The translations under genes and the position numbers were made by a program. DNA of 63,386 nucleotides from an uncultured Bacteriovoracaceae bacterium (GTDB lineage: Bacteria > Bdellovibrionota > Bacteriovoracia > Bacteriovoracales > Bacteriovoracaceae): positions 1-63,386 of the forward strand of contig CALHLC010000006.1 of NCBI GenBank assembly GCA_938034385.1. The letters are read 5' to 3'. Within the stretch, counting starts at the first letter, position 1. Each line of letters begins with the position of its first letter. Below, one piece after another: positions 1-63,386 of the stretch. The notes beneath the pieces are model-generated. The model ran no database searches. It worked only from the letters and a program-made list of their open reading frames with translations, and had not been told where the DNA came from.

Positions 1-14
1 TTCAAAGAGCTAAA

Positions 15-90
15 TGGAGCAGCTCACAGGAGTCGAACCTGCGACCGTCGGTTTACAAAACCGATGCTCTACCAACTGAGCTAGAGCTGC
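15..90 (-). tRNA. tRNA-Thr (anticodon TGT)
   Basis: On the minus strand the acceptor stem GCAGCTC/GAGCTGC, D-arm, anticodon stem TCGGT/ACCGA with loop TTTGTAA, and T-arm with TTCGACT fold as a canonical cloverleaf. The anticodon TGT reads ACA, threonine. The 3' CCA is encoded (15-17), with discriminator T at 18. Confidence 0.95.
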
Positions 91-125
91 CCACTTTTAA
101 ACTTAAATTAAGTTTAGTAAAGAAA

Positions 126-154
126 TTTATAAGCTCTTGGGACTCATTTAGCAA
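126..154 (-). promoter_or_regulatory. sigma70-type promoter of tRNA-Thr
   Basis: On the minus strand TTGCTA (149-154) and TATAAA (126-131) are separated by 17 bases. Transcription would start near 119, about 29 bases before the tRNA 5' end at 90. The hairpin at 98-116 then lies in the tRNA leader. Confidence 0.6.
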
Positions 155-185
155 GGAGTTGATGGATGAAAATCTTTAAAGAAAA

Positions 186-737
186 TTACTTTACGTATGT
201 TTTCTGGCAATTACTTTTGAACCTATGATTCTTTGTATTAGCACTTAGCGGATAAGTTCTGAAACAACCTTCTTTCGCATTAAAATAGATCTTGAATTGC
301 TCTGATTCAGTAAATTCTTCTCTTATTCTTTTGGAAAACTTTAGAGTCATTGTTTTAGAAAGTGTAATCTCTCCTTCTTTATCAGCTACCTTTTCTTTAG
401 AGCAGCGATTTGATCTTGTATAACATCTCCCAAAAATATCTTGAGAGTATGGATGCTTTAATTGTCCATCATTTGATCTTCTTATCTCGCTACAAACAGA
501 GGGTATAATACTGATTGACTGAGTATAGCTCTTAGCACAGTATCTCTGGCCTTTTTCAACATTTAATTTATATGTAATCTCAAACTTCGCCTTCTTTCTT
601 GGTCTATTCAAAGAAAATAAAACGTAATCAACCACTTTCGTATCAAGCTCAAATCTATCTCCATGGTTGGCCACCATAACAGTATCATTAGCAAAAATTG
701 ATGTTGAAAAAAGCAAAGCTAAAATTAAAGACTTCAT
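186..737 (-). CDS. secreted protein of unknown function
   Basis: A 183-residue protein with a clear signal peptide (MKSLILALLFSTSIFA) and no family I recognise. The mature part is basic, appears beta-rich and holds six cysteines (in YCAK, SVCSE, GRCYT, NRCSK, EGCFR and SNCQK), an even number consistent with periplasmic or extracellular disulfides. The start is supported by AAAAGGA six bases upstream. It stands alone downstream of the proS/methyltransferase pair. Secretion is a firm inference from the signal peptide; any function would be a guess. Confidence 0.8.
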   Translation of the reverse strand: MKSLILALLFSTSIFANDTVMVANHGDRFELDTKVVDYVLFSLNRPRKKAKFEITYKLNVEKGQRYCAKSYTQSISIIPSVCSEIRRSNDGQLKHPYSQDIFGRCYTRSNRCSKEKVADKEGEITLSKTMTLKFSKRIREEFTESEQFKIYFNAKEGCFRTYPLSANTKNHRFKSNCQKTYVK

Positions 738-787
738 AATTAATCCTTTTAAAATTATGAGCCGCTATAACACTTGGCGTTATTTTT

Positions 788-1531
788 TTAAGATAAGTGT
801 GTAAATTTTTCTAAAGCAATAGAAGCAGCAATAGAAACATTTAAAGAGTCGATTTTCCCATGTGATTCTAGGGAGATATGCTCATCTAAGGACCTCTCGA
901 CAGCATGTGACAGCCCCATCTCTTCTGATCCAAGCACCAAGCACCAAGATTTTTTCGGCTTCATGGAACTATTTTTCACTTCTTCACTAAGACCTATAGT
1001 AGAGACTTCTTTTTGAGAAATAGTTTTTAAGGTCTTAGATAAATTTGGACTTCTCATGACTGGAACATGCTCAAAGCCTCCCGAAGCAATTCTAAAAAAG
1101 CCAGGAGTATAACTCAGTGTAGATTTTTGCGAGAGAATTAATCCATCTAAATTATAAAAAGCTGCTGTTCTTAAAATCGCAGCGGCATTATGAATATCAG
1201 TGACTCTATCTAAGGCCAGTAGTCTTAAAGATTCATTTTTCTCTATAAGTGAATACAAAAAAGCATTTCCAAGTTCTGGTAGTTCATTTGTTTTTAAAAA
1301 AATATCACCGTGAAGCTTAGTATTATTAAAACCTTTTTCTACGCAATCTTTAACATACATCCTTCTAATGTCGTTCTGATTTAAGATTTCAACTTTAGAA
1401 TCATCTATCGAGTACTTAGATTTATATTTTTTCAAACCTTCTTTAGTAGCGTAGATCTTCTTATGACCTCTCTCAGAATTTTCAAGTGCATGATGTATAC
1501 TATGATATCCAACAATTAAATCAAAACTCAT
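788..1531 (-). CDS. TrmH/SpoU-family RNA 2'-O-methyltransferase
   Basis: A 247-residue SPOUT methyltransferase that would transfer a methyl group from S-adenosylmethionine to a ribose 2'-OH of rRNA or tRNA. An N-terminal substrate-binding region (about 1-95) precedes the knotted catalytic domain: motif 1 with N115 and R121 (DIHNAAAILRTA), motif 2 LGSEEMGL (200-207) and motif 3 SLNVSIAAS (229-237). The layout resembles RlmB (23S G2251), but the target cannot be read from sequence. Its ATG overlaps the proS stop codon as ATGA, so it is translationally coupled to proS. Confidence 0.88.
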   Translation of the reverse strand: MSFDLIVGYHSIHHALENSERGHKKIYATKEGLKKYKSKYSIDDSKVEILNQNDIRRMYVKDCVEKGFNNTKLHGDIFLKTNELPELGNAFLYSLIEKNESLRLLALDRVTDIHNAAAILRTAAFYNLDGLILSQKSTLSYTPGFFRIASGGFEHVPVMRSPNLSKTLKTISQKEVSTIGLSEEVKNSSMKPKKSWCLVLGSEEMGLSHAVERSLDEHISLESHGKIDSLNVSIAASIALEKFTHLS

Positions 1532-3249
1532 AATAATTCTTTTATTTTTGACTTAATCGTTGAAACTAAATCATTCGTAGAAACTTTTTGTGATTCTCCA
1601 GACTTTCTAAGCTTAATCTCTAGCTTTCCATCTTCTTTATAGTCACGCTCACCTAAGGTTAATCGAATAGGAAGACCTAAAAGATCCGCATCCTTAAACA
1701 TTTGTCCAGGGCCTAGTCCTCTATCATCAAATAAGACTTCTATGCCCTCAGCAATTAACTCTTTATAAATATCCAATCCTAAGTTTTTAGTCTCTTCACT
1801 TTTTCCTATCATCGCAAAATAAACCTGATAGGGAGCAATAGGCATAGGCCAGATCATTCCAAGTTCATCATGGTTTTGCTCAATAGCTGCAGCCATTGTT
1901 CTTGTCACACCAATTCCATAACAACCCATTAAAGGACTAATTTTTTTTCCTTCTTTATTAAGAACTTGTGCCTTCATGGCCTTGGTATACTTATCACCTA
2001 ATTGAAAAATATGTCCTACTTCAATACCTTTTTTAATTTTGACCTTTTCCCCATTAGGAGCAAGGTCTCCAACTTGAGCACTACGTAAATCAACTTGAAT
2101 CTTCTCTGAATTACAGTTCTTAGAAGGCATAAATCCTTTAAGGTGCATATCAGCTTTATTGGCTCCTACTATATAAGAAGAATCTAAATCTATCGCCTTA
2201 TCATAAATCACCTTAAGGTTTTCACTACAATTTGTAGGTCCAATGAAGCCTTTCACTAATCCAAGGTCTCTCATTGTCTCTTCTTTAGTCATAAGTAAAA
2301 AGTTACAACCAATATAATTTTTTAATTTTAATTCATTAAGCTCATCATCTCCAAGCAGCATCACCAAATAATGCTCTTCTCTATCCGGCCAAACGGCTGT
2401 GTATACTAAAGACTTTAAACTTTGGTATTGCTTTGATCCCAAAAACTCACAAACATCTTTGATCGTTTTCATATTTGGAGTTTCTACTTCACTCATTTCT
2501 TGATCTTTACTAAATTCTAGACCAACTCTAGTTGTTGCAGCTTTTTCTATATTGGCCGCATAATTACCATCAGTATAAACAATATCATCTTCTCCAGTCT
2601 CAGCAATAACTTGAAACTCATGGGTTTTAGATTCACTCGTTCCCATATTCCCGGCATCCGCTTCAACGATTGCAAACTCAAGACCCATTCTTGTAAAGAT
2701 ATTAGAATAAGCTTGATACATTTCATCATAACCAATATTTAAACTGTCTCGATCAGCATGAAATGTGTATGCATCTTTCATAATAAATTCCCGACCTCTC
2801 ATAAGACCAAACCTTGGTCTAATTTCATCTCGAAACTTTGTATTAATTTGATAAAAGCTTACAGGAAGTTGCTTATAAGATTTTGTCATCCTTCTAAATA
2901 TATCTGTGACTGACTCTTCATTTGTTGGACTAAGGCAGAGATCTTTTCCTCCACGGTCATGGAATTGAACCATCAGGTTTTCCATTAAGTCCCACCTTCC
3001 AGATTCTTTCCATAACTCACCTGGAGTTACCATACTCATTGTAATTTCTTGAGAATAAATAGCATTCATCTCTTCTCTTACAATTTTTTCTATCTTTTGA
3101 ATCACTCTTAAAGCAAAAGGAAGGTATTGATAAATCCCCGAGCCTGATTTGTGAATCATTCCAGCTTTTAATAAAAGTTGATGGGAAGGTATTTCAGCTT
3201 CTTTAGGAATTTCTTTATAGGTTTGCCAAGAGGCCTTAGATAATCTCAT
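1528..3249 (-). CDS. proS: prolyl-tRNA synthetase
   Basis: Cytoplasmic class II aminoacyl-tRNA synthetase that charges tRNA-Pro. The 573 residues match the bacterial form with an editing INS domain (about 225-400). Visible signatures are TNEE (109-112), the motif 2 region FRDEIRPRFGLMRGREF (139-155), motif 3 GIGVTRT near residue 445, and a C-terminal anticodon-binding domain. It is the first gene of a two-gene operon with the rRNA methyltransferase, whose start overlaps its stop. Confidence 0.97.
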   Translation of the reverse strand: MRLSKASWQTYKEIPKEAEIPSHQLLLKAGMIHKSGSGIYQYLPFALRVIQKIEKIVREEMNAIYSQEITMSMVTPGELWKESGRWDLMENLMVQFHDRGGKDLCLSPTNEESVTDIFRRMTKSYKQLPVSFYQINTKFRDEIRPRFGLMRGREFIMKDAYTFHADRDSLNIGYDEMYQAYSNIFTRMGLEFAIVEADAGNMGTSESKTHEFQVIAETGEDDIVYTDGNYAANIEKAATTRVGLEFSKDQEMSEVETPNMKTIKDVCEFLGSKQYQSLKSLVYTAVWPDREEHYLVMLLGDDELNELKLKNYIGCNFLLMTKEETMRDLGLVKGFIGPTNCSENLKVIYDKAIDLDSSYIVGANKADMHLKGFMPSKNCNSEKIQVDLRSAQVGDLAPNGEKVKIKKGIEVGHIFQLGDKYTKAMKAQVLNKEGKKISPLMGCYGIGVTRTMAAAIEQNHDELGMIWPMPIAPYQVYFAMIGKSEETKNLGLDIYKELIAEGIEVLFDDRGLGPGQMFKDADLLGLPIRLTLGERDYKEDGKLEIKLRKSGESQKVSTNDLVSTIKSKIKELL

Positions 3250-3310
3250 TATTAATAAGTATTATCTAAGCTCCTTTCAGTCAATTATTCTCTTTTATCA
3301 GACTAATTTA

Positions 3311-4867
3311 CTACTTTCTCCAATGCCACATAAGAGTCTTTTGTGAGTCATCATTATTAGAATCGGACCAATATTTAGTATTATTTAATTCTTTAAAACT
3401 ATCTTTGGTATATATTCTTCTTTCTATTGTTTTATAGATTACTCCATCATCTAGGTCGATAATCGAACCAAAACAAAACATAAAAAAATCGTCCCCATTA
3501 TTATAAGTTGCTTCATCAGCATCAACATTAAATTGTCTGCCATTTACCGAGCTTAACGTAACTTCTGCAGCAAAATGTTGGTCAATCTGGTTTCCATCTT
3601 CGTTGTATAGATCACAAACAAATCCATCTAAAATTGCGTAATTCCCAATAGTAAATAATGCATGAGCCTCTTTTAAATCAAATGGGATTGCTCTTCTAAT
3701 ACTATTTAGTAAGCGAGTATCACTAGAAGCTGGAGCTGTATTTTCAGATAATCCACTCACAGAAATGGCTGTTGTTTCTCCTTCCAAGTCAAATACACTG
3801 AAGTCCACTTGATAAATTGCTACAACTTCTTCACCATTTTCTAGAGTAAAAATGACTTCATACTCTCTTTCTGGTTGAACCCCTGGTTCTAATAAATTTA
3901 AATCAACAGGAGAAAATGTTGCTCTCGTTCCGCCATTAATCGGTTCAAACTTTAAGTCTAAGTGATCTTCATCTAAAGGATCGGCAAGTCTTTGAGATAT
4001 ATAAGCAAATCCAATATTAATTTCAGGATGTAAGTTTGTACTTAATAACTCTTTTTGTGAAAAACTCTCTCCAAGGCCAAAGCCCAATGCTCCAAAATCA
4101 ACTTTAGTTGCTTCTCCATTTTTTATTAACTCAAACTTTGTACTTAAAAAATTTACAGTAACAATATATTTGATAATTTCATTTTTTAACGTATCAAATG
4201 TTTTAATCTCTCCTGTAATAGCTCGTTGTCCTGAAAAAGTATTGGCTGACTTTATCGTAAGCTCGCCAGTAACTTCATCAAAGACTAACGTATCAAATGA
4301 GCTGTCCGTAAAAGAAGATGATAAGAACGTATGTTCTACATCATAGTTTGGAACAACTATCTCATACTCAAGAGATCCTCTCCTGAATTCTAAGACTCCT
4401 CCATAGGTACTTTGAACAACTCTCTCAGTTGGTACTTCGGTTGAATCAGACTTAATAACATCTACTGTTAAAGAAAGAATATATGTAAACTCTTGGTCAT
4501 CTAATAAATACTCAATTTCTATTTTGTCATTAAAAGAGGATGCATCTGAGACACTGCTAATAAAAGAATCACTTAAAGTATAAACAAGAATTGAACTATT
4601 TGCTTCAATTCTTGAATTTAAGCTAGTGTGACGAAATGATGACGTTGTTTTTAACATTGCTCCATCCGGTAAATTTCTTAAGACTATCTCTGTGCTTTTC
4701 AGAGCAGTTGTTAACTTGATCGCCTCTGAAACTTCTATATCACTTAATTGTTCAGGTGTTGTAATTGGTGGTACTTTTACACTCTCTGAAGCTCTAACTT
4801 TCTCAGGTGCACATGAGTACAGTTGAGTTATTAAAATTAAAGATAATACGTTCCTAATTTTTTTCAT
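3311..4867 (-). CDS. lipoprotein of unknown function
   Basis: A 518-residue protein with a lipoprotein signal peptide; the lipobox LYSC puts the lipidated cysteine at residue 19. The rest looks like a series of beta-sandwich (Ig/cadherin-like) domains: it is rich in Thr, Ser, Asp and Glu, with repeated alternation such as 'ELTIKSANTFSGQRAITGEI'. No catalytic motif is visible. The mature N-terminus (CAPEKVRASE) resembles that of the upstream gene (CAPPEKVERA), 12 bases away on the same strand, so the two are probably co-transcribed and related. AAAAGGC precedes the ATG. Confidence 0.8.
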   Translation of the reverse strand: MKKIRNVLSLILITQLYSCAPEKVRASESVKVPPITTPEQLSDIEVSEAIKLTTALKSTEIVLRNLPDGAMLKTTSSFRHTSLNSRIEANSSILVYTLSDSFISSVSDASSFNDKIEIEYLLDDQEFTYILSLTVDVIKSDSTEVPTERVVQSTYGGVLEFRRGSLEYEIVVPNYDVEHTFLSSSFTDSSFDTLVFDEVTGELTIKSANTFSGQRAITGEIKTFDTLKNEIIKYIVTVNFLSTKFELIKNGEATKVDFGALGFGLGESFSQKELLSTNLHPEINIGFAYISQRLADPLDEDHLDLKFEPINGGTRATFSPVDLNLLEPGVQPEREYEVIFTLENGEEVVAIYQVDFSVFDLEGETTAISVSGLSENTAPASSDTRLLNSIRRAIPFDLKEAHALFTIGNYAILDGFVCDLYNEDGNQIDQHFAAEVTLSSVNGRQFNVDADEATYNNGDDFFMFCFGSIIDLDDGVIYKTIERRIYTKDSFKELNNTKYWSDSNNDDSQKTLMWHWRK

Positions 4868-4879
4868 TTTCTTGCCTTT

Positions 4880-6889
4880 TTATTCTTGTGGACCTGGACT
4901 ACTTCCATCTCCAACAAATTTTCCTTGTGCACTAAACGTTACATTTAGTTCTGATTTTTCATCCTCTTGATTCATATCAAGAGCTACTTTAAGTTTTATT
5001 GAATAACTAATGTTCTCTCCAGCATCAATACTACGTACTCTACATCTAACTTTTCTTTGCTCCAGGTCACAACCTAGTAAGCTAAACTGATCACTTTTTT
5101 CGATAACATTTGTAAATATAGTCTGAGCACTTGATTTTTCAAACAATGACAAATCAAGAGTGAACTCGAATATAAACTGGCCTCCGGGAACCTCAGATAT
5201 TTTAATAAAATTTGCTCCTGTGTCTTGAGAATTTTTCATATTCACACTAATTTCTTTTATAGGTGCTTCTACAGGTATATCTCTTGCATTCCCGCTAACT
5301 TTATAAGGTCCAACCTTATATGTTTTAGAGTCTTTCATGCACTCAGCAGTATAATGAAATTCCCATGCCCCTGTATCAATAGGGGTAACTTTGAAGCCAA
5401 TGTTTTTCTGCACTCCTACATTCATTTCTGACGAGTCTTTTATGAAAAGCTCACATGTATATTCTGAAGTAAATGTTACTAAGTTTTCAATTGGTAATAT
5501 TAGAGCATTCCCTTTAGAAGAACCTCGTTGTATATAATCCTTACCGGAAATTTCTGACCCCAGAGTATTTATTCCCATTATATTTGCCGTCACACTTATA
5601 TTTGAATCATTTTCACAACTTGCTTTGTATAAATAAATCCAAGAACCTTCTATTCGAGGAGTAATCGTTATTTCAGATCCCTCTCCTTTTTTATCACAAC
5701 TAATACATTGTTGTTCTGGGTCAGCATTGATCTCTTCAAAAACAATCTCTCCACAGTTTCCTTCTGAAGTAACAAGCTCTGATAAATTTATCTCTATTTC
5801 TTGATTTACTTCTTGCCCATCAAAAACTTTATTTTCAGCAAATATTTTAATCCCTTGCTCAAGAGTACTTCCTGATAATAAACCTTTATCTTTTGTCTGA
5901 CCGTCTTTACAAACGCCATAGACATCTAAACTCCAGTCAGTAGAATTTGCTTCTGGAATAATCACTATTTCTGAACCTTCTCCACTTACCTCACACATTA
6001 AGCATGTTCCAATTTCAAAAGTTATCTCTGATTTGTCTTGAGGAGAACAATCTTCATTAATAGCAACAACTAATTCTTTTAGGTTCACTCTATGATTCTG
6101 AGATCCATTTAACACCTTATCTGCGACAGTAATATTCGTCGTCTGGTTTTCACTACTTGAAACTCCTCTGACACTTGAAGCTGCCTTAGTAATTGTGTCT
6201 TTACAAGTAGCTGTATAGTTAAAACTCCATGCTCCTAATTTAGAAGGAGTTATTTCGATATTAGGGAACGATCCGTTAGTGAAACAATTTTCACAATTGC
6301 TTTCTCTAAAACTTACCTCTCCACATTGAAAATTTGTTTTAGAAACAAATGATCTCAAGTCAATGAATGTTACTCTATTTAAAAATGACTTTTCTAGAAA
6401 AAATTCTTCTAACTCAATTTCAGCAGGAATAACTTCTCCACCGTCATCATTTAAGATAATAATTGAAACATTTAAAATCACTTCAAATAAGTGATCCTTT
6501 CCGTCTATATCAAGAATTACTGAGAATTTGTCTTGGTAACTATCTGAACTTTTATTTACATTCAATAGCCCCTCAATATAATTTGAACTAAGACTATAAT
6601 CTATCAACACCCCATTATTTAATACATTTCCTTTTAAAAGATCATTGTTGTGTTGTAGCGATCCCTCCTTAACTGATGCATTTTGAGGAAACTTTATCAT
6701 CTCTGATAATAAAAATGTTTTTTGCGTGTTTTGAGTGTCTAATACAAGACTAAAAGCTGTAGAAGTAGATGAAACCTCTTCTTTGGTTGTATCACTCTGA
6801 CCTGTAACTACTGCTCTTTCTACTTTTTCTGGAGGAGCACATGAAAATAATGCATTTATAATTATTAGTCCTAATATAAATTTTTTCAT
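4880..6889 (-). CDS. lipoprotein with Cys-bearing repeats
   Basis: A 669-residue lipoprotein (MKKFILGLIIINALFSC, lipidated C17). I chose the ATG at 6889 because AAGGGTGGT precedes it and the signal peptide begins there; an upstream ATG at 6910 has no ribosome-binding site. From about residue 180 there are four similar units of about 85-100 residues, each with paired cysteines (for example NCENCF, CLMC, CISC) followed by a pattern close to EI.ITP...G.W.F.Y.A.C. This suggests tandem disulfide-bonded beta domains on the cell surface or periplasmic face. The C-terminal part resembles DUF11-like conserved repeat domains ('NVIEKSDQFSLLGCDLEQ'). Function unknown. First gene of a pair with the lipoprotein at 3311. 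Confidence 0.8.
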   Translation of the reverse strand: MKKFILGLIIINALFSCAPPEKVERAVVTGQSDTTKEEVSSTSTAFSLVLDTQNTQKTFLLSEMIKFPQNASVKEGSLQHNNDLLKGNVLNNGVLIDYSLSSNYIEGLLNVNKSSDSYQDKFSVILDIDGKDHLFEVILNVSIIILNDDGGEVIPAEIELEEFFLEKSFLNRVTFIDLRSFVSKTNFQCGEVSFRESNCENCFTNGSFPNIEITPSKLGAWSFNYTATCKDTITKAASSVRGVSSSENQTTNITVADKVLNGSQNHRVNLKELVVAINEDCSPQDKSEITFEIGTCLMCEVSGEGSEIVIIPEANSTDWSLDVYGVCKDGQTKDKGLLSGSTLEQGIKIFAENKVFDGQEVNQEIEINLSELVTSEGNCGEIVFEEINADPEQQCISCDKKGEGSEITITPRIEGSWIYLYKASCENDSNISVTANIMGINTLGSEISGKDYIQRGSSKGNALILPIENLVTFTSEYTCELFIKDSSEMNVGVQKNIGFKVTPIDTGAWEFHYTAECMKDSKTYKVGPYKVSGNARDIPVEAPIKEISVNMKNSQDTGANFIKISEVPGGQFIFEFTLDLSLFEKSSAQTIFTNVIEKSDQFSLLGCDLEQRKVRCRVRSIDAGENISYSIKLKVALDMNQEDEKSELNVTFSAQGKFVGDGSSPGPQE

Positions 6890-7077
6890 AACCACCCTTT
6901 TTAAACTCATTTCAGTTTATATTTTAAGGTGCTCATGAAGTTTTAATGCTTTGAAACTTAGGCAATACTCTTAACTACTTGAAATATTATGATTTTTTAA
7001 TGATTTAAGCCGTTTCTCTTTTGATAAAACTGCCAATGAAATGTTGCAATTGTATTCCTAAAGACAAAAATCTGAAT

Positions 7078-7995
7078 TTAGACTGGAACTAAGATATCGC
7101 TAGGTAATTGATAAATCTCTCTCGAAGCTTCAGACATTTCCTGAGCTCCGCAAATTTCATAACTATTAGGTGTCTCTAAAATTTTTCTGCAAAGAAGATT
7201 ATGAAGGTGGTGACCAGACTTATAAGTACTAATCTTACCAATAAGCTCATGACCAAGAAGGGCCATGTCTCCAATCGTATCTAAAATCTTATGCCTGACA
7301 AACTCATCTTTGAATCTTAAACCTTCTGGGTTAACGACCTTAAAGTCATCAAGTCCAATAGCATTTTCAAGGCTAGCACCCTTTGCAAGACCTCGTTTTT
7401 TTAGATAATCAACATCTTTCATAAAACCAAATGTTCTTGCTCGTGCTATCTCGTTTACATATGACTCACAATTAAATTCAAAGCTTTTAACTTGCTCTTT
7501 CACTGCGGGATGCGCAAACACTATTGTCGAATGAATTGATAATTTATCTGATGGTTCAATCTTTGCCCATTTATCTTCATGCTCTACATAAACAGGTTCT
7601 TTAATAATAAGGAATTTCTTTGATTTATTTAAATTTCTAATCCCAATCTCTTTTAATAAGAAAACAAAAGAAACGCTTGATCCATCCATAATTGGAACTT
7701 CAGGGCCATCAATTTCTATTCTAATATTATCTACTCCAAGCCCATAAAGAGCCGAAACTAGATGTTCAATAGTATGGACACAATTTTCTCCACTACCAAG
7801 AGTGGTATTATTAGCTGTTGCTCCAACATTAGTCGCATTAGCAACTAACGCCTTTGCATTTTCTAAATCACTTCGAATAAAAACAATACCCGTATCAGCA
7901 TCAGCTGGATAAAGCTTAAGTGTAACCTTCTTGCCTGAATGTATTCCTCGACCAACTATCTTAGTTTTTGAGGCAATTGTTCTTTGATAAATCAT
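7078..7995 (-). CDS. lpxC: UDP-3-O-acyl-N-acetylglucosamine deacetylase LpxC
   Basis: Zinc amidase that catalyses the committed step of lipid A synthesis in the cytoplasm. The 305 residues are of usual length. By alignment with the E. coli enzyme the zinc ligands are H78 (in TIEHL), H235 and D239 (in RHKILDTIGD), E77 is the general base and H262 (in YKSGHHLHN) the second catalytic residue. It stands as a single minus-strand gene divergent from the secreted protein at 8179. Its presence shows that the organism makes lipopolysaccharide. Confidence 0.97.
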   Translation of the reverse strand: MIYQRTIASKTKIVGRGIHSGKKVTLKLYPADADTGIVFIRSDLENAKALVANATNVGATANNTTLGSGENCVHTIEHLVSALYGLGVDNIRIEIDGPEVPIMDGSSVSFVFLLKEIGIRNLNKSKKFLIIKEPVYVEHEDKWAKIEPSDKLSIHSTIVFAHPAVKEQVKSFEFNCESYVNEIARARTFGFMKDVDYLKKRGLAKGASLENAIGLDDFKVVNPEGLRFKDEFVRHKILDTIGDMALLGHELIGKISTYKSGHHLHNLLCRKILETPNSYEICGAQEMSEASREIYQLPSDILVPV

Positions 7996-8064
7996 ATTCT
8001 CAATACTCGCGTGTTTTCTCAGTATACAGTTAAATGCATGCTTTTACGATACCTTAGAGCTATG

Positions 8065-8093
8065 TACATAAAACGCTAGATTGAGCCAGTCAA
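8065..8093 (-). promoter_or_regulatory. possible lpxC promoter
   Basis: On the minus strand TTGACT (8088-8093) and TATGTA (8065-8070) lie 17 bases apart, about 70 bases upstream of the lpxC ATG. The -35 is good and the -10 weak. Confidence 0.4.
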
Positions 8094-8178
8094 GTAAGCT
8101 ATCAATTACTTGTACAAGAGGTGTAAAAATTACTCTTAAATCCGTATAAATCACCTCAATCATTACAATAAAAGGGCT

Positions 8179-9582
8179 ATGTTAAAGCTTCTTTTAATTT
8201 TATTTTCTTTTCACTCAATAGCCGGGATTTGGGACGCTAAGAACTCATGGGATCTAAACTGGGAAAAAAAGTACCAAAATTGGGTTCAAAACGAGTTCCA
8301 ACAAGACATTTTTTCTAATCCTGAGAGCAAATATTATGGAATTAGAACTGATTGTGCTGATGCCATTTATGCAGCCAGGGCCATCTTTTCGATGGAAAAC
8401 TCTCTACCTTTTCAATTTAAAAATACAACTGGTGGCAGCCCAAAATTTTTTACCAACCAATATTCAGCTTATGACAAGCTCTCTTCAAAAGAGCAACGTC
8501 TTATCTCTTTTATAAATTTCTTTGGAGACTTCTTTAGTACTTATTCTCTTGCTTTTAACGATACTTTACCAGTGAAGCCTAATATGCTTAGTCCTGGAGA
8601 TATCTTTGTTGCACCCACTCATCAAAATGATAATGGGCTCCAATATAGGCATTCTCATATCATAAAAGATATTTCCACGAGAAGATACTTCCATTTAGTT
8701 TCTAGTACTGTTCCAAGTGAAGTGAGAACTCTTAAGCTCATTAAAGGACTCCCAAAAGCTTTAATCAAAAAAACTCAGGGCTGGGGATTCAAACGTTTCA
8801 TTTGGCCCGAAGATCATAAGCAATCTATTACTCAAATCAACCTTGCAAAAAAGAACTTAAGTTTTCCAAAAGAAAGAGGCTTTAGCTTTGATCAATCTGG
8901 ATTTATTTTTAATAAAAATTATATGAATATTTTTTTGGATCATATGTATAAAGGAAGAGTCTTTGAAAAAGAGGAACTGGAATCTTTTATCGATCGTAAG
9001 ATTTTTAATATTTGTCAGTTATTAACATCTAGAAAATCAGAAATTGATAAATCAATAGAGAGGATTAATTCAAAAAGATCTACCTACCTAGATAAATTGC
9101 AATGTTTAAAAAAAGAACATTATGGAAGTTATTCTACTCCTTCAAGAGATGCTGCCATCTATGAAGAAGTAAAAACCCTATATTCTCATTGGGAGCAAAC
9201 AAATGAAGCTGAAAAGTCTCAATTCTCTCAAAGGGCTTATAATACTTTAATTAAAGCTTTGAAGTATTACGATTACAATCATAATCCAGGAAGAAGTTCT
9301 ATCGATGCATTTGATATACATGTTGAGAGCTTTTCATTTATTCAAGGTGATGAATATACAGATGCTGTTTGTGAATTAAATATTTCAGAAAAACCATATT
9401 ATATTTCTGATTTTATCAATAGATATACTCACGATATTATTCAAAGAAATGAAAATGGTAAAAAGGTAAAAGCTAGAAACTTATCCGACAATCCAAACGA
9501 TTCTCTTCTTGCAAGATGGGGCCTGTCTTCTAAAAGAAGAACATGTCCAAACTATGATGAAGTCCTAGAGTTTCTTGAATAA
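8179..9582 (+). CDS. secreted NlpC/P60- or papain-like candidate
   Basis: A 467-residue exported protein (signal peptide about residues 1-16) that is a paralogue of the product at 57266. Shared landmarks are TDCADAIY (Cys59), a proline-glycine turn LSPGDIFV (138-144), RHSHIIKDI with His158, GWGFKRF (201-207), YSTPSRDA, and a C-terminal NPND....ARWG motif. The order Cys, PGD turn, His, then His172 (Asp in the paralogue) matches the NlpC/P60 papain-like arrangement, so a cell-wall or protein amidase/peptidase is a reasonable hypothesis, but overall similarity to known families is not evident. Start: ATG with AAAAGGG only two bases upstream. Confidence 0.85.
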   Translation: MLKLLLILFSFHSIAGIWDAKNSWDLNWEKKYQNWVQNEFQQDIFSNPESKYYGIRTDCADAIYAARAIFSMENSLPFQFKNTTGGSPKFFTNQYSAYDKLSSKEQRLISFINFFGDFFSTYSLAFNDTLPVKPNMLSPGDIFVAPTHQNDNGLQYRHSHIIKDISTRRYFHLVSSTVPSEVRTLKLIKGLPKALIKKTQGWGFKRFIWPEDHKQSITQINLAKKNLSFPKERGFSFDQSGFIFNKNYMNIFLDHMYKGRVFEKEELESFIDRKIFNICQLLTSRKSEIDKSIERINSKRSTYLDKLQCLKKEHYGSYSTPSRDAAIYEEVKTLYSHWEQTNEAEKSQFSQRAYNTLIKALKYYDYNHNPGRSSIDAFDIHVESFSFIQGDEYTDAVCELNISEKPYYISDFINRYTHDIIQRNENGKKVKARNLSDNPNDSLLARWGLSSKRRTCPNYDEVLEFLE

Positions 9583-10170
9583 CTTCGCTTTTTTATAAAC
9601 TTTCGATTGAAGCCCTTCAATTTTAGAACTAATCTGACTCGAGATTTTTTTATACTTTTCTTTATTTGTTTGAGAAACTTTTTTCATATTTGTTCTACAA
9701 AACTTAAACCAGTATTTTTTTATTTTAGGGTTTTTAGAAAACACTTGTTGAAGCTTTACTTGCTTTTGCATCATCTCATTTTCAAGGATATCAATATTTC
9801 TAGAATACTTTTCAAATTCTGACTTATTTTTTGAGTTACTTAACTTCTCCAAAGCATTAAACATCTTTAGACCCTCAATTTCTTCAATCTCTCCATACAA
9901 CTCAGACATCTCTCCCAAGAATTTCTTTGGAAACTTACAAACTCGAATTCCTGTATAAGGACTCTTAAATTTCAAGTAACATGCTTTTTTTGTTTTTTTA
10001 ACCTCAATCTCAGTAGTTAGTTTCTCTTGAGAAAGTAATATTTTTTGAACTTTTTTACTTTCATCTTTTACACAAGTATAGTTTTCACAAGCTCGGATTT
10101 TATCACCTATGTTTTTTGGACAAGTTTCCGAATAAGAATAAATTGAAATTAGTAGTATTAAATATTTCAT
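9565..10170 (-). CDS. secreted helical protein of unknown function
   Basis: A 201-residue protein with a short signal peptide (about 1-15), a cysteine-rich N-terminal part (ETCPKNIGDKIRACENYTC) and a long lysine- and glutamate-rich helical remainder that may form coiled coils. No known family recognised. Its ATG overlaps the ruvB stop as ATGA, making it the last gene of the folD-to-ruvB operon, and its 3' end overlaps the converging gene at 8179 by 18 bases. The coupling to ruvB probably reflects operon packing rather than a role in recombination. Confidence 0.75.
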   Translation of the reverse strand: MKYLILLISIYSYSETCPKNIGDKIRACENYTCVKDESKKVQKILLSQEKLTTEIEVKKTKKACYLKFKSPYTGIRVCKFPKKFLGEMSELYGEIEEIEGLKMFNALEKLSNSKNKSEFEKYSRNIDILENEMMQKQVKLQQVFSKNPKIKKYWFKFCRTNMKKVSQTNKEKYKKISSQISSKIEGLQSKVYKKAKLFKKL

Positions 10171-11171
10171 TGCTCTATTTGAGTTAACCCTTTCTCAGAG
10201 ATTACTCTTCCCCTTGGTGTTCTTAAAATAAATCCTTCTTTTAAGAGATAAGGCTCATAAACTTCTTCAAGAGTCATTCTATCTTCTCCAAGAGTTGCAC
10301 ATAAGGCCTCTATGCCGACCGGACCACCACTATAATAATCCCTCATGACTTTAAGAATTTTTCTATCCATAGAATCTAATCCTTCATTATCTATATTAAG
10401 AAGACCAAGAGCCTTAGTGACTTCTTCTTTGCTTATTTTATCTTTTCCATAAACGACAAAATAATCTCGTACTCTTCTTAATATTCTATTGGCAATTCTA
10501 GGTGTTCCTCTAGATCTTTTTGCCATCTCAAGTATAGCATCAGGACTGATCTTCAAATCAAGTTTGTCCGCATTAAGGGAAATTATTTCTCCTAATTCGC
10601 TATTTGAATAAAAGTCAAAGTGAAATGTGGCCATGAACCTATCACGCAGTGGATTGGATAAAAGACCTGCTCTAGTAGTTGCTCCAATTAAAGTAAATGG
10701 AACCAAATCAATTTGCATCGTTCTAGCTGAAGCCCCTTGGCCAATTAAAATATCAAGCCTAAAATCTTCAATCGCTGAGTATAAAATTTCTTCTATGGTA
10801 ATATGGATTCGGTGAATCTCATCAATAAAGAGAACATCTCCTCTTTTTAGGTTTGTTAGAACTGCAGCCAGATCACCTTTTTTTTCAATAGCAGGCCCTG
10901 AGATTAAATGAAGGTTTGACCCCAACCTATCAGCAATTAGCATCGCAAGAGAGGTCTTACCTAATCCTGGAGGGCCGGAGAATAAGGCATGATCCATAGC
11001 TGCACCTCTTTTGATTGCAGATTGGGCCATAAGATCAATATTATCTATAACCTGTTTTTGACCAATATATTCTTTAAAATTTTCTGGTCTTAATCTCTTC
11101 TCTTCTCTTCCATCAATACCACTAGTGTGGTTTGGGTTTAAGAATCGATCATTGTCAGTAGAGACTTCCAT
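10167..11171 (-). CDS. ruvB: Holliday junction branch migration ATPase RuvB
   Basis: AAA+ motor that, with RuvA, drives branch migration of Holliday junctions during recombination and repair. The 334 residues show Walker A GPPGLGKT (66-73), Walker B VLFIDEIH (113-120), the sensor region GATTRAGLLSNPLRDRF and the C-terminal winged helix (YSGGPVGIEALCATLGE). AGGAGAG precedes the ATG. It follows ruvA by seven bases in the order ruvC-ruvA-ruvB. Confidence 0.98.
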   Translation of the reverse strand: MEVSTDNDRFLNPNHTSGIDGREEKRLRPENFKEYIGQKQVIDNIDLMAQSAIKRGAAMDHALFSGPPGLGKTSLAMLIADRLGSNLHLISGPAIEKKGDLAAVLTNLKRGDVLFIDEIHRIHITIEEILYSAIEDFRLDILIGQGASARTMQIDLVPFTLIGATTRAGLLSNPLRDRFMATFHFDFYSNSELGEIISLNADKLDLKISPDAILEMAKRSRGTPRIANRILRRVRDYFVVYGKDKISKEEVTKALGLLNIDNEGLDSMDRKILKVMRDYYSGGPVGIEALCATLGEDRMTLEEVYEPYLLKEGFILRTPRGRVISEKGLTQIEQ

Positions 11172-11178
11172 AACTCTC

Positions 11179-11754
11179 CTAATTATTTATTTGAACAAGT
11201 ACAGATTTAATTAAATCTTCAGCTTGATCAAATTCATTATTTTTTAATTTCTCTTTTATAATTGGACTAATTTCTTTTTCTTGGAAACCAAGTTCTTTGA
11301 AAGCACTCATTGCTTGAATGTAAAAAGAAGAATCAGTTCTTCCCGAGCTCTGCTCGATAACACTAGAATCAAAATTCATTTTATCTTTTAAATCTAAAAC
11401 TATTTGCTTAGCGGCCTTTGGTCCAATACCAGGAGCACTCTTAATTGTTTTAATATCATCAAAAGCAATTGCTTGCTTCAGTGAATCAACTCCTATTGTT
11501 GAAACTAAAGAATAAGCAGACTTTGGGCCAACACCATTTACTTTTAATAATTCTTGAAAAAATAGCTTCTCACTTAATGCTTCAAATCCATAAAGCTCAA
11601 CTGATTTTTCCTTGAAAATTTGAGCTGTAAAGATTTGGGCCCTATCACCAATCGCTTTATTATAATAAATTTCATAACCAATTCCATTGCCAGCTTTTAG
11701 CAAAACACTATTTTCAGACCTATAAAGAACTTCACCTTCTAAATATCCAATCAT
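11179..11754 (-). CDS. ruvA: Holliday junction DNA-binding protein RuvA
   Basis: Subunit that binds the four-way junction and recruits RuvB. The 191 residues hold the N-terminal OB-fold (MIGYLEGEV), paired helix-hairpin-helix motifs (KVNGVGPKSAYSLV and SAPGIGPKAAKQIVLDL) and a C-terminal RuvB-contact domain after a linker of about 20 residues. The ATG overlaps the ruvC stop as ATGA. Confidence 0.97.
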   Translation of the reverse strand: MIGYLEGEVLYRSENSVLLKAGNGIGYEIYYNKAIGDRAQIFTAQIFKEKSVELYGFEALSEKLFFQELLKVNGVGPKSAYSLVSTIGVDSLKQAIAFDDIKTIKSAPGIGPKAAKQIVLDLKDKMNFDSSVIEQSSGRTDSSFYIQAMSAFKELGFQEKEISPIIKEKLKNNEFDQAEDLIKSVLVQINN

Positions 11755-12314
11755 AATTCTTTCCCCACAAGATGACTCAAGCTAGCAGATAAACCACCAG
11801 ATGATTTTTTATTATTTACTATACTTCTATTTTGATTAAACCCATGGCAGATTGCAATCAATAATGCATCAGACTCATCATCTGTGCTAAATTGATCAAT
11901 CCCAAGGAATCTTTTTAAAAATTGTTGCCCAGCAAGCTTATCTCCATGCCCATGACCTATGGTTTGAGCTTTAATAAAGTTTGGAGAATATTCAAAAATC
12001 TTCCCCTCGTAACCACTTTCAATAAGAGCTGATAATATAACACCTCTAGTCTGAGCAAGCTTTATAAGTGCTGTTGGACTTTTAACATAGATCAAAGACT
12101 CAACTGCAATCACTTCAGGCTCATAACTTTGGACAATATCCAAAGTCGTATTATAAATTTCAGAAACTCTTAAAAGGAATTCTTTTTTTGTATCAAACTT
12201 AGCTGTTTTAGAATTAAGATAAGAAAAATTCTTCCCATCATAATCAACAAGTCCGTAACCAGACTTTCTTGAACCAGGATCTATTCCAAGGATTCTAATT
12301 TTCTTATTACTCAC
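11751..12314 (-). CDS. ruvC: Holliday junction resolvase RuvC
   Basis: Endonuclease that cuts junctions processed by RuvAB. Acidic catalytic residues are visible in LGIDPGSRKSG, AVESLIYVKSP and STDDESDALLIAI. I place the start at GTG 12314, giving VSNKKIRILGIDPG, the usual distance from the start to the first catalytic Asp, and an eight-base overlap with gcvH; a TTG at 12341 would add nine residues inside gcvH. Neither has a strong ribosome-binding site, so translation may depend on coupling to gcvH. Confidence 0.93.
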   Translation of the reverse strand: MSNKKIRILGIDPGSRKSGYGLVDYDGKNFSYLNSKTAKFDTKKEFLLRVSEIYNTTLDIVQSYEPEVIAVESLIYVKSPTALIKLAQTRGVILSALIESGYEGKIFEYSPNFIKAQTIGHGHGDKLAGQQFLKRFLGIDQFSTDDESDALLIAICHGFNQNRSIVNNKKSSGGLSASLSHLVGKEL

Positions 12315-12687
12315 AAAGACTTTTGTAATTATTTGAATCAAGAAGCGCTGCTACCTCTTCCTCACTGCTCATTTCAATTTTAATAAGCCATGACTCATAA
12401 GCTGTCTCATTAATTTTCTCAGGAGCGTCTTGTAGATCAGAATTAATCGCTACTACTTTACCACTAACTGGAGAATATAAATCACTTACGGATTTAATCG
12501 ATTCAACTACTCCAAAGGGATCATCTTTTTTTAATTCAAAACCAATTTCAGGCAATTCAACATAAACAATGTCTCCAAGCGAAGATTGAGCAAAATCTGT
12601 AATTCCTACAGTTAAGTTCTTCCCTTCCACTAGGGCCCATTCATGTTCTTTCGTATATTTTAAGTTCTCAGGTATTTTAGTTGCCAC
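12307..12687 (-). CDS. gcvH: glycine cleavage system H protein
   Basis: Lipoyl carrier that shuttles the aminomethyl group between the P, T and L proteins of glycine cleavage. The 126 residues are standard length, with the lipoylated lysine in GVVESIKSVSD and the paired motif ALVEGKNLTVGITDFAQ. It starts with GTG, preceded by GGGGGA, and shares one base with the gcvT stop codon. Genes for P protein and lipoamide dehydrogenase are not in the window. Confidence 0.96.
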   Translation of the reverse strand: MATKIPENLKYTKEHEWALVEGKNLTVGITDFAQSSLGDIVYVELPEIGFELKKDDPFGVVESIKSVSDLYSPVSGKVVAINSDLQDAPEKINETAYESWLIKIEMSSEEEVAALLDSNNYKSLCE

Positions 12688-13748
12688 TACTTATGTCCCC
12701 CATTTATAAAAGGTTTTGTATGATAATTAGCTTCGTATGTTTTTCCTCGAATTTCAACTTGATATGACTTAACACCTTCTGTCTTTTGTCTCTCTACTCG
12801 TGCAAGTGCTATTCCTTTTGAGATCACTGGTGACATGGTTCCAGAAGTGACAATTCCAACCTCCTGCCCGGAGCTTAAAACCTTATAACCTTCTCTTGGG
12901 ATACCTCTATCAAGGCTTATTTTTACTAGTTTATATTTTGGAGTCGATTCATCTAAAGACTTTTTGCCCACATAATCAACTTTCGATTTCACTGTCCATT
13001 TTAAATTGCAATCATAAGGAGTTAAATTCTCGCTTAATTCATGACCATATAATGGATAACAAACTTCAACTCTTAAAGTATCCCTGGCTCCTAAACCACA
13101 AGGCCTAACTCCAGCAGTTATTAATCTATCCCAAAGTAAACCAATCTCACTATGCCCACCAAAAACTTCAAAACCATCCTCTCCGGTATAACCAGTCCTA
13201 GCGACTATAAAGTTCCCATGTGAGTTTTCAAGTTTTTTAATCCCATAATAATCAAGATCTTCAACAACGCCTAACTGATTTTTTAAAAACTCTTCAGACT
13301 TAGGTCCTTGAATTGCAATTAGCGAGTACTCACTCGATCTATTATAGATTTTACAATCAAAATTTGAATCATCATAAATTTTACTGATCCACTTCCAATC
13401 TTTTTCTATATTAGAAGCATTCACACAAATCATTACTAATTGATCACTTAGTTTATACGCGATTAAATCATCTAAAATTTTTCCATCATGATTTAATAGT
13501 GGAGAATAAACGGCTTTCCCATTTGCAACTTGAAAGTCAGCAGGAATTAAATAATCCATGAACTCACACGCCTGAGAACCTTCAATAAAAAACTCTCCCA
13601 TATGACTTACATCAAAAAAACCACAACCATTTCTCACTTCCAAAATCTCTTCTTTCAAAGAAGTATAAGAAATCGGCATCTCCCAACCTGCAAAGTCTAC
13701 AATTTTTGCATTTAGTCCAACGTGCTTTTCATACAAACTAGTTTTCAT
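12687..13748 (-). CDS. gcvT: aminomethyltransferase, glycine cleavage T protein
   Basis: Transfers the methylene group from aminomethyl-lipoyl-GcvH to tetrahydrofolate, releasing ammonia. The start is ATG 13748 (MKTSLYEKHVGLNAK), which overlaps the folD stop as ATGA and gives a normal 353 residues; the longer reading extends into folD. Family signatures include FAGWEMPISY, GFFDVSHMGEF, ARTGYTGEDGFEVF and GLGARDTLRVE. Position next to folD and gcvH makes a one-carbon unit that feeds 5,10-methylene-THF. Confidence 0.96.
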   Translation of the reverse strand: MKTSLYEKHVGLNAKIVDFAGWEMPISYTSLKEEILEVRNGCGFFDVSHMGEFFIEGSQACEFMDYLIPADFQVANGKAVYSPLLNHDGKILDDLIAYKLSDQLVMICVNASNIEKDWKWISKIYDDSNFDCKIYNRSSEYSLIAIQGPKSEEFLKNQLGVVEDLDYYGIKKLENSHGNFIVARTGYTGEDGFEVFGGHSEIGLLWDRLITAGVRPCGLGARDTLRVEVCYPLYGHELSENLTPYDCNLKWTVKSKVDYVGKKSLDESTPKYKLVKISLDRGIPREGYKVLSSGQEVGIVTSGTMSPVISKGIALARVERQKTEGVKSYQVEIRGKTYEANYHTKPFINGGHK

Positions 13749-14599
13749 ATATATTTCTTCTCTGTTGCTATTATTAAATTCTCGATGAGAGAAAACACAG
13801 TCATTGGTCCAACTCCACCTGGAACTGGTGTCAATGCTTGAACGCAATCTTCTAATTCTTTAAAATCAACATCCCCGCATAATTTATTCTCTTGATCTCT
13901 AGAAATTCCTACATCAATAATAATTTGATCTTTATGGCTAAAACTTGAATTATAAAATCTAGAATTCCCAACGGCTACAACAACTATATCTGCTCTCTTG
14001 CAAATCTCAGGTAAGTTCTTTGTATTTGAGTGACAAATAGTCACAGTCGCATTTCGATTAAGCATTAAATGAAAAATAGGCTTACCAACAATATGACTCC
14101 TACCAACAACGACTACATCTTTTCCTTTAAGCTCAATCTTATGAAAATCTAATAATTTCATAACCCCTTTAGGAGTACATGGAATTAAAGACGACTCAGT
14201 AATCTTATTTTCATAAATATCTTTTAAATTCTGAACATGAAATCCATCAATATCTTTTTGCGGTAAAACCAAATTATAAATATCTAATTTTTTTAACTGA
14301 GAAGGCAGAGGAAGTTGAATGATCATCCCATCAACTTCTGCGTCCTTATTAATCTCATCAACAATTTTTAAAAAATCTTGAGCTTCAACTTCAGGGTGAA
14401 TTTCAACGATTTCAAACTTTGCTCCTACTTTCTCACAAAGCTTTTTTTTATGACTCACATAGGAGAGGCTTGCTGGATTTGCTCCAACAAGTATCACCTT
14501 CATAAATGGAACTTTTTTCTTCGATATTTCTCCACATCTAGTCTTTAAACTATCAATGTGCTGAGAAACATAATCTTTACCAGAAATAATTATCGCCAT
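13745..14599 (-). CDS. folD: methylene-THF dehydrogenase/cyclohydrolase FolD
   Basis: Bifunctional enzyme interconverting 5,10-methylene-THF and 10-formyl-THF. The 284 residues show the catalytic lysine region SYVSHKKKLCEKVGA, the NADP site VVVGRSHIVGKP and the C-terminal PGGVGPMT signature. It is the first gene of the minus-strand operon folD-gcvT-gcvH-ruvC-ruvA-ruvB-orphan, every junction of which overlaps or is seven bases long or less. Confidence 0.97.
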   Translation of the reverse strand: MAIIISGKDYVSQHIDSLKTRCGEISKKKVPFMKVILVGANPASLSYVSHKKKLCEKVGAKFEIVEIHPEVEAQDFLKIVDEINKDAEVDGMIIQLPLPSQLKKLDIYNLVLPQKDIDGFHVQNLKDIYENKITESSLIPCTPKGVMKLLDFHKIELKGKDVVVVGRSHIVGKPIFHLMLNRNATVTICHSNTKNLPEICKRADIVVVAVGNSRFYNSSFSHKDQIIIDVGISRDQENKLCGDVDFKELEDCVQALTPVPGGVGPMTVFSLIENLIIATEKKYI

Positions 14600-14680
14600 T
14601 GCCGCTTATTAAATCCTAGATGCGACCTTTAGTAAATTTGAGGCTTGTCAAAAAGGCTAATTTTAGAGAATTTAACATTA

Positions 14681-14857
14681 ATGAATGGATTTTATTTCTA
14701 TTTAGGCTTAGGCCTTCAATTATTCGGATTCACGGCCGTAGGCCTATGTTTCTTCTCAGGTATCAAACAGGGAGATTACGGTCGAATCGAACTTGCTCAA
14801 CTAATTTTGGGCTCATTTGCCTTCTATACGGGCTCTTACTTTAAAGGCAGACAATAA
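14681..14857 (+). CDS. small two-helix membrane protein
   Basis: A 58-residue, strongly hydrophobic reading frame (MNGFYFYLGLGLQLFGF..) with two likely transmembrane segments joined by a short polar loop (SGIKQGDYGRIE) and a basic C-terminus (YFKGRQ). I use the ATG at 14681; an in-frame TTG at 14645 would add 12 polar residues. No strong ribosome-binding site is visible for either. The periodic hydrophobic pattern makes it more likely to be real than a shadow frame. Function unknown. Confidence 0.55.
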   Translation: MNGFYFYLGLGLQLFGFTAVGLCFFSGIKQGDYGRIELAQLILGSFAFYTGSYFKGRQ

Positions 14858-14967
14858 GCCCTATCATTATCCTCAAACTTGTCAAACATCCCCATCACCA
14901 CTGGCATTTCCTTCCTCTATAACTGAGATCTATTTATTCATTTTAGAATATTCCGATCAGGAGTTAG

Positions 14968-15846
14968 ATGAATCAAAGCCTCCATTTTCAAAAGAATAAC
15001 AACAAATCTGTCTGGGTCTTTTTTGCTTTTGCCTTAATCATTCATAGTTTTATTTTAATTTTTAATATTGAGTCTAGAATTGACACTTCAGAAGTTTCCC
15101 TAGAAGCAAAAAAAATTAAATTGAAAATGAAGCAAATCATCGTTAACAACCAAATTAGTAATGAAAAAACGGAGCCTGAAGTAGATAAAGAACAAAAAAA
15201 AGAGTCCTCATTTCTTAGCCAAGAAAATGCAACTTTTAAAGAGCAGACCAAAGCAAAAGAAAGTGCACTCTCTGTTCAAAGCTCAATAGGAAAAGTAAGT
15301 GCTAAAGATTTATTAGATCAATTCTCTAAAAAGAGCACTACGAAAGCAGAAAAAGCTGGTACTTTTACATTTTCTCCTGAGATTGATCTCGCTAAAAATC
15401 CATCACTTGAGCAAAAAGTTAAAAAAGGCAATAACTCTAATTCTAAAATTCAAGCAAGTTCATCTACAGAGATTTTTGATGATTTAAAAGTCGCAGATTT
15501 TACTAAAGTAAATACAATTAAATATAAGTATTACGGCTACTACAAGAGAGTTAGAGCTGTATTAGAAAAGAACTGGGGTAAGAACCTAAAAGAAGCATTT
15601 CGCACACTTTATTACAAAAACTCAAGAGTCCCTGCTAGCCAAAGCTACATTACACAACTCTTAATAAAGATGGATTCTCTTGGAGTTATTGAAAAGATTG
15701 CTATTAAGGGAGAAAGTGGAATTAAAGACTTCGACTTAGCTGCAATTAAAGCATTTAATCAAGCCGGATCATTTCCTAATCCACCAAAAGACTTAGTTAA
15801 AAATGGACAAATTTTATTAGACTGGGGTTTTATCTTAAAGAACTAG
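14968..15846 (+). CDS. TonB-family energy transducer-like protein
   Basis: A 292-residue protein with one N-terminal membrane anchor (about 14-31, VWVFFAFALIIHSFILIF), a long charged, Lys/Glu/Ser-rich periplasmic region, and a C-terminal TonB-type domain (about 195-290; VIEKIAIKGESGIKDFDLAAIKAF is split over strand and helix, ending PNPPKDL). Such proteins couple inner-membrane proton motive force to outer-membrane receptors, or act as AglT/PgdS-like periplasm-spanning links. No exbB/exbD is adjacent. AGGAG lies four bases before the ATG. Confidence 0.8.
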   Translation: MNQSLHFQKNNNKSVWVFFAFALIIHSFILIFNIESRIDTSEVSLEAKKIKLKMKQIIVNNQISNEKTEPEVDKEQKKESSFLSQENATFKEQTKAKESALSVQSSIGKVSAKDLLDQFSKKSTTKAEKAGTFTFSPEIDLAKNPSLEQKVKKGNNSNSKIQASSSTEIFDDLKVADFTKVNTIKYKYYGYYKRVRAVLEKNWGKNLKEAFRTLYYKNSRVPASQSYITQLLIKMDSLGVIEKIAIKGESGIKDFDLAAIKAFNQAGSFPNPPKDLVKNGQILLDWGFILKN

Positions 15847-16121
15847 TGATTTGAATTAAGCATATTCTTAATAGAATCAATTCCTTCCATCATCACATAA
15901 TCTTCCCAAATAGATTCTAGATCTCGAACTAATCCAACAATCATTTGAGCTGCTTGATCATTACTAACGTTTGCTTCTTGAGCAAGATTATTAATAGCTT
16001 TTTCAAGTGAAGCAAGAGCAGGTGAAGCACAAACTTCTTTTAATCTTTCTTCATACGAATCATTAATTTTTAATTCTTTAGATTTAACAATTGCAGTATT
16101 TAATAATTGAATAGCGTCCAT
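15843..16121 (-). CDS. small helical protein of unknown function
   Basis: A 92-residue acidic, all-helical cytoplasmic protein without signal peptide or recognised domain. It has two cysteines at most and patterns such as LEKAINNLAQEANVSNDQAA that suggest a helical bundle. It lies 78 bases downstream of the PBP1A gene on the same strand and its 3' end overlaps the converging TonB-like gene by four bases. Confidence 0.7.
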   Translation of the reverse strand: MDAIQLLNTAIVKSKELKINDSYEERLKEVCASPALASLEKAINNLAQEANVSNDQAAQMIVGLVRDLESIWEDYVMMEGIDSIKNMLNSNH

Positions 16122-16198
16122 TAATTCCCTGAAAAAGATGAAGTTATTTTTCTGAAAGGAGTATTAAAAAAAATCTCTATCAAGTAAAGCCTAATTTT

Positions 16199-18823
16199 TT
16201 ATTGATTATCGAAATAATCCTCATCTTCAATTATTTGAAGCTTATCTAATTTTTCGTCTAACTTTTTTTCAGGACTGAACTCTCCGCCAGGTTCTGTACC
16301 CTTTACAAAATATTCCTTGACAGTACCATCCTCTAAATCCGAGGTCGGTTTTCCTGAAATTGCATCAACAACAAGGTTAACTATTCCTTGAGGTTGATCA
16401 AAGTCATTGGCTTGAATAACCTTTAGTGCAGGCTCCATGAAATCAATCCAAATTGGTAGTGCAGCCTTACCACCAGACTCGTTATACCCTAACGTTTTAT
16501 TATCATCAGAACCTGTCCAAACACCTGTCACAATATTTTTAGAAAAACCAATAAACCATGCATCTATATAATCATTTGTTGTTCCAGTTTTTCCACCAAT
16601 GTATCTGCTAATATAATTTGCACTCGTTCCAGTTCCTCTTTGAATGACACCTTTTAAAAGTTGAGTCATAACATAAGCTCGTTGAGGATCGTAAATTCTT
16701 TCTTTATTATTTTCAGGAATTTTTTCTAACTCATATTCTTTTCCTGTTTGATCTTTTATTGAAATAATTGATCGTGGTTCAACTTTGTATCCACCATTTG
16801 GGAACATAGAATATCGATTAGTGATATCTAAGAGAGTAAATCCAAATGATCCTAATGCAATACTAAGGTCTATTTCTCTGTTTAAATCAAAACCATATTT
16901 CTTTAGATATCTTCCAGTCTTCCTAAGCCCCATATCTCTCAATAATGTCACAGTAGGGACGTTTCTGCTTTGCTCCAAACACTTCCTAAAGGTTACAAAC
17001 CCTTTAAATTGCCCGTCATAATTCCTAGGTTTCCAATCTAAGTTCTCATCTACTCCGTCTAAGGCCTGAGGTGTATCTAGTAACTTACTAACAGGAGTAT
17101 ATCCTTCTTCTAACGCTGCGGCGTAAACAAAAGGTTTAAAAGCCGACCCAGGTTGCCTCTTTGATTGGATAGCTCGATTAAATTGAGACTTTGAAAAGTC
17201 TGTCCCTCCAACCATCGCTAAAATCTCTCCAGTATCTGGGTCAACAGAAACAAGTGATGCTTGAACATCAGGTTCTTGTTCTAAACGAAAGATTCTGAAA
17301 ACTTGTTTATTAGCAAGACCTTTAAAGTCAGAACTTTTTAATTTCTTTTTTCCAACAAGCTTATTAAGTGCAAAAGACTTTTCTCCATCTACTCTTACAT
17401 GTACAACATCTCCAACTTTTAAGTATTGAGATAGCTTAGTGTAATTTGGATTATTTTCTCTTTTGGCACTAACTTTTCTTGTCCTTGCCCAATTATGATG
17501 ACGCTCTGGAATCACTCCTCTAATCCCCCCAACATCTACAAATAATAATTTCTTTTTATCATTCACGGCCAAGATAACTGCTTCATAATCCTTTTTTGAC
17601 TTAAGTATGTCTAAAGAATACTTAAAGTCTTGTTTGGAGTTTCCTAAAACAAATCTTTCTTTAAGCTCAGTTTGAAAAGCATTATCTAGCTCAATCATAG
17701 TATTAATTTTTTTGATTCTCTCGTTGGCATTACCTTGATTTAATTCAAGTTCGTATTTCCTTTCTCCCTCAGGCGTAAAATAAGAAAAATTTGACGAGCT
17801 TTTTAAGAATTTGTTCTGTGCCTCTATAATAAAAGATGCAATATCAGCTTCTCCTATACTTTTGATTGGTCCTTTGAAACCTTGTCTTTTATCTATCTCT
17901 CTAACACCTCTTTCTAGAGATTTTTCGGCTAATTCTTGAAGTTCCAAAGAAACTGTTGTTTGAATCTCAAACCCTTCGGTTAAAAATCTTTCCTTACCAA
18001 CTAATTCAACGATTCTTTTTCTAATCCATTCAGTGAAATAAGTTGCCTTCAAGCTACCTTTTTTCTTATTCCTTAAGCGTATGTTTTCTTCTAAGGCCTT
18101 TTGATGTTCAAAAGCTGAAATTTTCTTATCAGCTAGCAATCGAGATAAAACATAAGTCTGTCTTTGCTTAGCAAACTTTGGTTTCAGATAAGGAGAATAT
18201 CTTCCAGGAGCTACTAGCAACCCAGCGATCAAGGCAGCTTCAGCAACAGTAACGTCTTTAATCTCTTTTTCAAAATATCCTTTTATCGCAGCTTTCACTC
18301 CATAATACCCACCACCAAAATAGACTTGATTGAGATACATATAAAGTATTTCATCCTTAGTGAATTTTTTCTCTATCTCTTGGGCCAGGATGATATCTTT
18401 AAATTTACGCGTAAAAGTTTTCTCATTTGTTAGCAATAATGACTTAGCTACTTGTTGTGTGATTGTACTTCCACCTTGAGCAATTCTTCCACTTCTCAGG
18501 TTTACTATAGCAGCTCTGATCATCCCTAAATAATGAACTCCATTATGGTGATAAAAATTACTATCTTCAGCAGCAATAAAAGCATCAACTAAAATTTGAG
18601 GGAGTTCTCCAAGCTGAACAAGCTCTCTTTTCTCTCTTCCAGTCTCCATTAGAACTTTTCCATCTCTAGAATAAATCTTTGATGTTACAGGTGGAGAATA
18701 TTCTTTTAGTTGAGAAACATCTGGTAAATCAAAGTTTACATAAAAGTTATAACCAAAAATTCCAATCACAAGAATTAAGATTAAAGATGCTGGCAAGACA
18801 AAATACTTAAAAAATTTTTTCAC
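16199..18823 (-). CDS. mrcA: class A penicillin-binding protein 1A
   Basis: Bifunctional peptidoglycan synthase in the inner membrane: an N-terminal transmembrane anchor (about 8-30), a GT51 glycosyltransferase domain (catalytic E86 in AAEDSNFYHH; GGSTITQQVAK at 117-127), an OB-like linker, and a transpeptidase domain with PGSAFKPF (nucleophile near residue 561), SRNVPT and KTGTTNDY near 742. The 874 residues are typical for PBP1A. Its ATG overlaps the upstream lipoprotein stop as ATGA; the order xseB, patatin-like lipoprotein, PBP1A suggests one transcript. Confidence 0.95.
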   Translation of the reverse strand: MKKFFKYFVLPASLILILVIGIFGYNFYVNFDLPDVSQLKEYSPPVTSKIYSRDGKVLMETGREKRELVQLGELPQILVDAFIAAEDSNFYHHNGVHYLGMIRAAIVNLRSGRIAQGGSTITQQVAKSLLLTNEKTFTRKFKDIILAQEIEKKFTKDEILYMYLNQVYFGGGYYGVKAAIKGYFEKEIKDVTVAEAALIAGLLVAPGRYSPYLKPKFAKQRQTYVLSRLLADKKISAFEHQKALEENIRLRNKKKGSLKATYFTEWIRKRIVELVGKERFLTEGFEIQTTVSLELQELAEKSLERGVREIDKRQGFKGPIKSIGEADIASFIIEAQNKFLKSSSNFSYFTPEGERKYELELNQGNANERIKKINTMIELDNAFQTELKERFVLGNSKQDFKYSLDILKSKKDYEAVILAVNDKKKLLFVDVGGIRGVIPERHHNWARTRKVSAKRENNPNYTKLSQYLKVGDVVHVRVDGEKSFALNKLVGKKKLKSSDFKGLANKQVFRIFRLEQEPDVQASLVSVDPDTGEILAMVGGTDFSKSQFNRAIQSKRQPGSAFKPFVYAAALEEGYTPVSKLLDTPQALDGVDENLDWKPRNYDGQFKGFVTFRKCLEQSRNVPTVTLLRDMGLRKTGRYLKKYGFDLNREIDLSIALGSFGFTLLDITNRYSMFPNGGYKVEPRSIISIKDQTGKEYELEKIPENNKERIYDPQRAYVMTQLLKGVIQRGTGTSANYISRYIGGKTGTTNDYIDAWFIGFSKNIVTGVWTGSDDNKTLGYNESGGKAALPIWIDFMEPALKVIQANDFDQPQGIVNLVVDAISGKPTSDLEDGTVKEYFVKGTEPGGEFSPEKKLDEKLDKLQIIEDEDYFDNQ

Positions 18824-19551
18824 TCGTTTTCTTTTGTATGGGTTCTAAAAAAAATTTTACCAAGTTCAAGAATATCTACAAGTGAATCTTTATTAAGTAG
18901 TCCAGCTTTTAACTCAAATACTGTCATATTTAGATCTTTTAAATCATAAATTTTATTTTTTTCTCCAGACAAAAGACACCAAATTTTATTTGTTGTTTGG
19001 TACCATCTCTGCTCACAGTCTTGCAGACTAAAATCTCTGGCCATTAAGAGCAAACCATTTTGCTTTTTTATTTTTTCAGAGGTCTCATTATCAAATTCAC
19101 TCTCTGCTAAACTTGAAATTTTTTGATTCATGAAAAAATTGTTCACAAATTCAATAGGGTTAATATCTTTAAAATATTTAAAAAAAATCCAATCCATGTA
19201 GTTTGAACTCTCTTTTAATTTATAGACTTCAGAGATTAAAAGCCCAAAAGATTCCCCTGAAACCTTTCCAATTTTAATTCTTCTATTTTCAAGTTCATTA
19301 ATTACTTTCGAGATTCCAATTGATTTAATTCCTGACCCTAAAAAAACAAGATCGACCTCACTACTTTCAAATTCTTGTTTTTCTATATTTATAGTAGCAT
19401 TTTCTTTTTCATCAGACTCAGGTTCCTCAGCTACTACCTCAGGAATTTCTTTTACTTGCTCAGTCTCTGATTTTTTAATTGGAACAAATTGAGTACAAGA
19501 GAAAATAAAAAAAAGAAAAACCTTCACCTTATTCGAAATCTTCTTCTTCAA
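18820..19551 (-). CDS. degenerate patatin-like lipoprotein
   Basis: A 243-residue lipoprotein (lipobox FFIFSC, C19 from the TTG start at 19551; a GTG at 19527 would leave a very short signal peptide). After an acidic linker, residues 67-110 read like the start of a patatin/NTE phospholipase domain: LVFLGSGIKSIG in place of the usual GGGxKG oxyanion loop, then GESFG (99-103) as the nucleophile elbow with S101. The family's second catalytic residue (Asp in DGG/DGA) is not visible and the protein is short, so activity is doubtful. It sits between xseB and PBP1A with overlaps on both sides. Confidence 0.75.
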   Translation of the reverse strand: MKKKISNKVKVFLFFIFSCTQFVPIKKSETEQVKEIPEVVAEEPESDEKENATINIEKQEFESSEVDLVFLGSGIKSIGISKVINELENRRIKIGKVSGESFGLLISEVYKLKESSNYMDWIFFKYFKDINPIEFVNNFFMNQKISSLAESEFDNETSEKIKKQNGLLLMARDFSLQDCEQRWYQTTNKIWCLLSGEKNKIYDLKDLNMTVFELKAGLLNKDSLVDILELGKIFFRTHTKENE

Positions 19552-19741
19552 GAGATTGTGATAAAATTTTTATTTTTTTTTCAGCTTTAGAAAGGTACTT
19601 TTTGCACTCTTGATAATATTTAACACTAGATTCAAAGTTTTTCAGGCTATCATCAAGGTTTAGCTTACCTGATTCAAGCTTTTGGACCAGCTTTTCTAAC
19701 TCACTTAAATTCTGCTCAAATGTATTCTTTTTCGTACTCAT
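19529..19741 (-). CDS. xseB: exodeoxyribonuclease VII small subunit
   Basis: Small helical subunit that binds XseA in exonuclease VII, which degrades single-stranded DNA. The 70 residues match the family (TFEQNLSELEKLVQKLESG, then LDDSLKNFE and a YYQECKKYL helix). xseA is not in the window. The downstream lipoprotein gene begins inside its 3' end. Confidence 0.93.
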   Translation of the reverse strand: MSTKKNTFEQNLSELEKLVQKLESGKLNLDDSLKNFESSVKYYQECKKYLSKAEKKIKILSQSLEEEDFE

Positions 19742-19851
19742 ACGCCCTCTATTTCTTTCATTCTGTCTAAAGTTTATACACTTATTGCACTCATTAGTAA
19801 TCTTTTCTAGGAAGCTCTAAATTAGATACTTTTACTGAGATACTACTTTAT

Positions 19852-20541
19852 ATGAAAAGATTCCTCTTTTTTTTATTCATCCTAGCAGCTAATATCTATA
19901 GCTTCGATATGACTTACTCTCCTAAATGGGAAGTAAAAATTATTAATACTGACCACCTCTATTCACACGTTTGCAAAGGAACTATTCTTTCCAGAAAGTG
20001 GATTGTCACTGCAGCCCATTGTAAAAAATCACTTAAGAGTTATAGCAATTCATTTTATATTCAAGATAAATCTGGTGATTATAGATTAGTACCTATGAGA
20101 AATTTTATTACTCACCCCAATTATTCCCAATCATCAAAGCTCAATGATATCGCCTTAATCAAACTAGATTCTACTCTTAACCTTTCTGAAAACAGTGAAA
20201 TCGACTATGCTATCTTGCCAGCCAATATTGAGGTCGAAAAATATTCTAATCTTTTAACAACTAGTCTGAATAAAGAATTTAGCGTAGCTCAAAGTATCAA
20301 AGCTTCAGTGAATAAAATTTCTCAATACCAAGATAAATCAGTCCTTAGGGCCTACACAGATAAAAATCCTTGTTTTGGAGATAGTGGAGCTGGCTTAGTA
20401 GCTCCTTACAAGTACAAGAAAGATATCTTAATAGGAGTTATGATTGCAGCTCACAAAAGATGCAACGAAAAAGATTCAAAGTTTTATACTAGAGTATATG
20501 ACTACGTTCCCTGGATGATAGAAACCTCTAGAAAGTATTAA
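19852..20541 (+). CDS. secreted trypsin-like serine protease (S1)
   Basis: A 229-residue exported chymotrypsin-fold protease. The signal peptide is about residues 1-17; the catalytic triad is H56 (VTAAHC), D99 (NDIALIKL) and S178 (CFGDSGAG). Cysteines around H56 and S178 are placed for the usual disulfides. It lacks an obvious zymogen activation site, and the mature enzyme would start close to the signal cleavage site. A single gene between xseB and flgM; likely periplasmic or extracellular. Confidence 0.92.
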   Translation: MKRFLFFLFILAANIYSFDMTYSPKWEVKIINTDHLYSHVCKGTILSRKWIVTAAHCKKSLKSYSNSFYIQDKSGDYRLVPMRNFITHPNYSQSSKLNDIALIKLDSTLNLSENSEIDYAILPANIEVEKYSNLLTTSLNKEFSVAQSIKASVNKISQYQDKSVLRAYTDKNPCFGDSGAGLVAPYKYKKDILIGVMIAAHKRCNEKDSKFYTRVYDYVPWMIETSRKY

Positions 20542-20633
20542 AACTCTTTTAAGTAGACTTTTTTTCCTCTTTATACATATTCTAAGCCTAATTGGTATAT
20601 TTATAGGGTGAATATTAATTATCAGGGTAAAAT

Positions 20634-20879
20634 ATGCAAAAAGAATTAGAAATCCTTAGAAAGAAAAAATTTTCAAAAACCTTGATAGAAGAAAAATTTG
20701 AAATTTCAGATGATGCTCTATTTTTACAAGCCCTTGCTCAAGTTTATAAGTCTGAACCTATTGATAACTCAGGAAAAGTTTTAGAGTTAAAGTCTGCTAT
20801 CGAATCTGGTCAATATAGAGTTGATGAAAGTAAGCTGCTTGAAAAGATTTTGTCCCACCTGTCTCCATCTAACGCGTAA
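20634..20879 (+). CDS. flgM: FlgM-like anti-sigma28 factor
   Basis: An 81-residue protein whose C-terminal half fits FlgM: GKVLELKSAIESGQYRVD then a helix ESKLLEKILSHL, equivalent to the part of FlgM that wraps sigma28 (FliA) and blocks late flagellar transcription until FlgM is exported. The N-terminal half is lineage-specific and charged. AGGG lies six bases before the ATG. The following csrA and fliW genes support a flagellar role. The call rests on a short motif and on context. Confidence 0.75.
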   Translation: MQKELEILRKKKFSKTLIEEKFEISDDALFLQALAQVYKSEPIDNSGKVLELKSAIESGQYRVDESKLLEKILSHLSPSNA

Positions 20880-20912
20880 CGTCCTAGTTTCTTAAATTTT
20901 CTTAAATATTAC

Positions 20913-20941
20913 TTGCCATTGTTTAGTACCAGTACTAAATA
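20913..20941 (+). promoter_or_regulatory. sigma70-type promoter of csrA
   Basis: TTGCCA (20913-20918) and TAAATA (20936-20941) are exactly 17 bases apart in the flgM-csrA gap, about 77 bases upstream of the csrA ATG. This would allow csrA to be transcribed apart from flgM, with a leader of about 70 bases. Confidence 0.6.
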
Positions 20942-21018
20942 TTCTTAAGCAAATCGTTTATAAAGTTACTATTATTTATTAATACTAATGTAATACGATA
21001 TTTAGTTGAGGATTAACT

Positions 21019-21234
21019 ATGTTAGTTTTAACACGGAAGCTTGGAGAAAGCATTGCCATTGATGACCATATAAAGATTGTAGTAGTACAAATCAAAGGTA
21101 AACAAGTAAGGCTTGGAATTAAAGCTCCCAAAGAAACTAAAATTCACCGAGAAGAGGTCTATCAGGCCATTCAAGATCAAAACATGAAAGCAGTAGAAGC
21201 TTCACCAGAAGGCCTTAAAGGGCTCACAGACTAA
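21019..21234 (+). CDS. csrA: carbon storage regulator CsrA
   Basis: RNA-binding dimer that binds GGA-containing hairpins and blocks translation, classically of flagellin in FliW-containing bacteria. The 71 residues carry MLVLTRKLGESIAI, the RLGI strand and IHREEVYQAI. GAGG lies eight bases before the ATG. It is followed by its antagonist gene fliW, the arrangement found in Bacillus and other flagellates. Confidence 0.97.
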   Translation: MLVLTRKLGESIAIDDHIKIVVVQIKGKQVRLGIKAPKETKIHREEVYQAIQDQNMKAVEASPEGLKGLTD

Positions 21235-21272
21235 TTACCCGACCTATAATGACAGGTTTTAAAAGTTTTTCA

Positions 21273-21302
21273 TTGAGTTAGAACTATTGATTCTTATATA
21301 AC
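21273..21302 (+). promoter_or_regulatory. possible fliW promoter
   Basis: TTGAGT (21273-21278) and TATAAC (21297-21302) are 18 bases apart in the csrA-fliW gap, about 60 bases before the fliW start. A weak hairpin with a T run (21241-21260) just upstream could end the csrA transcript. Confidence 0.4.
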
Positions 21303-21360
21303 TGACTGATAACATCTGTTGATAGTATTGATACGCGTTAAGTAAAATGGGGAAATAAGT

Positions 21361-21873
21361 TTGGTAAAAATAGACTCAATGAGATTTGGAAATATAGAAA
21401 TTTCAGAACAAGAGATTATTAATTTTAGTGAAGGCTTACTAGGCTTTGAAGACGAAAAACAATTTTGTCTTGTTGATCCTAATGACTCAACTCTTATCTT
21501 ATGGCTTCAATCATTAAAAACTCCTACCATTTGCTTTCCAATTATTGAGCCAAACTTCTTTACTGAAAATTCTGATTTTACAATCCCACAATCTGATTTG
21601 GCTAACCTTGAAATTGAAACAAGTAATAAGCTTGTTTTTAATATTTTAACTATTCCTTCTGATGCCACTCAGATTTCAGCTAACTTAAAAGCTCCCATCG
21701 TTATCAACAACTCAACTCGACTAGCTAAGCAGATAGTACTTCAAGATAATAAATTGTCAGTTAATGAAAACATTTATGATGGTTTGAAAAAATCAATCTC
21801 AAGCTTTAAAAACAATCAATCTACAAATTATAGCTCTCAGATTTCTCAAAAAATTAATACTATTTCTTTATAA
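21361..21873 (+). CDS. fliW: flagellar assembly factor FliW
   Basis: Binds CsrA (and flagellin in Bacillus) so that free flagellin controls its own translation. The 170 residues fit the family, with NFSEGLLGFEDEKQFCLV near the N-terminus and FNILTIP in the core. The start is TTG at 21361, chosen because GGGGAA lies eight bases upstream. Its 3' end overlaps the converging TPR gene by six bases. Confidence 0.93.
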   Translation: MVKIDSMRFGNIEISEQEIINFSEGLLGFEDEKQFCLVDPNDSTLILWLQSLKTPTICFPIIEPNFFTENSDFTIPQSDLANLEIETSNKLVFNILTIPSDATQISANLKAPIVINNSTRLAKQIVLQDNKLSVNENIYDGLKKSISSFKNNQSTNYSSQISQKINTISL

Positions 21874-22593
21874 ACTTACTTCTGTAGCAGACTGAGAAAG
21901 CGTTAGATACATTCTTGCCTCTTTATTTCCTGGATCTTTAGAAACAATATTTTTCCACTCATTCTGAGCTTCAAGAACTTTACCCTTAGTATAGTAATGT
22001 AGTCCAAGAGCTAATCTTACAGATATATTGCTAGGCATTTCAGATTTTAATTTTAGTAACTCTTGACCTGCCTTATTGTTAAAGCCCTTCTTATCATAGA
22101 CTTTTGCAATTTTAATCTTGATTTCAAAATCCTCTGGATTTAAGCTCGAAGCTTTTAAATACTCTTTAAGAGATTCATCAAATCTTCCGTAAGCAAAATA
22201 CATTTCTGCTATTTCAAAATGAAGGCTAGAGAATTTTTTATTAATATGATTATCAATCACCCCATTCGGACTTTTCTTTACTTTATTATTGGCAATATTA
22301 AAGTATTTTTGAGCCTCATCGTATTTGCCTATATCATTATATAGAACAGACAAAGAGATCATAGCATCTGTATTATCTCTATTTAATTCCAAAACCTTTT
22401 TAAAGCTTTGAATCGCTAAACCTATCTTTCCTTGTAGGTGAAGAATGTTAGCCTGTAAAAAATAAACCTCTTCATCGTTTTTATGATAACTCAAAATATC
22501 ACTTAAAATCTTAGAAGCTTTTGCATAATCAGCTTCAGCATAAAACTTACGTGCTTTTTCTTTCAAGTATTTAATTTCAGAATTTAATCTCAC
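21868..22593 (-). CDS. tetratricopeptide repeat protein
   Basis: A 241-residue cytoplasmic protein built from about five TPR units (for example AKASKILSDILSYHKNDEEVY and YDEAQKYFNIAN). No signal peptide or catalytic domain. It starts with GTG preceded by GAGG eight bases upstream. It follows bamD by ten bases, so it is probably the third gene of the operon starting at 24020. TPR arrays mediate protein contacts; the partner is unknown. Confidence 0.8.
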   Translation of the reverse strand: MRLNSEIKYLKEKARKFYAEADYAKASKILSDILSYHKNDEEVYFLQANILHLQGKIGLAIQSFKKVLELNRDNTDAMISLSVLYNDIGKYDEAQKYFNIANNKVKKSPNGVIDNHINKKFSSLHFEIAEMYFAYGRFDESLKEYLKASSLNPEDFEIKIKIAKVYDKKGFNNKAGQELLKLKSEMPSNISVRLALGLHYYTKGKVLEAQNEWKNIVSKDPGNKEARMYLTLSQSATEVSL

Positions 22594-22603
22594 AATGAAT
22601 CCT

Positions 22604-23362
22604 CTATGATTTCTTTTTTAATTTTTTAGAACATTTTGTTATATAAGCATCTGCTTTCTTTGCCGATTCTTCATTAAATCCTGTGGCAAACATTTTTATA
22701 TACCCTAAACATAAAGGGTAATCCTTCATCAAGTAAGAAGACTCTACAACTTTGAGTTTTGAATAATTAGAAATTTCTTCTTCCTTAAATTTATTAGCAA
22801 TATCTAAAAATCTATATCGAGCTGCTTCGTAGTTTTTCGTTTTGAAGTAAAAATCTGCGATTCCCTTTTCTTGATCCACAACCATTTGCCTTGCTTCTTT
22901 TAGATGCTTCTTTGCTGGTTCTTTATAATTAGTCTTTGGAAACTTTGCTAATAACTCCTCATAAGATCGAATCGCTCTTTTAGTAATAGAGATATCTCTA
23001 TCTGGAGTACTTGGCATTAATTTGTGATAAGATTCAGCAATCTTAAAAATTACATAGTCTAAGTTTTTATCTTTAGGGTGAAGCTCTCGGTAAACATGAT
23101 AAGCCGTTGCTGACTCTAAATAATTAGATTGCTGAAATAAAATATCAGCATTTAACAATTCAGCCGGGTTAGCATAATAGCTATAAGGATACTTCTCTCT
23201 TAATTTTTTTATTTTCTCTTGAGCGACTTGATAACTTTTTTTATCAAAAAGTCTCTTTGCTTCTTTATAAAGCCCTTCAGGTCCAGCTTTGATGTCATCT
23301 CCGTCTGTATCAAGACTAGAGCATGACATGAATAATAATATTAAAATCGATTTAATGAACAT
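22604..23362 (-). CDS. bamD: outer membrane assembly lipoprotein BamD-like
   Basis: A 252-residue lipoprotein (FMSCSS, lipidated C14) with the TPR layout of BamD/YfiO, the essential partner of BamA in beta-barrel insertion. Signature stretches are LYKEAKRLFDKKSY, KYPYSYYANPAELLNA and the conserved STPDRDISITKRAI. AAAGGGA lies seven bases before the ATG; the gene overlaps the upstream TPR-SH3 gene by 11 bases. Confidence 0.88.
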   Translation of the reverse strand: MFIKSILILLFMSCSSLDTDGDDIKAGPEGLYKEAKRLFDKKSYQVAQEKIKKLREKYPYSYYANPAELLNADILFQQSNYLESATAYHVYRELHPKDKNLDYVIFKIAESYHKLMPSTPDRDISITKRAIRSYEELLAKFPKTNYKEPAKKHLKEARQMVVDQEKGIADFYFKTKNYEAARYRFLDIANKFKEEEISNYSKLKVVESSYLMKDYPLCLGYIKMFATGFNEESAKKADAYITKCSKKLKKKS

Positions 23363-24020
23363 TTTGGAATCCCTTTAGAAGTTTTGCATGTTTAAGTTTT
23401 ATCCAACCTCTTAAAGGTTCTGGATAATCAATGAAAAACCAATTATTTTCTCTCTCTTCTGAGAGGATAATTTTCACACCATTTGGAGCTTCAGTTATTT
23501 GTTCAAATATATCTGATGGGCCGTCAAAGACAGGTGAGTTTTCTACAACAATAGCTTGCTTATATTTATTCTTAATAAAATTCTTTGTCGCTAATGGAGT
23601 TAATGCTAAGAGCATTAAAATAACAGAAACGCTAAGAGACTTATACTTCTTAAAAACTAGAGATGAAATTAATAAAACAATTAGAAAAAATGATAAGAAA
23701 TAATCCTTAGGAAACATATCTATCCCATGAATTAAATTTTCAGTAAAGCTCTCGGGTTTTTCAATTATATTTACTTGTAAACCTTCTTTAACAACTTTTA
23801 GGTTGTTATCAAGCATGGATTTATTAAAATTTAAATCTTTTGCTATTTCAAAATGAAACCTAGCTTTTGATAATTCATTTTTTTTAGCTAAAAAAGTTCC
23901 AAGGTTATAATGATAAACTGAATCATCAAGTGAAGACTTAATAGAATTTAAAAATTCTACACCACCGTCATAGTCCTTGCTGGTATAAAAAGCTTCAATT
24001 TTTTTTAGTTGTTGATTCAT
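23352..24020 (-). CDS. membrane protein with TPR and SH3-like domains
   Basis: A 222-residue protein with a cytoplasm- or periplasm-facing TPR region (about 1-75), two transmembrane helices (about 108-146) and a C-terminal bacterial SH3-like domain (about 150-215; GVKIILSEERENNWFFI and GWIKLKHAKLL). The order matches the C-terminal part of BatE-type proteins in Bacteroides aerotolerance operons, but the other bat genes are absent here. First gene of the TPR-SH3, bamD, TPR operon. Role unknown; SH3 domains of this kind often contact peptidoglycan. Confidence 0.75.
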   Translation of the reverse strand: MNQQLKKIEAFYTSKDYDGGVEFLNSIKSSLDDSVYHYNLGTFLAKKNELSKARFHFEIAKDLNFNKSMLDNNLKVVKEGLQVNIIEKPESFTENLIHGIDMFPKDYFLSFFLIVLLISSLVFKKYKSLSVSVILMLLALTPLATKNFIKNKYKQAIVVENSPVFDGPSDIFEQITEAPNGVKIILSEERENNWFFIDYPEPLRGWIKLKHAKLLKGFQNVH

Positions 24021-24149
24021 AAATTCTGTTTAAATATTTTACTAAAATAGTATAGCTCCATTGATAAGAATCGTTAATCTAATTACGCGCAGCATTGCTC
24101 ACTTTTATGATTTTCTTTCGAAGAGTTAACAAGATACTCTATCTCTAGA

Positions 24150-25154
24150 ATGTATATAGTTAGATCCGCCAAAGAATCAGACCTTGATGACTTATTTGAG
24201 CTCAGTAAATTAGAGAATTTTCTTAATCTGCCTAATGATAGGGCTAGACTTAAAAAGAATATTTCTAAGTCTTTAGACTCATTTTCTTCATCTAGTTTTA
24301 ATCAAAAAAGTACATTCTTATTTTGTTTGGAAGATCTTGCTTTAAACAAAGTCATTGGTACTTCTGTCATCCATGCTCAACACGGTACAGACTCTAGTCC
24401 TCACTTCTCTCTTGTTGTAGGCAAAGAATCTAAAGCTAGCACAACTATCGATAAAAGCTTTACACACACAACCCTTAAGTTAGCTGTCGATACTGATGGC
24501 CCAACTGAGATTGGAGGGCTTGTCTTAGCTCCTAAATATAGAGGTTCAGAGTTTAAGCTTGGTAAACAAGTGGCATTTTCTAGATTTTTATATATGGCCC
24601 ATAACCCTCACCAATTTAGAACAACTATACATGCAGAGCTCTTACCTCCATTTAATGAAGACGGATCTGCTCCTTTATGGGAGGCCATAGGAAAGAAGTT
24701 TTTTCAAATGGATTATCAAAAGGCTGATATTTTAAGTAGAAAAAATAAAGAGTTTATTCTTAATTTATTTCCTTCAGAAAATATTTATGCAAGCTTACTT
24801 TCCAAACAAGCTCAAGCTGCCATTGGTGCAGTAAATTCTGGAACTCTTCCTTTGATGAAAATGTTGAAAAAAATTGGTTTTGAATATAATAATGAAATTG
24901 ACCCGTTTGATGGAGGACCACATTATAGGTGTGAGCGAACTTCAATACTCCCAATAAAAGAATCCATTAATACTCACGCCAATATCGTTGAAAGTGCAGA
25001 TAAAAACTTCCTTATCATGTCCAATAACTCTCCAAGCTTCACATGCTTTATGAATCCAGGGAGTGTAAATAAAAAAACATTAGAACTGAAAGAGTCTGAG
25101 TTGATCGATAAGTATATAAACCTAGATAAAGAGATCAGAGTTATCCCTATTTAA
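24150..25154 (+). CDS. astA: arginine N-succinyltransferase-like protein
   Basis: A 334-residue GNAT-fold enzyme resembling AstA/AruG, which succinylates arginine as the first step of the AST catabolic pathway. Matching stretches are IGGLVLAPKYRGSEFKLGKQ, FRTTIHAELLPPFNEDGSAP, LWEAIGKKFFQMDYQKAD and FDGGPHYRCE. No other ast genes are in the window, so arginine catabolism by this route is not shown. It could act on another amine. Standalone gene just before tRNA-Asn. Confidence 0.85.
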   Translation: MYIVRSAKESDLDDLFELSKLENFLNLPNDRARLKKNISKSLDSFSSSSFNQKSTFLFCLEDLALNKVIGTSVIHAQHGTDSSPHFSLVVGKESKASTTIDKSFTHTTLKLAVDTDGPTEIGGLVLAPKYRGSEFKLGKQVAFSRFLYMAHNPHQFRTTIHAELLPPFNEDGSAPLWEAIGKKFFQMDYQKADILSRKNKEFILNLFPSENIYASLLSKQAQAAIGAVNSGTLPLMKMLKKIGFEYNNEIDPFDGGPHYRCERTSILPIKESINTHANIVESADKNFLIMSNNSPSFTCFMNPGSVNKKTLELKESELIDKYINLDKEIRVIPI

Positions 25155-25164
25155 AAAATTTAGA

Positions 25165-25194
25165 TAGACAACTTTATGGCTTTTAGAATATAAA
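25165..25194 (+). promoter_or_regulatory. tRNA-Asn promoter
   Basis: TAGACA (25165-25170) and TATAAA (25189-25194) are 18 bases apart, with a predicted start near 25201, about 19 bases upstream of the tRNA. Confidence 0.55.
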
Positions 25195-25219
25195 TTTTAA
25201 ACAAACATCATGTTAATAT

Positions 25220-25296
25220 TGGGGTGTAGCTCAGTTGGTTAGAGCGGTGGACTGTTAATCCATGTGTCGAGAGTTCGAGTCTCTCCTCCCCAGCCA
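25220..25296 (+). tRNA. tRNA-Asn (anticodon GTT)
   Basis: Cloverleaf with D-arm GCTC..GAGC, anticodon loop CTGTTAA giving GTT, T-arm GAGAG-TTCGAGT-CTCTC and encoded CCA at 25294-25296. The acceptor stem TGGGGTG/CTCCCCA pairs except for a T-T mismatch at positions 6 and 67. Confidence 0.95.
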
Positions 25297-25564
25297 TTTT
25301 CTTCTTAGCCTTAAAAATAGAATTTTTATACAACTCTATATTTTACTTATTTTAAACTTAGAGAATCAAGAAAGACTTTGGTTTGCTTAGAACATAGAAA
25401 TAAACAAGATAAAATAAAGTACTTCATTGATTTTTGACCTCTAGTATAGTTTTTTAACATTATAACTAAGTTATTATTTAATCACTTAGAACTAGTAATT
25501 TTTATAAGATTTCTTCAAACTGATTATTTTCTATACAATTAAAAGTACCTGAGCAGCTAAAAAT
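25297..25564. other. AT-rich intergenic region
   Basis: No gene seen in this 268-base gap. An AT-only inverted repeat at 25312-25328 (TAAAAAT, AGA, ATTTTTA) could help end the tRNA-Asn transcript, but without GC pairs it is a weak candidate. Confidence 0.5.
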
Positions 25565-26326
25565 TTAATTTCTCTTAACTCTAGATGCACCCGCTTGGTC
25601 AGTTGCAAGTATAATAACTTCATCTATATTCACATGTCTTGGACATTGCAATGATTGCAAGACTTGAAAAGCTACATCTTGAGCCGCCAGAGGAGTATAC
25701 CCTTCGTAAGTTGACTTTGCTTTTTCAAGGTCTCCTTGATATCTGACTTTACTAAACTCAGTTTTGACGAGACCAGGAGAGATACTTATCACTCTGATAT
25801 TTTCTCCATATGTTTCTTCCCTTAAAGCTTTGCTCATAGCTCTGAATGCATGTTTGCTTGCAGTATAAACTACACCACCTCTATAAACTTCATGAGATGC
25901 AATTGAGCAAATATTTACTATATCTCCTGATTTTTTATGAGACATTTTCTGCAATACTCTTTTTGCAACTTTAAAAGCTGAGGAAATATTAGTATTTAAA
26001 ACAAGATCGTTTTCTTCATCATTGGAATCTTTAAATAAGTTTTTCCCAAGTGCTAATCCTGCATTATTAATTAAAATATCCACATTAAATGCATCTATTT
26101 TTTCTAGCTCAATAATAAACTCACTACTATTGATATCACCTGCTAAAAACGATATCTCTTCTGGAAAATGGTCAGCTAAATCTTTTAAACGATTTTCCCG
26201 TCTAGCAACTGCTAAGACCTTCACTCCAGCACTGGCTAAAAACAATGTAACTTCTTTACCAATTCCACTGCTTGCACCAGTTACGAGTGCTGTTTTGCCA
26301 TTTAAACTTTCTAAATAATTATTCAT
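25565..26326 (-). CDS. short-chain dehydrogenase/reductase
   Basis: A 253-residue classical SDR, NAD(P)-dependent oxidoreductase of the cytoplasm. It shows the cofactor loop TGASSGIG (16-23), NNAG in the central strand, a serine in NICSIAS and the YxxxK pair in VVYTASKHAF. An arginine after the second strand (VARREN) suggests NADP preference. The closest relatives by eye are YdfG-type hydroxy-acid dehydrogenases; the substrate cannot be named. It is a single gene. Confidence 0.9.
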   Translation of the reverse strand: MNNYLESLNGKTALVTGASSGIGKEVTLFLASAGVKVLAVARRENRLKDLADHFPEEISFLAGDINSSEFIIELEKIDAFNVDILINNAGLALGKNLFKDSNDEENDLVLNTNISSAFKVAKRVLQKMSHKKSGDIVNICSIASHEVYRGGVVYTASKHAFRAMSKALREETYGENIRVISISPGLVKTEFSKVRYQGDLEKAKSTYEGYTPLAAQDVAFQVLQSLQCPRHVNIDEVIILATDQAGASRVKRN

Positions 26327-26386
26327 CCTATAGCCTTAATGAGTTTGATCTTCTTAAGTTAATTGAAGATAATTTAAAATAACAGA

Positions 26387-28171
26387 TTATCTCGTATAAA
26401 CAAACTTAGAAGTAAGACTTCTCTTAGTCTCTATAGAACCGTCTTTTTCAATTAGTTGATAATTTACAATCACTGCGAAGTTATTGGTATTACCTCCTAA
26501 AATAATTCTCGAAATAACTTCAGAGAATGCAAATCCGACCTCTCCATCATCAGTTGCAACTAAGAACCCACTTCTTCCAAAAGACGAAGCAGTTATCGAA
26601 ACTACTTCAATTTCATAATTCCTATTAGATTGAATTTTTATTTTTGTATTTTTAATTAGTGGTTTGAGTGCGATGAAGTCATACTTTCTACCATTTCGAA
26701 TAATGGTTCTCTTTACTACTTTTGAATACTTTTTAAGAATTATGTCAAACATCTTACCATGAAAGGAATTTTCACTTACCAAAGTGGTTGAAGTCGATGT
26801 CGTTGAGGTCGATGTCGTTGAGGTAGATGTCGTTGAGGTAGATGTCGTTGTCGTAATTGAATTCAAATCTACATCTTTTTCTTTTTTTACTATTAGACGT
26901 GCGGACTTAAAAACTTTAGCTCTCCCCGAAATAGAATCTCTAATATCTCCACCACGAAGAATTAAAACATGTCCATCATTAAATTTTATAAAGTTCTTAT
27001 CAGTTCCAAGAGTAGCTACATATTGAGAATCTCCTCTTCCTGCTCTTCTTGTGTGAATATTTACTCCAAAATATCTTCCATGTAATTGATGACTTAACCC
27101 TTGATCATCACGAAGAGAAAAATAGAAATTTTTACTGGTCCCTGATGAATCAGTCAGTTTAATTCTAGCTACTTTATTACCCTCACTAGAATAATCTTCT
27201 AAATCAAACTCCTCAGATTCTTCAACAGTAGTTGTTTTAACTACATTAAGATCAAACAGTTGATAACCGTTAAAGTGATGATAACCGCTTCCTTGTGGAC
27301 ATGAATGATCTCCATATGAAGAATAGCTTCTTGTTGTATCTCCATTTTCATCATATCTATATCCTCCTGAATGCCTTAGTCCTAAGTTATGTCCAAACTC
27401 ATGTGCAACTGATTGATTATTGTTATTTATAATTAGTGATCTATCTCCACCAACTGTAGCAACTCCTCCAAATCTACACTTATTAATAACATCTGGTTTT
27501 GCAGCATAAAATGTCATTACATGAGTATGTTCAAACTCATTATACTTTTTAGACTTACTTTTCATTATATTAGAAATGGTTGGCAAGGAACAAAGTGAGC
27601 CTGAATTGTTATTTCCAAAAAACTCTAAATTTAAATTTAATTGTTCTAAAGTAAATTTTATTTTTATTTTACCTTCAGAAACTTTTTCATAATAATCTGA
27701 TAATTCTTCCATCCTATCTCTGAGTCTTGACTGACTATGAAAATCACCCATACGAAGATCAGTAAAGTTTGGAACGATAGCTAAAAGGTGATACTCTCCA
27801 GCTGCAGTTTTTATAAATTGATTCTTACTTGTGGGTTTTGAAATTTCTTGATATTCCAACTTTGTTTTCGAATGATCTTTAAAAGCTATAAAGTCTCCAG
27901 TTTCTAATCCTGGAATTTTTCTTGTTTTAACAAACCCTCTGCTATTTTCAATTCCCCAATATGTCTGAGAGGTCCCTTCAATAAAATTATCCTTCACATA
28001 TTCAAAGTATCTCAACGCTTTACCATTAATTAGTAATTTTTTTATTTCTTTAGAGTCATGCTCAGTGAATAAGAATGGTGCACTTTTATTCTTTGTTGAG
28101 TCTTTTTTAGAGTTGTCAGACTTACAAGAAAAAAGACTGAGTACAACTGCAATTAATATAATTTTATTCAT
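26387..28171 (-). CDS. metzincin-type metalloprotease lipoprotein
   Basis: A 594-residue lipoprotein (SLFSC, lipidated C16) with a zinc protease domain: HEFGHNLGLRH near residues 256-266 fits HExxHxxGxxH, and a following YSSYGDHSCPQG could supply the region of the Met-turn. The domain resembles M11 gametolysin/reprolysin-like peptidases. A threonine- and serine-rich linker near residues 440-465, encoded by a 15-bp tandem repeat, joins it to a C-terminal domain of about 125 residues without known family. Likely a surface or periplasmic protease. No clear ribosome-binding site before the ATG. Confidence 0.88.
   Translation of the reverse strand: MNKIILIAVVLSLFSCKSDNSKKDSTKNKSAPFLFTEHDSKEIKKLLINGKALRYFEYVKDNFIEGTSQTYWGIENSRGFVKTRKIPGLETGDFIAFKDHSKTKLEYQEISKPTSKNQFIKTAAGEYHLLAIVPNFTDLRMGDFHSQSRLRDRMEELSDYYEKVSEGKIKIKFTLEQLNLNLEFFGNNNSGSLCSLPTISNIMKSKSKKYNEFEHTHVMTFYAAKPDVINKCRFGGVATVGGDRSLIINNNNQSVAHEFGHNLGLRHSGGYRYDENGDTTRSYSSYGDHSCPQGSGYHHFNGYQLFDLNVVKTTTVEESEEFDLEDYSSEGNKVARIKLTDSSGTSKNFYFSLRDDQGLSHQLHGRYFGVNIHTRRAGRGDSQYVATLGTDKNFIKFNDGHVLILRGGDIRDSISGRAKVFKSARLIVKKEKDVDLNSITTTTSTSTTSTSTTSTSTTSTSTTLVSENSFHGKMFDIILKKYSKVVKRTIIRNGRKYDFIALKPLIKNTKIKIQSNRNYEIEVVSITASSFGRSGFLVATDDGEVGFAFSEVISRIILGGNTNNFAVIVNYQLIEKDGSIETKRSLTSKFVYTR
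26781..26853 (-). repeat. 15-bp in-frame tandem repeat
   Basis: The unit GATGTCGTTGAGGTC/A repeats at 26796-26810, 26811-26825 and 26826-26840, with a partial copy to 26850 and a diverged copy upstream. On the coding strand it encodes STSTT units. Copy-number change would alter linker length without a frameshift. Confidence 0.9.
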
Positions 28172-28399
28172 ACAATATTCTAAATGTTCTTTTATCCCAT
28201 TACTTATTTAAGGACATTTTTACTTAGTCTAAGGCCTAATGATTTTTAGATTAGCCTCTAAGCATCCAAATAAGCCATACTGTCTAGAGATTCGACACTT
28301 GATTCCAATAAAAACGATGACTTAGAGACCTCGTATTCTCAGCTATGAACCAACTACATACTTTATCTATTCAGTACATATTTCATGAGAAAATTGACT

Positions 28400-28744
28400 A
28401 TGAAAATTTTAATACTTCTTACTCTATTACTTTGCTCTTCTACTTTTGCAAATTGCAATAAATCCCAAGCTATTGGTCTTATCGAAGATCATTTGCATCA
28501 AGATTTAGACAAGGATGAGAAAAAAGCTTTAGATATTTACGAAGACATTGATTATGCCTTACATCAAAAAGTTTCTTCTAACTTAGAAGTAATAAATAAC
28601 GAAACTCAGCACACTTATACTTATAGTCAGCAATTTAAATCAGTATCTGAAGAAGGTTTGGCTTGTAAGGAAATATTCATTGTTCTTAATTGCAGTGTTG
28701 CTAATATTAAAACAACTCACATGTATTATAATTGTAAGAAGTAA
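28400..28744 (+). CDS. small secreted protein of unknown function
   Basis: A 114-residue exported protein (MKILILLTLLLCSSTFA signal). I use the ATG at 28400, which has GAGA about ten bases upstream and starts the signal peptide; an in-frame ATG at 28385 lacks a site. The mature part has five cysteines (NCNKS, ACKE, LNCS, YNCKK region) and is otherwise helical then beta. Resembles no family I know. Standalone between the divergent protease gene and the converging YgfZ-TPR gene. Confidence 0.7.
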   Translation: MKILILLTLLLCSSTFANCNKSQAIGLIEDHLHQDLDKDEKKALDIYEDIDYALHQKVSSNLEVINNETQHTYTYSQQFKSVSEEGLACKEIFIVLNCSVANIKTTHMYYNCKK

Positions 28745-28746
28745 TA

Positions 28747-30135
28747 TCATCTATTTAACTCTATCAATATAGATTGCATCTCATTGGCCGGTTGAAAATC
28801 TCCATTTTTAGACGAGACTTCAATCCCTTTAGTTAAAATCTCTTTTAATTCAACTTGCTTACTCATTTTTTTATAAACTTTAGCTAGAGCTAGGTACGAC
28901 ACGGAGTGCTTTTTATTTTTCTCCAAAACTCTCTTTAAATGAAATTCACTTAATTCTAAATCTCCTGCCTCTAAATATATTGAACCCAAACCATAATTTG
29001 CAATTTCATCAAACTCATCAATTTCCAAAACACTATTGAACATCTTCTTTCGCTCTTCATTTTGATCATCAATGTCAGCTTTAACTCCCATTGCCTTAAA
29101 AGACTTTAAGGTTGCATTTGATTTTTCAATCTCAGCGTTTTCAATATCCCCAATCTTCATGTAAAAGAGGGACAGATTTGTATGTGCCATTACAGAGGCC
29201 TCATCCAAGGAAGATAGTTCTTTCATCACTTTTATTGCTTCATCATATCGATTAAGCCTCCCAAGGATTACTCCCTTCATTTCTAACGCATCTAAAAACC
29301 CTGGGTTATATTCTATAGAATAATTTAGTAGTTCTAATGAGAAGCTAAGCTCACCGTCTTCACTAACATTTTTCAAAGCACTATCATAAAAATCTTGAGC
29401 AAGATCAATGTCTTCTTTTATAAAAACTGGATAAATATTCACTCTCTTAGTAGATCCATTTACTTCAATCTCTTTTCCTTGAATTCGATCTGCTCTTGGA
29501 GCTAGGAAAATACTTAATTGAGAAGTATTAAGGTCTTCGAGCAACACAGGGAACTTTGAACTCTTTCTATGAACATCTATCTTAGAAACTATTTCTTGAC
29601 CGAGAAAACATCCTTTTGATCTATCATACGAAAAATCAAGATATCTAGTTTCATTAAAAAACTTATTTAATTCATCTCCTAGAATTCCTTGTAGGTTTTT
29701 AACTTCCTCAATCTCAATTTTCTGGATTGTAGGCTTTGCTTCTTCGGTAAAAACGCCTTCAATTCCAAATAAATTTATTTTTTCACCTTGATGATCTTCA
29801 TTACGTTTTCCAAAAACAAAAAATCCACTTACTTCTTTACTGTCTATTTCAAATTCTTCAATAACTTTGAACTGCTCTAATCTCTCAGTGAAGCTCTCAA
29901 GCATCTCACTTTCTAAAAAGATTAAAAACTTATTCTGATCTTTTTTAATTAAAGAAAAGAATGATTTAATTTTCCCTTTCAGGTCCAACATGCAATGTAT
30001 TTTAGCTTTATTAGAAGAGATTGAATTTGTTGTTTGATTATTTAAATAAGACTGTGCATCTGGTCCTTGAATAATAACTTTTTGTAATTTAAGAGGGAAG
30101 GCTCCTCCATCAAGGAGAAGATCAAGATATTTCAT
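28747..30135 (-). CDS. YgfZ/GcvT-like domain fused to TPR repeats
   Basis: A 462-residue protein. Residues 1-240 form a YgfZ (IBA57-like) folate-binding domain with the hallmark KGCFLGQE (174-181, C176); this family supports assembly and repair of certain 4Fe-4S enzymes. Residues from about 255 onward are tetratricopeptide repeats (for example YNPGFLDALEMKGVILGRL), which ordinary YgfZ lacks. The ATG overlaps the stop of an A-type Fe-S carrier gene as ATGA, reinforcing an Fe-S role. The TPR part may dock client proteins; this is inference. Confidence 0.9.
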   Translation of the reverse strand: MKYLDLLLDGGAFPLKLQKVIIQGPDAQSYLNNQTTNSISSNKAKIHCMLDLKGKIKSFFSLIKKDQNKFLIFLESEMLESFTERLEQFKVIEEFEIDSKEVSGFFVFGKRNEDHQGEKINLFGIEGVFTEEAKPTIQKIEIEEVKNLQGILGDELNKFFNETRYLDFSYDRSKGCFLGQEIVSKIDVHRKSSKFPVLLEDLNTSQLSIFLAPRADRIQGKEIEVNGSTKRVNIYPVFIKEDIDLAQDFYDSALKNVSEDGELSFSLELLNYSIEYNPGFLDALEMKGVILGRLNRYDEAIKVMKELSSLDEASVMAHTNLSLFYMKIGDIENAEIEKSNATLKSFKAMGVKADIDDQNEERKKMFNSVLEIDEFDEIANYGLGSIYLEAGDLELSEFHLKRVLEKNKKHSVSYLALAKVYKKMSKQVELKEILTKGIEVSSKNGDFQPANEMQSILIELNR

Positions 30136-30458
30136 ATAGAGAAAGATTCACCACAACCACAAGTGTTCTTTGCATTTGGATTATCAAAAACAAATCCTTT
30201 TCCATTTAACCCATCTTGAAAATCAAGAACAATTCCTTTTAGGTAAATTGTTGATTTCGGATCGATATAAACTTTGACACCATCAAAGATTAGTTCATTG
30301 TCTTTATCTTTTTTAAAATCAAAGTCCATTTTATAGCTAAAGCCCGAACAGCCACCGCCAGTAACAGCAAGGCGTAATCCTTTTTGCTCAGCGTGTTCTT
30401 GAGAGATTTCTTTTATTTTCGTAATTGCCTTAGGTGTTAATTGAACTAAATTTTCCAT
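30132..30458 (-). CDS. A-type iron-sulfur carrier (IscA/ErpA/HesB family)
   Basis: A 108-residue Fe-S carrier with the three conserved cysteines: C37 in GGGCSGF and C100, C102 in TCGCGES. Such proteins pass 4Fe-4S clusters to apo-enzymes together with IBA57/YgfZ. I start at ATG 30458 (MENLVQLTPKA), typical for the family; an upstream ATG at 30476 adds six residues and has AAGGA placed too close. Co-transcribed with the YgfZ-TPR gene. Whether it is ErpA or IscA cannot be decided here. Confidence 0.93.
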   Translation of the reverse strand: MENLVQLTPKAITKIKEISQEHAEQKGLRLAVTGGGCSGFSYKMDFDFKKDKDNELIFDGVKVYIDPKSTIYLKGIVLDFQDGLNGKGFVFDNPNAKNTCGCGESFSI

Positions 30459-30520
30459 ATCTTTTAAGTAGAACATTCCTTTTTATTTTGCAATGATAAA
30501 GCCTCTAAAGGAGAACTTAT

Positions 30521-31144
30521 ATGATCACATTGTACCATTATTTACACTGCCCTTTTTGTGTAAGAGTCAGATTAGCATTTGGACTTCTTAAAATTCCATA
30601 TAAATCAGTTGTATTGGACTATGATGATGAAAAAACCCCTATAGAGCTATGCGGTAAGAAAATGCTTCCATTGATAAAAAACATCGATGGAACAACTTTG
30701 AACGAGAGCCTAGATATTATTAAATTACTTGATAAGGATAGTCTCCTAAATAGCAATATCGATATCTCAGATTTAATTAAAGAACTGGGAAGTTTTGTGC
30801 ACCCTTTAGCAATGCCATATTTTATCTATACCCCGGAATTTAATAATAAATCACGAAAATACTTCCAAGATAAAAAAGAGGCATCCAAAGGGCCTTTTAA
30901 AGATTTATATAAAAATCGAAATATGTATCTTCTTGGTCTTAATAAAACTCTTAATACTATTGAAGAGAAGCTTGATCCTTTTTATGAATCTGATAAAATC
31001 CAATTAGAAGATCTTTTAATTGCCTCTCACTTATGGGGAATGTATATCGTTCCTGAGTTTCAATTCTCAGTAAAAATGCATAAGTATCTTCAAGTAATTA
31101 AAGAACAGTGTGATTTCGAATATCACAAAGAATCTTGGGAGTAA
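30521..31144 (+). CDS. grxB: glutaredoxin 2
   Basis: A 207-residue GST-fold glutaredoxin with N-terminal active site CPFC (C10, C13) and a helical C-terminal domain, the layout of E. coli Grx2, reducing disulfides with glutathione. Length is near the usual 215. GGAG lies seven bases before the ATG. The FHA-domain gene begins two bases after its stop, so the two form an operon. Confidence 0.9.
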   Translation: MITLYHYLHCPFCVRVRLAFGLLKIPYKSVVLDYDDEKTPIELCGKKMLPLIKNIDGTTLNESLDIIKLLDKDSLLNSNIDISDLIKELGSFVHPLAMPYFIYTPEFNNKSRKYFQDKKEASKGPFKDLYKNRNMYLLGLNKTLNTIEEKLDPFYESDKIQLEDLLIASHLWGMYIVPEFQFSVKMHKYLQVIKEQCDFEYHKESWE

Positions 31145-31145
31145 G

Positions 31146-31586
31146 ATGTTAGCAATTTTACGTATTGTTCAATTTGAAGATCCAAAAGATCTTCAATCTG
31201 AAATTCAATTTCAAAAATATTTCACCATCAAAAATGGTGAAACAATGATTCTTGGTAGATCTAAAGAAGTTCAATGGCAGATCATTGACTCTCTTTCTAG
31301 CGGGAAACACCTAAAATTTGAAATGCAAGGTGGCTATTTATTTTTTGAAGATCTTGAATCAAAGAATGGAACAAAGCTAAACAAGATTAGAGTTCGAGAA
31401 AGAACTAATCTCTACTTAGATGATGTTATTACATTGGGTGCCACTTATATCCATATAGATGCCGATCATACTCCTCTTGAATCTAGAATGAAGCTTCGAA
31501 GTCCAAATGGTCGAGATGATAAATATGCATTTGTAGAAGAGTTTGGAGAACTTACAAACCCGAAACTGATTCTCGATTTTGACTAA
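31146..31586 (+). CDS. FHA-domain protein
   Basis: A 146-residue protein that is almost entirely one forkhead-associated domain, which binds phosphothreonine peptides. Key positions are LGRSKEVQW, an S/H pair in SSGKHLKF, and DLESKNGTKLNK. The start ATG at 31146 has GGGAG five bases upstream; the longer frame runs into grxB. No Ser/Thr kinase is encoded nearby, so its partner lies elsewhere. Confidence 0.88.
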   Translation: MLAILRIVQFEDPKDLQSEIQFQKYFTIKNGETMILGRSKEVQWQIIDSLSSGKHLKFEMQGGYLFFEDLESKNGTKLNKIRVRERTNLYLDDVITLGATYIHIDADHTPLESRMKLRSPNGRDDKYAFVEEFGELTNPKLILDFD

Positions 31587-32125
31587 GGTCGCCAGATTTT
31601 TTCAGTAATATTTTCTTTCTTATTTAAAAACCTAGATAAAACAAAAAAATAATCACTTAGTCTGTTTAATAAAATTAAAGAATTTTCTGGCTCTTCATCT
31701 TTTAGTTGCTCTGAAAAATTAACAAGTTTTCTCTCCACCCTTCTTGAAACAGTTCTACAAAGATGAGCAACACTTGCCGCTTTAGAACCCGTTGGAAGAA
31801 TAAAGTTTTTCAGTTCGCTCAAATCTTCATTCATTTCATCAATAGATTTTTCTAAAGAATCAATAAGAGTAAAACTAATTGGAGGTAGTTTATATTCTGA
31901 CCTTTTATCTAAAGTGCAAGCTAGCATAGAGCCCAAATTAAATAATTGGTTTTGTATAATAGGAAGCAACTGATTATCATCATGCGAGCGCAAATAACCA
32001 ACAAAGCTATTTAATTCATCAACTTCTCCGTAAAGATCTATTCTTAAGTCTGACTTAGATATTCTTGTCCCGCCTATCAGAGCAGTTTTTCCTTTATCAC
32101 CTGTTTTTGTATAAATCTTTACCAC
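31583..32125 (-). CDS. ATP:cob(I)alamin adenosyltransferase (PduO type)
   Basis: Makes adenosylcobalamin, the cofactor of the mutase encoded directly upstream. The 180 residues show the PduO/MMAB pattern: IYTKTGDKGKTALIGG (ATP site), GEVDELNSFVGYLR, and the arginine motif CRTVSRRVERK. The start is GTG at 32125, immediately after the icmF stop codon, so it is translationally coupled. It converges with the FHA gene with a four-base overlap. Confidence 0.95.
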   Translation of the reverse strand: MVKIYTKTGDKGKTALIGGTRISKSDLRIDLYGEVDELNSFVGYLRSHDDNQLLPIIQNQLFNLGSMLACTLDKRSEYKLPPISFTLIDSLEKSIDEMNEDLSELKNFILPTGSKAASVAHLCRTVSRRVERKLVNFSEQLKDEEPENSLILLNRLSDYFFVLSRFLNKKENITEKIWRP

Positions 32126-35100
32126 TTACATATTCCTTCTGTATTTTCCACCAACTTTATAGAGCTCATTAGTAATTTGCCCGAGAGAACAGTATCGAAC
32201 TGTGTTTAAAAGTTCTTCAAAAATATTTTCATTCTTAAGAGCAACATTTCTTAATTTAGAAAGTGCCTCTTCAGATTTATCAGCATGTAACTTATGAAAA
32301 GAGTTCAACCTTGTAATTTGATCTTTTTTCTCTGTTTCATCTGCCCTTGTTAGTTCAATCTCTTGATTCATTTGTTCATGAATATCATCGGCCATAAATG
32401 TATTGACTCCAATAATTGGAAACTCTCCAGAATCTTTTAATCTTTCATAGTATAAAGACTCTTCTTGAATTTTTCCTCTTTGATACATACTCTCCATTGC
32501 TCCCAAAACGCCTCCTCTATCAGAGATCCTTTCAAATTCCTGAAGAACGGCTTCTTCAACAAGATCAGCAAGTTCAGTCATCAAGTACGATCCCTGTAAA
32601 GGGTTATCAGATTTATTAACTCCAAACTCTCTGTTAATAATCATTTGAATGGCCACTGCTCTTCGAACCGACTCTTCAGTTGGAGTAGTGATCGCTTCAT
32701 CATAAGCATTCGTGTGAAGTGAGTTACAATTATCTGATAATGCTAGAAAAGCCTGAAGCGTAGTTCGAATATCATTAAAATCAATTTCTTGAGCGTGGAG
32801 CGATCGACCACTTGTTTGAATATGATATTTTAATTTCTGGGATTTTGTATTTGCTCCATATTTATCTCTCAATGCAACGGCCCAAATCTTTCTAGCAACT
32901 CTGCCTAAAACAGAATACTCCGGATCAAGACCATTGCTAAAAAAGAAAGATAAATTATCACAAAACTCATCAATTTTAAGTCCTCTATTTAAATAATATT
33001 CAACAAATGTAAAACCATTCGCCAGAGTGAAAGCTAATTGAGTAATAGGATTAGCTCCTGCTTCAGCAATATGATAACCACTAATAGAAACAGTATAATA
33101 ATTATTAATATCATTTTTACAGAAAAATTCTTGAACATCACCCATCATCTTCAAAGCAAATTCCAAAGAAAAAATACAGGTATTTTGAGCTTGATCTTCT
33201 TTTAGAATATCGGCCTGAACTGTTCCTCTTACCTGCTTCATAATTTCAATTTTTTTAGCTTTATTATCTAGGTCTTCTCCCGAAAGATTTTGATTAATAG
33301 CTGCATTCATATACATCGCTAAAATAATAGGAGCTGGTCCATTGATCGTTTTGGAAACAGATGTGAACTTACTAATTAAGTCAAAGCCTTCATACAAGTC
33401 TTCCATATCTTTTAGCGTCGCAATACTTACACCCGATTCACCTACTTTACCGTAAATATCTGGCCTAAAATCTGGATCTTCTCCATAAAGAGTAACAGAA
33501 TCAAAAGCAGTGGATAATCTGTTAAATTTTTCATTTTCAGAGAGATAATGAAATCTTTTATTCGTTCTACCAGGGCCACCTTCTCCAGCAAACATTCTCT
33601 TGGGTTCTTCATCTTTTCTTTTAAAAGGGAAAATCCCTGTAGCATATGGAAAAAATCCTGGAAGATTTTCATTTGTAATAAATCTATACTTCTGTGAAAG
33701 ATAATCAAAGTTTGGAAACGAAACTCTGTTAATACTCGAGCCAGACAAAGAGATAAACTTAGTATCTATACTAAATTCCTTACCTCGAACATTATAGATA
33801 AACTTACCGTTTTTATATTGCTTACAAGTTGAATCAAAAGTTTCAATTGCTTCAAAAACATTTATACCAATTTCTTTTTTCAATGATTCTAATTTTTTAG
33901 AAAAATCATGACCCGTTATTTTTGAAGCTCCTTCTATAACTTCATACTCCTTTAACTTTGAAATAACTAATTCATTATTATCTCTATAATCTCTACATGT
34001 ATCAGCAATAGATCTTAAGTAATTTGTTTTCGAAGAAGGTATAATTGCTGTTGTATTTTCAGGAGACTTATTTTTAGCTAAGCTTTCAAGTTCATTATTT
34101 AATTCAAACTTAAAAGTTTTAGCTATATCATAAAATAATTGATTTACTCCATGGTCATTAAATTTTGAAGCAATAGTTCCATACACTGGAAGATCAGTAT
34201 CATTCCCATCAAAGTTTTTATAATTTCTTCTATATTGTTTTCTGACATCTCTGAAAGCATCTTTTGCTCTAGATTTTTCAAACTTGTTAATAACGATGAA
34301 GGATGCACTATCAAGCATCTCAATTTTTTCTAATTGAGTTTGTGCTCCAAACTCAGGAGTCATTACATACATAGCATGATCAGCAACATTTACAATTTCA
34401 TCACTGGCCTGACCTATCCCTGAAGTTTCAACAATAATTAAACCAAAGTCTTGAGACTTTAAAAAATCTACAACATTTTTAATCTCTGGGCTAAGTTCTG
34501 TTTTAGAATCTCTAGTTGCAAGCGACCTAATATAAAAATTATCAAAACTTGCACTCCCAAGACGAATCCTATCACCAAGTAGAGCTCCTTGAGTTTTCTT
34601 CTTAGTAGGATCGACACTAATCAAAGCAATTCTTTTATCTTTATAATATCTATGAAAGCGAAGTAATAATTCATCAATAAGCGAAGATTTCCCAGCTCCA
34701 CCAGTCCCAGTAATTCCCAAAACCATGGTTTCATTTGAACTAATTTCAAAAGGAAGTTTTTTATCATTTTCAATTGAGGTAATAACTTTGGCTAACTCAT
34801 AATTTGAAAGGTTTTTGCCCCTATAGGAGTGAATATCAAATCCTTCCATAGTTGAGTAAGTAGCTTTGGTAATCATATCTTTTATGATTCCCTCAAGGCC
34901 CAGCTCCATACCATCTTTAGGTGAATAAATTTTAGTTACACCAAGTTTATGTAAGGCCTCAATTTCCTTAGGCGTGATAACTCCACCACCTCCACCAAAG
35001 ATCTTTATCTTCTGACCACCTGCTTGATCCAAAAGCTCTCTAACATATGCAAAGTACTCATTATGACCGCCCTGATACGAGCTCAGAGCAACTGCATGAG

Positions 35101-35266
35101 CGTCTTCAGACAATGCCGCATCAACAACTTCTTTAGCAGATCTATTATGTCCTAAATGAATTACCTCTACTCCATAAGACTGAAGTATTCTTCTCATAAT
35201 ATTAATTGAGACATCGTGTCCATCAAATAATGAGGCCGCAGTAACAAATCTTAGTCTTTCAGACAT
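32126..35266 (-). CDS. icmF: fused isobutyryl-CoA mutase IcmF
   Basis: Adenosylcobalamin-dependent acyl-CoA mutase with its own G-protein chaperone. In order: a B12-binding domain with DGHD (15-18; H17 ligates cobalt), a MeaB-type GTPase (P-loop ITGTGGAGKSS, about 185-195), a linker, and the TIM-barrel mutase domain (FPFKRKDEEP and MFAGEGGPGRTNKRFHY, about 545-575), a combination known from IcmF. It interconverts isobutyryl- and n-butyryl-CoA, sometimes isovaleryl/pivalyl-CoA. Length 1046 is usual. AAAGGTG precedes the ATG. Operon with the adenosyltransferase. Confidence 0.95.
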   Translation of the reverse strand: MSERLRFVTAASLFDGHDVSINIMRRILQSYGVEVIHLGHNRSAKEVVDAALSEDAHAVALSSYQGGHNEYFAYVRELLDQAGGQKIKIFGGGGGVITPKEIEALHKLGVTKIYSPKDGMELGLEGIIKDMITKATYSTMEGFDIHSYRGKNLSNYELAKVITSIENDKKLPFEISSNETMVLGITGTGGAGKSSLIDELLLRFHRYYKDKRIALISVDPTKKKTQGALLGDRIRLGSASFDNFYIRSLATRDSKTELSPEIKNVVDFLKSQDFGLIIVETSGIGQASDEIVNVADHAMYVMTPEFGAQTQLEKIEMLDSASFIVINKFEKSRAKDAFRDVRKQYRRNYKNFDGNDTDLPVYGTIASKFNDHGVNQLFYDIAKTFKFELNNELESLAKNKSPENTTAIIPSSKTNYLRSIADTCRDYRDNNELVISKLKEYEVIEGASKITGHDFSKKLESLKKEIGINVFEAIETFDSTCKQYKNGKFIYNVRGKEFSIDTKFISLSGSSINRVSFPNFDYLSQKYRFITNENLPGFFPYATGIFPFKRKDEEPKRMFAGEGGPGRTNKRFHYLSENEKFNRLSTAFDSVTLYGEDPDFRPDIYGKVGESGVSIATLKDMEDLYEGFDLISKFTSVSKTINGPAPIILAMYMNAAINQNLSGEDLDNKAKKIEIMKQVRGTVQADILKEDQAQNTCIFSLEFALKMMGDVQEFFCKNDINNYYTVSISGYHIAEAGANPITQLAFTLANGFTFVEYYLNRGLKIDEFCDNLSFFFSNGLDPEYSVLGRVARKIWAVALRDKYGANTKSQKLKYHIQTSGRSLHAQEIDFNDIRTTLQAFLALSDNCNSLHTNAYDEAITTPTEESVRRAVAIQMIINREFGVNKSDNPLQGSYLMTELADLVEEAVLQEFERISDRGGVLGAMESMYQRGKIQEESLYYERLKDSGEFPIIGVNTFMADDIHEQMNQEIELTRADETEKKDQITRLNSFHKLHADKSEEALSKLRNVALKNENIFEELLNTVRYCSLGQITNELYKVGGKYRRNM

Positions 35267-35304
35267 TTAACACCTTTTCTAAATTCAATCTTTAGCATAT
35301 TTAG

Positions 35305-35313
35305 TGGTATAAT
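35305..35313 (+). promoter_or_regulatory. extended -10 promoter of the ferredoxin gene
   Basis: TGGTATAAT is a perfect extended -10 element ending at 35313. A start near 35320 would leave only about four bases before the ATG at 35324, so the mRNA is probably leaderless, in line with the missing ribosome-binding site. Confidence 0.6.
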
Positions 35314-35337
35314 ACTTAAAAATATGAGCAAGGTAAA
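35309..35337 (-). promoter_or_regulatory. icmF promoter
   Basis: On the minus strand TTTACC (35332-35337) and TATTAT (35309-35314) are 17 bases apart. The -10 box overlaps the plus-strand TATAAT of the ferredoxin promoter by five bases, so the two divergent promoters cannot be occupied together. Confidence 0.55.
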
Positions 35338-35731
35338 AGTAGAAAATCCATTTCACCCAGCGAGGCTAAAACCTAAAAGAAAAGGTAAAAAGCCTCCTAA
35401 ACTTCTAGCTGTAGTACATCAAAGCGGATGTACGGGTTGTGAAATTTGTATTGCTGGTTGTCCTGTTGATTCCATTGAACTCGTTGCCGGGCCAGATCCT
35501 AGAAACCCTACCTTTCAACAAACTGTTGAGATTGATTTAATGAGATGCATTGGTTGTCAAAACTGCTCTCAAGATTGTCCTTGGGAAACTATAACTATGT
35601 ATCAACACGATGATGCATTTGTAGCTTGGGGTAATGAAACTCTTGATAGTGAACTTTATATTGAAATGGACAAACTTCAAAAAATTGATCCATCTTTATT
35701 TGAGAAAAAAGAAGAAGAGCCAGTAGAGTAA
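35324..35731 (+). CDS. dicluster 4Fe-4S ferredoxin-like protein
   Basis: A 135-residue electron carrier with two CxxCxxCxxxC sets: C36, C39, C42, C46 and C75, C78, C81, C85 (the last Cys of each set followed by Pro), typical of 2[4Fe-4S] ferredoxins or electron-transfer subunits. A basic N-terminal extension (about 1-28) and acidic C-terminus are unusual. Cytoplasmic, as no signal peptide is present. Divergent from icmF with overlapping promoters. The redox partner is unknown. Confidence 0.9.
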   Translation: MSKVKVENPFHPARLKPKRKGKKPPKLLAVVHQSGCTGCEICIAGCPVDSIELVAGPDPRNPTFQQTVEIDLMRCIGCQNCSQDCPWETITMYQHDDAFVAWGNETLDSELYIEMDKLQKIDPSLFEKKEEEPVE

Positions 35732-35758
35732 AGCAGAAAGAATTTTCATCTTCCTGCT
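35732..35758. terminator. possible bidirectional hairpin
   Basis: AGCAG/CTGCT and AAGA/TCTT stems with one mismatch and a seven-base loop lie between the converging ferredoxin and outer-membrane protein genes. There is no good T run on either side. Confidence 0.35.
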
Positions 35759-35774
35759 CAAAGTTATTTAATTC

Positions 35775-36713
35775 TTATAAATTCTTAGGGAGCTTTTGTT
35801 TTTTCTTCCCACCAAATCTATACTTCACACCTATTTGGTAATAAGCAGCTGAATTTTTTGATCCAGGAATTACACCTGTTTGATCTTTAACTGAAAAAGA
35901 TCTTTTTGCAGCTTTTGCAAATATTGTAGCTCGACTACTAATTTGCATGCTTAAACTTACAAACATTTCTTTAAAACGATGAAACTCATCAAAATCAAGA
36001 GAATACTTATCATCACAAGCTACGTAAAATTCATCATAGTATTCATCGTAATATTCACTACATTCAGTATGAGAATAAATCCATTCACCATTGCCTAAGG
36101 CCGTGTGACCATTCATTCCAATTGTTGCTGTTAATAATTTATCTTTGAATACTTTTGCTTTTAACCCTGCCTCAATATTGTAACTTAGAGCACTATTTAT
36201 TCCTCTACCCGACATACCTTGACCATCGCTAATTCTTGTTGCCTTTTGAAAAATCCCACCAAAAGATAAAGCCGCCTTAGCAAATAGTTTTATATTTCCA
36301 GTTCCATCTAAGCTTGTTTCTCCACCAGCTCTTATTCCAACAATATTTAAAGTATGAGTTCCACCCTCATTAATATCTATATTTTTAGAATACTTATAAT
36401 CTAAAAAACTAAACCCAGCATATGATTTTGAACTTCCAACATTATCATGAATTATATCTCCTTTAATAAGAGAGACTTCTAACTTAACCGAAGTAAGTTC
36501 ACCCGAATTTAAAGCTCCTTCTCCTTTAAAAGTCAGTATGTAATATTTTTCAAAATATGACCCTGACCCTTTATGTAGATAACCACTACTTTTAACTAAA
36601 ACATCTACTGAATCACCAACCTTTTGAAGACCTAAGCCAACATCCACTCTAGGTGTATATTGTGCAAACACAGATGTAGATAAAATAACAAATAGACTCA
36701 ATATAAATTTCAT
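35775..36713 (-). CDS. outer-membrane beta-barrel-like protein (paralogue A)
   Basis: A 312-residue exported protein (MKFILSLFVILSTSVFA signal) dominated by alternating strands with aromatic ends, typical of outer-membrane barrels. It is a paralogue of the product at 38477: both mature forms begin QYTP.VD, continue GLGL.KVGD.VDVL and end with a strand followed by GKKK and a lysine-rich tail. An acidic tyrosine-rich loop (CSEYYDEYYDEFYVACDD) is probably external. AAAGGGGAGAAA before ATG 36713 is a very strong ribosome-binding site, suggesting high expression. Function unknown. Confidence 0.82.
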   Translation of the reverse strand: MKFILSLFVILSTSVFAQYTPRVDVGLGLQKVGDSVDVLVKSSGYLHKGSGSYFEKYYILTFKGEGALNSGELTSVKLEVSLIKGDIIHDNVGSSKSYAGFSFLDYKYSKNIDINEGGTHTLNIVGIRAGGETSLDGTGNIKLFAKAALSFGGIFQKATRISDGQGMSGRGINSALSYNIEAGLKAKVFKDKLLTATIGMNGHTALGNGEWIYSHTECSEYYDEYYDEFYVACDDKYSLDFDEFHRFKEMFVSLSMQISSRATIFAKAAKRSFSVKDQTGVIPGSKNSAAYYQIGVKYRFGGKKKQKLPKNL

Positions 36714-36848
36714 TTTTCTCCCCTTTGATAAAACCAATAAATTTTCCTGAATCTAGTAAATATATAAAGACGTGTCAGTGGCAAAGTGGCACTTTTACAT
36801 ATTTTCACTATTTTAATTAAACTTGTGCGTTGCAGCCAGAGGCTATTT

Positions 36849-36879
36849 AGTGTAGAGTTCTGAATAATCAAGCTACACT
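36849..36879 (+). promoter_or_regulatory. inverted repeat abutting a start codon
   Basis: AGTGTAG (36849-36855) and CTACACT (36873-36879) can pair across 17 bases, ending right before the ATG at 36880. No ribosome-binding site is visible, so the hairpin could control initiation. Could also be an operator. Confidence 0.35.
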
Positions 36880-38430
36880 ATGAAAAAAATTCTTCTTATT
36901 CTAATTTTCGATATTTTTATTATTTATTTATATGCAATTTTGTCAAAGTATTGGACCCATTATGGAGGAGTATCCAGCTACCTCTATAAAGTAGAAATAC
37001 CTCTAATACTAATAGGACTGAATGTACTTAGGCCTTGGCATAAAAAATTAAATATCTATTACTTCCTTCCTCATTTTTTCTTTATTTTTGCATATGCTGT
37101 ATATGATTTTTATCAACATATACTAAAAAGGATTCCCATTTATTCTGACTTACAAGAAGTTGATGCTCTCTATTCAGTCGATCCTAAATCCGTAATTATA
37201 GGCTCAATACTTCTAATTATTATCTCTTTAATTCTCACTTTTTTATTTTTTAAATCTATCTCAAGTAAAATGAACTTATTTTTTAAAATGGGAATTTGTT
37301 TTTTGGTTTTAACTTTTTTTAAAAGTACCCTTTTTGAATCTCATGTTCTAAAAAATGCATATAAAAGCAGATGGGATACAAATGGAAGAATACGCAAGAA
37401 CGGTAGGCTCACTTCTATATTTCAACATCATTTTGAAATGAATAAAAACAAAAAGATTTTATTAAAATCCGAGAAAGCTAATTTATTAAACCTCTCTTTT
37501 ATTCCAGAGCAACCAACTAATTTATATCTAATAGTAATGGAGAGCTATATTGATCCTAGAAAAATTGATTTACCTGCTGAGATCATAAAAAAAATTAATT
37601 TTTCTGTAGATAGTATTAGCTTTAATACCTATACTTCTCCTGCATACGGAGGAGCAACTGTAAAAACTGAGTTTGAATTATTAACCGGACATCCATCTCT
37701 TGGGCTAATAAATACTTTAGAGTTTAATGTTATGAAAGGAGCTCAAATTAGTAGTTGGGTTACAGAGTTGAAAAAAAATGGTTATAAATTAAGACTCATT
37801 CACGGAGCACACTCTGGATTTTATAATGGCTTAAAAGCCTATCAGTCTATGGGCTTTTCATTAGAAGATCATGAATATTTATGGGAATGGGAAAAATATG
37901 ACTATAGGAAAAGGTCAAAAAGAAAACAGGTTTATGATGGAGACCTCTTTGATGAATCACTTATATTAATCAGAGACGACCTTAAAAATAAAAAACCTTT
38001 TCTTACCTATATAAAAGGTATGTACGGTCATATCCCGCTTGAAAGAGACTTAAAAAAGAGACCTAATATAGTAAATTATCCTAAAGTTAAAAGACTCGAA
38101 ATTATCATAAATCAATTTATTTACCGAACTAAAGAACTCAAAAATTTTATAAGGAGAATAAATAAAATTGATCCCAACTCATTTATTTTAGTTGTTTCTG
38201 ACCACCTACCATCTTTACATAGTTTAGGAGGACATAAATACAAAGAAAATATTTATACAAATATTTATATATCCTATTATAAAACGAAAGAAGTAGACTT
38301 AGAACTTGAAAAACTCTATACCCTACCAATTAAACTTAAAAAATTAATCAATGGAAAGAGCTCTCCGCAAGCTTCTGAAGAAAAAATTAAAGAATCTTAT
38401 ATGAAATTATTGTGGGAAAGTATTCAGTAA
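36880..38430 (+). CDS. LTA synthase/phosphoglycerol transferase-like membrane enzyme
   Basis: A 516-residue inner-membrane protein: about five transmembrane helices in residues 1-155, then a periplasmic alkaline-phosphatase-superfamily domain. The nucleophile is probably T261 in AYGGATVKTEFELLTG, the position of the catalytic Thr in lipoteichoic acid synthases; VMESYIDP supplies a metal-binding Glu and VVSDHLP (D441, H442) the other metal ligands. Such enzymes transfer phosphoglycerol or phosphoethanolamine to envelope glycans. The acceptor is unknown. It sits between the two paralogous outer-membrane protein genes. Confidence 0.88.
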   Translation: MKKILLILIFDIFIIYLYAILSKYWTHYGGVSSYLYKVEIPLILIGLNVLRPWHKKLNIYYFLPHFFFIFAYAVYDFYQHILKRIPIYSDLQEVDALYSVDPKSVIIGSILLIIISLILTFLFFKSISSKMNLFFKMGICFLVLTFFKSTLFESHVLKNAYKSRWDTNGRIRKNGRLTSIFQHHFEMNKNKKILLKSEKANLLNLSFIPEQPTNLYLIVMESYIDPRKIDLPAEIIKKINFSVDSISFNTYTSPAYGGATVKTEFELLTGHPSLGLINTLEFNVMKGAQISSWVTELKKNGYKLRLIHGAHSGFYNGLKAYQSMGFSLEDHEYLWEWEKYDYRKRSKRKQVYDGDLFDESLILIRDDLKNKKPFLTYIKGMYGHIPLERDLKKRPNIVNYPKVKRLEIIINQFIYRTKELKNFIRRINKIDPNSFILVVSDHLPSLHSLGGHKYKENIYTNIYISYYKTKEVDLELEKLYTLPIKLKKLINGKSSPQASEEKIKESYMKLLWESIQ

Positions 38431-38440
38431 TAATTAGAAG

Positions 38441-38468
38441 AAGTGTCAGGTAAGAGTACCTGACACTT
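38441..38468. terminator. bidirectional rho-independent terminator
   Basis: A perfect 12-bp stem (AAGTGTCAGGTA/TACCTGACACTT) with loop AGAG, flanked by T-rich sequence, lies between converging genes ending at 38430 and 38477. Confidence 0.8.
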
Positions 38469-38476
38469 TTAACGAC

Positions 38477-39472
38477 TTAATACAAATCTTTAACTTTTTT
38501 CTTTTTCTTCTTTTTTCCAAATTTGTGAATAACTCCTACCTCAACATGAGTTCTACTCGTTTTAGCGGAACTACTTTCTACTCCTTGATACTCATAAGTT
38601 CTCTTTGCATATTTAGCATATATGCTTGTAGAGCTATTTTCATTTTCAAATAAATTTACAACCACTTTCAAGAACCTTTCTTGGTAACTCCAAAACTGTT
38701 TATAATCTACACCATAAACATCTGTGCAATAATAACCTGGAGGGAAGTACTGGCCATTTTGAAATTGATTATTGTTAAAATTATTAAAATTAGAATTACT
38801 TCCGTTATTATAAAAACATTGCTCATGTGAGAAATAAGATTCACCAAGAGTTTGCATCCTCTGACCATTAACTCCTACAGAAATTTTATATTTCTTTTCT
38901 ATCTCTACCCCAAGTTCAACATTATAACTTCTTGAACCATTTAAACCTAAATCTTCAGTGTTCTGGTTAATATCTAGGTTTCCTAAACTATCTTCAGCTC
39001 CAAAAAGAACTCCTAAAAAAGAACTTGCCGCATGAGCAAATAGTCTCACGTTTCTTTTAGAGCCAACTTCTACACTTGCACTATAATTCACTCCAAGAAC
39101 ATTAAGCTGATACATCTGATCAATATCAATATTGATATCTCTTTTATAATCTACATTTAAAAGACTAACTCCAAATTCGGACTTAAATCTATCTGCTGAA
39201 ATATCTATCCCATAATTAGCCAAAGAAGCATTAACTGAAAGATAAGGTAGTGAATTTCCATCGGTAGAACCCTCTACTTCAAAAGTTATTATATAGATTC
39301 TTGAAGTGTCATAATTAACAGATCTATTGAACGCATTAGATTTTACACGAAATAAGACATCAACCTTGTCTCCAACTTTTCTTAAACCTAACCCTAATTC
39401 TTTAGTATCAACATTTGGCGTGTATTGAGCAAAAAGACCAATCGACATAACCATCATTAACAAAAATTTCAT
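38477..39472 (-). CDS. outer-membrane beta-barrel-like protein (paralogue B)
   Basis: A 331-residue exported protein (MKFLLMMVMSIGLFA signal), paralogue of the product at 35775: same mature start (QYTPNVD), GLGLRKVGDKVDVLF motif, strand pattern and lysine-rich end (GKKKKKKKVKDLY). The predicted external loop is asparagine-rich (NNGSNSNFNNFNNNQFQNG) with two cysteines, in place of the acidic tyrosine loop of paralogue A. The leader AAGGGGAGAAAAATG is nearly identical to that of paralogue A. Function unknown. Confidence 0.82.
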   Translation of the reverse strand: MKFLLMMVMSIGLFAQYTPNVDTKELGLGLRKVGDKVDVLFRVKSNAFNRSVNYDTSRIYIITFEVEGSTDGNSLPYLSVNASLANYGIDISADRFKSEFGVSLLNVDYKRDINIDIDQMYQLNVLGVNYSASVEVGSKRNVRLFAHAASSFLGVLFGAEDSLGNLDINQNTEDLGLNGSRSYNVELGVEIEKKYKISVGVNGQRMQTLGESYFSHEQCFYNNGSNSNFNNFNNNQFQNGQYFPPGYYCTDVYGVDYKQFWSYQERFLKVVVNLFENENSSTSIYAKYAKRTYEYQGVESSSAKTSRTHVEVGVIHKFGKKKKKKKVKDLY

Positions 39473-39485
39473 TTTTCTCCCCTTA

Positions 39486-39512
39486 AAATAAAAAGGCCCT
39501 CAAATGGGGCCT
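39486..39512 (-). terminator. rho-independent terminator of the subtilase gene
   Basis: On the minus strand AGGCCC and GGGCCT pair around a seven-base loop (39494-39512), followed by TTTTTATTTT. It separates the subtilase gene from the outer-membrane protein gene downstream. Confidence 0.8.
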
Positions 39513-39535
39513 CTTTAAGATGTATATTTTTTAAA

Positions 39536-40975
39536 TTAATCTAACAGCATTTTTAAGATTCTTAAAGACTCATGAACATCTACAATTCCACCTTCTTTAG
39601 ATAAAGAAGAAAACTTTGCAGGAGTTGGCTTTATAACAGAGGCATTTGGATATTTCCTTGTCGACTCTCCAAGAACTGCTTTTACTTCACTTGGCTTTAA
39701 CTTAGGGTAATGACCTAGAATTAAAGCTGCACAACCAGCGACAACAGGAGAAGCCATAGATGTTCCACTAAAAGCATCATATCCATTATCTGGCGTTGTT
39801 GAATTAATCCCATAACCAGGTGCGAATAAATCAACATATTTCTTACTATAGTTTGAGAAATAGGCTGCTAGACCTTTTTGTGGAGAAAACCCATCTTTAA
39901 ACTTAGTAGAAATGGTACTTGCACCAACTTCAATCCAATTAGATGCTAAATATTTCGATCCAATATATTTATTTGGAAAGTTATTATTTAAAGTATTCTC
40001 TTTAGAACTATTCCCTGCTGCATGAACTAATAAAACACCTTTTTTTCTAGCGTATTTTACCGCAACATTTACAATTTTCTTTTTAGGTGAGAAAGATTTT
40101 CCAAAGCTCATATTAATTACTTTGGCACCATTGTCTACTGCATAAATAATTGAGTTTGCAACATCCTCATCATACTCATCACCATCTGGAACTGCTCTCA
40201 AAGCCATAATTTTAACATTTGTAGCAACTCCGTTGACTCCAAAATTATTCTTCCTATTTGCAGCAATAATTCCTGCAACGTGTGTTCCATGACTTGAATC
40301 AGGACCAATAACATCATTATTTCCATAATTACTAGTAAGGTGATGATCTTTTTCTTTATTAATAAGCTTTCTTACAGGGCTCATAAATTCTGTATCACAA
40401 TACCAAGCAGTTCTAGAGCATCCTCTCTCTGCAGCCATATAAGTAACAAGTTTCTTTTTGTATTTTTTCTCAGCTGTAGTTAAGTTTCTACTTAATTTAT
40501 TAAGTCTTCCAATTTCTCTAGCTACTTCTAACGGCTCTTCGTTTGCTTGATACTCGGCTGGACCTTTTTTAAAAGTTCCATCTCTTAATACCTTACCCAT
40601 CCCTCTTTTACTTCCAAGGAAGTTCCAACCATAAAAATCATCTATATAACCATTTTTATCATCATCTATTCCGTTGTTTGGGATTTCTTTTTTATTCATC
40701 CAGATCTTTCCTTTAAGATCTTCATGATTTATGTCAACTCCTGAATCAATAACAGCCACAATAATTTCATTTTTAGCTGGACCGAAATCTTTATATGCTA
40801 AGTCTACAGAAACACCTTCTGAACTACCTTGACCGTTTGGAGCTAGGTTAAACCAATCTTCTCCATTTTGTGCGTTAACAATTGTACCCTTGGCATTCTT
40901 GTGAACAATGCTAGGCTCTCCTAAAGTTTTTCCAACTATGATTAGTGGAAAAATAAATACTAAAATTTTCAACAT
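39536..40975 (-). CDS. secreted subtilisin-like serine protease (S8)
   Basis: A 479-residue exported protease. The signal peptide is about 1-19; the triad is D77 (VAVIDSGVDINH), H229 (SSHGTHVAG) and S406 (GTSMASPV), with the oxyanion Asn in HAAGNSS. There is no classic I9 propeptide: only about 50 residues precede the domain. Between Asp and His the gap is about 150 residues, far longer than in subtilisin, and includes a charged helical stretch and a cysteine pair (GCSRTAWYC). GAGGAG lies seven bases before the ATG. Likely extracellular or periplasmic. Confidence 0.93.
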   Translation of the reverse strand: MLKILVFIFPLIIVGKTLGEPSIVHKNAKGTIVNAQNGEDWFNLAPNGQGSSEGVSVDLAYKDFGPAKNEIIVAVIDSGVDINHEDLKGKIWMNKKEIPNNGIDDDKNGYIDDFYGWNFLGSKRGMGKVLRDGTFKKGPAEYQANEEPLEVAREIGRLNKLSRNLTTAEKKYKKKLVTYMAAERGCSRTAWYCDTEFMSPVRKLINKEKDHHLTSNYGNNDVIGPDSSHGTHVAGIIAANRKNNFGVNGVATNVKIMALRAVPDGDEYDEDVANSIIYAVDNGAKVINMSFGKSFSPKKKIVNVAVKYARKKGVLLVHAAGNSSKENTLNNNFPNKYIGSKYLASNWIEVGASTISTKFKDGFSPQKGLAAYFSNYSKKYVDLFAPGYGINSTTPDNGYDAFSGTSMASPVVAGCAALILGHYPKLKPSEVKAVLGESTRKYPNASVIKPTPAKFSSLSKEGGIVDVHESLRILKMLLD

Positions 40976-41050
40976 AAGATACTCCTCTTTGCGAATAATT
41001 GACCGAAGTTAGCACTTTAGAACATAAATCAAAATCCATGTAAGAAAAAT

Positions 41051-41713
41051 TTAGGACTTTTTAAAATTGAGAAAAGTTTTCTTTGAAATTATGGACATAA
41101 ACAAAATAATAGCAACTGAAATCCATTGTGATGTACTAAAACTTAAATAGATACCTCTATGAATATCTCCTCTAAAAAATTCTAGGAAAAACCTTAACGC
41201 AGCATACAAGAAAAGGTAGCTATGCACCTCATCAAGAAACTTCTGTTTTTTCTTATGAAAATAGAAAAAAAGCATAAGTAGACTTGCTGATTCAACCAAT
41301 TGGACTGGAACGACCCAATCTCCAAGTTTTATTCCGAAACAACAACCTGTTAAATAACATCCGATCCTGCCAATACAATGGCCTAGGCAAATAGCTGGAA
41401 TTAAACCATTTGAATAAAAATTATTCGAATATTTTTTAAAAAGATAAGTCGATAGCATTCCTCCTAATAAACCACCATAAAAAACATATCCTCCACCATT
41501 AATAAAACTCATATAATGAAAAATAGCATAAGCATAACTCGGCAAACTAATGATGAAGAAAGCTTTTGCACAAATTAAAGACAAAGCAAGTGTGCCTATA
41601 GAATAAATAAGTTTTTCTTTTAGATGATCTTTAGAACTTAACAAATAATAGCTTAAGCCAACTCCGCATCCTATTCCAAAGAAAAGAGGATAAATACTCA
41701 CATCTAAATTCAT
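41051..41713 (-). CDS. lgt: Lgt-family prolipoprotein diacylglyceryl transferase
   Basis: Inner-membrane enzyme that attaches diacylglycerol to the lipobox cysteine. The 220 residues show about seven membrane helices, the signature region GHCIGRIGCYLTGCCFG and RFFLEFFRGD. It is shorter than classical Lgt (260-290 residues) and unusually cysteine-rich in the signature loop, so a divergent Lgt-like role is possible. The start is ATG 41713, overlapping the lspA stop as ATGA; the longer frame runs into lspA. Confidence 0.85.
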   Translation of the reverse strand: MNLDVSIYPLFFGIGCGVGLSYYLLSSKDHLKEKLIYSIGTLALSLICAKAFFIISLPSYAYAIFHYMSFINGGGYVFYGGLLGGMLSTYLFKKYSNNFYSNGLIPAICLGHCIGRIGCYLTGCCFGIKLGDWVVPVQLVESASLLMLFFYFHKKKQKFLDEVHSYLFLYAALRFFLEFFRGDIHRGIYLSFSTSQWISVAIILFMSIISKKTFLNFKKS

Positions 41714-42216
41714 CTTTTTTCTTTTAGCTCTTTCTTCTTTATAAAAAACTCGTCGTAAATTAATAATCCCATTCCTATACAAATACAGGCATCTGCAATA
41801 TTAAAGACGGCCCACCTATAAGTGGTCTCATGATAGATTATAAAAAAATCAAACATATCAATCACATAACCAAGTAAAAATCTATCCATTAAATTTCCTA
41901 TTGCTCCGGCAATAATTAAAGTAAGTCCCCATGACTGAATAATAGACCCTTTTATTGTTTTTAGAAATAGATAGATAACACCCAATGCAATGACACTCGA
42001 TAAAAATAAAAAGACAAATTTCCTTAGCGCTTCAGACCAACTCTGCCCTATTCCCCAAAAAGCTCCAGTGTTTTGGACATAGGTAATATGAAAAAAGTTT
42101 TCAATAACAGGAGTTGATTCACCTAGTTGATAATAACTCTCTACAGCACCTTTGCTTAGCTGATCAGCAATAATTAAAAAAACGATGACAACGACAAGCC
42201 ACCACAACCTTTTCAC
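41710..42216 (-). CDS. lspA: lipoprotein signal peptidase LspA
   Basis: Aspartic protease of the inner membrane that removes signal peptides from lipidated prolipoproteins. The 168 residues show four membrane helices, NTGAFWG, IGNLMDRF, and the catalytic aspartates in YVIDMFDF (D120) and FNIADACI (D142). The start is GTG at 42216, three bases after the response regulator gene. Coupled to lgt downstream. Confidence 0.96.
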   Translation of the reverse strand: MKRLWWLVVVIVFLIIADQLSKGAVESYYQLGESTPVIENFFHITYVQNTGAFWGIGQSWSEALRKFVFLFLSSVIALGVIYLFLKTIKGSIIQSWGLTLIIAGAIGNLMDRFLLGYVIDMFDFFIIYHETTYRWAVFNIADACICIGMGLLIYDEFFIKKKELKEKR

Positions 42217-42219
42217 TTT

Positions 42220-43707
42220 TTAATAATACTCTTTTGGATTTAAACCATACTTATCAATTTTTCTAAGTAATGTTTTCTTTGGAATATTTGCATGTAATGC
42301 TGTTTGATTAATTTTACCTTTATGAAGTTTTAAGGCCTTAGTGATAAATTCTTTTTCAAATGACTCTTTTGAATTTTGGAAATCAAGTTTTACAGAGTCT
42401 CCTTCACCTTTTGTCGCAAATTTAAAGGTATATTGGTCAAGATCATCTTTTTTCATATCATCGATAACAGAATTTCTAATTCCCTCAATATCAATAACGT
42501 CTGATCTTTCATCTTCTGAAGCATTTTTTCTGTTTTCAAATAATTGATGAGGTAGTGAGCCAGGAGTTATTTCATCACTTGATTCCATAATAAAGCAATG
42601 CTCGACTACATTCCTTAACTCTCTAATATTTCCAGGCCAAGTATAACCTTTTAATACTTCTAAACTCTCTTGGTTAAAGCCTTTAATATTTAACCCGTGA
42701 ACAGAATTAAAATATTTAATATAGTACTCTACCAAGTGAGGGATATCAGAAGTTCTTTCGCGAAGGGCCGGTAAAAAGACAGGCAAAACATTTAACCTAT
42801 AAAATAAGTCTTCTCGAAAAGTTCCTTCACCAATCATCTTCTCAAAAGGCTTATGACTAGCTGCTATAACTCTCACATCTACCTTTACTTCTCTATTAGA
42901 TCCAATGGGAGTAAATGTTTGTTCTTGTAATACTCTTAATAATTTTACCTGCATCGCTGCAGAAATATCGCCAATCTCATCTAAAAATAAAGTTCCACCA
43001 TTGGCATATTGAAACTTTCCTATCTTTCTAGCATCAGCACCGGTAAAGGCACCTTTTTCGTGACCAAAAAGTTCTGATTCAATTAGAGTTTCAGGAATAG
43101 AACCACAATTGATAGTTACTAGTTTTTCATCTTTTCTAGGGCCATTATAGTGAATTGCCCTAGCAACTAATTCCTTACCTGTCCCAGATTCCCCTCTAAT
43201 TAAAACAGGTGTTGCAACCTTTGCAAGTTTAGAAATGATATTAAATACTTTTTTCATTTCATTAGATTCACCAACAAACTTACCTTCTGTTGTTTCACCA
43301 TCTATTGAAATTTTAGGAGCAGAAAAGGCCGTCGTTTCCACTAAAGACCTTGCTTTTAAAGCTCTCTTAATTAATGCAACTAAATTTTCTGAAGTAATAG
43401 GTTTTTCTAAGTAATTATAGGCTCCCTCTTTTACTGATTTAACTGCATCTGTAACATTTGAGTAAGCAGTCATGATCAAGACAATTAAGCTTGGATCATG
43501 CTTTTTCATTTCAACTAATGCTTCCATACCACTCATGTTGGGCATATTCACATCCATAACCACTAGATCAAATTTCGCACCATAAACCTTAGCAACAGCT
43601 TCTTTACCATCATCTGCAACCTCTACCGAGAAATGATGGTACTCAAGAGCATCTCTTACTGATTGTTGTAAAACTTTATCATCATCGACGACTAAAACTT
43701 TATGCAT
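42220..43707 (-). CDS. NtrC-family sigma54-dependent response regulator
   Basis: A 495-residue transcription activator: receiver domain (1-120, phosphoacceptor D52 in VVMDVNMPN), AAA+ domain with Walker A GESGTGKE, the sigma54-contact GAFTGAD loop and Walker B FLDEIGD, and a C-terminal Fis-type helix-turn-helix (KINQTALHANIPKKTLLRKI). An inserted stretch of about 75 residues with acidic character separates AAA+ from the DNA-binding domain. It lies 11 bases after its likely kinase gene and three bases before lspA. Confidence 0.94.
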   Translation of the reverse strand: MHKVLVVDDDKVLQQSVRDALEYHHFSVEVADDGKEAVAKVYGAKFDLVVMDVNMPNMSGMEALVEMKKHDPSLIVLIMTAYSNVTDAVKSVKEGAYNYLEKPITSENLVALIKRALKARSLVETTAFSAPKISIDGETTEGKFVGESNEMKKVFNIISKLAKVATPVLIRGESGTGKELVARAIHYNGPRKDEKLVTINCGSIPETLIESELFGHEKGAFTGADARKIGKFQYANGGTLFLDEIGDISAAMQVKLLRVLQEQTFTPIGSNREVKVDVRVIAASHKPFEKMIGEGTFREDLFYRLNVLPVFLPALRERTSDIPHLVEYYIKYFNSVHGLNIKGFNQESLEVLKGYTWPGNIRELRNVVEHCFIMESSDEITPGSLPHQLFENRKNASEDERSDVIDIEGIRNSVIDDMKKDDLDQYTFKFATKGEGDSVKLDFQNSKESFEKEFITKALKLHKGKINQTALHANIPKKTLLRKIDKYGLNPKEYY

Positions 43708-43718
43708 GACTCTTTCTC

Positions 43719-45578
43719 CTACTCATTTTTTAATTTGATCATAAAGGTGGTTCCTTCACCAACTTCTGACTCTACTGTAATAGCACCTTCGTGCAACTCT
43801 ACAAAGTATTTTACCAAATAAAGTCCTAGTCCAGAACCCTTAATCTTATGAGTTTCATCATTTTTAACTCGATAAAATTTATCAAAGATATGCTCTAGCG
43901 ACTTTTTAGGGATTCCTTCTCCATTATCCTTAACACTTACATAGACCCATTGCTCATCATCTTCGGTCTTAATATCAATTTCACTACCATCTGGAGTATA
44001 CTTTATTGCATTTTCGATAATATTAGCCATTACTCTATGAATCAATTTCTCATCTACCTTGATGGGATAAAGTGGATCTAGACTTGTATTAATTTTAATA
44101 TTCTTAGCTGATCTTTCAAACTCTAGACCATCAACAACATCTTCAATCACTTGATTAATATCTTTAGAAATAAAGTTTAGCTTTAAATTTCTCGATTCTA
44201 TTTTTGTTAAGTCTAGAATTGAAGTAATAAATGAGTTGAGTTCTTTAGTAGAAGCTGTAATATCACCTACTAATTTTAATGGTTCCTCATCTTTCAATTT
44301 ATATTTTAATGTATCCGCTATCCCTTGAATTTTAGCAACTGGAGTCTTTAGGTCATGACTCATTAATGAGATGAAATTCTGCTTCAAATGTTCTACTTGC
44401 TTTAAAATTTTTGACTCTTCTTCGATAGCAAAACGAGTTTGGTACTCAGTCATTGCTTTTAAAGGAAACCAAACATATACAACTATAAAAAGACTAAGAA
44501 GGATATGTGCAATTTTGAACCACAAACCTCCAAAAGCAAAAAAGAGAAAAGATAATATTAACACTCCTACTAAGACAGCCAGTGAAATGAGTAACCCTCT
44601 GGTTGGATTAAATTTAGAAATCACCAAAGATAGAGTTAAAGCTAAAATAAGGGCCAAAAGATCAGTTAGAAAATCCGGTACTCTAAATAGAGTCTTTTCT
44701 TTGACTAATGAATTCACTATAGATGAATGAATCAAGATCTTAGGCACTTTCTTGTCTTTATCCAGTGATGTTAGTGAAAAGTCATCAGAGTTTGATAAAT
44801 AATTAGGTCCTATAATAACTACTTTATCTTTGAAATGTTGAGGTTTAAAATTTCCGTTTAAAACTTTATAAAAAGGCAAAGTTTCAAGGTGTTTAGAATC
44901 TCCTAAAAACTTTAACTTATGCCTGTAATGAGAAAAGACAGCATCAGCTTCTCCGTTATAAAATGATCCCCAAACCTCTTTAGCATTTAGTTTCTTTTGT
45001 CCATCAGACTCTCTTATTTTATTTGCTAACCACAAATGCAGAGAGTCTTCTCCAGATATATTCAGTATAGCTCTTCTATGAATTGAATCTTTAGCAAATA
45101 CTTCTCCATCAACGTGAACAAGAGCGGGTGAATATTCTAATCTTTTTAACTTATCTGGTGGGATCTGTTCTCCCCATAAATCAAGACTAGTTCCTAAGCG
45201 GAAAATTCCTCCTCGTAGTTTATACTGCTCTAAAAAATTAGAAAACTCCTCATAGTAAACTTGATCTTCATCAACACTTGGTTCATCAAAGTTCACTAGA
45301 TATATAACAGCTTTAGGTCCATCATCTATAATCTTCTTAATAAACTTCAAATGTGTTGCGTAAGAATAAGGGTAATATTCTCCTAAAATCTGATCGTTTG
45401 TTTCATCTAGGCCAATAAGACTATACTCAATTGTTGGCTTAGATTTTGGAGTAAGCTTAATCCAAAGGTCGTAAAAAATTGACTCGAAATTAGCAAAAGG
45501 AAACTGAATAAGAATTAATATGAATATGGCCGTGAAGAAAAATCGATAAAAGCCCTGAATATTTAACTTTTCTAACAT
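43719..45578 (-). CDS. CHASE2-domain sensor histidine kinase
   Basis: A 619-residue membrane sensor: one N-terminal helix, an extracytoplasmic CHASE2 domain (about 30-295), three further membrane helices (about 305-372), a HisKA domain with phosphoacceptor His in LMSHDLKTPVAKIQG (near 408) and an ATPase domain with NIIENAIKYTPDG, DNGEGIPKK and GSGLGLYLVKYF. It would phosphorylate the adjacent NtrC-type regulator. The ligand is unknown. It is the first gene of the operon that ends with lspA and lgt. Confidence 0.94.
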   Translation of the reverse strand: MLEKLNIQGFYRFFFTAIFILILIQFPFANFESIFYDLWIKLTPKSKPTIEYSLIGLDETNDQILGEYYPYSYATHLKFIKKIIDDGPKAVIYLVNFDEPSVDEDQVYYEEFSNFLEQYKLRGGIFRLGTSLDLWGEQIPPDKLKRLEYSPALVHVDGEVFAKDSIHRRAILNISGEDSLHLWLANKIRESDGQKKLNAKEVWGSFYNGEADAVFSHYRHKLKFLGDSKHLETLPFYKVLNGNFKPQHFKDKVVIIGPNYLSNSDDFSLTSLDKDKKVPKILIHSSIVNSLVKEKTLFRVPDFLTDLLALILALTLSLVISKFNPTRGLLISLAVLVGVLILSFLFFAFGGLWFKIAHILLSLFIVVYVWFPLKAMTEYQTRFAIEEESKILKQVEHLKQNFISLMSHDLKTPVAKIQGIADTLKYKLKDEEPLKLVGDITASTKELNSFITSILDLTKIESRNLKLNFISKDINQVIEDVVDGLEFERSAKNIKINTSLDPLYPIKVDEKLIHRVMANIIENAIKYTPDGSEIDIKTEDDEQWVYVSVKDNGEGIPKKSLEHIFDKFYRVKNDETHKIKGSGLGLYLVKYFVELHEGAITVESEVGEGTTFMIKLKNE

Positions 45579-45641
45579 ATCTTCCTGTTTTAACGCTGCG
45601 CTATTTTCACAGCTTCTTTACATATTACACATCTTACCTGA

Positions 45642-45670
45642 TTGCCATGGACTTTTATATTGTTTAGTAT
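45642..45670 (+). promoter_or_regulatory. sigma70-type promoter of the BFD-like gene
   Basis: TTGCCA (45642-45647) and TAGTAT (45665-45670) are exactly 17 bases apart; transcription would start near 45677, about 20 bases before the ATG, which has AGGGG upstream. Confidence 0.65.
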
Positions 45671-45697
45671 TAGAAACTTTATCAAGGGTTAGGGGTA

Positions 45698-45952
45698 ATG
45701 AACGAGAATGACCAAAACAGTCAAGAATGTTGCATCGCACAAGAAATTGATTCCTACAGGGATCTCCTTCATGTTGAGCCAGATAGACTATTTTGTGAAT
45801 GTAACCTTGTTTCAGTATCTGAAATCAAAGCAAAGCTCACAGGGGCCTGCGACTTTCCAGAGTTATTAGAAAACCTCTGTGTTGGGAGTGGATGTGGTAA
45901 TTGCTTAAAAAACGTAAATTTAGACGAACTATATAAGAAACTTAAGGGGTAA
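45698..45952 (+). CDS. BFD-like [2Fe-2S] protein
   Basis: An 84-residue protein whose cysteines fit the bacterioferritin-associated ferredoxin (Fer2_BFD) fold: C33 and C35 in FCECNLVSV, C66 and C69 in GSGCGNCLK, around a helix-turn-helix. It also has C11, C12, C51 and C61. BFD domains transfer electrons or recruit Fe-S clusters; no bacterioferritin gene is nearby. Three bases separate it from the Nfo-like gene, so the two are co-transcribed. Confidence 0.82.
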   Translation: MNENDQNSQECCIAQEIDSYRDLLHVEPDRLFCECNLVSVSEIKAKLTGACDFPELLENLCVGSGCGNCLKNVNLDELYKKLKG

Positions 45953-45955
45953 ACT

Positions 45956-46792
45956 ATGTCATTTGAAAGAATTCTTTTTGGAACCGCAGGAGTACCAACT
46001 TTTACTGAGAAGAAAAATTCTCCAGTTGAAGGCGTTATGAATATTCATAAATATGGTCTTGATTGTATGCAATTAGAATTTGCTCATGGTGTAAGAATGA
46101 AAGAAGAAGTTTCTTCTGCTTTAAGAAAAGTCTCTTATGAGTTAAACGTTCCACTAACTTCTCACGGTCCTTATTACATAAATTTAAATGCTAGAGAGCA
46201 AGATAAAATTGACTCTTCTGTTGAGAGAATTATTCAGACTGCAAAAATATCTGATATGTGTGGAGCAGAGTCTATGACTTTTCACGCTGCTTTTTATATG
46301 AAAGATTCTCCTTACGATGTTTTTGATCTTGTTGAAAAGAGTATGAATGTTATTGAAGAAAGACTTTCAAGGTTAGATATTGAAATTGAATTAAGACCAG
46401 AGCTAACTGGAAAAACTTCTCAGTTTGGATCTCTTGAAGAATTGTTAAACCTTTCAAAAAATATTGGTTCTTGTCAGCCTTGCTTAGACTTTTCTCATCT
46501 CTATGCTAGGACTGGAAAATATAATACTTATGAGGAATTCATTGAAGTTATTGAAACTGTTCAAAAAGAATTAGGTGAATTCTCTATTAACAATCTTCAC
46601 ATGCATATCTCTGGAATTTCTTCAAATTCTAAAGGTGACTTGAAGCATCTTAATCTTTCCGATTCTGATTTTAATTGGCAAGAACTATTGAGAGCACTTA
46701 AAGATAAAGACTGTAAAGGATATATGATCTGTAATAGTCCAAACCTTGAAGTAGATGCGAAAATGCTGAAAGATTATTATATGGCGTTATAG
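45956..46792 (+). CDS. endonuclease IV-like TIM-barrel protein
   Basis: A 278-residue AP-endonuclease-2/xylose-isomerase-type TIM barrel. Zinc ligands equivalent to those of Nfo appear in LTSHGPYY, TFHAAF, PELTGKT, CLDFSHLYA and LHMHISG, plus a D/H pair in GDLKHLNL. The last ligand, Glu261 in E. coli Nfo, falls in MICNSPNLE, where related proteins have an ESP motif; here the Glu is Asn. It may therefore be an altered AP endonuclease or a sugar-metabolising relative. Paired with a BFD-like Fe-S protein. Confidence 0.8.
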   Translation: MSFERILFGTAGVPTFTEKKNSPVEGVMNIHKYGLDCMQLEFAHGVRMKEEVSSALRKVSYELNVPLTSHGPYYINLNAREQDKIDSSVERIIQTAKISDMCGAESMTFHAAFYMKDSPYDVFDLVEKSMNVIEERLSRLDIEIELRPELTGKTSQFGSLEELLNLSKNIGSCQPCLDFSHLYARTGKYNTYEEFIEVIETVQKELGEFSINNLHMHISGISSNSKGDLKHLNLSDSDFNWQELLRALKDKDCKGYMICNSPNLEVDAKMLKDYYMAL

Positions 46793-46818
46793 TTCTTCAA
46801 CTAAGCTCAAAGCTAAAC

Positions 46819-47241
46819 TTACTTTAAAGGGTTACCCATATCGTGGTAAGTCTTGATGTGATCTATTTGATCGATCAACCAAGTTTCACCATTTGGAATC
46901 AAAGTTGCAATCTTTTTTGTTTCGGTATCAGATTGCTTTACTTTACCTTCATATTCTCCGTAAGAAACGTAATAAGTAATTTTGCAATTTATGTCAGTAC
47001 AATTTTTAGAAATTAGTTTAAATTTCTTTTTCTTAATATGATCAAGAGTATCATATTTTGTATCTCTCATTTCTTGAATAGATTCAAAATATTTATCACT
47101 TAAAAGGTTCTTTAAGTCTCCAACTTGTGTTCCCTTAAACCTGCTTTCAACAAATTTTTGTAAAACACCTTCAGGTGTCTTGATATTTTGTTTTCCTACA
47201 CATGCACTTAGAACAATGAGAGCCATTAATATTTTTTTCAT
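46819..47241 (-). CDS. small lipoprotein of unknown function
   Basis: A 140-residue lipoprotein (VLSACVG, lipidated C14). The mature part resembles an NTF2/cystatin-like fold: an N-terminal helix (TPEGVLQKFVESRFKG) followed by strands and a terminal GETWLIDQIDHI, as in DUF4878-type lipoproteins. No catalytic motif. AAAGG precedes the ATG. It lies 48 bases downstream of murU on the same strand. Confidence 0.75.
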   Translation of the reverse strand: MKKILMALIVLSACVGKQNIKTPEGVLQKFVESRFKGTQVGDLKNLLSDKYFESIQEMRDTKYDTLDHIKKKKFKLISKNCTDINCKITYYVSYGEYEGKVKQSDTETKKIATLIPNGETWLIDQIDHIKTYHDMGNPLK

Positions 47242-47289
47242 ATTTAACCTTTTTAAATTATAACTATCTTAACTATTTTTACCTAAAAT

Positions 47290-48033
47290 CTAAACTTTTA
47301 TCTCTGTGTAAAGATCTAAATCCAATAGAGCTTGTTTTAAATGAGTTTCTTCAGTTGTTAATAGCCTATAAATACTGCTGTGATAACGCTCCAATGTTCC
47401 AAAATCCCAATATTCTAGATTTTCCGAGTGGAGAACTCCAATATTATTCTCTTCAAAATTACAAATGGTTTTAAAAAAATCACTTTTCCCTGGAACTTTT
47501 TTAAGACTATTGAGTTTAATTAAAGAGAGTCCTGAATATGTTAAAAAATCATTTTGAGTAGACTTCTCTAAAGCTACGACTTTATTTTCCTTAACACATA
47601 CTTCCCTATAAGACTTATTATTAGTTCCAAATAAATTGAGACATGCATCTTGATTAATTACTTTCGAAGAAATCCTATCTAATAATCCATCGTCAAAACA
47701 TAAGACATCTACATTTGAGACTAATAAATTCCCTGAATAGTTTATGCCCTCCAATCGAGCAAGGTTATGAATCCCTCCGCCCACTCCTAAGAGTTCAGGC
47801 TCTTCCAAGATGTGAACATTTTTAAAATCTTTTAAATATTCGATTAGAATTTCTTTTTGGTGAAAGACATTTATATAAATGTCTTTTATTCCCTTCGATA
47901 ACCAGTACTTTATTTGAAATTCTAATAAAGTTGTCTTCCCAAGGGGCCATAATGGTTTCGGCAAAACCTCTCCAAGTTTTCCCATCCTTGTTCCTTTGCC
48001 TGCACTTAAAATCAGAACTCTCTCAATATTCAT
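47290..48033 (-). CDS. murU: MurU-like nucleotidyltransferase
   Basis: A 247-residue sugar-1-phosphate nucleotidyltransferase with the pyrophosphorylase signature LSAGKGTRMG and LPKPLWPLG. Directly downstream of an AmgK-like kinase it fits MurU, which makes UDP-MurNAc from MurNAc-1-phosphate and bypasses MurA/MurB in peptidoglycan recycling. The sugar specificity is inferred from context. Its start overlaps the kinase gene by 11 bases. Confidence 0.82.
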   Translation of the reverse strand: MNIERVLILSAGKGTRMGKLGEVLPKPLWPLGKTTLLEFQIKYWLSKGIKDIYINVFHQKEILIEYLKDFKNVHILEEPELLGVGGGIHNLARLEGINYSGNLLVSNVDVLCFDDGLLDRISSKVINQDACLNLFGTNNKSYREVCVKENKVVALEKSTQNDFLTYSGLSLIKLNSLKKVPGKSDFFKTICNFEENNIGVLHSENLEYWDFGTLERYHSSIYRLLTTEETHLKQALLDLDLYTEIKV

Positions 48034-48946
48034 CTCTTAGCCTTTGGAAAACAGGTTTTAAATCAGACAACTCATCTCTGTTTTCAATAATTTCTAATAT
48101 TTTACTCGCATTTGGTTTTATAAACTTTAAATAAAACGAATCGTTGTTTTTCAGGTAGAAGGATTTAAAGTTCCCAAAAGCTTTATATATTCTTTGAATA
48201 GTATATAAATCAAACTGTCTTAAGAAAGTACTCTCATCTAAATGTGTCTTTGCTCTTAAGAAATAATTCTTTTTGAAATCATCAATAATCTCTTGTGGTA
48301 ATTGAATGTAACAATCATTCGTAATAGAGACCAGATCATAAATACCATTACCCAACATTGAATCTTGAAAATCAATGATATAAATATCCCCATCCTCTAT
48401 GAGAATATTTCTTGAATGATAGTCTCTATGACAAATAACTTTATTATTCATAGAGAGCTCTTTAAGGATTACATTTTCTAATAGTTCATCATATTGCTCA
48501 AAACCTAGAGTAGTATGAGACAAAGAAAACTCATTTTTAAACCTTTGAATATCCAGGCTTTCATAAGACCTCTTTTCATCAATAGGAAGTGAGTGGATTT
48601 TCAAAAGAGACTCAAGTGAAGCCTCGTAGATAGCGGAAGTCATCTTCTTGTTTTTATGAACCTTCTCAAATATTGTTTCTTCAATTTTTTCTTGAATATT
48701 AAATCCATTTTCAAAGTGAAAAATCTTTGGAACTCTAATCCCAGCCTTTATGTACTCTTCATACCAATAATAATATAGTTCATTATGTTTTTTATTTTCT
48801 TTTTCATTTAGACAAGCAATCTTTTCAACTCCATTCATCAAAATTTTAAAATATTTCCTCGTTGAAATGTCTCCAGAAATTTCAAAAATTTCTTCATACT
48901 CAAATTCATTTTTATTCAAATAATGCTTTAGTTTGTCTATGCTCAC
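48023..48946 (-). CDS. amgK: AmgK-like anomeric sugar kinase
   Basis: A 307-residue aminoglycoside-phosphotransferase-fold kinase with the catalytic loop VICHRDYHSRNILI and the metal motif IIDFQDSMLG. In Pseudomonas and relatives AmgK phosphorylates MurNAc and GlcNAc at C1 for MurU. The start is GTG at 48946, overlapping the stop of the upstream lipoprotein gene as GTGA, with AGG five bases before it. N-terminal SGDISTRKYFKI fits the nucleotide-binding strand pair. Confidence 0.85.
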   Translation of the reverse strand: MSIDKLKHYLNKNEFEYEEIFEISGDISTRKYFKILMNGVEKIACLNEKENKKHNELYYYWYEEYIKAGIRVPKIFHFENGFNIQEKIEETIFEKVHKNKKMTSAIYEASLESLLKIHSLPIDEKRSYESLDIQRFKNEFSLSHTTLGFEQYDELLENVILKELSMNNKVICHRDYHSRNILIEDGDIYIIDFQDSMLGNGIYDLVSITNDCYIQLPQEIIDDFKKNYFLRAKTHLDESTFLRQFDLYTIQRIYKAFGNFKSFYLKNNDSFYLKFIKPNASKILEIIENRDELSDLKPVFQRLRDEY

Positions 48947-49695
48947 AACAACCTATCTTTTAATTTATAAAAATCTTTTGAAGAGTCTCTGCTTTCAATA
49001 ATTGTATCTCTTTTATTATAATTTTTAACTATAAACTCCCTTAAACCCTGCTCTTCCATGAAAAGTGTATACTTGTCTCCAACGAAAAATTCAAAATCTA
49101 TAAAATTTCGATTATGTATTTTTAGCCAAATTAAATAATTGTCCCCGTCCTTATTTAGCTTCTCACTAATATGATAGGCCCATTGGTGTAACTTTATTTT
49201 CTCTTCAACAGGCAATCTGGAAAAAGAAACCACTTCATTTAGTGAATAGCTTCCTTTAGGGTTAAGTGTATTTAAAGAGTAAATACTTTTTTCTATTCTA
49301 ATTAGTTCATAGGTTAAAAAGCTTTTTAACTGTGACTCATTTTCAATATACTTCCTTAATAGGCCTTTACTAAAAAACACTTTACCATCTGGGGAACTTA
49401 GATAAATTGGCTTCTTTGTATCAATTAAGTAGAAAGACAAGAACTCTCTTTGCTTTTTCTTAAAGAACTTGGGGTAAGAAAGAGTTATTTCATTTGATAA
49501 GCTTCTTAAGTATCTTGATAAAGAAGAAGAAACTTCTTGTACCTTAGAGTCTTTGACAAAATCATTAAAAATTAATCTATGGTGACTTTTGATTCTATCT
49601 TTTTTTTCCAAAGTAATTATTTTAGGAGTTTTAGAGCCTGAAATATTTTCTAGAAACGAACAAGAAATAAATATAAGAAATACCAAATTTTTCAT
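48943..49695 (-). CDS. degenerate M48 peptidase-like lipoprotein
   Basis: A 250-residue lipoprotein (LIFISC, lipidated C12). Residues about 100-140 read like the core of M48 metallopeptidases such as BepA/LoiP: VFFSKGLLRKYIENESQLKS followed by LTYELIRIEKS, but the HExxH zinc motif has become YELIR. A proteolytically dead chaperone-like or scaffolding role is possible. The ATG directly follows a nine-T run that belongs to a terminator hairpin, leaving no ribosome-binding site. First gene of an operon with amgK and murU. Confidence 0.75.
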   Translation of the reverse strand: MKNLVFLIFISCSFLENISGSKTPKIITLEKKDRIKSHHRLIFNDFVKDSKVQEVSSSLSRYLRSLSNEITLSYPKFFKKKQREFLSFYLIDTKKPIYLSSPDGKVFFSKGLLRKYIENESQLKSFLTYELIRIEKSIYSLNTLNPKGSYSLNEVVSFSRLPVEEKIKLHQWAYHISEKLNKDGDNYLIWLKIHNRNFIDFEFFVGDKYTLFMEEQGLREFIVKNYNKRDTIIESRDSSKDFYKLKDRLL

Positions 49696-49724
49696 AAAAA
49701 AAAAGCTATCATAAAGATAGCTTT
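49696..49724 (-). terminator. terminator of the LysM lipoprotein gene
   Basis: On the minus strand AAAGCTATC and GATAGCTTT form a nine-bp stem with a five-base loop (49702-49724), followed by nine Ts. The T run ends at the ATG of the next gene (49695). Confidence 0.8.
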
Positions 49725-49749
49725 CCCTGTTTATTATATTTCTAGATTA

Positions 49750-50928
49750 TTATAAATCTTCTGGAAAATCATCCTCTAATGAAAGGTCTGACTCTATTGC
49801 TTCATCTTCCATGAAGTCATCCGCCGGTGCTTCTGGTGCCGCCGGTGCTATTGCCGCTGGTGCCTGAGCTGCTGGCTCAACACTTGATAGTTCTCTTTGT
49901 GGAGCTGGAGCTTGTCCATTTTGATAGTAAAGAGTAAATCCAGCAAAAATAAGATTTGGATCTTTAATCATTTCTCTATTATTATTCCAAATTTCTTTCC
50001 ATCTATTTGTTGCTCCGTATACACTTTTTGAAATTAAGCCAAGAGTATCACCTCTTTGAATTAAATATGGAGTTCCTCTATTTCCAGGATTGAAACCTGC
50101 TCCTCTGTCACTATATCTTAATTGCATTCCATTACTTACTGATGTTCCTCCACCTAATGCTCCAGCATTGATAGCTGCGATTTCTTTCCATCTAGAGTAG
50201 TCACCATAAATCTTGTAAGCAACAAGCATTAATGTTTCATTGTTTTGAACTGTATAAACTCCATTAGCATCATTAGGAACTGCTACTGAAGAATAATCTG
50301 GTGATGCAGCTGGTGCATCATAAGACGCCGCTGGTAAATCAGACGTTGTATCAGCATAACTTTGTGTTTCCGTACTAGCTATCTCTGGACCTTCTGAAGA
50401 CATATCATCAGAAATTGCTACTTCCTCAGTTGGCTCATCAATTGCGATATCATCCATAGAGTCATCAGCAACTTCTACTGCTGGCTCTTCTCCTAGTAAG
50501 TCACCATCTTCTGGATCGTCTAATTCTAATTCATCTGAAGAATCATCTGCAATTTCTATATCTTCATCATCAGATTCAAATTCATCATCTATATCTTCAT
50601 CTGATGAGGAAGCAATCATGAACTCTCCATCAGGATCTGAAAACTCTTCATTGAATTCATCATCAATTCCATCTTCATCTATAGAGGCAACTACTTCACC
50701 TTCATCATCTAAGAATTCTTCGTCTTCTTCACCATCAGCAAAGTCTTCATCTTCTGAGTCTACGATTTCAACTTCTTCGTCTTCATCTAACTCTAGATCT
50801 CCATCATCTTCTTCACCATCAACTAATTCAATATCATCATCTTCATATTCGGAGATATCTTTATCTCCCTTCGAGCATGATACAAATACTAAAAAATTAA
50901 GAATCATTAGGTAGTTTAAAATTTTCAT
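49750..50928 (-). CDS. acidic lipoprotein with two LysM domains
   Basis: A 392-residue lipoprotein (VFVSC; start ATG 50928 with GAGGAAC upstream). Residues about 20-185 are extremely rich in Asp and Glu. Two LysM domains follow (VYTVQNNETLMLVAYKIYG and PYLIQRGDTLGLISKSVYG), which bind peptidoglycan or chitin-like glycans, and then an Ala/Pro-rich tail. The acidic segment may act as a spacer or bind calcium or cationic partners. Standalone gene with its own terminator. Confidence 0.88.
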   Translation of the reverse strand: MKILNYLMILNFLVFVSCSKGDKDISEYEDDDIELVDGEEDDGDLELDEDEEVEIVDSEDEDFADGEEDEEFLDDEGEVVASIDEDGIDDEFNEEFSDPDGEFMIASSSDEDIDDEFESDDEDIEIADDSSDELELDDPEDGDLLGEEPAVEVADDSMDDIAIDEPTEEVAISDDMSSEGPEIASTETQSYADTTSDLPAASYDAPAASPDYSSVAVPNDANGVYTVQNNETLMLVAYKIYGDYSRWKEIAAINAGALGGGTSVSNGMQLRYSDRGAGFNPGNRGTPYLIQRGDTLGLISKSVYGATNRWKEIWNNNREMIKDPNLIFAGFTLYYQNGQAPAPQRELSSVEPAAQAPAAIAPAAPEAPADDFMEDEAIESDLSLEDDFPEDL

Positions 50929-50964
50929 TTCGTTCCTCTTTAATAACGTAAGTCGTCCCACTTT

Positions 50965-50970
50965 ATTATA
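50965..50970 (-). promoter_or_regulatory. -10 element of the LysM lipoprotein gene
   Basis: A perfect TATAAT on the minus strand lies 37 bases upstream of the ATG. The -35 region at 17 bases is poor. Flanking AAGTC/GACTT half-sites form an inverted repeat that could be an operator. Confidence 0.45.
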
Positions 50971-51064
50971 AAATGACTTATGTCTTTTTCGAGCATGGAG
51001 GAAAAAATGTTCAGTCTGAATTAATTAAAGGAAAATTTTTCTTGAGAGTTTTAATGAGGAATTT

Positions 51065-51715
51065 TTAAAAACGGTAAAAAAGGTCCTGTTGGTCGACACA
51101 TTCAAAGATTTTTGAAACCAGCCTATCAAAATCGTTAGGATTTTCTAAGAAATCTAGATCATCCGTATCAACTATTAAATGCTTACCTTTATCATAATTA
51201 TCGAACCAATCATCGTAATATTGATTTAATCTTTTAAGATAATCAACTTCTATAGCACTTTCGTAATCTCTACCTCTAAGTTTAATTCTTTCTTGTAGCT
51301 TAGGTAGCGATCTTTTAAGAAAAATCATTAAGCTTGGATAGTTTAAATGCTCAGTCATTGAGTGGTATAAGTTTAAATAGTTTTCATAATCTCTTTTATC
51401 TAAATCGCCTTGTTCAAATAAAGCTCTTGCAAAAATATTAGCATCTTCATAAATAGATCTATCCTGAATTGCACTAAAACCTGAATTTTCAATATTCTTA
51501 TGTGTTTTAAATCTATGTGTCAGGAAATAAACTTGTAAGGCAAATGACCACCTACTCATATCTCCATAAAAATCTTTAAGGTAAGGGTTGTCTTGTACAG
51601 ACTCATAGAAAGGCTTAAAATCTAGCTTATTTGATAACATCTTAGTTAATGTTGTCTTTCCACTGCCTATATTTCCGGCCACGACAATGAATAATTGATT
51701 TGAAGATTTATGCAT
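51065..51715 (-). CDS. deoxynucleoside kinase
   Basis: A 216-residue dNK-family kinase for salvage of deoxynucleosides. It shows the P-loop GNIGSGKT (14-21), the catalytic Glu in FYESVQDNPY, the DRSIYED motif and the lid RGRDYE. Specificity (dA/dG or dC/T) cannot be fixed. AGAAGAA lies seven bases before the ATG. Standalone gene; for a predator it would help reuse prey DNA, which is inference. Confidence 0.92.
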   Translation of the reverse strand: MHKSSNQLFIVVAGNIGSGKTTLTKMLSNKLDFKPFYESVQDNPYLKDFYGDMSRWSFALQVYFLTHRFKTHKNIENSGFSAIQDRSIYEDANIFARALFEQGDLDKRDYENYLNLYHSMTEHLNYPSLMIFLKRSLPKLQERIKLRGRDYESAIEVDYLKRLNQYYDDWFDNYDKGKHLIVDTDDLDFLENPNDFDRLVSKIFECVDQQDLFYRF

Positions 51716-51815
51716 AAAAAAATTTCTTCTATACGTGAATAAAAGTCAAAAACCATTGTCTTACTTTTTCAATCAGGTAAGTTTACTGACCATCTATTCT
51801 TATTTAAGATAGATT

Positions 51816-52790
51816 ATGTGGAAAAACTCGTGGAAACATTTTTTATTGTTTTTTGTTTTATGCTTAAATCTTCAAGCTCAAAATATTATTGATGATCTTC
51901 AGGACAATGGTCCTACTGAACCAAGTATAAGCGAAGGTTTAGGCCAGTTTTCTGAGGAAGTAATTTTAAAATCAAGAAATAGAAGAATATTAATTTTAAC
52001 CAATCAAAATAAAAGTTTAAAACAAGGTGATTTTATTTCCTTGTTTGTTAATGATCAAAAAATTGCAAGGGCCATTGTTGCAAAAAATAGAGATACAAAA
52101 GTTGCCATAAAAATAATTAATACTTTTTCTGATACTTTTGATGGATTGACTAAGCGTGGTTCTGACTTAGTAATTGTTCGAGGAGATGACTCTGCTTTTA
52201 CTGCACAAGAAAAAGAAACAGTGAGCAGTCTTGAAGATTCTGAATTGTTCCAATCTGATCTATTTGGAGCTGAAGAAGACTCTAAAAAACCTTCTTTAGA
52301 TGAAAATCACCTATTAACTATTGCAATTGGAATGCATCAATCTATAGACCTAGAAAAAGAAGATAAGTTCTACTTACACGGAGTTGCTTCTTATGCTCTC
52401 AATGCTGCTGGTCCATTTTGGATTGAGGCTCTTTATGGGTTTAGTAATATGCAAAGATTTCCAGCAAGCGATATTTCAGCTCATTTACATGGTGTTGGAG
52501 CAAGAATAAAGTTTAATTTAAATCTTCCATGGCATACTTATTTCATGCCTTACGCTGGAGTACATTTTGCTTATATATTAAGTTCAAGCACTGAAGAACC
52601 TCCAGCTTCGGTACTCGATACTGATCCTTCAGTTATTCAGTACAATGATGAGGTTGAACTAATCAGAGAAGGAATTAAAATGCAGCTAGCAGCAGGTTTT
52701 ACTCTTCATAAAAGATTTGTTCCTGGTTGGTTTCTTACTATAAATGGTGGAATTGATTTAATCTATTCAGGAATTACAATTGGTTTTTAA
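51816..52790 (+). CDS. predicted outer-membrane beta-barrel protein
   Basis: A 324-residue exported protein (signal about 1-22, ending LQAQ). Residues about 45-130 look like a small periplasmic beta domain (ILILTNQNKSLKQGDFISLFVND), followed by an acidic linker and a C-terminal barrel of about eight strands (FYLHGVASYALN, HGVGARIKFNLNL, MPYAGVHFAYIL) ending in ITIGF with the terminal Phe typical of BamA substrates. Function unknown. The hidden lipoprotein gene starts inside its last codons. Confidence 0.82.
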   Translation: MWKNSWKHFLLFFVLCLNLQAQNIIDDLQDNGPTEPSISEGLGQFSEEVILKSRNRRILILTNQNKSLKQGDFISLFVNDQKIARAIVAKNRDTKVAIKIINTFSDTFDGLTKRGSDLVIVRGDDSAFTAQEKETVSSLEDSELFQSDLFGAEEDSKKPSLDENHLLTIAIGMHQSIDLEKEDKFYLHGVASYALNAAGPFWIEALYGFSNMQRFPASDISAHLHGVGARIKFNLNLPWHTYFMPYAGVHFAYILSSSTEEPPASVLDTDPSVIQYNDEVELIREGIKMQLAAGFTLHKRFVPGWFLTINGGIDLIYSGITIGF

Positions 52791-52911
52791 AATTTTAATC
52801 CCTCTTTTTATATTTTCTTGTGGAGTAAAGAAACCACCGATTTCTGAAAAGCCAATCCCATCTATCCTTTATAAGTACAAAAAAGATTACGATAAAAAAA
52901 AGAAAAAATGA
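52780..52911 (+). CDS. hidden 43-residue lipoprotein, LptM-like
   Basis: A short open frame (TTG start, stop TGA at 52909-52911) encoding a lipoprotein signal peptide (MVFKILIPLFIFSC) followed by GVKKPP and a short lysine-rich tail. The CG.K.PP start of the mature part resembles LptM (YifL; CGLKGPL), a small lipoprotein that helps mature the LPS translocon LptD. AGGA lies seven bases before the TTG; the frame overlaps the upstream barrel gene by 11 bases and the folK ATG as ATGA. Both overlaps and the exact ribosome-binding site argue that it is real. Confidence 0.75.
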   Translation: MVFKILIPLFIFSCGVKKPPISEKPIPSILYKYKKDYDKKKKK

Positions 52912-53366
52912 GTCTTATCATTGCAACCGGTTCAAATCTAGGAGACAGTCTTCATAATTTAGCTCTAGCAAAAGATGAGTTGTCTAAAGAATTTAAATTA
53001 ATTGCTGCTAGCAAGATTTATTATTCCGATCCAATTGAATACCTAGATCAAGAAAAGTTTTATAATCAAGTTCTTGAATTTAAACTTCCCAAGATTAAAC
53101 CTTTAGCCGCCTTTGCTTTAATTACTGATATTGAAAAAAAGCTAGGTAGAAAGAAAGTCATAAACAAAGGACCTCGAAATATTGATATAGATATTATTTT
53201 TTGGGAACTACTTAATTACCAGAGTAATAAGCTCTCTATCCCTCACCATTCATGGCATCAAAGAAGCTTTGTTGTCTTGCCACTTAAAGAGTTACCATAT
53301 TTTAAGATTTTAAAAAATCATTATACTATATCTAATGAACTCATTGGAAATGCTATCTCACTTTAA
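52908..53366 (+). CDS. folK: HPPK, folate pyrophosphokinase FolK
   Basis: 6-hydroxymethyl-7,8-dihydropterin pyrophosphokinase of folate synthesis. The 152 residues show TGSNLGDSLHNL, IEKKLGRKK and the signature GPRNIDIDIIFW. Translationally coupled to the small lipoprotein; the acyl-CoA dehydrogenase gene follows nine bases later. Confidence 0.95.
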   Translation: MSLIIATGSNLGDSLHNLALAKDELSKEFKLIAASKIYYSDPIEYLDQEKFYNQVLEFKLPKIKPLAAFALITDIEKKLGRKKVINKGPRNIDIDIIFWELLNYQSNKLSIPHHSWHQRSFVVLPLKELPYFKILKNHYTISNELIGNAISL

Positions 53367-53375
53367 GGAAGGAAT

Positions 53376-54512
53376 ATGAATTTTTCACTATCAGATGAAC
53401 AAAAACAATTTCAAGAACTTGCTCTTAAGTTTGCAAATAATGAAATGATTCCTATTGCTCAAGATCTTGATGAAAAAGGAGAATTCCCTAAAGATCTTAT
53501 TAAAAAAGCTTGGGAACTTGGTCTTTTAAATACTTGTATCCCTGTTGAATATGGTGGAGCAGGGTTTAGTAATTTAGATTCGGTTATCATTTCAGAGTGC
53601 CTGGCATATGGATGTATGGGCATTAACACTAGCATGATGGCAAACGATCTTGCTCTTCTTCCAATAGTCATTGCAGGAACAGATGAACAAAAGAAAAAGT
53701 TCCTAACACCATTTACTGAAGCACCCAAGATCGCATCGTTTTGCTTAACTGAGCCGAACTATGGATCAGATGCTGCAGGAATAAAAACTACTTTTAAAGA
53801 AGATGGTGATAATTGGGTTATCAATGGCGATAAAATGTGGATCACAAATGCTGGGTATGCTGATCTTTTTGTTGTCTATGGAAGTATAGACACAAACTTA
53901 AAGCATAAAGGAATTAGCTGCATCGTTGTAGATGCTAAGACTTCTGGAATAGAAGTTGGCAAGAAAGAAGATAAAATGGGTCATAGGGCCAGTGATACAA
54001 GAGGTATTAGATTCAATAATGTAAAAGTCCCTAAAGATAACATGCTAGGAACTCCTGGCGGTGGATGGATTATAGCAATGAAAACTCTAGATCACTCTAG
54101 ACCTTTAGTTGCAAGTTCGGCCGTTGGTGGATCGTGGAGGGCTTTAGAGTGCGTAAAAACATATGCCAAAGAAAGATTTCAATTTGGTAAACCTATTGGT
54201 GCTCATCAAGCAGTTGGAACTATGATTGCAGATATCGCAATGAAAACCGAAGCTTCAAGACTTTTAACATATAAAGCTGCTGCTATGGCTGATCAAGGTA
54301 TAAAAAACACAGAAGTAGCTAGTTATGCTAAGGCCTTCGCAGCTGATGCTTGTATGGAAAATACGACTAACGCTGTTCAGATTTTTGGAGGATATGGATA
54401 CTCAAAAGAATATCCTGTTGAAAAACTTATGAGAGATGCAAAGTTAATTCAAATTTATGAAGGTACTTCACAAATTCAAAGACTTGTAATTTCTAGAGAA
54501 GTTTTAAAGTAA
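53376..54512 (+). CDS. acyl-CoA dehydrogenase
   Basis: FAD-dependent enzyme that oxidises acyl-CoA to enoyl-CoA. The 378 residues fit short/branched-chain family members: FCLTEPNYGSDAAG at the FAD site, MWITNAGYADLFVVY, RFQFGKPIGAHQAV, and the catalytic base in IYEGTSQIQ (E362). Chain-length preference cannot be stated. AAGGAAGG precedes the ATG. With icmF in the same region it may serve branched-chain acyl-CoA catabolism, but the genes are not linked. Confidence 0.95.
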   Translation: MNFSLSDEQKQFQELALKFANNEMIPIAQDLDEKGEFPKDLIKKAWELGLLNTCIPVEYGGAGFSNLDSVIISECLAYGCMGINTSMMANDLALLPIVIAGTDEQKKKFLTPFTEAPKIASFCLTEPNYGSDAAGIKTTFKEDGDNWVINGDKMWITNAGYADLFVVYGSIDTNLKHKGISCIVVDAKTSGIEVGKKEDKMGHRASDTRGIRFNNVKVPKDNMLGTPGGGWIIAMKTLDHSRPLVASSAVGGSWRALECVKTYAKERFQFGKPIGAHQAVGTMIADIAMKTEASRLLTYKAAAMADQGIKNTEVASYAKAFAADACMENTTNAVQIFGGYGYSKEYPVEKLMRDAKLIQIYEGTSQIQRLVISREVLK

Positions 54513-54516
54513 CGAT

Positions 54517-55626
54517 TTAGACATTAAATCTGAAGTGCATAATATCACCGTCTTTAACAACGTATTCCTTACCTTCAATTCTAAACTTTCCAGCTTCTTT
54601 AACTTTTTGTTCAGTATGAAAGCTAAATAAATCATCACAATGATAAACTTCTGCCTTAATGAAACCTTTTTCAAAATCTGTATGAATAACACCAGCTGCT
54701 TGAGGAGCTTTTGAACCTTTCTCAAAAGTCCAAGCTCTTACTTCTTGCTCTCCTGCTGTAAAATATGTTTTTAAATCTAAGAGGTCATAACCTTCACGAA
54801 TTAATTTATCTAATCCTGATTGCTCTAAGCCTATACTTTCGAGAAATTCTTTTTTATCTTCAGCACTTTCAAGGTCTGCTATTTCTGATTCAATTTTCCC
54901 ACAAATAATAACAACACCCGCTCCTTCTTGCTCTGCAACTTCTTTAACCTTATTTACATGTTCATTGCCGTCGATAACCGCTTCTTCATCAACATTACAA
55001 ACATAAAGAACTTTCTTAAGAGTAATTAAATGTAAATCACTAATTGCTTCTACTTGCTCTGGCTCTAATTCTAAGCTTCTTGCAGCTTTACCATTTTCTA
55101 AGGCTATTTTTAATTCTTCTAAAATAGGCTTGCTGATCATCGCTTTTTCTTTAGCTTTCTTATCATGAGACTTTAAAAGTTTCCCAAGATTGCTTATTCT
55201 TTTTTCCACCGTTTCAAGGTCAGCAAAGCAAAGCTCTATATTAATTGTCTCCATATCTCCCAAAGGATCTATTTTTCCATTAACATGAACAATATTTTCA
55301 TCTTCAAAGCACCTTACAACATGGCAAATTGCTCCAACTTGTCTGATATGACCCAAAAATTGATTTCCTAGACCTTCACCTTGAGAAGCACCTTTTACTA
55401 GTCCTGCAATATCAACGAACTCAACAATAGAAGGAATAATTTTTTTAGGTTTAATAAATTCTGTGATTTTATAAAGCCTATCATCCGGAACCTCTACTAC
55501 TCCAACGTTAGGCTCTATTGTACAAAAAGGATAATTAGCCGCCTCTGCTGGAGCAGAAGTAATGGCACGAAAGATTGTAGACTTTCCAACATTTGGTAAA
55601 CCAACAATTCCACAATTTAAACCCAT
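54517..55626 (-). CDS. ychF: ribosome-associated ATPase YchF
   Basis: Obg-family P-loop ATPase, a universal ribosome-associated stress regulator. The 369 residues show GLPNVGKSTIFRAI, FVDIAGLVKGASQGEGLGN and a C-terminal TGS domain (AAGVIHTDFEKGFIKAEVY). It is preceded by pth with 15 bases between, an arrangement seen in many bacteria. Confidence 0.97.
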   Translation of the reverse strand: MGLNCGIVGLPNVGKSTIFRAITSAPAEAANYPFCTIEPNVGVVEVPDDRLYKITEFIKPKKIIPSIVEFVDIAGLVKGASQGEGLGNQFLGHIRQVGAICHVVRCFEDENIVHVNGKIDPLGDMETINIELCFADLETVEKRISNLGKLLKSHDKKAKEKAMISKPILEELKIALENGKAARSLELEPEQVEAISDLHLITLKKVLYVCNVDEEAVIDGNEHVNKVKEVAEQEGAGVVIICGKIESEIADLESAEDKKEFLESIGLEQSGLDKLIREGYDLLDLKTYFTAGEQEVRAWTFEKGSKAPQAAGVIHTDFEKGFIKAEVYHCDDLFSFHTEQKVKEAGKFRIEGKEYVVKDGDIMHFRFNV

Positions 55627-55641
55627 AACCTTATCCTTTAT

Positions 55642-56211
55642 TTAGTGAAAACTTTTCTTATTATATTTTGTTTGTAACTTTTTAAAATCTAATTTCATCG
55701 CATCATCTAGAGCGTTCATAGATCCTATCATAAATTTTTCAAGAATTTTTATATCAGCTTGATTAAAACTAGACAATACCCATGAGCTAACACTACCTCT
55801 TACTGGCTTTCCAATTCCAAGCCTTAATCTATAGTAATCATTTGTTCCTAAATGTTTTGAAATAGACTTTAAACCATTATGACCAGCAAGACCTCCACCA
55901 TACTTGAAAGTGAGTGTTCCAAAATCTAGATCTAAATCATCATGGACCACTAGAACTTCATCTGGTTGAATTTTGAAAAAGTCACAACATGGACGAACTG
56001 CTTCTCCAGATAAATTCATAAAAGTCATAGGCTTTAAAAAAACTCTCTTTTGAGAATCTACATTAAGATCTGTATATTCTGACTTCCATTTTGACTTCCA
56101 AAAATTATTTTGAATATCTGGGTGTTGATCAAATAATATCCAAGCAATATTATGCCGAGTAAATTCATACTCTTGACCGGGATTTCCTAAACCAACAATT
56201 AGTTTAATCAT
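55642..56211 (-). CDS. pth: peptidyl-tRNA hydrolase
   Basis: Releases tRNA from stalled peptidyl-tRNA. The 189 residues show LGNPGQEYEFTRHN with N10 and catalytic H20, PMTFMNLSGEAV, and VVHDDLDLDFG with the catalytic Asp. Its ATG shares a base with the prs stop (TAATG). Operon prs-pth-ychF. Confidence 0.97.
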   Translation of the reverse strand: MIKLIVGLGNPGQEYEFTRHNIAWILFDQHPDIQNNFWKSKWKSEYTDLNVDSQKRVFLKPMTFMNLSGEAVRPCCDFFKIQPDEVLVVHDDLDLDFGTLTFKYGGGLAGHNGLKSISKHLGTNDYYRLRLGIGKPVRGSVSSWVLSSFNQADIKILEKFMIGSMNALDDAMKLDFKKLQTKYNKKSFH

Positions 56212-57161
56212 TAGACAAAAAGAGAACTCACAGAGTCATTATTAAATGTTCTATGTATGGCCTTAGAAAAAATATCACAGGTAGTTAATACTTCAATTTT
56301 AGGACATTTCTGGGCTGCTTCGCTTAATGGAATTGTATCTGTAACAACAACTTTTTCTAGTTCATTAGATGATCCTATCCTATCTATAGCTGGACCAGAA
56401 AAAATTCCATGAGTAGCACATGCATAGATCTTACCCGCACCTTGCTCTTTTAAAACTCTCGCAGATTCACAAAGTGTCCCTGCTGTATCTATCATATCGT
56501 CAATGATAACAAGGTCTTTTCCTTCGACATCTCCAACAACATTAAATGCTTTTGCAACATTTACATCTGTTCTTCTTTTATCAATCAGAGCAAGATCACA
56601 GCTTAATTTCTTAGCGTAATGCCTAACTCTTTCAACTCCACCAGAATCTGGTGAAACACACATAAAGTTTTTAGACTTGCGAGCAATATTGGTTTTTATA
56701 TAATTTAAAATAACTGGCGAAGAATAAATATTATCAAAAGGAATATTGAAAAATCCTTGAATTTGGCCAGCATGAAGATCCATAGTGATCACTCTTGTCG
56801 CTCCGGCCGTAGTTACTAGATCGGCTACAAGTTTGGCTGAAATTGGTGATCTAGGTCTTACCTTCCTATCTTGCCTTGAATATCCATAATGCGGCATTAC
56901 CGCAGTAACAGACTGAGCAGAGGCCCTTTTTAGAGCATCTAGCATGATTAGCAGCTCCATCAAATTATCATTGGCCGGATGACAGGTAGATTGAATGACA
57001 AATACGTCTGCACCCCTTACCGTTTCAGCAATTTCACAGTAAATTTCTCCGTTGGCGAATTTGATTAATTTTGGATCAACTAAAGGAACATCGAGAATGT
57101 TTGAGACCTTCTTTGATAACTCTGGGTTTGAGCTTCCTGAAACTAGGACTATTCTTCCCAT
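56211..57161 (-). CDS. prs: ribose-phosphate pyrophosphokinase
   Basis: Makes PRPP for purine, pyrimidine, His, Trp and NAD synthesis. The 316 residues show KFANGEIYCEI, the flexible loop region YGYSRQDRKVRPRSPI, VSPDSGGVERVRHYA and the PRPP site LVIIDDMIDTAGTL. GGAGG lies five bases before the ATG. First gene of prs-pth-ychF. Confidence 0.97.
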   Translation of the reverse strand: MGRIVLVSGSSNPELSKKVSNILDVPLVDPKLIKFANGEIYCEIAETVRGADVFVIQSTCHPANDNLMELLIMLDALKRASAQSVTAVMPHYGYSRQDRKVRPRSPISAKLVADLVTTAGATRVITMDLHAGQIQGFFNIPFDNIYSSPVILNYIKTNIARKSKNFMCVSPDSGGVERVRHYAKKLSCDLALIDKRRTDVNVAKAFNVVGDVEGKDLVIIDDMIDTAGTLCESARVLKEQGAGKIYACATHGIFSGPAIDRIGSSNELEKVVVTDTIPLSEAAQKCPKIEVLTTCDIFSKAIHRTFNNDSVSSLFV

Positions 57162-57265
57162 TTCGCCTCCAAATTGTGTGAAAAAACTACTATAAAACTA
57201 TTATCAAATGTTAAGGATAATTAAAAACATTTTACTTAGGATGCCATTTTTACTAGGAAGATATT

Positions 57266-58513
57266 ATGAAAACTCTAATTTTATTTTGTTTAATCCCTCT
57301 TTTAAGCTTTTCAGCTATTTGGGAACCTCTAAATTCTTGGGATGACCTTGAGATTGACTGGGAGACGAAGTTCTCTGAATGGATGCAATCTGATTCAGTT
57401 AACAAGAACCTCTTTTATGATGAAACAAGCGTCTATGGAAAAATCAAAGTCGATTGTGCTGATGTAATGTATTTAATGAGAGCAATTTTTTCTTATGAAA
57501 ATTCTCTAGATTTTAAAGTAATGCATCCATTATTTGCTCACCGAAGAGTAAAAAAATATTACTCTCACTCAATGAGTAATTGGAACTATCTTCCACAAGA
57601 AGAAAAAGTTTCTGCTTTTCTTCGCTATCTTGCAGACAATCTAGGTACTGAAGCTTTAAGCAGAAATGATAGTTACTCTGTAGCACCTAAAGACATAAAG
57701 CCTGGTGATTTTTTTATGTTCAAAGCTTTTTTAGATCCAAACTCTAATATGGCAACCAGGCATTCTTTTATGATTAAAGATATAACTTCTACTGGTCTTT
57801 TTGATGTTATCTACTCTACTCAAAGAGCTAGAGATAATGATAAGCCAATGTATTATAGAAAAAATCATATGTTTTCAGCACCATTGGCTCCAACAATTAC
57901 TGGCTGGGGATTTAAGAGATTTAAAAAGCCAAGTGAATATCAAATGAACAATTCAAACATAACTGCTTATGATGACTCTCAATACGATATAGTAAGTAAT
58001 AATAGCGGTGCATATTTTTTTAAATATGTTCAAAGTGTTTTAAAACAATCTAATGAAACTCCTGAAAATAAAGTAGAGAGACTTTTTACTGATTTATGTC
58101 AAAGACTCGATGATAGAGTTGAAGCTGTAAATGATGCGACCATTTATAGAAAAAAAATTGATTATAGATGTATGAATGCAAGCGAGTATGATATTTACTC
58201 CACTCCTTTGAGAGACAGTAGAATTAAAGCTGCCTTTGAAGATGTAGAAATATATCTAAATACTCTTGATGATACTTTCGTTAATTCACGATTTTTACAA
58301 ATGCTTAGAAACATATTCGATCAAGGTTTATCTTCTATTGATCTAAAAGAGTTAGAGATTGCTTGTCCAATTCAAATTAAAGATGATGAAACCATGGACT
58401 TGAATACATTTTATTCAAAACTCATCAATGATGAAATTTCAAATAATCCAAATGATCCTATAAACGCAAGATGGGGTTTTGAACCAAGTACATCAAATTG
58501 TAGAAAGTATTAA
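57266..58513 (+). CDS. secreted NlpC/P60- or papain-like candidate (paralogue)
   Basis: A 415-residue exported protein (MKTLILFCLIPLLSFSA signal), paralogue of the product at 8179. Shared elements: AIW...NSW near the mature start, VDCADVMYLMRAIFS with Cys64, KPGDFF (145-150), ATRHSFMIKDI with His166, Asp180 where the paralogue has His, GWGFKRF, YSTPLRD and NPNDPINARWGF near the end. The conserved Cys, His and third polar residue fit a papain-like amidase or peptidase. AGGAAG precedes the ATG. Single gene divergent from prs. Confidence 0.85.
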   Translation: MKTLILFCLIPLLSFSAIWEPLNSWDDLEIDWETKFSEWMQSDSVNKNLFYDETSVYGKIKVDCADVMYLMRAIFSYENSLDFKVMHPLFAHRRVKKYYSHSMSNWNYLPQEEKVSAFLRYLADNLGTEALSRNDSYSVAPKDIKPGDFFMFKAFLDPNSNMATRHSFMIKDITSTGLFDVIYSTQRARDNDKPMYYRKNHMFSAPLAPTITGWGFKRFKKPSEYQMNNSNITAYDDSQYDIVSNNSGAYFFKYVQSVLKQSNETPENKVERLFTDLCQRLDDRVEAVNDATIYRKKIDYRCMNASEYDIYSTPLRDSRIKAAFEDVEIYLNTLDDTFVNSRFLQMLRNIFDQGLSSIDLKELEIACPIQIKDDETMDLNTFYSKLINDEISNNPNDPINARWGFEPSTSNCRKY

Positions 58514-58518
58514 AAAAA

Positions 58519-58540
58519 AGGGAGACTTAAAAGCCTCCCT
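58519..58540. terminator. bidirectional rho-independent terminator
   Basis: AGGGAG and CTCCCT pair around a ten-base loop that extends by two pairs. On the minus strand it is followed by eight Ts, so it mainly ends the cysteine-rich lipoprotein gene; the plus-strand side is T-rich too. Confidence 0.75.
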
Positions 58541-58568
58541 AATTCTATCTTCTTTTTCTGAAAATTCG

Positions 58569-61500
58569 TTATTGGCAAGTCAATCCATTTGGAGATTGAT
58601 ACGTTCCAGGTGCACACTTACACATTGGCATTCCATTTGCTCCTGTTGTTTGAACATACCCTGCTGGACATGATGGCACGCATTGACCATGACATAGAAT
58701 AGTTCCTGGTGCACAGACACAAGTATTACCTTGTCCTACCCAACCTGGGTCGCAAAGAATATTTCCACACGGAGCAGAGAATAACTGTCCTCCTCCATAA
58801 GCGATATATGCATCAATAATTGATTGATCATAGTTTTCATAATTACTATTCGTGCATACTTTAAACTGACATACTTTTGCAGGGTCTATTGTTGCATTAG
58901 GGTTATAATTAAACGCTTTAGGCTCCATACATCCTGGAGTTTCCCCACACTCATAATTATTCTCAAGCATTCCCGAAGGAGCTAAGCCTAATAAACTTAA
59001 GTGGCTTTTATAATTCGAAATATAAGCATTACAGTTTGGATTATATTTTTCTTTTCCTGCAATTCCACAACACTTAATATCACAAGATCCGTTTTCTTTT
59101 GATCCAAACTTAAGGTTCTTAACATAACTACCAGCTGCTGAGTAACTACAACCTAACTCTCTACCACAGATATAGTTTTGATCCGGCTGGTTTTGAGCAT
59201 TTAAGTTCATGCTATTTAATAAAGTTATATAGCTAATCGCTTTTTGTGAACAGCTTGCATCATAGTTTTCTCTTGTAGCATCACCACAACATCTAATGAT
59301 ACAACTTCCATCTTCTAGATTTGCTGCATTTCCTGGTTGTCCTGAAGCATCCACTAACCCTGGTTTTGAACATCCAAGCTTTCTTCCACAATTAAAGTTT
59401 CCGTTAACTGCACTAGCACTTAATCCCATACTATTTAGAGCTGCAAGATAACCACTAACTGCAGACTGGCAAGTAGCATCGTAGTTTTCATATCCAGGCA
59501 TAGAACAACACTCAATCTGACAGCTACCATTTTCGCTAGTTCCAGGAGCATAGTTCTGTACAAGGTTATTATTATAGTTACAACCTAAGTCTTTCCCACA
59601 ATTTGCATTTTCATTGATCGTCCCAGAAGGAGTCATTGAACCAAGTAGGTTTTCATAACCAGTTATAGCAGCCTCACATCCAGCTTGATAATTTTCTTTA
59701 GATTGATCCGAACAACATGCAATATCACAACTTCCATCTTCGCTCGTAGCTCCTGGTGTTTTATTTGTAACATATTGGTTATAAGTACAACCAACTTTTT
59801 GACCACAATTCTTTTGAGTATTATGTGGACCTGCTCCAACTATTCCTGGTGGTAAATAAGAATTATAAGCCGTTACGGTTGATAAACATTTATCATCATA
59901 GAATTGATAACCTTCAAGTGAACAACATTCTATTTTACAAGATCCATCTTCAACGCTCATAGAATTATAATTCGTTACTCTTGTGTCATTATAATTACAT
60001 CCTTTAGGGTTTCCACAATTATTAGTAAAAGAAAAACTTCCAGTAAAAGCAATTCCTTGACTTGCAAGTCCTGCTTTATAGGCATTCCATGAATTTATAC
60101 ATTCTTGATCAGTTCCAAATTCATAACCTGTATCACATTTTCTACATGAGAAACTACAACTACCATCATCTACTTGAGCTGCTGCATTGAAATTACTTGC
60201 TCCTGCAAACATACACCCTTTTACTCTTCCACAATTATAGCTAGAGTCAGGAACTACTGAAGAAATAAGTCCTGCATTACTAAGTATCCCCATGTAACTA
60301 CTAATACTTGTTTGACATGCTGGGGAGTAATTTTCATAACCCTCTTGAGCACAACATTTAATTGCACAACTTCCATTTTCACTTGTTCCAGGAGCATGAT
60401 TCGTAACACCAAAGCCGTTATAGTTACAATCAAGTTTTGATCCACAAGAGAAATTATTATTAATATTTGCTGGGTTTGTACTTCCAGTGTATCCACTTAT
60501 TACTTGCTGACATGCAGGATCATACTTTTCTGTTCCAACCTGACCACAACATTGAATAATACAACTTCCATCTTCTTGAGCAGATGGTACAAAGTTTTTA
60601 ACATACTCAGGTTTAGGGTTCCCTTGATAGTTACAACCTTTTTTAGGTCCACACTTATAAATATTTAAACTTCCATTTGGAGAAAGACCCATTGATCTCA
60701 ATCTAGAAATATAATTATTTTTTGCTGGGATACAATCTTTTGTATACCCAACCCTACTTGGATCAGAACAACATTCTATATTACAACTTCCATCTTCTAT
60801 TGTTGTTGCATTGTAATTTGTTATATATGGATTTTGAAAATAGCATCCTTTCGTTTTTCCACAATTAAAACTTGTATCCTTAACTCCAGAATGTGCTAAC
60901 CCTGCTGTGTCTAAGATTCTATCATATTGGTCGATTGCCTCCTTACACTTAGGATCATAATTTTCTTTTGTAGGGTCGGCACAACATGAAATATTACAAC
61001 TTCCATTCTCAACTGTTTTAGGTTGGTAGTTGGAAACATACGGACTTTGAAAATAACAACCTGGCCCTGGGAATGTACATGCATTATCTATAAACTTACC
61101 AGTTGGTGTTAACCCAGCATGTGTTAGGCTTGTTGAATACCCAGTAATTATGCCCTGGCAATTCGAATCATAATTTAATGCTCCAGCTTGAGCACAACAA
61201 GAAATATCACAACTTCCATCTTCTTGAGAGTTATTTAAAGTGTTTGATACATATTGATGATTTAAAGCACACCCTAACATCTTTCCACATTGATGAGCTT
61301 TATTAATTGAACCGGTGTGAGTAAGTTGAGAGCTCTCTAAACTAGCAAGATATGTGTTTATCATACCTTCACAGTTTGGATTATAATTTGCTGAGTTATA
61401 TGTAGAACAACAATTAAAAACACAGCTCCCATCTTCTACTTGAGCATCAGCATCATAGTTTGTTGCATCTTGAATCATACAACCTTTTTTATAAAGACAT

Positions 61501-62222
61501 TCTCTTTCAAATCCTCCTGTATGCTTTAAGCAACCTGTAAATGTTGCTCTATAGGCATTTAAATCTGAAGTTAAGTCAGCACTATAGTCTGCATATTTAG
61601 GATCATTACATCCTTTAAATGCACAAGTCCCATCATCATATAATGATTCAGTATTTCCATTTGAAACAAAAGCACTTGTAGAGTTACAACCTTTTATTCT
61701 CGTTACACATTTACTCTGATCATGAGAGATAGTAGACCCTGTAATATTATCAGCATATTCTTTCATCGCTAAATAATCCCAATGTTCTGCATAGTTTGGA
61801 TCACTACATCCAGTAAAATAACATGCTGCTGATTTATCAGAAGATGTAATTACGAAGTTCGAAGCACCTGAATGTGAACAACCTTCTCCATACTGAAGTT
61901 GAGTTATACATTTTTCAGCATCATGCGAAATTTTACCTCCATATAGATTTGTATAAGCTCTATAGTCCATAACTTTTTTATATTCAGCAAAACTCTCATC
62001 CATACAAGCACTAAAATTACATGCACCTGGTTCATTAGAAGTAATTTCATCCGAAAAGTTTGAAGCTTCATTGTGAATACATGTTTTTTCACAAACCAAA
62101 GATGATGTCTTTCCAATATCTTTTGATTCATCGCTACTTGTTGCAGGATCATAAAGATTTGCATTATTAGAACATGAAAATAAAATAAATAATGATAAAA
62201 AATAAATTAAGAGAGTCTTCAT
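58569..62222 (-). CDS. giant cysteine-rich repeat lipoprotein
   Basis: A 1217-residue lipoprotein (FILFSC, lipidated C17) built of about 16 cysteine-rich units of 65-80 residues: three diverged units at the N-terminus, twelve core units and one last unit. A core unit reads GC...(N)..., E(D/N)GSC.I.CC, ENYD..C, a helix with I..Y...L, then NCG...GC. The NY..A..DDGSC element matches the 'DPNATIDDGSC'-type repeats of marine bacterial surface proteins, here with an added CC pair. The C-terminal 75 residues are EGF-like (CDPGWVGQGNTC, CVPSCPAGY). Probably a long disulfide-stiffened rod on the cell surface; function unknown. Confidence 0.9.
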   Translation of the reverse strand: MKTLLIYFLSLFILFSCSNNANLYDPATSSDESKDIGKTSSLVCEKTCIHNEASNFSDEITSNEPGACNFSACMDESFAEYKKVMDYRAYTNLYGGKISHDAEKCITQLQYGEGCSHSGASNFVITSSDKSAACYFTGCSDPNYAEHWDYLAMKEYADNITGSTISHDQSKCVTRIKGCNSTSAFVSNGNTESLYDDGTCAFKGCNDPKYADYSADLTSDLNAYRATFTGCLKHTGGFERECLYKKGCMIQDATNYDADAQVEDGSCVFNCCSTYNSANYNPNCEGMINTYLASLESSQLTHTGSINKAHQCGKMLGCALNHQYVSNTLNNSQEDGSCDISCCAQAGALNYDSNCQGIITGYSTSLTHAGLTPTGKFIDNACTFPGPGCYFQSPYVSNYQPKTVENGSCNISCCADPTKENYDPKCKEAIDQYDRILDTAGLAHSGVKDTSFNCGKTKGCYFQNPYITNYNATTIEDGSCNIECCSDPSRVGYTKDCIPAKNNYISRLRSMGLSPNGSLNIYKCGPKKGCNYQGNPKPEYVKNFVPSAQEDGSCIIQCCGQVGTEKYDPACQQVISGYTGSTNPANINNNFSCGSKLDCNYNGFGVTNHAPGTSENGSCAIKCCAQEGYENYSPACQTSISSYMGILSNAGLISSVVPDSSYNCGRVKGCMFAGASNFNAAAQVDDGSCSFSCRKCDTGYEFGTDQECINSWNAYKAGLASQGIAFTGSFSFTNNCGNPKGCNYNDTRVTNYNSMSVEDGSCKIECCSLEGYQFYDDKCLSTVTAYNSYLPPGIVGAGPHNTQKNCGQKVGCTYNQYVTNKTPGATSEDGSCDIACCSDQSKENYQAGCEAAITGYENLLGSMTPSGTINENANCGKDLGCNYNNNLVQNYAPGTSENGSCQIECCSMPGYENYDATCQSAVSGYLAALNSMGLSASAVNGNFNCGRKLGCSKPGLVDASGQPGNAANLEDGSCIIRCCGDATRENYDASCSQKAISYITLLNSMNLNAQNQPDQNYICGRELGCSYSAAGSYVKNLKFGSKENGSCDIKCCGIAGKEKYNPNCNAYISNYKSHLSLLGLAPSGMLENNYECGETPGCMEPKAFNYNPNATIDPAKVCQFKVCTNSNYENYDQSIIDAYIAYGGGQLFSAPCGNILCDPGWVGQGNTCVCAPGTILCHGQCVPSCPAGYVQTTGANGMPMCKCAPGTYQSPNGLTCQ
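58900..61500 (-). repeat. about 12 protein-coding repeats of roughly 200 bp
   Basis: Within the lipoprotein gene the DGSC/NGSC-CC unit recurs 12 times with moderate divergence at the DNA level. The copies are spaced irregularly (about 190-240 bp), which shows amino-acid-level selection on cysteines rather than recent duplication. Confidence 0.8.
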
Positions 62223-62262
62223 AAAATCCTTTCCGTGAAGTTATCTGGCAAATGTCTTGATT

Positions 62263-62268
62263 ATTATA
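62263..62268 (-). promoter_or_regulatory. -10 element of the cysteine-rich lipoprotein gene
   Basis: A perfect TATAAT on the minus strand lies about 40 bases upstream of the ATG. TTTACA lies 19 bases further upstream, a loose fit. AAGGA stands before the ATG. Confidence 0.45.
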
Positions 62269-62345
62269 ATCATGTTCATAAGAAATTTGTAAAAAATATT
62301 TACTTGATAAAAGAGCTTCCATCAACCTTGGCTTCTTAACAAAAA

Positions 62346-62370
62346 AAGGGCCCTTACGTGAAGAGCCCTT
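62346..62370 (-). terminator. rho-independent terminator of the dockerin-like gene
   Basis: AAGGGC and GCCCTT pair, with three inner pairs and loop ACGTG. On the minus strand a run of seven Ts follows. Confidence 0.8.
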
Positions 62371-62403
62371 CTTTATTATAAGGTCAATTTTGACTGACGT
62401 TTC

Positions 62404-63231
62404 TTATGGTTTTTTTGGAGTTATATCTACACAGTCTCGCAAAGATCCAAAAACATCTTCCCATGAACTTTGACCAAGAATATATCTTTGGAATTTTACT
62501 AAATGCCTAGAACTTATAGGTGCAAACCTAGGCCCATCAGGCTTATTAGTTCGTTCAACATTATATGACTTTCCTGGGATTTTTTGGGTTGTTCCCAAAA
62601 TAATTTTTCGTATATGAACTAAGTCAATAGCAGAAAACTTTCCATCACTATTATAATCATAGTTACAATGCCTATGAATTCTTCGTCTATTCCAATCTAA
62701 ATTATCTTCTGGGTTTGAATCTTTTCCAGGAAATACAAAGTCAGAATCTTTCATTCTATATTCAAACATCTCTCCTGCAGAATCTGAATCAATAAGACAA
62801 TTCCACATAATGAATTCGTTTGTTCCTTTTTTAAGCTCCCTTAATATCCAAGTATCGCTTGTGAACATCCCTTTAGAAGGACGTTGGGAACCTTCAACCA
62901 AAGTTGAGTTTTCAGGACAAAAATATTTTATTTTGAGTGGGTCTATAGAATCTCTTTCTCCAACATTATGGATTGTTATTTTAAGTAATTGCTTATTATT
63001 TTCAACGACATCATCTCCTATCCAAAACTTCGTTTTATAATCTACTACTTCATCTTCTTTGGGCGGAGTATCACCACAAGTATCGCCATATGCTCCAGTT
63101 ACAATTTTCACATCTATAGATGTACCATTATTAGATGAATTCGAATCAGGTACGCCGAATTTCCAATCATTTGTTGAAATTGAATGCCTTAAAGTTTTAC
63201 CCTTAGCTTCAGATTCAACCTTACAATCCAT
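62404..63231 (-). CDS. dockerin-like protein, possibly N-terminally truncated
   Basis: A 275-residue protein whose C-terminal part holds a type I dockerin-like calcium loop, NYDYNSDGKFSAIDLVHIRK (DxNxDGxxxxxD), followed by IILG, and a diverged second copy (ISSRHLVKFQRYILGQ). The N-terminal part is beta-rich with four or more cysteines and could be a cellulose- or protein-binding-like domain. No signal peptide precedes it; the frame is open only to 63261 upstream, with no other start codon seen. Either the export signal is lost or the gene is a remnant. Function unknown. Confidence 0.7.
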   Translation of the reverse strand: MDCKVESEAKGKTLRHSISTNDWKFGVPDSNSSNNGTSIDVKIVTGAYGDTCGDTPPKEDEVVDYKTKFWIGDDVVENNKQLLKITIHNVGERDSIDPLKIKYFCPENSTLVEGSQRPSKGMFTSDTWILRELKKGTNEFIMWNCLIDSDSAGEMFEYRMKDSDFVFPGKDSNPEDNLDWNRRRIHRHCNYDYNSDGKFSAIDLVHIRKIILGTTQKIPGKSYNVERTNKPDGPRFAPISSRHLVKFQRYILGQSSWEDVFGSLRDCVDITPKKP

Positions 63232-63298
63232 ATATAGATTAATTGACGGTCTTCTCGGTTAATAGTCTTACTATTACCCATAAGTTATTTTCTATATT

Positions 63299-63327
63299 TT
63301 GCGCATATGGTCTAGGCCTTATATATT
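63299..63327 (+). promoter_or_regulatory. sigma70-type promoter at the right edge
   Basis: TTGCGC (63299-63304) and TATATT (63322-63327) are exactly 17 bases apart, with a predicted start near 63334, shortly before the ATG at 63348. Confidence 0.55.
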
Positions 63328-63347
63328 TAGCATTCTAAAGTATAAGA

Positions 63348-63386
63348 ATGAACTTAAAAGACAAATGGATTTGCAAAGAATTAGAA
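63348..63386 (+). CDS. start of a gene cut by the window edge
   Basis: An ATG opens a frame of 13 codons (MNLKDKWICKELE) that continues past the window. A good promoter lies just upstream, which supports a real gene. Too short to identify. Confidence 0.45.
   Translation, partial: MNLKDKWICKELE

Follow-up and report, generated by a model that had tools for sequence, protein, structure and literature searches.

The window analyzed here, a 63,386-nucleotide stretch of DNA from an uncultured Bacteriovoracaceae bacterium, comes from a family known for predation on bacteria. Close to its end, on the minus strand (58569-62222, stop codon included), lies a gene encoding a protein of 1217 amino acids with orthologs of 75, 49 and 47% identity in three congeners. 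Comparison with the nearest congener indicates purifying selection (dN 0.16, dS 1.19, dN/dS about 0.14). A signal peptide spans residues 1-17 (62172-62222, minus strand) and, read directly from the sequence, ends in the lipobox LFSC (residues 14-17) with C17 as the lipidated residue; the 1217-residue lipoprotein of the original prediction is therefore confirmed. The congeners keep the lipobox. It is directly followed by SNNANLYDP, an instance of the motif C.NA.L[YF]DP common to many paralogs, and the +2 residue is serine, which under the Escherichia coli Lol rule, transferred here to another lineage, would predict sorting to the outer membrane.

The gene is flanked by hairpins. Just 3' of it is an intrinsic terminator-like hairpin (58519-58540, minus strand; nine pairs, five of them GC, and a T-run), of a kind whose number in the region is not above chance. 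A GGGCTC...GGGCCC hairpin with a T-run, found by eye at about 62345-62370, precedes the gene, so that the two together probably delimit a single-gene transcript. Upstream is also a weak promoter-like site, TTTACA-16-GATTAT (62266-62293, minus strand), matching at 9 of 12 positions, which is not above chance. The convergent gene at 57266-58513 (plus strand) encodes a 415-residue secreted protein of no recognized family and is retained nearby in each of the four genomes of this genus. On the other side, a 275-residue frame (62404-63231, minus strand) resembles the C-terminal part of a 767-residue DUF11 lipoprotein in genome G003 (L043:2781-5084), which has a dockerin-like hand; the frame lacks its 5' part at the contig end, reflecting either a rearrangement or an assembly break.

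Architecture of the repeat array

The protein contains exactly 100 cysteines including the lipidated one (8.2% of residues), rather than the more than 100 first noted. Histidine is scarce (1.2%), and serine, glycine and asparagine are abundant. Parsing by cysteine spacing gives sixteen units, in agreement with the original estimate of about 16, followed by a cysteine-rich tail. Three four-cysteine units starting at residues 47, 114 and 178 (residues 47-246; 61485-62084, minus strand) follow the pattern C-x18-C-x4-C-x25..40-C. They are succeeded by twelve six-cysteine units of 69-74 residues each (residues 247-1096; 58935-61484, minus strand) with the pattern C-x18..23-C-x3-CC-x11-C-x21..27-C-x4..5, then by one more four-cysteine unit (residues 1097-1155; 58758-58934, minus strand) and by the tail with its nine cysteines (residues 1156-1217; 58572-58757, minus strand). 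The N-terminal units do lack the CC pair, as had been observed. This absence is not restricted to the N-terminus: the C-terminal unit also lacks it, and the CC present in 11 of the 12 six-cysteine units is replaced by CRKC in the seventh (residues 669-740; 60003-60218, minus strand).

The third cysteine of the four-cysteine unit aligns with the second cysteine of the CC pair. The six-cysteine unit is thus a four-cysteine unit plus two cysteines, namely the first of the CC and the one twelve residues past the pair. Across all paralogs and congeners, 117 units have both added cysteines and 132 have none of the two. A single unit has the first without the second, in a gene split into two frames on contig C116 of congener G001; 13 further units have another cysteine within that range without the CC, several of them being C-x2..3-C variants. 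The split gene (L053) is a paralog of the large type described below, in two overlapping frames, whether through a genuine frameshift or through faulty assembly. Such a paired gain is what a third disulfide would give, and we infer that the two added cysteines bridge each other.

Predicted fold of the units and the tail

The repeat is no product of chance: the window contains 11 copies of the core codon pattern of the unit, where 0.00 would be expected. It exists at the protein level only, TRF having detected no DNA-level tandem array of units. AlphaFold models three consecutive six-cysteine units, each containing a single helix, along with short strands (pLDDT 96.3, pTM 0.73), a confidence that may be raised by the alignment used, which consists of 89 unit-triplets with register-shifted units. 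The outcome is a confident fold rather than a disordered chain and, taken with the lipobox, bears out the description of a lipidated, folded, extended repeat protein. Searching the PDB with this model returned no credible fold, the top Foldseek match having E 1.2 and the top VIA match Z 3.0 over 51 residues; this does not prove that the fold is new. At the sequence level, neither the stalk nor the six-cysteine CC/helix unit is represented in Pfam, NCBIfam, PHROGs or PDB sequences, and our literature search, covering the DGSC string and cysteine-rich repeat lipoproteins of Bdellovibrio, yielded no description, which supports the original view of the unit as an undescribed one.

The last unit and the tail were modeled from an alignment of six sequences (pLDDT 81.9). 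The tail weakly resembles furin-like and EGFR cysteine-rich modules (R-spondin, HER2/HER3): by sequence it matches R-spondin-2 (E 0.0099), and by fold the EGFR-family cysteine-rich domains (Foldseek E 0.023, probability 0.99; VIA Z 5.2 over 41 residues, rmsd 4.5 Å). The two kinds of method agree, each below its accepted threshold, and Pfam gives no furin-like match for the tail. Small cysteine-rich hairpins converge easily.

Distribution and origin of the unit

A six-cysteine profile searched against 369 genomes of the phylum gives strong matches only in the four species of its own genus and weak matches in three other Bacteriovoracaceae genera. Homologs are present in all four congeneric genomes; neither of the two outcomes named at first as refuting the interpretation, a disordered chain or missing homologs, came about. 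The pattern sought across Bdellovibrionota belongs to one Bacteriovoracaceae genus instead of being spread over the phylum. The relatives are MAGs of uncultured bacteria. Among 84,980 GTDB species, multi-copy arrays of the core CC pattern occur only in Bacteriovoracaceae MAGs (MAG-111, MAG-64, R4_Bin_MAXBIN). Elsewhere in GTDB the pattern gives single hits, which sit in frames that are short or have no repeats and were taken as chance. The four-cysteine profile matches 6 of the 48 genera of the family; one of these other genera, G137 (L118, L127), has many four-cysteine DGSC units, with 17 matches.

One half of the unit has a wider range. The units, most clearly six-cysteine units 1 and 7, contain the half-module GC-x(4)-A-x-N[YF]-x(8-10)-[DE][DN]GSC with C1-x18-C2 spacing. 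The same half-module (GC.D..A.NY...A..DDGSC, C1-x18-C2) makes up DGSC repeats of Bacteroidota (e.g. L135, L137) that are unnamed in Pfam and NCBIfam. There, however, the copies seen have neither a helical half nor a CC pair, whereas every unit here has four or six cysteines, and the plan of a lipobox followed by a stalk was not seen among the Bacteroidota copies. In Bacteroidota the half-module (GC...A.NY...DDGSC) stands in tandem or alone, in places with two cysteines only, and these two-cysteine copies suggest that C1 and C2 form a bridge. A Foldseek hit among viral models (A0A218MM41, E 3.8e-5), annotated 'Secretion system C-terminal sorting domain', is read as a DGSC repeat of the Bacteroidota type. 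Plasmid and phage collections hold no match to the lipoprotein, and the CC array was not found in viral contigs. The likely history is that a widespread, unnamed DGSC half-module was extended by a helical half in Bacteriovoracaceae and then, in one genus, by a third, co-acquired cysteine pair.

Conservation and fixed array length

None of the 100 cysteines varies among the four genomes, whereas only 351 of the 1117 other residues (31%) are invariant. Units correspond by position to those of the three orthologs for 12, 10 and 11 of the 12 units. Given this unit-by-unit orthology and the absence of a DNA repeat, tandem-repeat slippage was rejected.

The number of six-cysteine units is exactly twelve in eight of the nine arrays that lie in one frame, the ninth (G002 contig C31) having fourteen by core count. 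Wherever one open frame covers the whole array, the C-xx-C variant occupies the seventh place. These arrays include a second tandem copy in G001 and G002 and the large paralog type, about 40% identical, typified by the one on contig C50 of the same genome as the window. A constant count and a constant seventh-position variant across paralogs imply that the array was duplicated whole and its length kept, and with both held fixed, reach or shape probably matters. The tail has nine cysteines in all four orthologs and one fewer in the tandem copies. As 99 non-lipid cysteines are an odd number, at least one must be unpaired or bridge between molecules; this, together with the nine-cysteine tail, leaves room for an intermolecular bridge.

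Paralogs and their heads

Further paralogs in the same genome lie on contigs C50, C35, C20 and C24. The C50 protein (L016:1591-8388, minus strand; 2265 residues) has the same 12-unit array, after which come CAGCH, a CxxCH motif of the heme-binding type, a dockerin-like EF hand and a C-terminal part that is again cysteine-rich. Contig C35 carries three four-cysteine paralogs in tandem. The C20 and C24 paralogs have a vWA-like domain bearing a DxSxS motif at the C-terminus, with Pfam scores under the curated cut-off; C20 also matches the Bdellovibrio MIDAS adhesin family NF052240 at E 1.8e-5, far below the cut-off of that model. Lipoproteins of this kind (L018:4129-6372 and L019:4514-6979, both plus strand), with four-cysteine DGSC stalks and C-terminal vWA/MIDAS-like domains, are probable adhesins. 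In genera G006 and G137, four-cysteine stalks are followed by a DxSxS-type region recognized by eye, a putative vWA head, and one G137 four-cysteine-unit gene continues into a vWA-like region.

The 1217-residue lipoprotein itself has no vWA match at E<=1 in Pfam or NCBIfam, which sets it apart from the MIDAS/vWA adhesins (NF052240, PF13519), and these libraries revealed no lectin or any other domain for binding in it. Bdellovibrio MIDAS adhesins such as Bd0875 are likewise Bdellovibrionota lipobox lipoproteins, and their vWA heads recur on the similar stalks of the paralogs; a DGSC stalk is not described for them in the accessible part of the published account (PMC11003981). Bd0875 functions where predator and prey are joined during invasion (PMC11003981). 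The suggested role as an adhesin or in prey contact is supported only indirectly, by Bd0875 and by the vWA/MIDAS heads on four-cysteine stalks of paralogs and relatives; the protein itself has no vWA match. It is the shared plan of a lipid anchor, a cysteine-rich stalk and a changeable head that suggests our reading, a stalk bearing a furin-like tip.

Proposed function and alternatives

Our preferred reading, which we consider rather likely, is an outer-membrane stalk of sixteen disulfide-stapled units with a furin-like cysteine-rich tip, probably serving surface contact. Its stalk part is well supported; bridge pairing, adhesion, prey contact, surface exposure and stiffness are what we infer. 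The mature protein would be a chain of small disulfide-bonded units ending in the short tip, apparently with some fifty bridges overall, each basic unit combining a DGSC half-module, closed by C1-C2, with a helical half-module. The twelve central units would have a further bridge, from the first cysteine of the CC to the cysteine twelve residues past the pair, stapling the helix to the DGSC half and making the stalk stiffer and more protease-resistant. Held off the outer membrane by the stalk, the tip could contact surfaces, probably those of other cells.

The unit would add an undescribed repeat to the known toolkit of bacterial surface stalks. Copy number often drifts in bacterial surface repeat proteins; a steady count of twelve whose variant unit is seventh each time is unusual for such a protein, and the fixed array makes a length-dependent function testable. 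The set of stalk-plus-head lipoproteins in a predator family may take part in contact with prey, alongside the MIDAS adhesins and the mosaic trimer fibers. A bolder version, which we regard as unlikely but worth stating, is a genus-specific disulfide-stapled ruler: a new small fold repeated twelve times at a selected length, with the seventh unit as hinge or dock and the odd tail cysteine linking two stalks into the predator's covalent contact fiber. Such a contact fiber would be unlike the MIDAS adhesins or mosaic trimer fibers of Bdellovibrio.

The lipobox alone leaves sidedness ambiguous, since an outer-membrane lipoprotein can face the periplasm. The rod could then point inward, as a stapled spacer or tether that props up the outer membrane or connects it with the wall or the inner membrane and, being of fixed length, serves as a ruler. 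The 12-unit length kept across paralogs would suit this arrangement, which we nevertheless think improbable: the G002 C31 array has 14 units, about 1200 residues of extended units may, from residue count alone, exceed the width of the periplasm, and paralogs bear vWA/MIDAS heads, a surface-contact domain in Bdellovibrio (PMC11003981). Nothing that tells specifically against a protease-resistant shield or decoy coat, defending against phages or predators, turned up, although those heads suggest binding within the family. For this quite improbable alternative, one can cite the very high cysteine content, the abundance of serine, glycine and asparagine and the several paralogs in each genome; the lack of matches in phage and plasmid collections weighs against it.

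A cysteine content of 8.2% could also mean metal binding or a redox-sink role for the cysteines in place of structural bridges, and the large C50 paralog does carry a heme-type motif. We give a metal- or thiol-buffering protein very little credence, as the cysteines are spaced as in disulfide-rich modules and were gained pairwise, histidine is scarce, a confident globular fold is predicted and the genome encodes a VKOR oxidase.

Each of the four genomes encodes a VKOR, which makes oxidative folding possible; DsbB was not detected in the genus. In the genome of the window, VKOR is fused to a DsbA-like domain (contig C47; L150/L158), and in G002 a DsbA-like lipoprotein adjoins the tandem copy.
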